Positions 1 through 33,543 of a stretch of DNA of 33,543 bases are shown piece after piece. Positions within the stretch are counted from its first letter, which is position 1. Each line of letters starts with the position of its first letter. This DNA is from Candidatus Agathobaculum merdipullorum. Its GTDB lineage: Bacteria; Bacillota; Clostridia; Oscillospirales; Butyricicoccaceae. Location of the stretch: the NCBI GenBank assembly GCA_019115185.1, contig DXDZ01000004.1, positions 1-33,543 on the forward strand. The letters are read 5' to 3'. The position numbers and the translations under genes are program-made. The notes under the pieces were generated by a model that saw nothing but the letters and a program-made list of their open reading frames with translations, ran no database searches and was not told where the DNA came from.

Positions 1-3
1 CTG

Positions 4-1581
4 ATGGTGAGCAATATCCGCCTGCCGTTTGATGTGCAGGAGGAACAGGCGCTGGCTGAGGCGCGGCGCCTGACCGGTCTGGCGTCGGATGAGGTGCAGG
101 CCGCGGTGTATCGTGTCAGCATTGATGCACGGCGCGGCAAAATCTTTCGTGTATATTCGGTGCGTCTGGACGCGCCTACGGACGAAAAGGCATTTGCAGA
201 AAAACTGCAAATGCCCTTCGTGCGTTATAAACCGGATGAAAAACCGGCGGTTCCCTGCGGCAGCAAGCGGCTGGAACACCGCCCGGTGGTGGTCGGGCTG
301 GGGCCTGCGGGCCTGTTTGCGGCCTATACGCTGGCCAAACATGGTTATGCACCGCTGGTTCTGGAGCGCGGCGGGGATCTGGACGCGCGCGACCGCGCGG
401 TGGATGCCTTTTGGAGCGGCGGCGCGCTGGATACCGAAAGCAACATCCAGTTTGGCGAGGGCGGCGCAGGCGCGTATTCGGACGGCAAGCTGACCACGCG
501 CATCGGTGATCCGCTGTGCGATACCGTGCTGGAAACACTGGCAGCGCACGGCGCGCCGACCGATATCGTCAAAAAGGCCAAGCCCCATGTGGGTACGGAC
601 ATTCTGAAAGACGTAGTGCGCGCCATGCGGCGCGCGATCATCCAAAACGGCGGCGAGGTGCGATTTGGTACGCGCCTGACCGGCGTTTCGGTCAAAAACG
701 GCGCGCTGCGCAGTGTGCAGGCGGGCGGAGATGACATTGCCTGCGAGCGCGCTGTGCTGGCCATCGGCCACTCGGCGCGCGATACCTTTGATGCGCTGCA
801 TCAAAATGGGGTATACTTTGAGCCGAAGGCATTTTCGGTCGGCGTGCGTATCGAGCATCTGCAAAGCGAGATCGACCGTGCGCTGTACGGCAAATATGCC
901 GGGCATCCGCTGCTGCCGCCCGCAGAATACAATCTGTCCCGCCGCGAGGGCGGACGAGCCTGCTATTCGTTCTGCATGTGTCCGGGCGGCGTGGTTGTCG
1001 CGGCGCAGAGTGAGCAAAACACAGTTGTCACCAACGGTATGAGCTACCACGCGCGCGACGGCAAAAACGCCAATTCCGCGCTCGCGGTGTCGGTCGATCC
1101 GGCGGATTTTGACGACGGCACACCGTTCGGCGGTGTGGCGTTACAGCGGCACATCGAGCGTGCAGCGTTTGCGCAGACTGGCGCGTACCGCGCGCCCTGT
1201 CAGCGCGTGGGCGATTTTCTGGCGGGACGGCCAAGCACGCGCGCGGGCGTGGTGCAGCCGAGTTATCCGCTGGGCGTGCAGTTTGGTGAAGCAGCGGCGT
1301 GTCTGCCGACCTTCGCACAGAAGATGCTGCGGGACAGCCTGCCGTATTTCGGGCGTAAAATTCGCGGCTTTGATGCAGCCGACGCGCTGCTGACCGGGCC
1401 GGAGACTCGCACTTCGTCTCCGGTGCGCATGAAGCGCGGCGAGGATCTATTCGGCCTTGGCTGCGCGGGCGTGATCCCCTGCGGTGAGGGCGCGGGTTAC
1501 GCGGGCGGCATTATGTCCGCGGCGGTGGACGGCATTCGGGCTGCGCATCGAATTATGGAGGAATACGCGCCATTTGGCTGA
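4..1581 (+). CDS. NAD(P)/FAD-dependent oxidoreductase, COG2509 family
   Basis: A 525-residue flavoprotein of the uncharacterised FAD-dependent dehydrogenase family COG2509. The N-terminal ~85 residues form the small domain typical of the family, including the conserved SIDARRG stretch (39-45). A Rossmann dinucleotide site GLGPAG follows at 98-103, with the acidic residue ending the second strand in LERGG (~121). The family hallmark FGEGGAGAYSDGKLTTR spans 150-166. The C-terminus has the second flavin-contact segment rich in Gly (CGEGAGYAGGI). No membrane segment is seen, so it is probably cytosolic. The substrate is unknown. It lies 42 bases before an RseC-like redox membrane protein, which suggests but does not prove a shared redox role. 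The window opens 3 bases before the ATG and the frame stays open, so the true start could be a codon or two upstream. Confidence 0.88.
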   Translation: MVSNIRLPFDVQEEQALAEARRLTGLASDEVQAAVYRVSIDARRGKIFRVYSVRLDAPTDEKAFAEKLQMPFVRYKPDEKPAVPCGSKRLEHRPVVVGLGPAGLFAAYTLAKHGYAPLVLERGGDLDARDRAVDAFWSGGALDTESNIQFGEGGAGAYSDGKLTTRIGDPLCDTVLETLAAHGAPTDIVKKAKPHVGTDILKDVVRAMRRAIIQNGGEVRFGTRLTGVSVKNGALRSVQAGGDDIACERAVLAIGHSARDTFDALHQNGVYFEPKAFSVGVRIEHLQSEIDRALYGKYAGHPLLPPAEYNLSRREGGRACYSFCMCPGGVVVAAQSEQNTVVTNGMSYHARDGKNANSALAVSVDPADFDDGTPFGGVALQRHIERAAFAQTGAYRAPCQRVGDFLAGRPSTRAGVVQPSYPLGVQFGEAAACLPTFAQKMLRDSLPYFGRKIRGFDAADALLTGPETRTSSPVRMKRGEDLFGLGCAGVIPCGEGAGYAGGIMSAAVDGIRAAHRIMEEYAPFG

Positions 1582-1623
1582 TGTGCGCGCGAAACGCAAA
1601 CAAATAGAAACGGAGCGATCAAA

Positions 1624-2037
1624 TTGACCCAACAGGGAACGATTAAAAAGATATTGCCCGGCGGCATGGCGGAAATCGAAGTGACCCGCCGCTCGGCCTG
1701 CGGGCATGACTGCGCCAAGTGCGGCGGCTGCGGCGGATTGGAGACGCAGACGCTGTATGTCACCGCGCGCAACCGCGCGCAGGCGCAGGTGGGTGAGCGC
1801 GTGCTGATCGAAGGCGAAACCGGACAGGTGCTCAGCTATGCAGGACTGGTGTATTTGCTGCCGGTTGTGCTGTTTTTCGTCGGTTATGGCGCAGGAAGCG
1901 CCCTGCAAAAGGGTGCGGGGATATCCGCACTGTGCGGCGGCATACTGTTTGCCGCAGGCATCGTCGGAGCCATTCTGTTCAGCCATCAGATGAAGCGCAA
2001 GAACAGCGTACCGTTTGAAATTACAAAAAAGCTCTGA
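1624..2037 (+). CDS. RseC/MucC-like SoxR-reducing system protein
   Basis: A 137-residue protein matching the RseC/MucC family. It has a short N-terminal cytoplasmic domain with a four-cysteine cluster (C26, C30, C33, C36, spacing CX3CX2CX2C), a small beta-rich part, then two hydrophobic helices (about 70-92 and 98-120) and a basic C-terminal tail. In other bacteria RseC proteins accompany Rnf-type electron transport or modulate SoxR/sigma-E systems; in Firmicutes the role is unclear. The cysteine cluster could bind a metal or Fe-S centre (inference). The start is a TTG preceded by GGAG at 1611-1614 with 9 bases of spacing; no ATG would keep the cysteines. It likely shares a transcript with the upstream flavoprotein. 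Confidence 0.82.
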   Translation: MTQQGTIKKILPGGMAEIEVTRRSACGHDCAKCGGCGGLETQTLYVTARNRAQAQVGERVLIEGETGQVLSYAGLVYLLPVVLFFVGYGAGSALQKGAGISALCGGILFAAGIVGAILFSHQMKRKNSVPFEITKKL

Positions 2038-2077
2038 ATTTTTTGTGAATTTTTACTGATTTTGTGCCGATTGCCCT

Positions 2078-2105
2078 TGTGCTATCGGAAAAAGTTCGGT
2101 AAAAT
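2078..2105 (+). promoter_or_regulatory. Weak candidate promoter upstream of the DUF5685 gene
   Basis: TTGTGC (2078-2083) and TAAAAT (2100-2105) are separated by 16 bases in the 118-base AT-rich gap after the RseC gene. The -10 is good but the -35 is poor (3 of 6), so this is only a plausible start of the DUF5685-dnaJ transcript. Confidence 0.35.
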
Positions 2106-2121
2106 AGATTGAATACGCAAG

Positions 2122-2139
2122 GCCGTGTAATATCACGGC
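2122..2139 (+). repeat. Short inverted repeat in the leader of the DUF5685 gene
   Basis: GCCGTG (2122-2127) and CACGGC (2134-2139) form a perfect 6-base inverted repeat with a TAATAT centre, just upstream of the ribosome-binding GGAAAGGG at 2141-2148. It could be an operator or an RNA hairpin limiting translation. There is no T-run, so it is not a terminator. Confidence 0.4.
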
Positions 2140-2155
2140 GGGAAAGGGTTATGAA

Positions 2156-3040
2156 ATGTTTGGCTTTATCCGTCCGGTGAAGCCCGAGCTGCGGGTGAAA
2201 GAGGCTGACCGGTTCCAGCAGGTTTACTGCGGGCTGTGTCATGCGATCCGCGCACGATACGGCCGGTTTTATACCCTGTTCCTGAGCTATGACATGACGT
2301 TTTTTGCACTCGTAATCGGCAGCGGCCAGGAAGAGACTGCGCTGCCGTGCCGCAAACGATGCGACGCGCATCCGCTCACGCGGCGTCCGTGTGCCGCGCC
2401 TGATGAAGCGCTGGAACTGGCGGCCGATGTGAGCGTGCTGCTCACCTATCACAAATTCCGCGACAGTCTGGCCGACGAAAAAGGGCCGAAGCGTGCGCTG
2501 GCGTGGCTGCTGTGCCGGTTGGGACGGCGCGGATATGAACGCGCGCGGGCGCGTCTGCCCGAGACCGACGACGAAATGGTGCAGTCGCTTGCCGATTTGC
2601 AGCAGTTGGAGCGCGATCAGTGCGATTCAATGGATCGCGCGGCGGACGCTTCCGCACGGCTGACCGCGGCGGCAGTGCCGCACACCGGGGACGCGCGTGA
2701 GCGCGTGCTGCGGCAGATGTTTTACCACGTCGGGCGGTGGATCTACCTGCTGGACGCTGCACAGGACGTGGCGGAAGATCTGGAACAGGACAATTATAAT
2801 CCGGTGGTGCTGCGCTATGGGCTGCGCACGCCGGACCTGACAGAGATCAGACAGCCGCTTGAGCGCACGCTGGAGCGGTCGCTCGCCGATACCTGCATGG
2901 CGTATGACCTGCTGGATATAGGGCGGGACGCGGACCTGATCCGCAATATTATTTTTCTGGGTATGCCGCTGGTGACGAAACAGGTGCTGGACGGGACGTA
3001 CCAAACGAACGGAGGATGGGGCAAACATGGATCCCTATAA
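2156..3040 (+). CDS. DUF5685 family protein
   Basis: A 294-residue protein with the hallmarks of DUF5685, a Firmicutes family of unknown function. It starts MFGFIRPVKPEL, followed by the YCGLC motif (C25, C28) and LSYDMTFF (43-50), then a second cysteine group (C65, C69, then HPL, C79). The four cysteines plus His suggest a metal site, which is inference. The remainder is helical, with acidic motifs (DAAQDVAEDL, then QDNYNPV near 195-215) reminiscent of metal-binding helices of all-alpha enzymes. No membrane segment is evident. The ATG follows GGAAAGGG at 2141-2148. The 3' end overlaps the next gene, a J-domain protein, by 14 bases, so the two are translationally coupled and probably act together. 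I do not know its biochemical role. Confidence 0.75.
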   Translation: MFGFIRPVKPELRVKEADRFQQVYCGLCHAIRARYGRFYTLFLSYDMTFFALVIGSGQEETALPCRKRCDAHPLTRRPCAAPDEALELAADVSVLLTYHKFRDSLADEKGPKRALAWLLCRLGRRGYERARARLPETDDEMVQSLADLQQLERDQCDSMDRAADASARLTAAAVPHTGDARERVLRQMFYHVGRWIYLLDAAQDVAEDLEQDNYNPVVLRYGLRTPDLTEIRQPLERTLERSLADTCMAYDLLDIGRDADLIRNIIFLGMPLVTKQVLDGTYQTNGGWGKHGSL

Positions 3041-3650
3041 GGTGCTCGGCGTTACGCCGCAGACAAGCGACGACGACGTCAAACGCGCTTACCGCGAGCT
3101 GGCGCGCAAGTATCATCCAGACAACTATATCAACAATCCGCTTGCCGATCTGGCCGAGGCCCGCATGAAGGAAATCAACGAGGCCTACGACATGATTATG
3201 AACGAGCGCGCAGGCAAAACTTCGTCCGGCGCATCGGGCGGACAGCAGTACAGCGGCGGGCAGCAGTATGGCGGAAGCCAGCAGCAGCGCGCTTATTCGG
3301 GCGCGAACGCTTCGCTGTACAGTCAGGTGCGGCAGGCGATCAATCAGGGCAATCTGGGCATGGCCGAAGCGTTGCTGCAACGTGCAAACGGCCGCGACGC
3401 GGAGTGGTTCTACCTGATGGGCACGGTGTACTACCGCAAGGGCTGGTATGACGAGGCCGCGCGGGCCTATACGCAGGCCTGCCAGATGGATCCGTCCAAC
3501 ATGGAGTACCGCACCGCGCTCAACAACCTGAACATGTCGGGCGGCTACGGCGGCTATCGACCCATGCAGGAGGCCAATCTGTGTGACTTCTGCGTGCAGC
3601 TCGCGGTCTGTAACTGCTGCCTGAATGCCTGCTGCAACGCAGGATGCTGA
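3027..3650 (+). CDS. J-domain (DnaJ-like) protein with Cys-rich C-terminus
   Basis: A 207-residue co-chaperone-like protein. Residues 1-65 form a J domain with the HPD tripeptide at 30-32, which in this family stimulates an Hsp70 (DnaK) ATPase. A low-complexity Gly/Gln/Ser/Tyr linker spans about 67-95. Then comes a helical repeat segment resembling one or two TPR units (about 97-168). The tail (from about 185) contains nine cysteines in CDFCVQLAVCNCCLNACC-like order, suggesting metal binding. It lacks the zinc-finger and substrate domains of true DnaJ, so it is a specialised J protein and not the main chaperone. The start has a GGAGG at 3011-3015. It overlaps the DUF5685 gene and is followed after one base by a membrane-protein gene. 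Confidence 0.85.
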   Translation: MDPYKVLGVTPQTSDDDVKRAYRELARKYHPDNYINNPLADLAEARMKEINEAYDMIMNERAGKTSSGASGGQQYSGGQQYGGSQQQRAYSGANASLYSQVRQAINQGNLGMAEALLQRANGRDAEWFYLMGTVYYRKGWYDEAARAYTQACQMDPSNMEYRTALNNLNMSGGYGGYRPMQEANLCDFCVQLAVCNCCLNACCNAGC

Positions 3651-3651
3651 T

Positions 3652-4155
3652 ATGAACACGAAGGAAATCGCGCGCGGCGGCCTGCTGGCCGCAGCCGCCG
3701 TGGCGCTGTTATATGTGGGCGGAGCGGCGATATCGGTCGGCCCGGCGGCCTGTCTGGTGGCGGGCGTGACCTCGGCGGTGCCGCTTTTGAAGCGCGCGCG
3801 GCTGAAAACCGCAGTGACGCTGTATCTGGCGGTGGCGATCCTGTCCGCGCTGCTTGTGCCGCGCAAGATGGTGGTGGCGGCATATGTGCTGTTTTGCGGC
3901 CTGTATCCGATTGTAAAATTCTGCGTGGAATGTTATGTGCCGCGCCGGAGACAGATGGATCTCAAGCTGGCGTATTTCAATATCATGCTGGTGATTGCGG
4001 CTGCACTTGCGATTTTTGTTTTCCTGCCGCAGTTCTCTTTGAGCGGTTTTCGGCTCTTGGCGGTATGGGTTGCTGCCAATATTGTATTTGTTATCTATGA
4101 CGTGGCGTTGTCTCGGCTGATCGCACTGCTGCGCAGAAGCCTGCCGCCCGATTGA
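3652..4155 (+). CDS. Small integral membrane protein of unknown function
   Basis: A 167-residue, very hydrophobic protein with about five predicted membrane helices (near 10-27, 31-45, 52-68, 72-90 and two closely spaced helices from about 106 to 155). Basic loops (KRAR, PRRRQ) sit between the helices and the C-terminus is Arg-rich. I recognise no family. The ATG at 3652 comes one base after the stop of the J-domain gene with AGGA at 3641-3644; an in-frame upstream start at 3625 lies inside that gene and would add a polar extension, so I prefer 3652. It belongs to the DUF5685-dnaJ-membrane gene set and may act with them at the membrane (inference from position only). Confidence 0.7.
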   Translation: MNTKEIARGGLLAAAAVALLYVGGAAISVGPAACLVAGVTSAVPLLKRARLKTAVTLYLAVAILSALLVPRKMVVAAYVLFCGLYPIVKFCVECYVPRRRQMDLKLAYFNIMLVIAAALAIFVFLPQFSLSGFRLLAVWVAANIVFVIYDVALSRLIALLRRSLPPD

Positions 4156-4169
4156 GAAGGGGAAAAATT

Positions 4170-5045
4170 ATGAAAAGTATGACCGGCTATGGCCGTGCGA
4201 AAGAGGAACGGGACGGCAAGACCATCACGGTCGAGCTGCGCGCCGTCAACCACCGCTATCTGGACTGCACGGTGAAAGCGCCGCGGCAGTACGGTTTTCT
4301 GGATGACGCGGTCAAAAAAGCTGCGGCTGCCCGCATTGCGCGCGGCAAGGTGGAAATTTTCGTCGGCGTGGAGGTAGAAGAAGGCGGCGACGTGGCCGTC
4401 ACGGTCAACCATCAGCTGGCAAAGCGCTATCTGGACGCGCTGCACGACCTGAGCGAAACCTATGGCCTGCGCGACGATGTGACCGTGATGACGCTGGCCA
4501 AGCTGCCGGATGTGCTCGGTTCGGAGCGCATCGAGCAGGATGCCGAAGCGATGACCCGCGAAGTGCTTGCGGTTTTTGACAAGGCGTGTGACGGGTTCGA
4601 CCAGATGCGTCTGCGCGAGGGCGAAAAACTGGCTGAGGACGTGCGCAGCCGCTGTGCGGCGATCGAGCGCATGGTCGGCGAGGTCGAAACGCGCTCGCCC
4701 GAGCGGGTCAAAGAGTACCGTGAAAAGCTGCTCGCCCGCATGCAGGAGGTGCTGGCGGATACCAGCATCGACGAGACGCGCATTTTGACCGAAGCGGCGA
4801 TTTATGCCGACAAGACCGCGGTGGATGAGGAAACCGTGCGTCTGCGCAGCCATTTGCATCAGATGGACGGTATGCTGCAAGAAACGCAGCCGATCGGCCG
4901 CAAGCTGGATTTTCTGGTGCAGGAGATGAACCGCGAGGCTAACACCATCGGCTCCAAGGCGAACGACGTGGCAATGGCGCGCATTGTGGTGGACATCAAG
5001 AGCGAGATTGAAAAGATCCGCGAGCAGATTCAGAATATCGAATAA
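4170..5045 (+). CDS. yicC: YicC/YloC family endoribonuclease
   Basis: A 291-residue protein beginning MKSMTGYGRA, the near-invariant N-terminus of the YicC/YloC family. The C-terminal DUF1732 part carries the conserved FLVQEMNREANTIGSKA (about 250-266) with its Glu/Asn/Arg cluster. E. coli YicC is a metal-dependent endoribonuclease that acts on a small RNA; the Firmicutes YloC protein is the orthologue by position next to remA and gmk. The chosen ATG at 4170 follows GAAGGGG, whereas the longer frame start at 4152 overlaps the membrane-protein gene and has no conserved sequence. It begins the classic yloC-remA-gmk-rpoZ-coaBC-priA series. Confidence 0.93.
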   Translation: MKSMTGYGRAKEERDGKTITVELRAVNHRYLDCTVKAPRQYGFLDDAVKKAAAARIARGKVEIFVGVEVEEGGDVAVTVNHQLAKRYLDALHDLSETYGLRDDVTVMTLAKLPDVLGSERIEQDAEAMTREVLAVFDKACDGFDQMRLREGEKLAEDVRSRCAAIERMVGEVETRSPERVKEYREKLLARMQEVLADTSIDETRILTEAAIYADKTAVDEETVRLRSHLHQMDGMLQETQPIGRKLDFLVQEMNREANTIGSKANDVAMARIVVDIKSEIEKIREQIQNIE

Positions 5046-5066
5046 TCATCAAAGGGGGCGGCTCGG

Positions 5067-5330
5067 GTGAAACTCATCAATATCGGGTTCGGCAATATGG
5101 TGGCCTCGTCCCGGCTGATTGCAATTGTCAGTCCGGAATCGGCGCCGGTCAAGCGCACTGTGCAGGAGGCGCGTGACCGCGGCATGGTGATCGACGGCAC
5201 CTATGGCCGCCGCACCCGCGCTGTATTGATTATGGACAGCGACCATGTGGTGCTCAGCGCCCTGCAGCCGGAAACAGTGGCCGCACGCTTTGCGGGCGAT
5301 GCGGAGGAAGGAGCGAGCGAAGATGCGTAA
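5067..5330 (+). CDS. remA: Extracellular matrix regulatory protein RemA (DUF370)
   Basis: An 87-residue member of the RemA/DUF370 family. In Bacillus subtilis RemA is a DNA-binding activator of biofilm matrix operons and osmoprotection genes, and forms a ring-shaped oligomer. The start [20 protein letters not shown] (22-30) and the [19 protein letters not shown] segment (about 47-65) match the family well. It uses a GTG start with AAAGGGGG at 5051-5058. Its tail overlaps gmk by 8 bases, as expected in the conserved order. Confidence 0.94.
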
Positions 5331-5883
5331 AGGAACCTTATATGTATTCACCGGTCCGTCCGGCGCAGGCAAAGGCACGCTGCTCGCGCGCCTGCAAGCA
5401 CAGGACGACCGCCTGTTCTATTCGATTTCCGCGACGACACGCGCGCCGCGTCCGGGTGAAACCGACGGCGTGCAGTATTATTTCCTCTCCAAGGCGGAGT
5501 TTGAGGAAAAAATCGCGCAGAACGCCTTTTTGGAGCATGCGCGCTATGTGGATAATTATTATGGCACGCTGGAAGCGCCGGTCAACGAAAAGTTGGAGCA
5601 AGGCTTTGATGTCGTTCTGGAGATCGAGGTGCAGGGCGCGATGCAGGTGCATGAAAAGCGGCCGGATGCTGTGATGGTATTCATCGCGCCGCCGTCGTTT
5701 GAAGAGCTCGCTGCGCGGCTGCGCGGACGCGGAACCGAGGACGAGGAAAAGGTGCTCAAACGGCTGGAAACCGCCAAAGAGGAACTGAAACATCAGAATG
5801 AGTTCGATTATGTGGTCGTCAACGACCAGCTGGACCGCGCAGTTGAGGAACTCAAGGGCATTCTGGCAAAGCGCCGTACATAA
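5323..5883 (+). CDS. gmk: Guanylate kinase
   Basis: A 186-residue guanylate kinase, which phosphorylates GMP to GDP with ATP in purine nucleotide metabolism. The P-loop GPSGAGKG is at 11-18, and the GMP-binding [11 protein letters not shown] segment at about 33-43 with its Arg and Ser. YVDNYYGT and the lid region ([11 protein letters not shown], about 130-140) follow. Length is normal. The ATG at 5323 was chosen because it has a GGAGG just upstream and the protein would otherwise carry an unrelated 26-residue extension read through remA. It overlaps remA by 8 bases. Confidence 0.96.
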
Positions 5884-5939
5884 TGGCGCAGGTTCTTTCA
5901 TAAATAATACAAAGGGTAATATAAGGAGATTGGATTACT

Positions 5940-6332
5940 ATGCTGAAACCTTCGATGCAGGAACTGATGAAACGTGTGGGCAACCGCTATCTGCTGGTCA
6001 ATCTGGCTGCGCAGCGCGCCCGCGATATCGCCGATCATGCCGAGGAAACCGGCGAGCAGCTGCCGGATAAGGCGGTAAAGCTGGCGCTGGACGAGATTGC
6101 AGCCGGTACGATCGTGTACCGTCCGGGCCCGCGCACCACGCCGGTGATCGCGCAGAATAACGCGATCGCGGCGGCCATGGTCGATGTGGATGACTCGCTC
6201 GATCTGGACGAGAATGAGGACGCGGTTTCCGACGAGGATGCTGCCGACGAGCACGAGGACGAAACCCGCCGTCTGGACGAGTTTGACGATCATGAGCTGG
6301 ACGACGGCGACGTGCCGGAGGAGGACCGCTGA
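5940..6332 (+). CDS. rpoZ: DNA-directed RNA polymerase omega subunit
   Basis: A 130-residue omega subunit that helps assemble and stabilise beta' in RNA polymerase. Residues 1-60 show the family pattern: MLKPSMQELM, then NRYLLVNLAAQRAR (15-28) and DKAVKLALDEIAAG. Length is above the common 65-90 residues because of a long acidic tail from about residue 81, rich in Asp and Glu. Such tails vary between clostridia, and its role is not known to me. The start has AAGGAG at 5923-5928. Only 3 bases separate it from coaBC. Confidence 0.93.
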   Translation: MLKPSMQELMKRVGNRYLLVNLAAQRARDIADHAEETGEQLPDKAVKLALDEIAAGTIVYRPGPRTTPVIAQNNAIAAAMVDVDDSLDLDENEDAVSDEDAADEHEDETRRLDEFDDHELDDGDVPEEDR

Positions 6333-6335
6333 GCC

Positions 6336-7535
6336 ATGCATCTGGCTGGGAAAACCGTGGTGCTGTGCGTGACGGGCGGCATCGCGGCCTACAAAGCCGC
6401 CGACCTGACCAGCAAGCTGCGGCAGGCCGGAGCGACGGTGCGTGTGCTGATGACCAAATCGGCAACGCAGTTTATCTCCCCCATCACGTTTGAAACGCTG
6501 TCGGGGTATCGCACGGTGGTGGACACCTTTGACCGCAATTTTGCGTGGGAGGTCGAGCATATTTCGCTGGCGAAGGCCGCGGATGTGTTCGTCATCGCGC
6601 CCGCAACGGCCAATATCATCGCAAAAGCCGCGCACGGCATCGCGGATGATATGGTTTCGACAACGCTGCTGGCCACTAAAGCGCCGGTGGTGATCGCGCC
6701 CGCGATGAACACCGGCATGTACGACAATCCGGTGACGCAGCAAAACCTGAACACCCTGCGCGAGCGGGGCTTTCATATCATCGACCCGGCCGCGGGGCAT
6801 CTCGCCTGCGGCGACACCGGCCGCGGCAAGCTGCCGGACACACCGACGCTGCTGCACGGCATCGAGCAGGCGCTCACGCCGCAGGACCTCAAGGGGCTGC
6901 GTGTGCTGGTCACCGCCGGGCCGACGCAGGAGGCGCTCGATCCGGTACGCTTTTTGTCCAACCACTCGTCGGGCAAGATGGGGTATGCCATTGCGGCACG
7001 CGCGGCGATGCGCGGCGCGGATGTGACGCTGGTCTCCGGTCCGACTGCGTTGGCAACGCCACTCGGCGTGCAGCGTGTGGATATCGTCTCCGCGCGCGAC
7101 ATGTACGACGCGGTGATTTCCCGAGCAGATGCACAGGACATCATCATCAAAGCTGCCGCGGTGGGCGATTACCGTCCCGCGCAGACGGCAGACGAAAAGC
7201 TCAAAAAGAGCGACGACGATTTGACCGTCGCGCTCGTGCGCAACCCGGATATTCTGGCAGAACTTGGCCGGAATAAGCGGCCGGGGCAGCAACTTTGCGG
7301 CTTTGCGATGGAGACGCAAAACCTTTTGGAGAATGCCGCCGACAAGCTGCGCCGCAAAAACTGCGATATGCTGGTTGCGAACTCTTTGCGCGACAAGGGC
7401 GCGGGCTTCGGAACGGATACCAACGCCGTGACCCTACTGTTTGCGGACGGCACGCGCGAAACCCCGCCGCTCATGCCCAAAGAGGACGTGGCGGACGTAA
7501 TTTTCGACCGCTTGCTGGCAATGCGGGCAAACTAA
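6336..7535 (+). CDS. coaBC: Bifunctional phosphopantothenoylcysteine decarboxylase / phosphopantothenate-cysteine ligase
   Basis: A 399-residue CoaBC (Dfp) protein that catalyses two successive steps of coenzyme A synthesis: joining cysteine to 4'-phosphopantothenate, and decarboxylating the product. The N-terminal CoaC flavoprotein domain (1-185) has VTGGIAAYK (12-20), the catalytic His (H75 in VEHISL), the PAMN motif (122-125) and the conserved Cys in LACGDTGRG (C158). The CoaB domain (from ~188) has VTAGPTQEALDPVR and SNHSSGKMG (208-216), and KKSDDDLTVALVRNPDIL near 290-308, including the conserved Lys. Length is normal. It sits in the rpoZ-coaBC-priA order typical of Firmicutes. Confidence 0.96.
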   Translation: MHLAGKTVVLCVTGGIAAYKAADLTSKLRQAGATVRVLMTKSATQFISPITFETLSGYRTVVDTFDRNFAWEVEHISLAKAADVFVIAPATANIIAKAAHGIADDMVSTTLLATKAPVVIAPAMNTGMYDNPVTQQNLNTLRERGFHIIDPAAGHLACGDTGRGKLPDTPTLLHGIEQALTPQDLKGLRVLVTAGPTQEALDPVRFLSNHSSGKMGYAIAARAAMRGADVTLVSGPTALATPLGVQRVDIVSARDMYDAVISRADAQDIIIKAAAVGDYRPAQTADEKLKKSDDDLTVALVRNPDILAELGRNKRPGQQLCGFAMETQNLLENAADKLRRKNCDMLVANSLRDKGAGFGTDTNAVTLLFADGTRETPPLMPKEDVADVIFDRLLAMRAN

Positions 7536-7561
7536 ACTGGAAAGAGAAAGGAGTATAGCGG

Positions 7562-10015
7562 TTGACGGAACAGATTTGCGCGGTCGCCGTGGACGCGGCG
7601 ACCTACGCCATCGACAAGCTGTACTCCTACCGTGTGCCGGACGAGCTGCGGGAACAGGTGCAAATCGGCACCCGTGTTCTCGTGCCGTTCGGCTTTGGCA
7701 ATAAACGGGCGGAAGGCGTCGTGCTCGCGTTCCGAGAGAATACGGGCGGGATGAAACTCAAACCGGTCATCGAAGTGCTGGACGACACGCCCATTTTGAC
7801 CGCGCAGCAGCTCAAACTTGCCGCGTGGATGCGCGAGCGGCTGTACTGCACGTTTTTCGACTGTGTACATGTTATGTTGCCCGCAGGACTGTGGTTCAAG
7901 CGAAACGAGACGTATACACTGGCATCCGACGCTGATCTTGCTGCGTTGCGTCAGCGGGATGGGGACGCGGGGCGCGTGCTCCAGCTGTTCGACCAGCCGG
8001 GGCAGACGCTGGCCGTGTCGGATATCCGGCAGCGGTTGGGCGGTAAAAGCGTCACCCGCGTGCTGGATGCGCTGACAGGCGAGGGTGTGCTGATTTATCA
8101 CAGCAATACCGTACAAAAATCCGGCGACAAGACCGAGAAAATGCTCGCGCTCGACATGGAAGCGGGCGAGGCAATGGCGCGCATCAGCCGCCGCAGCCCC
8201 GCGCGGCTGGATGTGGTTTCGGTGCTGGCGGACGGCGGCTGGATGAGCCAGAAAGAGCTGGTTTACATGACCGGCGTGACCGATGCGGCGTTGCGCGACA
8301 TGGTCAAGAAAGGCATACTGTGCGCGCGGCAGGAGGAACGGCTGCGCACGCCGGACTTTTCCGAGGTGCCACCTGCGCCGCCCCCGGTGCTCAGTGCGCA
8401 GCAGCAGCAGGCCTATGACGGCCTTGCCGCTTTGATGGACGAGAATGCGCCGTGCGCGGCGTTGTTATTTGGCGTGACCGACAGCGGCAAAACGCAGGTG
8501 TATCTCAAACTCATTGCGCATGCGCTCGAGCAGGGCAAAAGTGCAATCGTGCTGGTGCCTGAGATCGGCCTGACGCCGCAGGTGATGCGGCAGTTTGCCG
8601 CACAGTTCGGTGACACGGTTGCCGTGCTGCATTCCGCGCTGTCGGCCGGAGAGCGGTATGACAGCTTTAAAAAGATCAAATCCGGCCGCGCGCGCGTCGT
8701 TATTGGCACGCGATCGGCAGTTTTCGCGCCGGTCGAGCATCTCGGAGTGCTCATCCTCGACGAGGAGCAGGACGGTGCATATAAATCCGAGCAGTCTCCG
8801 CGCTATCACGCGCGCGATGTGGCCAAGTACCGCGCCGCGCACGAGGGCGCGCTGCTTGTTCTCGGCTCCGCAACTCCATCGGTTGAGACCTATTACGGAG
8901 CAAAACAGGGCAAATATCCGGTGTTTTCGCTCACCGAGCGGTTTATGGGTACGAGCTTGCCCGAGGTGCAGATTGCAGATCTGCGCGGGCAGGCGCGTGA
9001 AGGACGCAGCGGCGTGATCGGGCATCAGCTTGAGAGTGAGTTGATCGACACGCTGCAAAAGGGCAAACAGGCGATTCTGTTTCTCAACCGGCGCGGCAAC
9101 AGCCGTGTGATCGGCTGCGCGCTGTGCGGCTGGGTGCCGGAATGCCCGTCTTGCTCGACGAGCATGACCTATCATTCTGCGTCCGGCCGCGCGATGTGCC
9201 ACTACTGCGGCGCATCGGTCAAGATTACGGGCACTTGCCCGGTCTGCGGTGGCACCAGCCTGTTCACCGAAACGCCCGGCACGCAAAAGGTCGAACAGGA
9301 ATTGCACGAAAAGTTTCCATCCGCGCGCGTGCTGCGCATGGACGCGGACACGATGACCACCAAGGGCGCGCACGAAAAGCTGCTTGCGCAGTTTGCAAAG
9401 GGCGGCGCGGACATCCTGCTCGGCACCCAGATGGTGACCAAAGGGCTGGATTTCGAGAATGTGACGCTCGTCGGTGTGCTGGACGCGGACCAAAGCCTGT
9501 ATGCGCAGGATTACCGCGCGCGGGAGCGAACCTTTTCGCTGATTACACAGGTGGTGGGACGCGCGGGACGGCGGTTTGATACGGGCAAAGCGGTGATTCA
9601 GACATACAGCCCGACGCATCCGGTCATTTTGACCGCCGCGCGGCAGGACTACGAGGCCTTTTATGAGCGGGAAATGGAAACGCGGCAAGCGCTGCAATGC
9701 CCGCCGGTTTGCGATCTGACCGTGTTGACTGCGGTGGGCGAGGTCGAGCAGCAGGTGCTGGCAAGCCTTCTCTCGCTCAAGACCCGTCTGCAAAGCCTGA
9801 TGGAAGGGCAGTATGCGGATGTAAAAGCGCCTGTGCTCGGCCCGGCGGCGGCGCAGGTGGTCAAGATCATGGGGCGGTATCGCTACCACCTGACCATGCG
9901 CGCGCAAAACACCGCACGCTGGCGTGCGCTGATTGCGGGCGTCATGCGTGAGTTTTTGCAGGACAGCAAAAACCGCGGGGTGACGGTGTTTGCGGACGAA
10001 AATCCCGACCTATAA
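7562..10015 (+). CDS. priA: Primosomal protein N' (replication restart helicase PriA)
   Basis: An 817-residue PriA helicase, which recognises stalled forks and reloads the replicative helicase. Domains in order: N-terminal 3'-DNA binding domain (1-105), a winged-helix part, then superfamily 2 helicase lobes. Walker A is GVTDSGKT (near 304-311) and Walker B LDEEQDG (near 399-405). The zinc-binding insertion has paired cysteines (CALCGW, CPSC, CHYC, CPVC; about 520-562). LGTQMVTKGLDF and QVVGRAGR mark the C-lobe. Walker A usually reads GVTGSGKTE; here the first Gly after T is Asp and the final Glu is Gln, which still fits GxxxxGKT. The TTG start has AAAGGAG at 7547-7553. Confidence 0.96.
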   Translation: MTEQICAVAVDAATYAIDKLYSYRVPDELREQVQIGTRVLVPFGFGNKRAEGVVLAFRENTGGMKLKPVIEVLDDTPILTAQQLKLAAWMRERLYCTFFDCVHVMLPAGLWFKRNETYTLASDADLAALRQRDGDAGRVLQLFDQPGQTLAVSDIRQRLGGKSVTRVLDALTGEGVLIYHSNTVQKSGDKTEKMLALDMEAGEAMARISRRSPARLDVVSVLADGGWMSQKELVYMTGVTDAALRDMVKKGILCARQEERLRTPDFSEVPPAPPPVLSAQQQQAYDGLAALMDENAPCAALLFGVTDSGKTQVYLKLIAHALEQGKSAIVLVPEIGLTPQVMRQFAAQFGDTVAVLHSALSAGERYDSFKKIKSGRARVVIGTRSAVFAPVEHLGVLILDEEQDGAYKSEQSPRYHARDVAKYRAAHEGALLVLGSATPSVETYYGAKQGKYPVFSLTERFMGTSLPEVQIADLRGQAREGRSGVIGHQLESELIDTLQKGKQAILFLNRRGNSRVIGCALCGWVPECPSCSTSMTYHSASGRAMCHYCGASVKITGTCPVCGGTSLFTETPGTQKVEQELHEKFPSARVLRMDADTMTTKGAHEKLLAQFAKGGADILLGTQMVTKGLDFENVTLVGVLDADQSLYAQDYRARERTFSLITQVVGRAGRRFDTGKAVIQTYSPTHPVILTAARQDYEAFYEREMETRQALQCPPVCDLTVLTAVGEVEQQVLASLLSLKTRLQSLMEGQYADVKAPVLGPAAAQVVKIMGRYRYHLTMRAQNTARWRALIAGVMREFLQDSKNRGVTVFADENPDL

Positions 10016-10032
10016 GGCGCGGAGGAAACGAT

Positions 10033-10641
10033 ATGCAGCAACAATTTACCATCCGGCGTGCGGCGGAAGAGGACGCGGCCGCGCTGCTGGCAATCTATCA
10101 ACCGTACATCACGGATACGGTCATCACGTTTGAATATGAGGTGCCCGCGGCAGCGGAATTTGCCGCACGCATTACCGATACGCTTGCGCACTTTCCCTAT
10201 CTTGTGTGCGAGAAAGCTGGAAAGCCGGTTGGCTACGCTTACGCGCACCATATCCGTGAGCGCGCGGCATATGACTGGGCGGTGGAGCTGTCGATCTATC
10301 TTGCGCCGGAGGCGCAGGGGCGGGGCGTGGGAACCGTGCTGTACCGATGCCTCATTGACCTGCTGGACATGCAGAATATACGCATCTTATACGGCTGCGT
10401 TACGCTGCCGAATGAAAAAAGTCACCGCTTGCACGAAAAACTGGGCTTCGCGCTCACAGGCGTGTGGCACGGCTCGGGCTGGAAGTTCGAGCGGTGGCAC
10501 GACGTGGGCTGGTTTGAAAAGCGGCTGGGCGGCGACGGGCCGGCGCAGCCGGTTGTGCCGTTTCCGGCACTGGAAGAGGAAAAAATACAGGAATGTTTGC
10601 GCCGGTATACGGCAATGCTGAAAGATGGAGGACTGAACTGA
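10033..10641 (+). CDS. GNAT N-acetyltransferase, phosphinothricin/methionine-sulfoximine acetyltransferase-like
   Basis: A 202-residue GNAT acetyltransferase of the COG1247 (PAT/MddA-like) group, which acetylates small amino acid analogues such as phosphinothricin or methionine sulfoximine using acetyl-CoA. Evidence: the N-terminal FTIRRAAEEDAAALLAIY, ITDTVITFEYEVP (residues 26-38), the acetyl-CoA loop EAQGRGVG (about 95-102), and GCVTLPNEKSHRLHEKLGF near 122-140. GSGWKFERWHDVGWFEKRL is typical of the subgroup. The C-terminus is about 30 residues longer than usual. The gene is an insertion into the otherwise conserved priA-def junction; it ends one base before def, so it is co-transcribed. 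The actual substrate is unknown. Confidence 0.85.
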   Translation: MQQQFTIRRAAEEDAAALLAIYQPYITDTVITFEYEVPAAAEFAARITDTLAHFPYLVCEKAGKPVGYAYAHHIRERAAYDWAVELSIYLAPEAQGRGVGTVLYRCLIDLLDMQNIRILYGCVTLPNEKSHRLHEKLGFALTGVWHGSGWKFERWHDVGWFEKRLGGDGPAQPVVPFPALEEEKIQECLRRYTAMLKDGGLN

Positions 10642-10642
10642 C

Positions 10643-11143
10643 ATGGCACTTCGTAAAATTCTGACACAGGGCGATGAACAGCTTTTGAAGCACAGCCGTA
10701 AGGTGGAAAAATTTGACGCGCGTCTGCATACGCTGCTCGACGACATGCGCGAGACGCTGGAAAACTCGGGCGGCGTGGGGCTTGCCGCGCCGCAGGTCGG
10801 CGTGCTGCGCCGCGTGGTTGTGCTGCTGGACGTCAACACCGAGCCGGAGGAGATGGTTGAGCTGGTCAACCCCGAGGTGATCGAGACGCACGGCGAGGAG
10901 CGTGTGGTCGAGGGCTGTCTGTCTGTTCCGGGCGTGTATGGCTATGTCACCCGCCCGACCTGGGCCAAGATCCGCGCGCAGGACCGCGACGGCAACTGGT
11001 TTGAGCGCGAGGGCGAGGGCATTGTCGCGCAGTGCTTCTGCCACGAGACCGAGCACCTCGATGGTCATCTGTTCACTGAGAAGGTAGAAGAGTATGTTGA
11101 TCCCGAAGACCTCCAGCAGGGTGGCGAGGGAGACGCGGAATGA
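10643..11143 (+). CDS. def: Peptide deformylase
   Basis: A 166-residue peptide deformylase, which removes the N-formyl group from nascent proteins. All three signature motifs are present: GVGLAAPQ (44-51), EGCLS (90-94, metal ligand C92) and HETEH (134-138; ligands H134 and H138, catalytic E135). The third motif is preceded by CFC in place of the common Q-H-E context (QCFCHETEH), which keeps HExxH. Length is normal. Its stop overlaps the start of fmt (ATGA), the usual def-fmt pairing. Confidence 0.96.
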   Translation: MALRKILTQGDEQLLKHSRKVEKFDARLHTLLDDMRETLENSGGVGLAAPQVGVLRRVVVLLDVNTEPEEMVELVNPEVIETHGEERVVEGCLSVPGVYGYVTRPTWAKIRAQDRDGNWFEREGEGIVAQCFCHETEHLDGHLFTEKVEEYVDPEDLQQGGEGDAE

Positions 11144-12072
11144 GAATTGTATTCATGGGCACGCCGGATTTCGCCGTGCCGAGCTTGCAGGCGCTGATTG
11201 ACGCAGGGCATGAGGTATGTGCGGTATACACCCAGCCCGACAAGCCGCAGGGCCGCAAGCAGATTCTGACCCCGCCGCCGGTGAAAACGCTGGCGCTGGA
11301 GCACAACATCCCGGTTTTTCAGCCGCAGACGCTCAAAAACGAGGACGAACAGGCGCAGCTGCGCGCGCTGGCGCCCGAGGTCATCATCGTCGTGGCGTAT
11401 GGCAAGCTGCTGCCGAAGGTCGTGCTGGACATCCCGCCGCGCGGATGCATCAACGTGCATGGCTCGCTGCTGCCGCGCTGGCGCGGCGCGGCACCCATTC
11501 AGTGGTCGGTGATCGCGGGCGATCAAAAGGCGGGCGTGACGACCATGCTGATGGCCGAGGGGCTGGACACGGGCGACATGCTGCTGAAGTACGAAACCGA
11601 AGTTGGCGCGCGGGAGACCGCAGGCGAGCTGTTCGACCGCCTGGCGCAGGCGGGCGCGGAACTTCTGGTGCGCACGCTCGTCGAACTCGACAGCATCACT
11701 CCGACCCCGCAGGACGAGTCGCAAAGCTGTTATGCGCACATGCTGGATAAAGCTATGGCGGTGATTGACTGGTCCAAGTCGGCGCACGAGATCGACTGTC
11801 TGATCCGCGGACTGAATCCGTGGCCGGTCGCGCTGACGACGCTTCACGGCGCGCGGCTCAAGATTTATGCGGCACAGTCGGTGGACGGGGCAGGTAAGCC
11901 GGGCGAAGTGCTGGTGAGCGATGCGAAAAAGGGACTTGTGGTCGCGTGCGGCGCGGGGGCGCTGGCACTCGAGGAGATTCAACTGGTCGGTGGCAAACGC
12001 ATGAAGAGCGCGGATTTTCTGCGCGGTCATGCGGTGGAGAAAGCAACCGTTTTGGGCGAATCAAAGGAGTAA
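11140..12072 (+). CDS. fmt: Methionyl-tRNA formyltransferase
   Basis: A 310-residue enzyme that formylates Met-tRNAi using 10-formyltetrahydrofolate so that translation can start. The N-terminal Rossmann-like domain has MGTPDFAVPSL (6-16), the catalytic N105 and H107 in NVHGSLLPRWRGAAP, and the catalytic Asp of LDTGD (142-146). The C-terminal OB-like domain (about 210-305) contacts the tRNA. The start is fixed by the 4-base ATGA overlap with def. Confidence 0.97.
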   Translation: MRIVFMGTPDFAVPSLQALIDAGHEVCAVYTQPDKPQGRKQILTPPPVKTLALEHNIPVFQPQTLKNEDEQAQLRALAPEVIIVVAYGKLLPKVVLDIPPRGCINVHGSLLPRWRGAAPIQWSVIAGDQKAGVTTMLMAEGLDTGDMLLKYETEVGARETAGELFDRLAQAGAELLVRTLVELDSITPTPQDESQSCYAHMLDKAMAVIDWSKSAHEIDCLIRGLNPWPVALTTLHGARLKIYAAQSVDGAGKPGEVLVSDAKKGLVVACGAGALALEEIQLVGGKRMKSADFLRGHAVEKATVLGESKE

Positions 12073-12075
12073 ACT

Positions 12076-12783
12076 ATGCCTTATTTTGGTTATTATGGCA
12101 TCGATATGTATTATATCGTGCTGGTGGTTCCGTGCATCATTCTGGCTTTTTGGGCGCAGAGCAAGGTTAAGAGCACCTTTAATCAGTATTCACAGGTTTT
12201 GAACCGCCGCGGCATGAGCGGCGCACAGGCGGCCGAGGCCGTTCTGCGTGCAAACGGTGTGACCGGTGTGCGCATCGAGCGCGTGTCCGGCAGACTCACC
12301 GACCATTTTGACCCGCGCTCGAACGTGATTCGGCTGTCGGATGCGGTGTATGACTCGACCTCGGTCGCATCGGTCGGCGTGGCCGCGCATGAGGCGGGCC
12401 ATGCGGTGCAGTATGCGGTCAGATATTTTCCAATCCGCCTGCGCTCGGCCATCATCCCGCTGACGCAGTTCGGCTCAATGGCGGCGTTTCCGCTGATTCT
12501 GCTCGGTTTGGTGTTCAATTCCGAGATGTTTATCAATGTCGGCATCCTTGCGTTCGCGCTTTCGACCGTGTTCCAGCTGGTGACGCTGCCGGTCGAGCTG
12601 GACGCATCGCGCCGCGCGCTGGCGGCCATCCGTGAGCGCAACCTGCTCTATGAAGACGAATATCCGATGGCGAAAAAGACGCTGACCGCCGCTGCGATGA
12701 CCTATGTGGCCGCGCTGGCGGTGTCGCTTGCACAGCTTTTGCGCCTGCTGCTGATTTTTGGAGGACGGAGACGCGATGACTGA
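12076..12783 (+). CDS. Zinc metallopeptidase, YugP/COG2738 family
   Basis: A 235-residue membrane-bound peptidase of the YugP family. HEAGH (105-109) supplies two zinc ligands and the catalytic Glu. The preceding LTDHFDPR (74-81) and VIRLSDAVY (84-92) are family hallmarks. Membrane helices are predicted at about 12-28, two around 125-170, and one near 206-227. The natural substrate is unknown. It starts 3 bases after fmt and its end overlaps rsmB by 8 bases, a position seen in several clostridia but not in Bacillus. Confidence 0.9.
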   Translation: MPYFGYYGIDMYYIVLVVPCIILAFWAQSKVKSTFNQYSQVLNRRGMSGAQAAEAVLRANGVTGVRIERVSGRLTDHFDPRSNVIRLSDAVYDSTSVASVGVAAHEAGHAVQYAVRYFPIRLRSAIIPLTQFGSMAAFPLILLGLVFNSEMFINVGILAFALSTVFQLVTLPVELDASRRALAAIRERNLLYEDEYPMAKKTLTAAAMTYVAALAVSLAQLLRLLLIFGGRRRDD

Positions 12784-14128
12784 CAAACGCCCACGCACGG
12801 CACGCGAAGCCGCGGCCTTTGCGCTGTTTGCAATGGACGAGGACGGCGCATGGTCGGACGGTGCGCTGCACCAGTGCCTCGCCCGCGCTGCGCTCGAAAG
12901 CCGTGACGCAGCGCTTGCTTCCCGGCTGGTGTACGGCACGGTGCAGAACGAGATGCTGCTCGACTGGTATCTGCGGCACTTTTCCAGCGTGCGGCTCAAA
13001 AAAATTGCGCCGCGCGTGCGTATCTGCCTGCGCATGGGGCTGTATCAGCTGATTTTGATGGATAAAATCCCGCCGCACGCCGCGGTAGCGGAGACGGTGG
13101 AGCTGGTGCGGCGGTACTGCCGCGCGGACGGACGCACGGTTTCGTTTGCCAACGCCGTGCTGCGGCACGCAGCGGAAGCGGTGCAAAACGGCAGTTTGCC
13201 CGTGCTCGACTGCCCGGACAAGGAAAGTTACTATGCGTTGCGGTACAGCCATCCCGAATGGCTGGTGCGGCTGTGGTCCGAGCAGTTCGGGCGCAAAATG
13301 GCCGAAAAGCTGTGTCAGGCTGACAACGCAGACACGCCGGTATCCGTCCGGGTCAACCTTTTAAAAACCACGCCAGAAGCTGCGCGCGCGGCGCTGGAAA
13401 ACGCGGGGCTGACCGTGCAGGTGCATCCGGCGTTTGACGACATTTTGCTGTGTACCGGCGGGGACGCAGCGGCAACACGTGCGTTTCAGTCGGGCGAGAT
13501 CACCGTGCAGGACGCGGCGAGTGCGCTCGCGGCCGCGGTGGCCGATCCCAAACCGGGCGACACGGTGCTCGACTGCTGTGCCGCGCCCGGCGGCAAGAGC
13601 TTTGCCATGGCCGGACGCATGCAGGGACGCGGCAGCGTTACTTCGTGCGACATTTACGAACATAAGCTGACCCGCATCCTCGAGGGCGCGCAGCGGTTGG
13701 GCCTTTCAAATATCCAAACCGCCTTGCAGGATGCTTCTGCGCCGAGAGAGGAATGGAAAGGTACGGCGGATGTGGTGTTGTGCGATGTGCCGTGTTCCGG
13801 ACTGGGTATTATCCGCAAAAAACCGGAAATCCGCTACAAAGATCCCGCGGAGCTGGAAAATCTGCCAGACTTGCAGACGAAAATTCTGCAAAACTGCGCG
13901 CAGTATGTCAAACCCGGCGGCACGCTGGTCTATTCGACCTGCACGATTTTGCAGCGCGAGAATGAGGACGTTGTCCGTGCGTTTCTCGCGGCAAATCCGT
14001 CGTTTGAGGCTGTGCCGTGGGAGCACAAGGTATGCGGTGCACGCGAGGACGGCATGGTGACGCTGCTGCCGCCCGTACATCAGACCGATGGCTTTTTTAT
14101 CGCCAAGATGAGGAAGAAGAACGCATGA
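12776..14128 (+). CDS. rsmB: 16S rRNA (cytosine-967 C5)-methyltransferase RsmB
   Basis: A 450-residue RsmB that methylates a cytosine in 16S rRNA. Residues 1-135 are a NusB-like helical RNA-binding domain. The catalytic domain has the SAM-binding CCAAPGGK (267-274), DVPCSG with C340, and the STC motif whose C389 is the usual catalytic nucleophile of m5C methyltransferases. The ATG at 12776 follows GGAGGACGGAG; the longer frame start at 12758 lies within the peptidase gene. It overlaps that gene by 8 bases and rlmN by 4 bases. Confidence 0.96.
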   Translation: MTDKRPRTAREAAAFALFAMDEDGAWSDGALHQCLARAALESRDAALASRLVYGTVQNEMLLDWYLRHFSSVRLKKIAPRVRICLRMGLYQLILMDKIPPHAAVAETVELVRRYCRADGRTVSFANAVLRHAAEAVQNGSLPVLDCPDKESYYALRYSHPEWLVRLWSEQFGRKMAEKLCQADNADTPVSVRVNLLKTTPEAARAALENAGLTVQVHPAFDDILLCTGGDAAATRAFQSGEITVQDAASALAAAVADPKPGDTVLDCCAAPGGKSFAMAGRMQGRGSVTSCDIYEHKLTRILEGAQRLGLSNIQTALQDASAPREEWKGTADVVLCDVPCSGLGIIRKKPEIRYKDPAELENLPDLQTKILQNCAQYVKPGGTLVYSTCTILQRENEDVVRAFLAANPSFEAVPWEHKVCGAREDGMVTLLPPVHQTDGFFIAKMRKKNA

Positions 14129-15159
14129 CAGAGATCAAATCCCTGACAATCCAAGAACTGAAAGCCGCACTTGCCGAGATGGGCGAAAAGCCTTTCCGCG
14201 CGGGACAGATCTTCAAATGGCTTCACGGGGGCGTAGAGTCCTTTGAAGAGATGTCCAACCTGTCCAAAGACCTGCGCGCGCGGCTTGCCGAACGCTTTGT
14301 GCTGACCGTGCCGCAGGTGGCGCGCAAGCAGGTGAGCAAAGTGGACGGCACGGTGAAATATCTGTGGCGGCTGCGGGACGGCGACTGCGTCGAGTCCGTA
14401 CTCATGCACTATGAGCATGGCGTGTCGGTCTGCGTGTCCACGCAGGTGGGCTGCCGGATGGGGTGCAAGTTTTGTGCTTCAGGCTTAAATGGCCTAAAAC
14501 GCCATCTGTCCGCGGGCGAAATTCTGGATGAAGTGCTGTTCATGCAGAAGGACAGCGGTGAGACGGTGTCCAACATCGTGCTGATGGGCACAGGTGAGCC
14601 GCTCGACAACTACGACAATGTGCTGAAATTCCTGCATCTGGTCAGCTGCCCGGAGGGCGTGAACATCGGACAGCGGCATATTTCCTTGTCAACGAGCGGA
14701 ATTGCTGATAAAATAGAGAAGCTGGCGGGAGAAAAATTGCAGATCACGCTGTCAGTGTCGCTGCACGCGCCGGACGACGAAACGCGCTCATCCATCATGC
14801 CGGTAAACGACGCCTATCCGGTCGAACGACTGATGCGCGCATGTCGCTACTACTTCGACACCACTGGACGGCGTATTTCCTACGAGTACATGATGGCGCG
14901 GGATAAAACCGACCGCCCGTGGCAGGCCGAAAAGCTGGCCTCGCTCCTGCGCGGCAGGCCCGCGCACGTGAATCTGATCCCGCTTAACGAGGTGGCGGAA
15001 AGCCCGTTGCGGCCTTCGCGGCCGGAAGCCGTGCGCCGCTTCCAGCAGGCGCTGGAAAAGCGCGGCGTGACCGCGACCGTGCGCCGGCGGCTCGGCCCGG
15101 ATATCGATGCCGCCTGCGGCCAGCTGCGCCGCAGGGAGCTGCAAAAACAGCAAAATTAA
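14125..15159 (+). CDS. rlmN: Dual-specificity RNA methyltransferase RlmN
   Basis: A 344-residue radical SAM enzyme that installs C2 methyladenosine in 23S rRNA (A2503) and in some tRNAs. The [4Fe-4S] cluster motif is C110-x3-C114-x2-C117 (GCRMGCKFC). The mechanistic cysteine near the C-terminus is C331 (AACGQLR). GTGEPLDNYDNV and LSVSLHAPDDETR are family segments. The start is set by the ATGA overlap with rsmB; the frame extends upstream into rsmB but without conserved sequence. Confidence 0.97.
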   Translation: MTEIKSLTIQELKAALAEMGEKPFRAGQIFKWLHGGVESFEEMSNLSKDLRARLAERFVLTVPQVARKQVSKVDGTVKYLWRLRDGDCVESVLMHYEHGVSVCVSTQVGCRMGCKFCASGLNGLKRHLSAGEILDEVLFMQKDSGETVSNIVLMGTGEPLDNYDNVLKFLHLVSCPEGVNIGQRHISLSTSGIADKIEKLAGEKLQITLSVSLHAPDDETRSSIMPVNDAYPVERLMRACRYYFDTTGRRISYEYMMARDKTDRPWQAEKLASLLRGRPAHVNLIPLNEVAESPLRPSRPEAVRRFQQALEKRGVTATVRRRLGPDIDAACGQLRRRELQKQQN

Positions 15160-15160
15160 G

Positions 15161-15179
15161 CCGGTTGTATCAAAACCGG
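15161..15179 (+). repeat. Inverted repeat between rlmN and stp
   Basis: CCGGTT (15161-15166) and AACCGG (15174-15179) flank a 7-base loop right after the rlmN stop. No T-tract follows, so it may be an RNA hairpin or processing site in the 68-base gap, not a terminator. Confidence 0.4.
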
Positions 15180-15227
15180 ATACCCGAACGGGAGATATCA
15201 TCCTTACAAGACACTGGAGGTGTTCCT

Positions 15228-15980
15228 ATGGAATGGTTTGGCTTGACGGACAGAGGCCGTGTGCGCCCGACCAATCAGGATATCTATCAAATCGAAGCGC
15301 GGGAGGATAATCAGACCGTGCTGCTCGTCGTGTGTGACGGTATGGGCGGTGCCAACGCAGGCAACGTGGCCAGCCGGTTTGCTGCGCAGTCGTTTATGGA
15401 GGCGGCACGCAGTTCGCTGAAGGAGACGCTCGACGCGACAAAGCGCCAGACGCTGCTGACGCATGCGCTCGTACAGGCGAATGATACGGTGTTTTCGCTT
15501 GCCGGACGGCAGCCGGAATTCCGCGGCATGGGAACCACGCTGGTTGCGGCGCTTGTGCAGGACGATCAGGTAACCATTCTGAACGTCGGGGACAGCCGCG
15601 CCTACTTATTCGATGGCACGCGCCTGCATCAGCTGACCGAGGATCATTCCTATGTGGAAGAGATGCGCCGTCAGGGCCGCATCACCGAAGCGGATGCCCG
15701 CACCCACCCGCAAAAGAACCTGATTACCCGTGCGGTCGGCGTGGAGCCGGATGTGGACGGCGATCTGTTTGAAGCGCGGCTCGCGCCGGGCGAAATTCTG
15801 CTGCTGTGCTCGGATGGGCTGACCGGCATGGTCGAGGATGAAAAAATTGCCCAGACACTCAAAGATGCCAAAACGCTCGCATTGGCGGGCGATGCGCTGC
15901 TGACCCTCGCGCTGGAGGGTGGCGGCCGCGATAATATCACGGTTGCGCTGTTCACCCGCGGCGCGGAAGAGGAGGCGTAA
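15228..15980 (+). CDS. stp: PP2C-family Ser/Thr protein phosphatase (Stp/PrpC)
   Basis: A 250-residue PPM/PP2C phosphatase that removes phosphates from Ser/Thr residues, opposing the PASTA kinase encoded next. Motifs: TDRGRVRPTNQD (7-18), metal-binding CDGMGG (36-41, D37), GMGTTLVAAL, NVGDSRAYL, and GGGRDNITVALF at the end. The start ATG has a strong GGAGG at 15216-15220; the longer open frame from 15165 lacks family similarity. The kinase gene begins 6 bases downstream, the universal prpC-prkC arrangement. Confidence 0.95.
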   Translation: MEWFGLTDRGRVRPTNQDIYQIEAREDNQTVLLVVCDGMGGANAGNVASRFAAQSFMEAARSSLKETLDATKRQTLLTHALVQANDTVFSLAGRQPEFRGMGTTLVAALVQDDQVTILNVGDSRAYLFDGTRLHQLTEDHSYVEEMRRQGRITEADARTHPQKNLITRAVGVEPDVDGDLFEARLAPGEILLLCSDGLTGMVEDEKIAQTLKDAKTLALAGDALLTLALEGGGRDNITVALFTRGAEEEA

Positions 15981-15986
15981 CCCCCT

Positions 15987-18053
15987 ATGGACAAATATAT
16001 CGGCAAACTGCTCGGCGGCCGGTATGAGATCATCGATGTGGTCGGTGTGGGCGGCATGGCGGTCGTTTATCGTGCGCGTGATGTGGTGCTCAACCGCTAT
16101 GTCGCCGTCAAGATCCTCAAGGATGAGTATGCCAAGGACCCGGATATCCGCAAGCGGTTCTCGATCGAGTCGCAGGCGGTCGCCAAGCTCAGCCATCATA
16201 ACATTGTATCAGTGTTTGATGTCGGCAGCGAAAACGGCACGGACTATATCGTCATGGAGCTGATCGAGGGCATTACCCTCAAGGAATATTTGCAGAAAAA
16301 GGGCCACTTGGGCTGGCAGGAGTCCGTGTTCTTTGCGGAACAGATCTGCCGCGCGCTCATTCATGCGCATTCCCGCGGCATCATCCATCAGGATATCAAG
16401 CCACAGAATGTCATCATTCTGCGCGACGGCACTGCCAAGCTCACCGACTTCGGTATTGCATCCTTTGCGACCACGCAGGAGACCCGCGTGGTGCAGGAGG
16501 CCATCGGCTCGGTGCATTATATCTCGCCCGAACAGGCGAAAGGCTCTAAGATCGACTACCGGACGGACATCTACTCGCTGGGCGTCGTAATGTACGAAAT
16601 GCTCACCGGCAAGCTGCCGTTTGAAGGCGAAACCGCCTTGCAGGTCGTTATGCAGCACCTCAATGCTGTGCCGCTCGCACCGAGCGAGCTGATGCCCGGC
16701 ATCCCTAAGGGGCTGGATGAGATCGTGATGCACGCGATGTGCGCCAACATCGGCAAGCGCTATGCTTCGGCGGAAGCGCTGTATGCGGATCTGGAGCAGC
16801 TCAAGAACGACGCGCAGATGCGTTTCGGCTATGCCTATACGGATGATGAAACAGGCGAAACGCAGGTCATTGGCCGCGATGTGCAGCGTGCGGCGCGCCG
16901 CACGGCTGCGCAGGAGCAGGCGGCACATGCAGCCGCGCAGCGGCGCGAGACCGCGACCGCGGTGCGCGAGCCGGAGGGCTTTTTTGACCGCTTGGCGGAA
17001 CGACCGGGACTCGCTGCGGGCATCGCGGTCGCAGTCGTGGCCGTGATCGCGCTTGTGGTGGTCGGCCTGTTGATGGCCACGGGCGGCAACGGCGAGGAAA
17101 AGCTGACAGTGCCGTCGCTTGTCGGGCAGACGATCGACGATGTGATGGCCGATTCGACCTATACCGGCCAGTTTACCATGCAGGAAGCCGATCAGCGGCA
17201 GGAATCCGATCGGCCGGTGGGCGAAATTCTGGAACAGGACCCCGAACCGGGCACCAAGGTGACCAAGGGCGCAATCATTACACTGACCGTATCGGCGGGC
17301 GGCGATAATGTCAGCGATACCTATAAGGTGATCGATTTCAAGGACCGCACGCTGGAATATGCGCAGGCTATGCTGGACGAGCATGAAGTCAGCTATCAGA
17401 CGCAGGAGGAATACAGTGACGACATCGAAGCGGGTAAGATCACCCGCACCGACCCCGCTGCCGGCGAGGAGCTGGAAAAAGGCGCGACGCTGACCATCTA
17501 TCTCAGCAAGGGCAAGGAGGAAAAGAAAACCTCGGTGCCCGATCTGTACGGCTTGTCGCAGAGTGCAGCGGAAAAGGCGCTGACGGATAAGGGTCTGGTG
17601 CTTGGCTCGGTTGATCAGGTGGAAAGCTCCGCCTCGGTCGGTACGGTTGTCTGGCAGTCGGTCACCAAAGGAAACGAGGTCAACGAAGGCACGGCAGTCA
17701 ACATTCAGATTTCCAAGGGAAAGAGCGAGCAGCAGACAAAGCCGGAGACTCCGACGGAAGAAGACAAGCCGGAAACTGGCGGTGAAAGCAGCAGCGGCGG
17801 CAGCAGCGATACGCAGGAGCAGCCCACGCAGCCCACGCCGACCACGGGTTCGGCAACCATTCCGGTAGCGCTGCCGGATAGTACGGATATGGCGCATGTG
17901 GTTATCTCGGTGGACGGCGTAGTGCAGTATGACGAGACGCATGAGACCAGTCTGGGCAGCATCTCGGTGCCGCTGACCAGCACGCCCGGACAGCATGAGG
18001 TTACGGTCAGCGTGGACGGTGTGTCCAGCTCGCAGACCTATACTTTCAACTGA
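15987..18053 (+). CDS. prkC: PASTA-domain Ser/Thr protein kinase PrkC
   Basis: A 688-residue transmembrane kinase of the PrkC/Stk1 type, which senses muropeptides or lipid II and regulates cell wall growth. The cytoplasmic kinase domain is at about 10-270 with GVGGMAVVY (20-28), Lys42, and DFG at 154-156. The catalytic loop reads HQDIKPQN (134-141), so the Arg of the usual HRD is Gln. A juxtamembrane Ala/Arg-rich segment (298-330), one membrane helix (342-364) and three PASTA domains (about 372-437, 446-508, 515-578) follow. A Thr/Ser/Glu/Pro-rich linker then leads to an extra ~65-residue beta-type domain at the C-terminus. Confidence 0.96.
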   Translation: MDKYIGKLLGGRYEIIDVVGVGGMAVVYRARDVVLNRYVAVKILKDEYAKDPDIRKRFSIESQAVAKLSHHNIVSVFDVGSENGTDYIVMELIEGITLKEYLQKKGHLGWQESVFFAEQICRALIHAHSRGIIHQDIKPQNVIILRDGTAKLTDFGIASFATTQETRVVQEAIGSVHYISPEQAKGSKIDYRTDIYSLGVVMYEMLTGKLPFEGETALQVVMQHLNAVPLAPSELMPGIPKGLDEIVMHAMCANIGKRYASAEALYADLEQLKNDAQMRFGYAYTDDETGETQVIGRDVQRAARRTAAQEQAAHAAAQRRETATAVREPEGFFDRLAERPGLAAGIAVAVVAVIALVVVGLLMATGGNGEEKLTVPSLVGQTIDDVMADSTYTGQFTMQEADQRQESDRPVGEILEQDPEPGTKVTKGAIITLTVSAGGDNVSDTYKVIDFKDRTLEYAQAMLDEHEVSYQTQEEYSDDIEAGKITRTDPAAGEELEKGATLTIYLSKGKEEKKTSVPDLYGLSQSAAEKALTDKGLVLGSVDQVESSASVGTVVWQSVTKGNEVNEGTAVNIQISKGKSEQQTKPETPTEEDKPETGGESSSGGSSDTQEQPTQPTPTTGSATIPVALPDSTDMAHVVISVDGVVQYDETHETSLGSISVPLTSTPGQHEVTVSVDGVSSSQTYTFN

Positions 18054-18069
18054 TGGAAGGGGCGAAAGT

Positions 18070-18969
18070 TTGATCGAAGGGATCATTCTCAAGGGCATCG
18101 GCGGGTTCTACTATGTGGACACCGCCGAAGGCCTGATCGAGTGCAAGGCGCGCGGGCGTTTCCGCAAAACTGTGGGCAAGCCCATCGTGGGCGACCGCGT
18201 CACGCTCGAAATCCAGCCGGAGGACGGCACGGGCTATCTGCTTGACATTGCGCCGCGCAAAAACAGTCTGGTGCGGCCTGCGGTCGCCAATCTCGACCTG
18301 CTGGTGGCGGTCGCCTCGGCAGCGCCGCCCGTGACCGACCCGTTTTTGATCGACAAGGTAACGGCTATCGCGGTGCACAAGGAGATCGGCGCGTTGGTGG
18401 TCATCAACAAGACCGACGAAGACCCGGGAGACGCGCTGTTTGAAACCTATCGGAAAAGCGGCATTGATGTTCTGCGCGTCAGCGCGCTGACCGGCGCGGG
18501 CATTGACGAACTCAAAGACCGCCTGCGTGGACGGGTGGCCGCGTTTGCGGGCAACTCGGGCGTGGGCAAGTCGAGCGTACTCAACCGCATCGACCCGCAG
18601 TTCGGCGCGGCGGTCGGCGCGATTTCCGACCGCATCGGCCGCGGCAAACATACGACGCGGCATGTCGAGCTGCACCCGATTGAGGGCGGCGGTTACATTG
18701 CGGACACGCCCGGCTTTTCCTCGTTTGAAACCGAGCAGATGGATCTGGTGCTGGCCGAGGATCTGCAATATGCGTTCCCGGAATTTGCGCCGTATATGGG
18801 GCAATGCCAGTTTACCGGCTGCGCACATGTCAAGGAAAAGGGCTGTGCGATACTGGCCGCCGTTGAGGCGGGCGAGATCGCAAAAAGCCGTCACGAAAGC
18901 TATGTCAAACTGTATGACAGCGTAAAGGATTTGAAGCAATTGGAGATTTCCAAGGGCGGCACGCGCTGA
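18070..18969 (+). CDS. rsgA: Small ribosomal subunit biogenesis GTPase RsgA
   Basis: A 299-residue circularly permuted GTPase that helps late 30S maturation. After an N-terminal OB fold, the G motifs occur in permuted order: NKTD (G4, 113-116), GNSGVGKSS (G1, 161-169), DTPGF (G3, 212-216). The C-terminal zinc knuckle uses C246, C251, H253 and C259. The TTG start at 18070 follows GGAAGGGG (18055-18062) and matches the normal length; the open frame upstream lies within prkC. Its stop overlaps the likely CTG start of the thiamine pyrophosphokinase gene. Confidence 0.95.
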   Translation: MIEGIILKGIGGFYYVDTAEGLIECKARGRFRKTVGKPIVGDRVTLEIQPEDGTGYLLDIAPRKNSLVRPAVANLDLLVAVASAAPPVTDPFLIDKVTAIAVHKEIGALVVINKTDEDPGDALFETYRKSGIDVLRVSALTGAGIDELKDRLRGRVAAFAGNSGVGKSSVLNRIDPQFGAAVGAISDRIGRGKHTTRHVELHPIEGGGYIADTPGFSSFETEQMDLVLAEDLQYAFPEFAPYMGQCQFTGCAHVKEKGCAILAAVEAGEIAKSRHESYVKLYDSVKDLKQLEISKGGTR

Positions 18970-19601
18970 TTTTTGCCGCCGCGCCCGAAACCGAATATGG
19001 CTACATCCGCGCGTTTCTGGACAAGCACCCGGACGCGCTGATTGCCTGCGCGGACGGCGGTCTGCGCCATGCGCGTGCGCTTGGGCTGCACCCGGACTTT
19101 ATGATTTCGGACTGTGACTCCATGCCGGAGATTGAAGGAACGGAGATCATCCGGCTCAAACCGGAAAAGGACGATACGGACACGCAGGGCTGCCTGCGCG
19201 AGGTGTTTCGCCGCGGCTGCACCGAGGCGACGCTGGTCTGCGCGACCGGCGGGCGCATCGACCACATGCTGGCCAACCTGTCGCTGCTCGAAGAAGCGTA
19301 TGCGATGGGCGGGCATCTGACCGTGCTCGATCGGCAAAACCGTATCGTTTTGCATGAGGGCGGCTGCCGGAAATTCAAAATGCCGGAAGAGTACCACTAT
19401 TTCTCCCTTGTGCCGCTGGACGCTGCACTGCATGGCGTGACGATTGAAAATGCAAAATACCCGCTGCAAGACGCGACGGTCACGCGCGCAGGCATGGTGA
19501 CCATTTCCAACGAGGCTGCGGCAAACGAGATTGTTACGGTCGAAATTCGGGACGGGCGTGCGCTCGTCATCTTTTCGCGCGACTTTGACCGCGCTTTGTG
19601 A
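18966..19601 (+). CDS. thiN: Thiamine pyrophosphokinase (likely CTG start)
   Basis: A 211-residue enzyme converting thiamine and ATP to thiamine diphosphate. With the start at CTG 18966 the motifs fall as expected: ADGG (29-32), SDCDS (48-52), KDDTD (68-72) and GGRIDH (95-100). No ATG, GTG or TTG lies in frame between the upstream stop at 18915 and the ATG at 19101, and starting at 19101 would delete the ADGG motif. The CTG overlaps the rsgA stop as CTGA, with AAGGGCGG 7 bases upstream. An ATT at 18939 preceded by AAAGGA is the alternative. It is the last gene of the long housekeeping series; rpe, usually between rsgA and thiN, is missing. Confidence 0.85.
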   Translation: MIFAAAPETEYGYIRAFLDKHPDALIACADGGLRHARALGLHPDFMISDCDSMPEIEGTEIIRLKPEKDDTDTQGCLREVFRRGCTEATLVCATGGRIDHMLANLSLLEEAYAMGGHLTVLDRQNRIVLHEGGCRKFKMPEEYHYFSLVPLDAALHGVTIENAKYPLQDATVTRAGMVTISNEAAANEIVTVEIRDGRALVIFSRDFDRAL

Positions 19602-19613
19602 AATATCCACACC

Positions 19614-19639
19614 AAAACCGCCCAAACCGGCGGTTTTTT
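19614..19639 (+). terminator. Rho-independent terminator of the housekeeping series
   Basis: AAAACCGCC (19614-19622) and GGCGGTTTT (19629-19637) pair perfectly over 9 bases around a 6-base loop, with a run of six T at 19634-19639. It lies 12 bases after the thiN stop. Confidence 0.9.
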
Positions 19640-19674
19640 CTATTCTTCTGTTTTGCAGTTTTGCAGGCGCAGAC

Positions 19675-19703
19675 TTGCAAAAAGAAAGCGGCAGGCATAT
19701 AAT
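19675..19703 (+). promoter_or_regulatory. Sigma-A type promoter of the aminotransferase gene
   Basis: TTGCAA (19675-19680), a 17-base spacer and a perfect TATAAT (19698-19703) lie between the thiN terminator and the aminotransferase start, about 35 bases upstream of the GTG. Confidence 0.85.
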
Positions 19704-19738
19704 AAAATCATAGAGAGACGAAAAGGGAGTGCTGAGCA

Positions 19739-20938
19739 GTGGCATTGAAACCGATTTCCAGAATCGCGGCGGGGGTACAGGCATCGACGACGCTTGTCAT
19801 CGACTCGCTGTTCAAGCAGATGAAGGCCGAAGGCAAGGATGTGGTCGGCTTTGGCGCGGGCGAGCCGGATTTTCCGACTCCGGAGCACATCAAGCAGGCC
19901 GGTATTGAGGCAATCGAGAACAACCAGACCCGTTATACGCCGGCAGCTGGTTTGATGGAGCTGCGCGAAGCGGCATGCTACCGGCTGAAAGCCGATTTCG
20001 GTTTGGACTATGAGCCCAAGCAGATCGTCGTGGCTTCGGGCGCGAAGCACTCGGTTTATATCGCACTGATGACGCTGTGCAACCCGGGCGATGAGGTTGT
20101 CATCGCAGCGCCCTACTGGGTCAGCTACTCGGAAATGGTGCAGCAGGCGGGCGCGGTGCCGGTGATCGTGGCGGCGGAAGAAGAGCAGGACTTCAAGATC
20201 ACGGCGGCACAGCTGGAAGCGGCGATCACGGACAAAACCAAGGTGTTTATGCTTAATTCGCCCTGCAACCCGACCGGCATGGTTTATACCCGTGAGGAAC
20301 TGGAAGCCATTGCGGAGGTTTGCTGCCGCAAGAACATCTACGTTATTGCGGATGAAATCTATTGCAATCTGGTTTATGACGACATTGAGTTTGTCTCCTT
20401 CGCATCGCTGAATGAGGACGTCAAAAACCGCACCATCATTGTCAACGGCGTTTCCAAGAGCTACGCCATGACCGGCTGGCGTATCGGTTACAGCGCGTCT
20501 AACCCAGAACTCGCGCGCGTGATGAGCAACTATCTGAGTCATTCCACCTCGGCGCCGTCCACGATTTCGCAGCACGCTGCAATTGTGGCGCTCAAGGGCC
20601 CGCAGGAGGATATGCAGGTGATGAAGCAGGCGTTTGAGGCGCGTCGCGATCATCTGGTGGAGCGCATGAACCGCATTGAGGGCGTTTCCTGTATCAAGCC
20701 GCAGGGCGCGTTCTATGTTATGATGAATATGAAGAACTTCCTCGGCAAAACCATGTATGGCAAAAAGATCGAGAGCGCGGAGGATTTCGCGCAGCTGTTC
20801 CTCGAAAAAGGCTTGGTTGCGACCGTGCCGTGCACCGCGTTTGCCGCGCCGGGTTTTGTCCGCTGGAGCTATGCGACCTCGCTGGCGGAGATCGACAAGG
20901 GTCTCGACCGGCTGGAGGAGTTCATTAAGAACGCATAA
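19739..20938 (+). CDS. Pyridoxal phosphate-dependent aminotransferase, aspartate aminotransferase type
   Basis: A 399-residue class I/II aminotransferase (AAT subgroup I gamma), which most likely moves an amino group between aspartate and 2-oxoglutarate. GAGEPDFPTP (39-48), NSPCNPTG (173-180), ADEIY (204-208) and VSKSYAMTGWRIG with the PLP-binding Lys240 are visible. Substrate range cannot be fixed from sequence; other members act on aromatic or branched amino acids. The GTG start follows GGGAG at 19725-19729. It has its own promoter and terminator, so it is monocistronic. Confidence 0.92.
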   Translation: MALKPISRIAAGVQASTTLVIDSLFKQMKAEGKDVVGFGAGEPDFPTPEHIKQAGIEAIENNQTRYTPAAGLMELREAACYRLKADFGLDYEPKQIVVASGAKHSVYIALMTLCNPGDEVVIAAPYWVSYSEMVQQAGAVPVIVAAEEEQDFKITAAQLEAAITDKTKVFMLNSPCNPTGMVYTREELEAIAEVCCRKNIYVIADEIYCNLVYDDIEFVSFASLNEDVKNRTIIVNGVSKSYAMTGWRIGYSASNPELARVMSNYLSHSTSAPSTISQHAAIVALKGPQEDMQVMKQAFEARRDHLVERMNRIEGVSCIKPQGAFYVMMNMKNFLGKTMYGKKIESAEDFAQLFLEKGLVATVPCTAFAAPGFVRWSYATSLAEIDKGLDRLEEFIKNA

Positions 20939-20956
20939 TAAACAGGTTATAATAAG

Positions 20957-20984
20957 AAGGATGTGCGAAAGCACATCCTTTTTT
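20957..20984 (+). terminator. GAAA-loop terminator between convergent genes
   Basis: A perfect 10-base stem AAGGATGTGC / GCACATCCTT closed by a GAAA tetraloop, followed by T's (20979-20984). It ends the aminotransferase transcript. The convergent acetyltransferase stop is at 20983-20985, so the same hairpin may also serve the minus strand, where the trailing sequence is less T-rich. Confidence 0.9.
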
Positions 20985-21630
20985 ATATGGATAGCGGCGA
21001 GAGCAGCGGCAGCAGCAGCCGGTATTCGGTGAAGTCGCCGCAGGTGTACACCTGCTTGAGCTTGAAGCCGAAATGCAGGTACATCGGCACATTCTCGCGC
21101 GAGAGTGTCTCGAGCGCGATGGCCGGGTACCCTTGCTCGACGGCGTGTTCGATTGCGCCTTCCATCAGCTCACGCGCAATGCCGGTGCCGCGGTAGGGCT
21201 GATCTACCCCAAACTGCGCGATATAATACGGTCGGCCGCAGTAGCGTTTGTACCAGTTTGCGCTGTGCACCGCCATGACCGGGCGCGAGTTGCGCATGAT
21301 CTGCGTCAGCAGGGAGTTGGGAATATCACGCAGGGTGCGGCTGTGACTGAGCGCATACAAAAATTGCCCAATCGGGCCAAAGCGGGACAGGCGGCGCGGA
21401 TCTGCGCCAACAAGCGCGCCCGCGAGCGTGCCGTCCGGTGCGTCGCACACGAAAACGTCTCCGTGCGAAAAGAAATAGCCTTGTCCAAGGCTGAGCACGG
21501 TCGGTCCGATTTTGCGGGCGGTTTCCGGGTCGATACCGGAAAACTGCTGCTGCAATTCCGGTTTATCATAAAACTGGTCGAACATCAACGCGGCCAGCGC
21601 CGCGCATTCTTCCTGACGGGCTTTTCGCAT
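20983..21630 (-). CDS. GNAT family N-acetyltransferase
   Basis: A 215-residue GNAT protein on the minus strand. The acetyl-CoA loop is in VDQPYRGTGIARELM, followed by a typical beta-strand LETLSRENVPMYLHFGF, where the C-terminal Phe-Gly-Phe is common to the family. The substrate is unknown. The start ATG at 21630 (minus) is preceded by AGGAGG; the open frame continues 20 codons further upstream into the promoter region and is not believed. It is the only minus-strand gene I accept here and has its own promoter. Confidence 0.85.
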   Translation of the reverse strand: MRKARQEECAALAALMFDQFYDKPELQQQFSGIDPETARKIGPTVLSLGQGYFFSHGDVFVCDAPDGTLAGALVGADPRRLSRFGPIGQFLYALSHSRTLRDIPNSLLTQIMRNSRPVMAVHSANWYKRYCGRPYYIAQFGVDQPYRGTGIARELMEGAIEHAVEQGYPAIALETLSRENVPMYLHFGFKLKQVYTCGDFTEYRLLLPLLSPLSI

Positions 21631-21661
21631 ATCGCGCACCTCCTGATTGCCTGTTGCCCTG

Positions 21662-21690
21662 ATGATAGCATGTGTTTTGCCGCCCGTCAA
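21662..21690 (-). promoter_or_regulatory. Minus-strand promoter of the GNAT gene
   Basis: Read on the minus strand, TTGACG (21690-21685), 17 bases, then TATCAT (21667-21662). Each hexamer matches consensus at five of six positions, and the -10 lies about 31 bases before the start codon. Confidence 0.8.
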
Positions 21691-21746
21691 GCAGCGGGGC
21701 GCGGCGGCGTGTCAAATACGCGGGCAAAGGGGGACTATTCTTTGTT

Positions 21747-21759
21747 TATTGTTACAATA
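21747..21759. promoter_or_regulatory. Palindrome in the divergent GNAT-purB region
   Basis: TATTGTTACAATA is a perfect 13-base palindrome midway between the two divergent promoters. A second inverted repeat, GCGAAA (21765-21770) with TTTCGC (21779-21784), abuts the purB -35 box. Either may bind a regulator; none is identified. Confidence 0.4.
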
Positions 21760-21784
21760 TATGCGCGAAACAGGGCGATTTCGC

Positions 21785-21813
21785 TTGAAATGCGCGCTGT
21801 GCAGTGTTAAAAT
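21785..21813 (+). promoter_or_regulatory. Promoter of purB
   Basis: TTGAAA (21785-21790), a 17-base spacer and TAAAAT (21808-21813). The implied leader is about 65 bases. I see no riboswitch fold in it. Confidence 0.75.
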
Positions 21814-21886
21814 AAATAAGATGTATCATTGTCTGCCCGTTTGCTGATGCAATCAAATATAAGACGGATTTGAAAGGACGACTGAC

Positions 21887-23317
21887 ATGAATAACGTGTA
21901 CGAAAGCCCGCTGTCCTCGCGCTATGCGTCGGAGGAGATGCTGTATGTGTTCTCCTCGGACATGAAGTTTTCAACCTGGCGCCGCCTGTGGGTGTCGCTG
22001 GCCAAAGCGGAGATGGCGCTCGGCCTGCCCATCACGCAGGAGCAGGTCGATGAGATGGAAGCCCATCTGACCGACATTGACTATGACACCGCGCGCGCCC
22101 GCGAGAAGGAAGTCCGCCATGATGTCATGGCGCACGTGTACACCTTCGGCAAGGCCGCGCCCAAGGCGGCCGGTATCATCCATCTGGGTGCGACCAGCGC
22201 CTATGTCGGGGACAATACCGACATCATCCAGATTCGTGAGGGTCTGCTGCTCGTGCGCAAAAAGCTTGCGGTTGTGCTGGACAAGCTGGCGCGCTTTGCG
22301 GATGCGCACAAGGCGCAGCCGACGCTCGGCTTTACGCACTTCCAGCCCGCGCAGCTGACGACCGTCGGCAAGCGTGCAACGCTCTGGATGAATGAGCTGC
22401 TGATGGATTTGAATGAGGTCGAGTTCCGCATCGAAAACCTGCGCATGCTCGGCTCGAAGGGCACGACTGGCACGCAGGCGTCCTTCATGGAGCTGTTCGA
22501 CGGGGACGAGAGCAAGGTTAAGGAGCTGGAAAAGCGCATTGCGGATGACTTCGGCTTTGCGGGCGTGGTTCCGGTTTCCGGTCAGACCTATTCGCGCAAG
22601 ATCGACGCGCAGACGCTGGCAACCCTCGCCGGTATTGCGGAGTCCGCGTCCAAGTTTGCCACCGATCTGCGTCTGCTTCAGCACCTCAAGGAGATTGAGG
22701 AGCCGTTTGAAAAGCATCAGATCGGCTCGTCCGCGATGCCGTACAAGCGCAATCCGATGCGTTCCGAGCGCATCTGCGCGCTGGCGCGTTACGTCATCTG
22801 CGACAGCCTGAACCCGGCGTTTACCTCCGCGACCCAGTGGTTTGAGCGCACGCTCGATGACTCGGCTAACAAGCGCATTTCCGTGCCGGAGGCTTTCCTT
22901 GCGGTGGATGCGATCCTGAACATTATGATCAACGTGGTTTCCGGTCTGGTGGTTTATCCCAAGGTGATCGAGGCGCATGTGATGAACGAGCTGCCCTTCA
23001 TGGCGACCGAGAACATTATGATGGATGCGGTCAAGCGCGGCGGCAACCGGCAGGAGCTGCATGAGCGCATCCGCGAGCACTCGATGGCGGCCGGCAAGCG
23101 TATCAAGGAAGAGGGGCTGGACAACGATCTGATCGACCGCATCGCGGCTGACCCGATGTTCGGCATGACGCGCGAGCAAATCCTCGAGCATCTCGACCCG
23201 GCGGCATACATCGGCCGCTGCCCGTCGCAGGTGGACGAGTTCCTCAGCGAGTGTGTTCGTCCCGCGATTGCGCCCTATCTGGAGGGAGAAGAGGTTACAG
23301 TGGAGATCAACCTGTAA
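21887..23317 (+). CDS. purB: Adenylosuccinate lyase
   Basis: A 476-residue member of the fumarase/aspartase superfamily that cleaves SAICAR and adenylosuccinate in purine synthesis. HLGATSAYVGDNTD (about 97-110), the TxxQPAQ-like FTHFQPAQLTTVGKR region (about 150-164) and the signature SSAMPYKRNPMRSE (about 281-294) are visible. Length suits the ~475-residue clostridial/animal-like group. The ATG follows AAAGGA at 21873-21878. It is a single gene with its own promoter; no terminator is visible before the secDF promoter. Confidence 0.95.
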   Translation: MNNVYESPLSSRYASEEMLYVFSSDMKFSTWRRLWVSLAKAEMALGLPITQEQVDEMEAHLTDIDYDTARAREKEVRHDVMAHVYTFGKAAPKAAGIIHLGATSAYVGDNTDIIQIREGLLLVRKKLAVVLDKLARFADAHKAQPTLGFTHFQPAQLTTVGKRATLWMNELLMDLNEVEFRIENLRMLGSKGTTGTQASFMELFDGDESKVKELEKRIADDFGFAGVVPVSGQTYSRKIDAQTLATLAGIAESASKFATDLRLLQHLKEIEEPFEKHQIGSSAMPYKRNPMRSERICALARYVICDSLNPAFTSATQWFERTLDDSANKRISVPEAFLAVDAILNIMINVVSGLVVYPKVIEAHVMNELPFMATENIMMDAVKRGGNRQELHERIREHSMAAGKRIKEEGLDNDLIDRIAADPMFGMTREQILEHLDPAAYIGRCPSQVDEFLSECVRPAIAPYLEGEEVTVEINL

Positions 23318-23335
23318 GCGTGCGGCGCGCTGAGG

Positions 23336-23368
23336 TTGACTTTTAAGTAGTTTCGCAGTATACTACTT
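23336..23368 (+). promoter_or_regulatory. Strong secDF promoter with overlapping inverted repeat
   Basis: TTGACT (23336-23341), 17 bases, TATACT (23359-23364). Inside it, AAGTAGT (23345-23351) and ACTACTT (23362-23368) form a perfect 7-base inverted repeat whose right arm covers most of the -10. This is the usual layout of a repressor operator; the regulator is unknown. Confidence 0.8.
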
Positions 23369-23401
23369 TAGCTGTGTAAGAAAACGAAGGAGGCAGAAAA
23401 A

Positions 23402-25777
23402 TTGAAGAAAAGTGTGATTTCCTTCATTGCTGTCATGCTCGTCATTATTTTCCTGGGCGTGACCGCAGTGACAGGTGTGTATATTCCGGGGGGCTGGACC
23501 ATGCCGTTCCGGGATACGGCGGCATCGGATACAACGGGTACTGCCGCAGATACGGATACGGCGGATAATACCGCAGACGATACGACAACCCAAACCACGG
23601 ACTATACCGCGGCGAACACCACCGACAATGCGGCGGATACGTCCAATCAAACCGTGGCTGCATCCCTCAAGGCGATTATTCCGAGCGTGCTGGATACCGA
23701 AAACGGCATCCGTCTGGGCCTTGACCTGGTCGGCGGTTCGCGTATCGTGTATGAGGCGCAGATCCCGGACGGCTATGATATGGCCAATCTGGCTGACGAT
23801 ATCAACTCGGTGCAGAAGGTTATTCGTCAACGTCTGACCGATAAGGGCTTTACCGAAGCAACCGTCACCCTGACGGGCGACAACCGCGTGACGGTTGAGA
23901 TCCCGCAGATCACCAATCCGGAAGAGGCAGTACAGACGCTCGGCACCACCGCGCAGCTGCTCTTCGTGGATGCAGACGGCAAGGAATGGCTGACCGGTGA
24001 GGACATCGCCAAGGCTTCCTATGGCTATGGTCGTCCGACCGGCAGCGAAGTAGCCGATATTCACTATGTTCAGGTGCAGTTTACGAGCGAGGGCCGCGAA
24101 AAGTTTGCGGAGGCTACCGCAGCGATCTCCGCCCGCACGGACGGCACCAACCAGCTGTATATTGTGATGGATGATCAGATTATCTCCTATCCTTCGGTCA
24201 GCGAAAAGATCGACAATGACAGCTGTGTGATCTCGGGCAGCTTTACCCGTGAAAGCGCGCAGGAGCTGGCTGATCTGATCAACGCCGGCCAGATTCCGTT
24301 CTCTCTGACGCAGGTTGAGCTGCGTTCGATCGGCCCGCAGCTGGGCGCGGACGCAATGCGCACTTCCCTGATCGCGGGCGCGATCGGCGTGCTGCTCGTC
24401 TGCCTGTTCATGCTGATCGTTTACCGCATCCCCGGTCTGGTTGCATGCCTCGCGTTGGGCTTCTATATCGTGATCGAAGCGCTGATTTTCAGCCTCATTC
24501 GCGTCAACCTGTCGCTGCCGGGCATCGCGGGTATCATATTGTCAATCGGTATGGCGGTTGACGCTAACGTCGTTATCTTTGAGCGCATCAAGGAAGAGCT
24601 GCGCGCAGGCAAGACGGTCAAGAGCGCGATTGAGTCGGGCTTCAAGCGTGCATTCACCGCAATCCTTGACTCCAACGTAACCACGCTGATTGCAGCGGCG
24701 GTTCTGTTCTTCCTCGGCACTGGTACGATCGTCGGCTTTGCGACCACGCTGGGCATCGGCGTTATCGTTTCCATGTTCACGGCGCTGACCGTGACCCACT
24801 TCCTGCTTAACCGCATGGTGGATTTCCACATCCGCAGTCCCAAGGCGTATGGTCTCAACGATCATGCCCTGCGTCCGCGCTTTGCGGTCATTAAGCACTT
24901 TAAGGTCTTCGGCGGTATTTCGATCCTGCTGCTCCTGACCGGTCTGGTTTCGCTGATCGTACTGCCGTTCGGTCAGAACTTCTTCAACCTGAGCATTGAC
25001 TTCGCAGGCGGCACCGAGATGGAGTTTGCTATGCACCAGACGGTTGACCAGAATCTGCAGACCGAGATTGGCGACCTGTTTAAAGAGGTCACTGGCGTGG
25101 AGGCTTCCTCCGTTACCTCTTCGGGTGATAACAACGAAAATGTGCTGATCCGTTCGACCTCGATCGACTCTGAAAAGCGCGAGGCTGTCATCGAAAAGAT
25201 GACCGAGACCTACAGCTTGGCTGAGACTGATATCTATAACAACAACGACGTTTCTGCGTCGGTCGGTTCCGACCTGCAGCGTGCGGCATTCCTGTGCGCG
25301 ATCGTCGCGATTGTGCTGATGCTGATCTATATCACCATCCGCTTTGAGCTGACCAGCGGTTTGGCAGCAATTGTCTGCCTGGTGCACGATCTGCTGATTA
25401 TGCTGTCGGTTTACGTTTGGCTGCAGATTCCGCTGGATACCAACTTCATCGCAGCGGCGCTCACCATCTTTGGTTACTCGATCAACGCATCGATCATCGT
25501 ATTCGACCGCGTTCGTGAAATCCTGCGCACCGCGCGCAAGGAGTCGTTTGAAGAAGTGGCAGAGCGCAGCGTATGGCAGACCATGGGCCGTACGATCAAT
25601 ACCTCGCTGACCACGCTGTTTACGGTTGGCATGATCTTTATTCTGGGCGTGCCGTCGCTCAAGCAGTTTACGCTGCCGTTGATCGTTGGTATCCTCGCGG
25701 GCGCTTGGTCGTCCATCATGCTGTCCTCCAGCCTGTGGGGCTTCTTCCGCAAGAAGTTCCGCAAAAAGCGCGTCTAA
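23402..25777 (+). CDS. secDF: Fused protein translocase subunit SecDF
   Basis: A 791-residue fusion of SecD and SecF, the proton-driven membrane subunits that help SecYEG pull proteins outward. The SecD part has a first helix (about 5-27), GLDLVGGSRIVYEA (106-119), the external P1 domain and six-helix RND-like core with GMAVDANVVIFERI. The SecF part repeats this with DFAGGTEMEF and YSINASIIVFDRV. Unusual: residues about 39-86, between the first helix and the conserved SecD start, are made almost only of Thr, Asp, Ala and Asn with no Lys or Arg. The TTG start has AAGGAGG at 23387-23393. Promoter and terminator flank it directly. Confidence 0.95.
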   Translation: MKKSVISFIAVMLVIIFLGVTAVTGVYIPGGWTMPFRDTAASDTTGTAADTDTADNTADDTTTQTTDYTAANTTDNAADTSNQTVAASLKAIIPSVLDTENGIRLGLDLVGGSRIVYEAQIPDGYDMANLADDINSVQKVIRQRLTDKGFTEATVTLTGDNRVTVEIPQITNPEEAVQTLGTTAQLLFVDADGKEWLTGEDIAKASYGYGRPTGSEVADIHYVQVQFTSEGREKFAEATAAISARTDGTNQLYIVMDDQIISYPSVSEKIDNDSCVISGSFTRESAQELADLINAGQIPFSLTQVELRSIGPQLGADAMRTSLIAGAIGVLLVCLFMLIVYRIPGLVACLALGFYIVIEALIFSLIRVNLSLPGIAGIILSIGMAVDANVVIFERIKEELRAGKTVKSAIESGFKRAFTAILDSNVTTLIAAAVLFFLGTGTIVGFATTLGIGVIVSMFTALTVTHFLLNRMVDFHIRSPKAYGLNDHALRPRFAVIKHFKVFGGISILLLLTGLVSLIVLPFGQNFFNLSIDFAGGTEMEFAMHQTVDQNLQTEIGDLFKEVTGVEASSVTSSGDNNENVLIRSTSIDSEKREAVIEKMTETYSLAETDIYNNNDVSASVGSDLQRAAFLCAIVAIVLMLIYITIRFELTSGLAAIVCLVHDLLIMLSVYVWLQIPLDTNFIAAALTIFGYSINASIIVFDRVREILRTARKESFEEVAERSVWQTMGRTINTSLTTLFTVGMIFILGVPSLKQFTLPLIVGILAGAWSSIMLSSSLWGFFRKKFRKKRV

Positions 25778-25787
25778 TTCTGATGAA

Positions 25788-25816
25788 AAAAGGCCGGGCA
25801 ATACGCCCGGCCTTTT
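25788..25816 (+). terminator. Rho-independent terminator of secDF
   Basis: AAAAGGCCGGGC (25788-25799) pairs perfectly with GCCCGGCCTTTT (25805-25816) around a 5-base loop, 10 bases after the secDF stop. With A's on one side and T's on the other it could act in both directions. Confidence 0.92.
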
Positions 25817-25892
25817 GGCGGTTCATTTGCCCGCATAGAAGAAAAAGACAGATGGAATAGCGTTTATCGAAGCTAAAGGAAGGAGAATAGCC

Positions 25893-26684
25893 ATGCGGAT
25901 CGGAATGTCAACCGCATGTTTTTACCCGCAGCCGCTGGAAGAGGCTCTGCCGATTATCGCAGGGCTGGGCGTGCGTGTGATCGAGGTTTTTTTCAATACG
26001 GAAAGTGAGCTGCAACCGCGCTTTTATGAGATGCTGGGGGCACAGGTGCGCAGTCTGGGGCTGGATGTGGTGTCCGTGCATCCGTATACCTCGCTGATGG
26101 AGGGGCTGCTGCTGTTTTCCGACTATGCGCGCCGTACGGAAGACGGGCTGATGCAGTATCAGCGGTATTTTGAGTGCGCGGCGGCGATGGGCGCACGGTT
26201 TTTGACCTTTCACGGTGAGCGCAATATGGGGCAGCAGGACGATCCGGCGCGTTGGGAGCGCAAGTGTGCGGTTTACCGGCGGCTGTGTGAGATTGGTGCC
26301 GCCTGCGGCGTAACACTTGCGCAGGAGAACGTCGCATGGTGCCGCTCGCGTGACCCGGCGTTTATCCGTGCGTTGTACCGCGATGTGCCCGCGCTGCGCT
26401 ATACGCTGGATATCAAGCAGGCGTATCGGGCGGGGCAGAGCTGGAAAGCCTTCATGGATATCATGGGAGAGCGGCTGGTCAATGTGCATATCAACGACTT
26501 TTCTGCCGAGCAGAGCTGTCTGATGCCCGGCGCAGGCACGATGGATTATGCGTCGTTCTTTTCCTGCCTGCGCGCGCAAGGGTATGACGGTCATACCATC
26601 ATTGAGGTTTACCGATCGAACTTCGATGCGCCCGAGGAACTGGGACGGGCAGTGTGCACGCTGAGCCGGTTTGCATCCGTATGA
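25893..26684 (+). CDS. Sugar phosphate isomerase/epimerase family (TIM-barrel) protein
   Basis: A 263-residue protein of the AP endonuclease 2/xylose isomerase-like superfamily. It starts MRIGMSTACFYPQPLEEALP, with strand-end motifs VIEVFFN, VSVHPY, LTFHGERN, LAQENV, YTLDIKQAYRAG, VNVHINDF and TIIEVYRSN. These place the typical Glu, Asp and His metal ligands at the C-ends of barrel strands. Members are sugar isomerases, epimerases or endonuclease IV; the substrate is not predictable. The ATG follows AAGGAAGGAG. No good promoter is seen in the 76 bases after the secDF terminator, though the gene must be separately transcribed or read through. Confidence 0.82.
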   Translation: MRIGMSTACFYPQPLEEALPIIAGLGVRVIEVFFNTESELQPRFYEMLGAQVRSLGLDVVSVHPYTSLMEGLLLFSDYARRTEDGLMQYQRYFECAAAMGARFLTFHGERNMGQQDDPARWERKCAVYRRLCEIGAACGVTLAQENVAWCRSRDPAFIRALYRDVPALRYTLDIKQAYRAGQSWKAFMDIMGERLVNVHINDFSAEQSCLMPGAGTMDYASFFSCLRAQGYDGHTIIEVYRSNFDAPEELGRAVCTLSRFASV

Positions 26685-26720
26685 GACCGGAAAAGAAAGC
26701 AGCAGATTTAGGTGTGTGGA

Positions 26721-26750
26721 TTGACTTTGTACCACAAGCGGTGGTATAAT
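26721..26750 (+). promoter_or_regulatory. nrdR promoter with palindrome in the spacer
   Basis: TTGACT (26721-26726), 18 bases, perfect TATAAT (26745-26750). The spacer holds TACCAC (26730-26735) and GTGGTA (26741-26746), a perfect inverted repeat reaching into the -10. It looks like an operator. It does not read as the NrdR box consensus that I know, so autoregulation is only a guess. Confidence 0.85.
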
Positions 26751-26796
26751 AAGGGAAAATACAGGACTGTATACCGGTTTACAAGGGGGAAACGCA

Positions 26797-27252
26797 ATGA
26801 AATGTCCGTTTTGCGGGTTTGATGACAGCAAGGTAGTCGATTCCCGACCGACTGATGAGGGAACGAGTATCCGCCGCCGCAGAGAATGTCTCAAATGTCT
26901 CAAGCGTTTTACCACTTATGAAACCGTGGAGCGGATGCCGCTGATGCTGGTCAAGCGCGATGGCACGCGGCAAGCCTACGACCGGCAGAAGCTGCTGGGC
27001 GGTTTGATGAAAGCGTGTGAAAAACGACCGGTGTCGCTCATTCAGCTCGAGCAAATCGTCGATAACGTCGAGCAACGGGTGTTCGGCTCGCTGGAAACCG
27101 AAGTGTCCAGTAAAGTAATTGGGGAACTGGTAATGGAGCAGCTGCGCAAGGTCGATGAGGTAGCCTATGTGCGCTTTGCTTCGGTTTACCGCCAGTTTAA
27201 AGATATCAATACCTTTATGGAGGAACTCAATACCCTGCTGAAGGATAAGTGA
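26797..27252 (+). CDS. nrdR: Transcriptional repressor NrdR
   Basis: A 151-residue NrdR, the ATP/dATP-sensing repressor of ribonucleotide reductase genes. The N-terminal zinc ribbon uses C3, C6, C31 and C34 ([17 protein letters not shown], then [13 protein letters not shown]) and contacts DNA. An ATP-cone follows (about 49-139; [15 protein letters not shown]). Length and motifs are normal and the gene looks intact. It is the last host gene before the mobile region, and points toward it; its 3' end is the candidate attachment site of the Tn7-like element. Confidence 0.96.
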
Positions 27253-27261
27253 TTTTTGATA

Positions 27262-27289
27262 CCCCCTCACCCCAAATCGCCCAATCCCC
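27262..27289 (-). other. Predicted G-quadruplex motif downstream of nrdR
   Basis: On the minus strand four G-runs of 4, 3, 4 and 5 bases are separated by loops of 3, 6 and 3 bases (C-runs at 27262-27266, 27270-27273, 27280-27282 and 27286-27289 on plus). This fits the canonical G3+N1-7 rule. It starts 10 bases after the nrdR stop, on the template strand of nrdR transcription. Confidence 0.6.
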
Positions 27290-27317
27290 TCACATAAAAT
27301 CGACAGAATAACGTCAC

Positions 27318-27357
27318 AGAGATCTAAAGCATAAAAGTGCTTTGGGTCTCTTTTTTT
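27318..27357 (+). terminator. Rho-independent terminator of nrdR
   Basis: A 14-base stem, AGAGATCTAAAGCA (27318-27331) with TGCTTTGGGTCTCT (27338-27351), including two G-T pairs, a 6-base loop and seven T's. It lies 65 bases past the nrdR stop and probably belongs to the host chromosome. Confidence 0.88.
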
Positions 27358-27374
27358 ATCTCAAAATAGAGGGC

Positions 27375-27398
27375 TTGAGCCGGATTTTGAGCCGGAAT
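27375..27398 (+). repeat. 12-base tandem repeat
   Basis: TTGAGCCGGATT followed directly by TTGAGCCGGAAT, two units with one mismatch in 12. Located between the nrdR terminator and the candidate transposon end; function unknown. Confidence 0.7.
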
Positions 27399-27512
27399 GC
27401 GGGTATATGCAGAGCCTGATACCGAGGAAAGCAAGCTTGGTTTTAGCCTGTTTTGCGTGAGAAAATGGGCGAAAATTTGGGGAGGGGATAACACAGAGGC
27501 TAAAAATAAATA

Positions 27513-27531
27513 CAATTATTCCGAGTTTTTG
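27513..27531 (+). repeat. 19-base direct repeat, copy 1
   Basis: CAATTATTCCGAG followed by TT and TTTG. It matches copy 2 at 27667-27685 in 17 of 19 positions, in the same orientation, 154 bases away. Spaced, same-orientation repeats are typical of TnsB-binding sites at Tn7-like ends, but this copy lies on the outer side of the best TGT terminus, so its role is uncertain. Confidence 0.6.
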
Positions 27532-27544
27532 TCATAAAATGCGC

Positions 27545-27561
27545 TTCGTCAAAACGACGAA
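27545..27561 (+). repeat. Inverted repeat just inside the candidate transposon end
   Basis: TTCGTC (27545-27550) and GACGAA (27556-27561) with an AAAAC centre, 15 bases inside the TGT at 27530. It may be part of the terminal TnsB site. Confidence 0.45.
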
Positions 27562-27666
27562 ATTTTTCTTCGGCTCATGAAAACACTCTGAAAATCCGGT
27601 GGAATGGGTGAAACCTCAATAATCTGCAACAAATTCAAGCACAGATAGTTACTTGGATATTTGGGG

Positions 27667-27685
27667 CAATTATTCCGAGAATTTG
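27667..27685 (+). repeat. 19-base direct repeat, copy 2
   Basis: CAATTATTCCGAG, then AA and TTTG. It would fall inside tnsA if that gene began at the TTG 27661, but upstream of it with the preferred TTG at 27754; this favours the later start. Confidence 0.6.
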
Positions 27686-27753
27686 ATTACAAAGTACAAA
27701 ATCTTCGATTAATTCACCGCAGCACACAGTTAATTGATGGGAGGCTGAAACGA

Positions 27754-28158
27754 TTGAGGAAATTTGGTGTTAAATCAAGAGACATCTCTTTTTACAGCAA
27801 AAAGAACCAAGACATCATCCGTGTCCATTGCCGTTCAGCACGAAAATATGCCGAAAAGTTGGAAACAGATTTGTCAGTGAAGACATATCTGGTAAACCAT
27901 CGGTTAGACAGTGCTTTCATGTCCCGCATTGACCATGTTGACATTAGAAAAGAGTATTTCACACAAGATTGGAGTACGGATTTTGTTGTGACAATGCAAG
28001 AAGGCAGTGTTTTGGTTTGTGAGTTGACCACCATGAAAGAACTGCAGTCCCGGGCTTCCATTGAAAAACTGGAATTGTCCCGGCGCTATTGGATGCTAAA
28101 AGGCTGTGATTCGTGGAAAATAATCATCGTGCAGGAAGGTGGGGCGGATGTTTGTTGA
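27754..28158 (+). CDS. tnsA: TnsA-like heteromeric transposase endonuclease subunit
   Basis: A 134-residue protein resembling the TnsA N-terminal nuclease domain, which in Tn7 nicks the 5' transposon ends. Recognisable: SARKYAEKLETDLSVKTY (about 28-45), then YFTQDWSTDFVV with the conserved Asp (D75), and CELTTMKEL (89-97) where TnsA normally has Glu-x-Lys. SRRYWMLKGCDSWKIIIV closes the domain, as in the clostridial TnsA-like proteins that I recall. The canonical Lys is Thr here; a Lys lies five residues after the Glu. The C-terminal winged helix of Tn7 TnsA is absent. I prefer the TTG at 27754 (GGGAGG at 27739-27744); TTG 27661 would add 31 residues without a good ribosome site. It overlaps tnsB by 11 bases. 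Confidence 0.78.
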   Translation: MRKFGVKSRDISFYSKKNQDIIRVHCRSARKYAEKLETDLSVKTYLVNHRLDSAFMSRIDHVDIRKEYFTQDWSTDFVVTMQEGSVLVCELTTMKELQSRASIEKLELSRRYWMLKGCDSWKIIIVQEGGADVC

Positions 28159-29938
28159 GTATGGTGCAGCCCGTTACCGGTTGCTGCTGCAATGCGAGGA
28201 AGGCGCTTGGATGATCAACTGTGATCACCCTACTACACCAGTTTTTATTTCATCTATAGAGTTTGATAAGTGCGTCCGTATCGAGGCGCCAGATTTTTTT
28301 ACCTTTGAAACGGATAAAAAACATCAGTTGAGTAAAGCGGTATTAAACCGCATAGAACTCATCCGTCCTTTGCTTCACGATGAACGGTATATTGTGGATA
28401 AGCATCTCAGAAGGGACAAAATCATAGAAATTGCCCAACAGAAGCATACGACAGAAAGACGGATTTTGTCGCTCTATTGCAAGTACTTGGCACGGGGCAG
28501 TTTGCAGCCCATTTCCAAGCCAAAGTCGGTAAGCCGCAATACGCCAAACCGGATATTTGACGCAGCGATTGAAAAGTATTATTTTTCTGCCGCAAGGCAT
28601 TCTCTGAAAAGTGCCTATGATTGTATGCTACTCGAGCATTTTACCGATGCTTCGGGAAAACTGATCGATCATCCGTCATGGAAGAGCTTTGAAAACTACT
28701 ATTACCGGAATGGGTATCACAGGAAAAGTAATCGAGCAATCGCACGGGATGGCCTATCCAACTATCAACGAAACCACAGGCAGCTAGGCGGATCGGCAGT
28801 CATGTGGAAACACCGCATTGGAAGCTATCAGATGGATGCAACACAGGCAGACATCTATTTGGTATCCAGTTTTGACCGTTCGTTAATCATCGGTCGTCCC
28901 TATATTTATTTGGCGGTGGATACAGTGACGGAACTCATTGCAGGTATTTACGTTGGTTTAGAGTCGGGAGAGACGGCGGTGATGGCGTGTCTTTCCAATG
29001 CGGCAGCAGACAAAGTTGCTTACTGTGCCGCATATGGCATTGAGATTGATGCCATGCAGTGGCCATCGAGGGGGGTACCGGCAGAGGTTATTACTGATAA
29101 GGGACGGGAATTTGAAGGGAAGCAGATTGATGCCATTTGCGCACGCTATGGTATGGAACGTGAGAGCCTGCCACCGTTCCGCCCTGATCAGAAAGGGCTG
29201 GTGGAAAAGAGCTTTGATTTATTGCAAAACCGGTACAAGTCTCTGTTGCGGGGCAAAGGCGTGATTGAGCCGGACGCACAGGAACGCTGGTCGGTTGATT
29301 ACCGCAGCCAAGCGGCATTAACACTTGAGATGTATACACAATTAGTGATTCGTATCGTGCTTTATCTAAACGGGAGACCGCTGAAAAATTATCCGGCAAC
29401 CAGTGAAATGCTCAGAGAGCACATTGCGCTAACGCCGATTGGCATTTGGCATTGGTTATGCGGCCGTGGCTGTTCTGCGCTTTTGCAAGTAGATCAGCAA
29501 GAGGTATACTGTATGTCGCTGCCCCGAAAGGAAGCCAAGGTGACAAGGCACGGCATCGTATGTAATGGTTTCACCTATATCAATCCAGACCTCCGACGTT
29601 TGCTGGAGAAGATGTATGGGAAGAAGATGATGGTCGCATACGACTCTCAAAATATCTCCCAAGCTTACCTGATATATGAGAATGCATATATCCCTCTCAT
29701 GCTGGCTCCAGCCTTTTCCTGCTGCAATGGTTTTAACCAAATGGAGGGCCAGCAATATTTACAAGCAAAAAAGTCGGAAGTCAAAAATTTGAATGAGCAG
29801 GATGTTCAGGCACGGGTAGATTTGCTCAAGCAGACGGATGAAATCATCCGGAAAGCGGAATGCCCATACGTACAGCATAAGCAGACTTCCGATGACATTG
29901 CAGCAAACCGGGAAATAGAAAGGCGGAAGTTGACATGA
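28148..29938 (+). CDS. tnsB: TnsB-type DDE transposase
   Basis: A 596-residue transposase of the TnsB/Mu/retroviral-integrase superfamily, which cuts the 3' transposon ends and joins them to target DNA. An N-terminal DNA-binding part (1-215) precedes the RNase H-fold core with the catalytic triad D230 (YQMDATQAD), D317 (VITDKGREFEG) and E353 (RPDQKGLVEKSFD), a DD(35)E spacing. A Mu-type beta-barrel follows (about 430-500). The C-terminal tail (about 535-596) is charged and probably contacts TnsC, as in Tn7. ATG 28148 follows AGGAAGG; a GTG three codons upstream is possible. The last codon overlaps tnsC as ATGA. Confidence 0.95.
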   Translation: MFVEYGAARYRLLLQCEEGAWMINCDHPTTPVFISSIEFDKCVRIEAPDFFTFETDKKHQLSKAVLNRIELIRPLLHDERYIVDKHLRRDKIIEIAQQKHTTERRILSLYCKYLARGSLQPISKPKSVSRNTPNRIFDAAIEKYYFSAARHSLKSAYDCMLLEHFTDASGKLIDHPSWKSFENYYYRNGYHRKSNRAIARDGLSNYQRNHRQLGGSAVMWKHRIGSYQMDATQADIYLVSSFDRSLIIGRPYIYLAVDTVTELIAGIYVGLESGETAVMACLSNAAADKVAYCAAYGIEIDAMQWPSRGVPAEVITDKGREFEGKQIDAICARYGMERESLPPFRPDQKGLVEKSFDLLQNRYKSLLRGKGVIEPDAQERWSVDYRSQAALTLEMYTQLVIRIVLYLNGRPLKNYPATSEMLREHIALTPIGIWHWLCGRGCSALLQVDQQEVYCMSLPRKEAKVTRHGIVCNGFTYINPDLRRLLEKMYGKKMMVAYDSQNISQAYLIYENAYIPLMLAPAFSCCNGFNQMEGQQYLQAKKSEVKNLNEQDVQARVDLLKQTDEIIRKAECPYVQHKQTSDDIAANREIERRKLT

Positions 29939-31242
29939 GTGTAAACCACATGGATAATCCGTTTTTGGAAGCCGTACCAGTACAGATGGACAGGCAAGTT
30001 TTCTTTCAACGCATATATGGCCGCCCTGTTATCCCCAAAGGGGTGTCACAGGCTAATGTACAAGAACGGCAGCAATGGTTATCCCATTTGACGGAATTGT
30101 TTATCCCTATGGAGTATCATTATGTTATTTATGATGTTTTACTCCGTGCAATCCGTACAACGTATACAACAAAAACCATGACAGATTCCATCCGTCAAAT
30201 GCAGGCCGCACGACAAGGGAGCCTATCCGGTTTTGCCACACAGGCACAGAGTGGGGCCCTGTTGGGTGTGCCGGGTATTGGGAAAACTTCTGCAATACGG
30301 CGTTGCCTGTCACTCCTGCCGCAAAGCATTGCACACAGCGAATACAGAGGAAAACCTTTTTACAAAACGCAGATCTTGTACCTTTTTGTCGAATGCCCCG
30401 CAGATTGCTCGATTAAAGCGCTGGCATACAACATCGTTGCAGCAGTTGACCGGGCAATTGGATCAGAGTATTTTTCTATTGCAGTACGCCAAAGCAGGCT
30501 TTCCGCCAGTGCGCTGATTACGCAGGTAAAGATCATCTGCCTCAATCACGGTATCGGTCTGATTGTGGTCGACGAGTTACAGAATGTGATTGCAACTGCC
30601 GAAAAAAATAAACAGGTCAGGCCGCTTGTTCGCTTTCTGGTAGAACTGGTGAACGACACCTGCACCAGCCTATATTTTGTTGGCACTTCTGAAGCAGACC
30701 AACTATTCAGCCAACATGAACATTTAAAACGGCGGACACGGGGACTGCGGCTGCTCCCCCTCAAACCTGATGCAACCTATCGGGCGTTCCTGCAACAGGT
30801 ATGGCAATATCAGTTGCTACCGCAAAAAATGGATTTATCCGATGCGGTGGCCAACCGGATTTATGATTATTCTGGCGGAATCCCTTCTTACATCATTCAG
30901 GTTTTTCAAGAAGCACAGGCACAAGCACTCATACAGGATAAAAATGCTATGGACGAAAAAGATATTCGGCAGGCCGTTGACTTGTTATCCCTTTGTGTGC
31001 CAAAACGGTATATCTCTGGAACCTCCCTTTCGGATTTTTCTATTCCAGTCTTGGATGAGCAGGCTAAAGAAGTACCAAGTGAAGATGCTATCGTGAATCG
31101 ACAGTATGCCACTCCACGGGGGCGCAAAGCCAAAAAGCGCCAATCAAAGGACTTGCTGGTGTTATGGAAACAAGCGGGGCAGATAAATGATTTTTGCAGC
31201 GTCCTAATCGATCGTGGTGTAGCCGAGAGGTTGTTAACATGA
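29935..31242 (+). CDS. tnsC: TnsC-type AAA+ ATPase, transposition regulator
   Basis: A 435-residue AAA+ protein. In Tn7-like systems TnsC polymerises on target DNA, connects the target selector to TnsA/TnsB and mediates target immunity. Walker A is GVPGIGKTS (111-119), Walker B LIVVDE (209-214), sensor 1 is in YFVGTSEAD (247-255), and arginine-finger candidates are R266-R267. The N-terminal ~90 residues could contact TniQ, and the basic C-terminus (PRGRKAKKRQ) could bind DNA or TnsB; both are inference from Tn7. Starts and stops overlap tnsB and tniQ by 4 bases each, implying coupled translation. Confidence 0.94.
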   Translation: MSVNHMDNPFLEAVPVQMDRQVFFQRIYGRPVIPKGVSQANVQERQQWLSHLTELFIPMEYHYVIYDVLLRAIRTTYTTKTMTDSIRQMQAARQGSLSGFATQAQSGALLGVPGIGKTSAIRRCLSLLPQSIAHSEYRGKPFYKTQILYLFVECPADCSIKALAYNIVAAVDRAIGSEYFSIAVRQSRLSASALITQVKIICLNHGIGLIVVDELQNVIATAEKNKQVRPLVRFLVELVNDTCTSLYFVGTSEADQLFSQHEHLKRRTRGLRLLPLKPDATYRAFLQQVWQYQLLPQKMDLSDAVANRIYDYSGGIPSYIIQVFQEAQAQALIQDKNAMDEKDIRQAVDLLSLCVPKRYISGTSLSDFSIPVLDEQAKEVPSEDAIVNRQYATPRGRKAKKRQSKDLLVLWKQAGQINDFCSVLIDRGVAERLLT

Positions 31243-32477
31243 TTGGTTTTTTCCCAACACTATATCCTGATGAACTCTGGTATAGCGCAATTGCACGTTT
31301 TTATATCCATTCAGGTATTGCCTATTGGTCCGATGCGTTGGCGTTATTATTTCCAAATCACACCTCATATCCCAAGGTGGGCGATCTTATGCCAAATGAA
31401 ACAATGCATCAAATTGTAAAGCAGCTTCCATACGATGTGTTGAATTTACGAATGCTCGCCTTGGGACACTCGCTATTTTCTTTTCGAATGCGGTTTATTC
31501 CGCTCAAGCAAAAGAAACGTTATCTGGAGCAATTTTGCGCAGGAGAAAACATACAATCAGCGTTGCTGTCCCTTACCAAAAAGCTGCAAGAACATCCATT
31601 GAGGTATTGTCCACTTTGCGTGCAAGAAGACCGGGATCGGTTTGGAGAAGCATTTTGGCATACGGAGCATCAAATTTGGTTGATGCCGCTTTGCGCAAAA
31701 CACTTGTGCCGTTTGCAGTCAGCGGATCAGAAAAACTCCATGCCGTTGAGTCGACAGTTGGTTCAAATTCCCCTCCGCACATCCAATGTATCGAGTGAAA
31801 CACATGTGTGGGAGCGGGAATTGACTTCCTTGCTGCATCAATGGTATCAGATGCCTTTTGAACAGGAAGCTAACACGCAAACCTTTAATTTGAGTAGGGC
31901 CGTTGAAAACGCTGGGCTGTTGCTATCCGGTAATGTAAACCGAAGGTCATGGGATACAGATGCCTTATATGACCGATTGACAAAGCAGTTTGGGTCCACG
32001 ACGGTGAAAGAAGTATTTGGGGAACGGATTACAGCCGCACACGCCAGACGGCTTAGGAAAATGGAGATCGCAACACCGGAAGAATACGCTTTATTATCTA
32101 TCCTTCTTCATATGAAGCCGGAAGCATTGTTTGAGGATGAACCAATACCGCTTTTCATTTTTGAGAAAATGAAAACCTTATCTACGTCCGGACGGATTCT
32201 GACCAAGGCTGCTATTGCAGAGGAGTTGCAGATTCATCCAGAACAGGTTGGGGCTTATGCAAAACGATTTTCTATACAGCCATTTTGGGTGCAAAGTGGA
32301 TGCTCGAAACCAAAGTCTGAGAGGAAGCATTACACAGTAACCATACATTTATCGAATGAGGAAAAGGCGTTGGTAGATGAATATCTTGCAGATCAAAATA
32401 TACGGGCCTACAGCCATATGCTTCGATATTGTATGCAAAAAGAACTGATCCACTGGCAGAATGAAAAGGGACGCTAA
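31239..32477 (+). CDS. tniQ: TniQ/TnsD family target-selection protein
   Basis: A 412-residue TniQ-domain protein, which recognises the insertion target and recruits TnsC. It begins MIGFFPTLYPDELWYSAIARF, the usual TniQ start (IGFFP...YPDELWYS). The zinc site is C124-x2-C127 ... C152-x2-H155 with WHTEHQ between. Past the TniQ domain, residues ~318-345 look like a helix-turn-helix (LTKAAIAEELQIHPEQVGAY), and residues ~364-403 resemble a ribbon-helix-helix (YTVTIHLSNEEKALVDEYL then MLRYCMQKEL). Both could read DNA. The length is between short TniQ (~350) and Tn7 TnsD (~510). Start is set by the ATGA overlap with tnsC. Confidence 0.93.
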   Translation: MIGFFPTLYPDELWYSAIARFYIHSGIAYWSDALALLFPNHTSYPKVGDLMPNETMHQIVKQLPYDVLNLRMLALGHSLFSFRMRFIPLKQKKRYLEQFCAGENIQSALLSLTKKLQEHPLRYCPLCVQEDRDRFGEAFWHTEHQIWLMPLCAKHLCRLQSADQKNSMPLSRQLVQIPLRTSNVSSETHVWERELTSLLHQWYQMPFEQEANTQTFNLSRAVENAGLLLSGNVNRRSWDTDALYDRLTKQFGSTTVKEVFGERITAAHARRLRKMEIATPEEYALLSILLHMKPEALFEDEPIPLFIFEKMKTLSTSGRILTKAAIAEELQIHPEQVGAYAKRFSIQPFWVQSGCSKPKSERKHYTVTIHLSNEEKALVDEYLADQNIRAYSHMLRYCMQKELIHWQNEKGR

Positions 32478-32509
32478 ATGATGATTGACAAAGGAGAACT
32501 GCTATTGAA

Positions 32510-33145
32510 ATGACAGCTTCCAATGGGTTACAGCCAAAAGGCGTAATACACGGTTATGCAAGGTGTTCCACAAATGAAATGCGTCAAGATATTGACCGGC
32601 AAGTGCGGGAGTTGAAATCGGTTGGAGCGCAGAAAATCTGGCTTGAATATGAACATGGTGATTCTGTTACTAAAGAACAGCAAGCATTGATGTTTGAAAC
32701 TGCAAAAGAGGGCGATACAATATTGGTTTTAGAAGTCCCACGGTTAGCACGCAGCGTTAAGCAACTTTGTGACATTATTGACATCGTTCGTACAAAGAGA
32801 CTTAGATTAGTTATTCAAGGGAGTGTGACGATGGATTGCCGCACAGATTGTCCAGACCCTATGACAGAAGCGTTTTTGCAGATTGCAGGAGTGTTCTCAC
32901 AGCTTGAATTAGCCATGATAAGGGCCAGAGTGAAATCAGGGATGGAGAATGCAAAGGCGAAAGGCAAGAAGATTGGGCGTCCTGCAACAACACTGCACAC
33001 GATACCGGAAAAATTTTTGAAATACTATGCCCTATATAAGGCACAAGAGTTGACAGTAGCAGAGTTGGCCAGACTGGCTTCGGTAAGCCGACAGACTGCA
33101 TATAAATATCTGAGGTTGATTGAGCAGAACAAGCCCAAACAATAA
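32510..33145 (+). CDS. Small serine recombinase (resolvase/invertase family)
   Basis: A 211-residue resolvase. The catalytic domain (about 12-140) has YARCST with nucleophile S20, and PRLARS with R78 and R81. The long E helix contains LELAMIRARVKSGMENAKAKG, followed by IGRPA and a C-terminal helix-turn-helix (about 181-203, LTVAELARLASVSRQTAYKYL). Such enzymes resolve cointegrates or invert segments at paired sites. AAGGAG lies at 32491-32496, 13 bases before the ATG, slightly far. It begins 32 bases after tniQ on the same strand, so it looks like part of the transposition unit. I could not identify its res site. Confidence 0.93.
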   Translation: MTASNGLQPKGVIHGYARCSTNEMRQDIDRQVRELKSVGAQKIWLEYEHGDSVTKEQQALMFETAKEGDTILVLEVPRLARSVKQLCDIIDIVRTKRLRLVIQGSVTMDCRTDCPDPMTEAFLQIAGVFSQLELAMIRARVKSGMENAKAKGKKIGRPATTLHTIPEKFLKYYALYKAQELTVAELARLASVSRQTAYKYLRLIEQNKPKQ

Positions 33146-33309
33146 TCTGACAACATGAACACAGCGGAATCAATTTTCTTACAAGCAAATGAAACGGCTG
33201 ATTTGTAATCATTATAGAGGAGAAGTGGAATGATTTTTGAGTAAAAAAGACTTCTTTAGACAATCATGAATTGATTAAATTTGTTTTCATAACATAATTG
33301 GAGGTGGAT

Positions 33310-33486
33310 ATGAACGAGGATACTCGTGAAACTGTGGTTGAATATGCGTTGTGCAGAGCAGCGACGATATCAACAGAAATTGATTATGAGGATAACCCCG
33401 AACTGGGATCAGAAATTTATGTTATGGATGCTAGGCCTTGTTTGAAAAATAAAAGTTGCACAAAAGAAGCGGATATGCGAAACTAA
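33310..33486 (+). CDS. Small hypothetical protein, possibly truncated
   Basis: A possible 58-residue acidic protein (starts MNEDTRETVVEYALCRAA). The ATG has a good GGAGG at 33300-33304, which is the main support. No family is recognised. Its last ~18 codons (from the CCTTGT near 33436) are basic and Cys/Lys-rich unlike the rest, and may derive from the end of an inserted IS element whose transposase starts four bases after the stop. The 164 bases between the resolvase and this gene hold only tiny frames and nothing I can name. Confidence 0.4.
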   Translation: MNEDTRETVVEYALCRAATISTEIDYEDNPELGSEIYVMDARPCLKNKSCTKEADMRN

Positions 33487-33490
33487 AGGT

Positions 33491-33543
33491 ATGAGACGCT
33501 ATGAATTAACAACAGAACAATGGGAACGAGTCAGACCGCTTTT
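33491..33543 (+). CDS. IS5-family transposase, N-terminal fragment (runs off window)
   Basis: The last 53 bases encode MRRYELTTEQWERVRPLF, in frame to the window edge. The pattern RYELTxEQWERxxPL is the standard N-terminus of IS5-family (DUF4096-type) transposases. Only 17-18 residues are visible, so intactness cannot be judged. It may be a separate IS inside the Tn7-like element. Confidence 0.75.
   Translation, partial: MRRYELTTEQWERVRPL

Follow-up and report, generated by a model that had tools for sequence, protein, structure and literature searches.

A Tn7-like gene run at nrdR

The window analyzed here, 33,543 nt from Candidatus Agathobaculum merdipullorum (GCA_019115185.1, DXDZ01000004.1), is an entire contig, and the right end of the element it carries therefore lies outside it; that end was recovered on a separate contig of a sister genome, G020. 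Beside nrdR, the genes tnsA, tnsB, tnsC, tniQ, and a serine resolvase gene form a single run on the plus strand, as do all features given below. The host or attachment gene nrdR (26797..27252; Pfam NrdR zinc ribbon and ATP-cone) has the element inserted at its stop codon and also adjoins tnsA in G020, G019, and Flavonifractor An10, which points to nrdR, a conserved gene, as a fixed site of insertion. Overlapping the stop codon is TGATT (27250..27254), the left copy of a 5-bp target duplication whose right copy is known from the G020 sister element, not from the window's own copy. It is followed by U1 (27257..27493; TGATACC...GATAACA), which alignment to the Us of G020 defines as the left copy of a 237-bp mini-transposon. 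The left end of U1 holds two TnsB-site-like repeats 23 bp apart (27263..27302; direct repeat D2, 82%), to which TnsB would bind, and its interior holds a hairpin with a T run (27318..27357) that is probably the nrdR terminator. From 27494 to the contig end at 33543 runs the left part of the body, that is, the sequence between U1 and U2, its junction placed by comparison with G020 and G006. Between U1 and tnsA lie two copies of CAATTATTCCGAG (at 27513 and 27667, together 27513..27685; direct repeat D1, 89%), and similar motifs were read in F439, G438, G811, and G505; we rejected these copies as a resolvase site, since such motifs are present in resolvase-less elements too. An Rfam search of the window, L020, and L233 gave no match.

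The gene run begins with a tnsA-like gene of 134 codons and a TTG start (27754..28158; placed by family alignment, profile, and structure), followed by tnsB (28148..29938; ATG start), encoding a DDE transposase with Pfam rve and Mu-transpos_C matches, whose D, D, and E each fall in a column that is invariant across a 4-row alignment. Next come tnsC, for an AAA+ ATPase (29935..31242; Pfam TniB/AAA_22), tniQ, for a TnsD-like target selector (31239..32477; Pfam TniQ), and a gene for a small serine recombinase of the resolvase/invertase type (32510..33145; 211 aa; Pfam Resolvase, E 6.9e-26). The window TniQ is of the type found beside nrdR, being 56 to 58% identical to TniQ of the nrdR-adjacent elements in G019 (a fragment) and Flavonifractor An10 and 25 to 43% identical to TniQ of the other elements listed. 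A sequence-only reading of this stretch had described such a Tn7-like set, and its order, strand, and spacings hold: all five genes have Pfam matches, the first four overlap by 11, 4, and 4 bp, and 32 bp separate tniQ from the resolvase gene. Its Tn7 assignment is likewise borne out by the match of TnsB to Tn7 TnsB (7pik, E 1.6e-48) and by the TniB/AAA and TniQ domains. The module start it gave, 27530, is noncoding, the family alignment setting the TnsA start near 27754, and although its gene set was right, it overlooked the direct repeats U, in which the true novelty of this element lies.

Direct repeats around the tns genes

Two-ended direct repeats were seen in seven relatives (G020, F439, G045, G442C41, G811, G505, and G844), all with a U-body-U arrangement and the tns genes in the body; the window's own U2 would lie beyond the contig. 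The Us are 222 to 425 bp long and 88 to 100% identical within an element, and the body is 7 to 54 kb long in the six elements measured. U1 and U2 are 100% identical in F439, G045, and G811, 99.8% in G844, 97.5% in G020, 90% in G505, and 88% in G442C41; the two copies within an element are alike, as if identical at birth and diverging afterwards. Between elements, U1 of the window is identical to G020 U1 at 230 of 238 aligned positions and to G020 U2 at 229 of 237. The ends of window U1 are inverted in register at 29 of 50 positions, a value reached by 0 of 20,000 shuffles, and the same holds for all nine Us tested (26 to 36 of 50 positions; at most 5 of 20,000 shuffles); we rely on this register test, a weaker best-20-mer test exceeding shuffles in only five of the nine. 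Because each U examined has its own inverted ends, we treat U as a mini-transposon. Inverted repeats at the body ends are clearly above random pairs in three of the seven elements.

A perfect 5-bp duplication (TGAGC, GCCGA, ATTCC, AACGG, or TGATT) lies outside U-body-U in five of the seven elements, the G020 sister element included, and is imperfect in two (4 bp in G442C41, none in G811), with no 5-bp duplication at the inner U edges in any of the seven; in G020 and G844, a single base or a few bases decided where U was bounded, and the duplication was taken into account in placing that boundary. Both the second transposon end and the 5-base target duplication that the sequence-only reading had proposed to look for are thus found in relatives, so that the refuting case it had named, a second end missing within about 150 kb, does not apply. 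In five of the seven relatives with both ends, a perfect 5-bp duplication lies outside TG/CA termini with TnsB-like repeats, as in Tn7-like transposons. Across the family, nine elements have at least 25 kb of downstream sequence, and in eight of these the region upstream of tnsA is directly repeated; in the other, G371, less than 0.4 kb lies upstream of tnsA. Two of the eight, G026 (partial second U) and G438 (tandem copy, left side masked), are not clean and were excluded from the clean U-body-U count. The repeat is absent in 11 of 19 family elements, namely, ten with less than 25 kb downstream and G371. The region is not directly repeated in any of eight Tn7-like elements from outside the family in which tnsB, tnsC, and tniQ were identified and more than 74 kb lies downstream. 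Left out of these controls were G1137b, where direct repeats resembling U occur but the window proteins revealed no tns neighbors, and G1048, in which TnsA was seen alone. G055 (L030) is a decayed copy.

Us also occur without a body. A solo U with near-perfect TGATT flanks is present in G006, and in G020 U-type units separated by TGATT are stacked at nrdR. At an element-free site, in G467, nrdR is followed by the gene found right of the element in F439. The window and G020 are 99.1% identical in the body, 89.9% in nrdR, and 86.1% in the neighboring gene; judged by these identities, the element has spread horizontally in recent times. Solo Us and stacks at nrdR would also be expected if U were an attachment site, a circle of body and U recombining (through RecA or a recombinase) with a resident solo U and TnsB merely seeding solo Us. 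Two further observations fit: the right U of G442C41 and one unit of the G020 stack look like left/right hybrids, and the U1s of the window and G020 differ at 8 of 238 positions while their bodies differ by 0.9%. We nevertheless consider this account quite improbable, as the body retains tns genes, whose targets track tniQ, and in F439, G045, and G811, whose U pairs are identical, the U already in the chromosome would have had to match the one on the circle exactly. A circular form, which the replicative reading given below also requires, was not seen, plasmid and phage matches all being below 60% identity and viral contigs giving no match. Among the Pfam families listed (the best 25 of 32, 25 of 53, 16 of 16, and 25 of 26), the body has no relaxase or replication protein, a result that leaves room for a plasmid or conjugative nature, since three of these lists (25 of 32, 25 of 53, and 25 of 26) cover only part of the families.

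An altered TnsA and an accessory resolvase

The Pfam TnsA-like N domain matches at E 2.5e-4 and 22 bits, under the curated cut-off of 26.5; the family profile matches Tn7 TnsA (1f1z) at E 5.2e-7, and 1f1z and 1t0f are the sole PDB matches of the predicted structure (mean pLDDT 80) at an E value of ≤0.001. The family TnsA keeps the Tn7 fold; the C-terminal domain has no match in any member of the 20-row alignment. At the positions of Tn7 E63, D114, Q130, and K132, the window TnsA has A, D, E, and T. Lys132 is replaced in all 18 aligned family TnsA proteins (the frames extracted for G448C32 and G444C72 were too short and are left out of these counts) and is K in 10 of 10 TnsA proteins from outside the family, and Glu63 is replaced in 17 of the 18, the exception being G442C22. 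D114 is retained throughout (18/18), with an acidic residue at the Q130 position in 17. Read from the sequence, the nuclease looks dead, or its active site may instead be shifted. For tnsA, dN/dS is 0.09 to 0.24 in six of nine pairs and 0.61 in one, two being saturated, values that indicate a gene still under purifying selection. In five of the eight control elements Asp114 is replaced by T or S, yet these have no direct repeats, so that a dead TnsA alone is no predictor of repeats.

The resolvase gene lies 3′ of tniQ on the same strand in eight relatives, either overlapping it slightly or up to about 2.5 kb away, an arrangement that led us to reject a separate, nested element as its carrier and that agrees with the sequence-only reading in linking it to the module. 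The conservation that this reading had suggested checking is partial: the position recurs in these eight, and many relatives are without a resolvase. Nor is the gene a fixed part of the element, being absent from the bodies of four of the seven U-body-U elements (G045, G811, G505, and G844) and truncated in the G020 sister element. Its kinship is out of step with that of the tns genes (G024, resolvase 76% and TnsB 45%; F439, 57% and 51.5%), and it looks like an accessory swapped between elements. The pairing of TnsA and resolvase had been called unusual; both are indeed present, but the pairing is less paradoxical than it seems because this TnsA is without the catalytic Lys132 and Glu63, and it has a precedent, since Benler 2021 describes a tnsA homologue with a serine resolvase in numerous elements and takes such resolvases for cargo.

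That view of the resolvase would suit a Tn7-like transposon of the usual cut-and-paste kind, its TnsA unusual yet active, with a passenger recombinase (for example, a DNA invertase) and direct repeats that are functionless end duplications. The retained D114 and the acidic residue at the Q130 position are in keeping with it, but the loss of Lys132 and Glu63 and the outer-only duplications of U-body-U in five of seven elements make it very improbable. A 30-bp crossover-like palindrome, with the motif taken from F439, lies just 5′ of the resolvase gene with at most 5 mismatches in six of seven elements scanned and was not found in the window. It would serve a composite element in which U-body-U moves replicatively as a unit from its outermost ends, the resolvase resolves the donor-target fusion at a body site as in Tn5053, and gene conversion keeps the Us alike. 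The outer duplications are accounted for equally well by this scheme, which we nonetheless judge unlikely: it leaves unexplained the presence of a whole U, with two ends of its own, on either side and the 100% identity of U1 and U2 in three unrelated elements, such a resolvase is missing from four of seven elements, and the window is without the palindrome. Action of the resolvase on a site in U was rejected, the U of F439 having no crossover-like motif and the sole copy in that whole element lying elsewhere. With the gene absent from four of seven elements and the crossover-like site, where one was found, next to it, separation of the two Us by the resolvase is unlikely.

A cointegrate-like inserted form

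We consider it probable that this Tn7-like element transposes replicatively and integrates as U-body-U, its inserted form being a cointegrate. The transposon proper would be U: two TnsB-type ends, left and right, that enclose hardly more than a terminator, with the tns genes and cargo lying outside. TnsB, with TnsC, a nuclease-dead TnsA, and TniQ recognizing the 3′ end of nrdR (or, in relatives, that of another gene), would join both U ends of a circular body-plus-U molecule to the target. Because nothing would cut the 5′ strands, replication would yield U-body-U with the 5-bp duplication outside, and recombination between the two Us would later release the circle and leave a solo U. Were TnsA active, it would mobilize U alone and strand the tns genes, so that loss of the nuclease fits this way of life. 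The resolvase would most likely act at a site beside its own gene to separate molecules that contain the body twice, whether as dimers of the circle, as tandem copies, or as fusions of donor and target made from the outermost ends.

With Tn7 (TnsABC+TnsD), the element has in common the TnsA fold, TnsB, TnsC, and a selector of the TniQ/TnsD type; both also insert at a host gene's 3′ end, have TG-type ends, and make a 5-bp duplication. Tn7, however, has single left and right ends, inverted, where the family has direct two-ended Us around a body; its TnsA is active, with a C-terminal domain, whereas the family protein has lost Lys132 and Glu63; and it has no resolvase, unlike the window element. 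Tn5053/Tn402 (TniABQR) shares the serine resolvase and, if our reading is right, the replicative mode, but is without the TnsA-like protein that the window element keeps; in the family, the resolvase is optional, the target is a host gene rather than res sites, and the form is U-body-U. Of the resolvase and res site that go together in Tn5053/Tn402, the window has the resolvase; a crossover-like site was seen in six of seven relatives scanned and not in the window. IS26 pseudo-compound elements and translocatable units resemble this form in that a small transposon, present in direct copies, flanks a passenger and the circle has one copy; IS26 encodes its own transposase, whereas U encodes none.

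U-body-U has the shape of the cointegrate made experimentally by TnsA active-site mutants. In PMC8188705, CRISPR-associated Tn7-like systems (V. cholerae, ShCAST) in which TnsA is D90A or absent give two mini-transposon copies around the donor backbone, cointegrates exceeding 95% with an active-site mutant. There the cointegrate is a laboratory product or by-product; here it would be the form in which the element naturally persists, the backbone carrying the tns genes. Literature searches, with passages of PMC8649781, PMC11406308, PMC10293859, and PMC8188705 consulted, listed no paper describing U-body-U or naming nrdR as a Tn7-like site.

More broadly, and with about as much confidence as doubt, we propose that a gut Clostridia lineage of Tn7-like elements exists as standing cointegrates, whose machinery lies outside the U it moves and travels only because TnsA is dead, every transposition then carrying the whole circle; the Us would be identical at birth, date the insertion, and remain as solo scars. 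Boundary finders expecting one inverted end per side may misread such elements. If true, this would give a kept but nuclease-dead TnsA a purpose, a tnsA homologue need not imply cut-and-paste, and U pairs would date insertions as the long repeats of retrotransposons do. The family would also offer natural cointegrate-only, site-specific integrators of large DNA: the products of TnsA mutants are a nuisance in genome engineering, and here nature seems to live by them.

Gene set and the TnsA active site

The window is the whole of a 33,543-bp contig from a 1.7-Mb draft genome, and the named genomes closest to it are Agathobaculum assemblies from metagenomes. In it nrdR is followed on its 3′ side by tnsA, tnsB, tnsC, tniQ and a small serine recombinase gene, all on the forward strand. 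The tns genes overlap by 11, 4 and 4 bp, and a 32-bp gap precedes the recombinase gene; Pfam and comparisons with solved structures confirmed the identity of each of the five proteins. Both the gene assignments and the spacing given in the sequence-only reading stand. A short frame at the contig end (33491–33543) resembles the start of an IS5-type transposase and may belong to one.

Tn7 TnsA is the only strong match of the predicted structure of the window's TnsA-like protein, and a profile of 20 members of its family aligns with the catalytic domain of Tn7 TnsA (E = 5.2e-7); the C-terminal TnsA domain has no match among the members of this 20-row alignment. The active site of Tn7 TnsA consists of E63, D114, Q130 and K132. 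A second alignment comprised 18 family sequences, the window's among them: all 18 have V, I, A, T or S at the K132 position, E63 is A in 14, Q in 3 and still E in 1, and D114 is always D. Ten TnsAs that the Pfam model retrieved from other Clostridia served for comparison; in these, K132 is K in every one, the E63 position is E in seven and Q in three, and the D114 position is D in four and T or S in six. The family gene is nevertheless still under selection, since dN/dS is 0.09–0.24 in six of nine pairs (0.61 in one, two saturated), with frames read from stop to stop and some taking in upstream bases.

Paired mini-transposons around the body

In seven relatives the tns genes and cargo (the body) lie between two direct copies, U1 and U2, of a short unit, U. 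In Flavonifractor An10 (F439), an exact direct repeat of the 236 bp after the nrdR stop codon lies 38.7 kb beyond the first copy, with TGAGC at both outer flanks. The copies are 100% identical in G045 (425 bp, outer duplication GCCGA) and G811 (269 bp, without outer duplication), 99.8% by BLAST in G844 (405 bp, AACGG), 90% in G505 (416/417 bp, ATTCC) and 88% in G442C41 (223/222 bp, a 4-bp duplication, ATTG). In G020, whose element is a near twin of the window's, they lie on two contigs and match at 232 of 238 positions (TGATT). The body, split in G020, measures 6.9, 15.5, 23.5, 38.4, 39.5 and 54.0 kb in the other six. A perfect 5-bp duplication thus bounds the outer edges in 5/7 elements and the inner edges in 0/7; for G020 and G844 the exact U boundary was chosen, within one or a few bases, in knowledge of the duplication. 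The second end and 5-bp duplication that the sequence-only reading proposed to look for beyond the window were both found in relatives, G020 included. This count leaves out two elements with related repeats: G026, whose second U is partial and includes the neighbouring gene's end, and G438, whose copies are in tandem, with the left side masked.

When the last 50 bases of U are reverse-complemented, they agree in register with the first 50 at 26–36 positions in 9/9 Us, a result matched by at most 5 of 20,000 shuffles; by its sequence, U is a mini-transposon. A terminator-like hairpin, present in the window's U (left half) and in other Us, may replace the host gene's terminator. Us also occur outside the paired arrangement: G006 has nrdR, a single U, another U-type unit and TGATT in this order, and more U-type units separated by TGATT lie to the right of U2 in G020. 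The unit after U2 in G020 contig C25 looks like a hybrid of two U types, as does U2 of G442C41, and both seem to switch type near the terminator. Between U1 and tnsA in the window (27513–27685), CAATTATTCCGAG is present as a repeat, which may be an iteron, an operator or a recombination site; in G438, motifs like it form a longer array and point both ways.

At the inner edges, the body ends in short inverted repeats (11/12 in G020 and G442C41, 9 in G045, 6–8 in F439, G811, G505 and G844) that are clear against random pairs in 3/7 elements. An outward sigma70-like promoter (TTG..., a 17- or 18-bp spacer and a TATAAT-like box) lies 21–39 bp before U2 in 7/7; of 400 random stretches, 2 to 98 equalled or beat its score, which makes the promoter suggestive only. 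In a circle it would read through U toward tnsA. Among the families listed, cargo includes restriction and AbiU2/GmrSD-like genes in G442C41 and YcaO/radical-SAM genes in F439.

In G467, a relative of Flavonifractor An10, nrdR directly adjoins the gene found to the right of the An10 element. The window and G020 share 99.1% identity in the body, compared to 89.9% in nrdR and 86.1% in a gene that neighbours it in these two genomes, which marks the element as a recent arrival there.

Controls and a proposed replicative route

Direct repeats of the tnsA-upstream region occur in 8/9 family elements whose downstream sequence reaches 25 kb or more, a limit picked after the data were seen (the ninth has <0.4 kb upstream of tnsA), in 0/10 family elements with less, and in 0/8 Tn7-like elements outside the family in which tnsB, tnsC and tniQ were found. 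Asp114 is replaced in five of these eight repeat-less controls, and therefore a damaged TnsA is insufficient for the U-body-U arrangement. These five (G1203a, G1203b, G1137a, G1084a and G1084b) have T or S at Asp114, keep Lys132 and retain complete tns sets; their TnsA perhaps represents another class of inactive protein. A further clostridial locus, G1137b, sits at another gene, next to a ribosomal-protein-like gene end; it encodes a TnsA with E63Q and D114T and has tandem U-like direct repeats. A search with the window proteins found no tnsB, tnsC or tniQ alongside; the locus may represent a second such lineage.

In a long-read study of a CRISPR-guided Tn7-like system, a TnsA active-site mutant yielded >95% cointegrates, in which the mini-transposon is duplicated around the inserted backbone (PMC8188705). 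U-body-U has the same shape, with U in the place of the mini-transposon and the tns genes lying in the backbone. The donor would have been a circle carrying one U, whose U would have transposed replicatively, and recombination between the Us would come later; plasmids, phages and viral contigs showed no circular form. Our literature search, which covered few subscription journals, found no published description of nrdR as a site, of Tn7-like direct repeats with a circular intermediate, or of TnsB with long direct repeats.

The resolvase and the meaning of tnsA

A serine recombinase gene lies 3′ of tniQ on the same strand in eight relatives beyond the window (G024, F439, G442C41, G443C9, G445C29, G448C32, G441C7 and G447C6), at distances from a slight overlap up to about 2.5 kb, and in G020 it runs for ~55 codons before the contig ends. 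Across 26 stretches, many of them truncated at contig ends, a serine-recombinase profile had no match in those of G045, G811, G505, G438 and G019, among others, and the sole match in G844 falls outside the element. Conservation of the resolvase with tnsABC-tniQ, raised in the earlier reading, holds for part of the family. G024 has the nearest relative of the window resolvase (76%), although the two elements share only 45% identity in TnsB; F439 shares 51.5% with the window in TnsB and 57% in both TniQ and resolvase. Because its kinship departs from that of the tns genes, the resolvase is, on these comparisons, a swappable accessory. A 22-bp motif just 5′ of the F439 resolvase gene occupies the same place in 5/6 other elements, and in Oscillibacter (G441C7) it forms part of a 30-bp palindrome built around two central bases, the layout of a serine-recombinase crossover site, for which it is a candidate; the F439-derived motif was not found in the window.

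In the proposed route, the resolvase would have duplicated bodies, rather than U, as its substrate. The pairing of a TnsA-like gene with a resolvase had been called unusual, but it has precedent: Benler 2021 reports serine resolvases in elements bearing tnsA, and judges them not to support a replicative role since tnsA is present (PMC8649781). The residues replaced in the family described here suggest that having the tnsA gene would not be proof of a nuclease.
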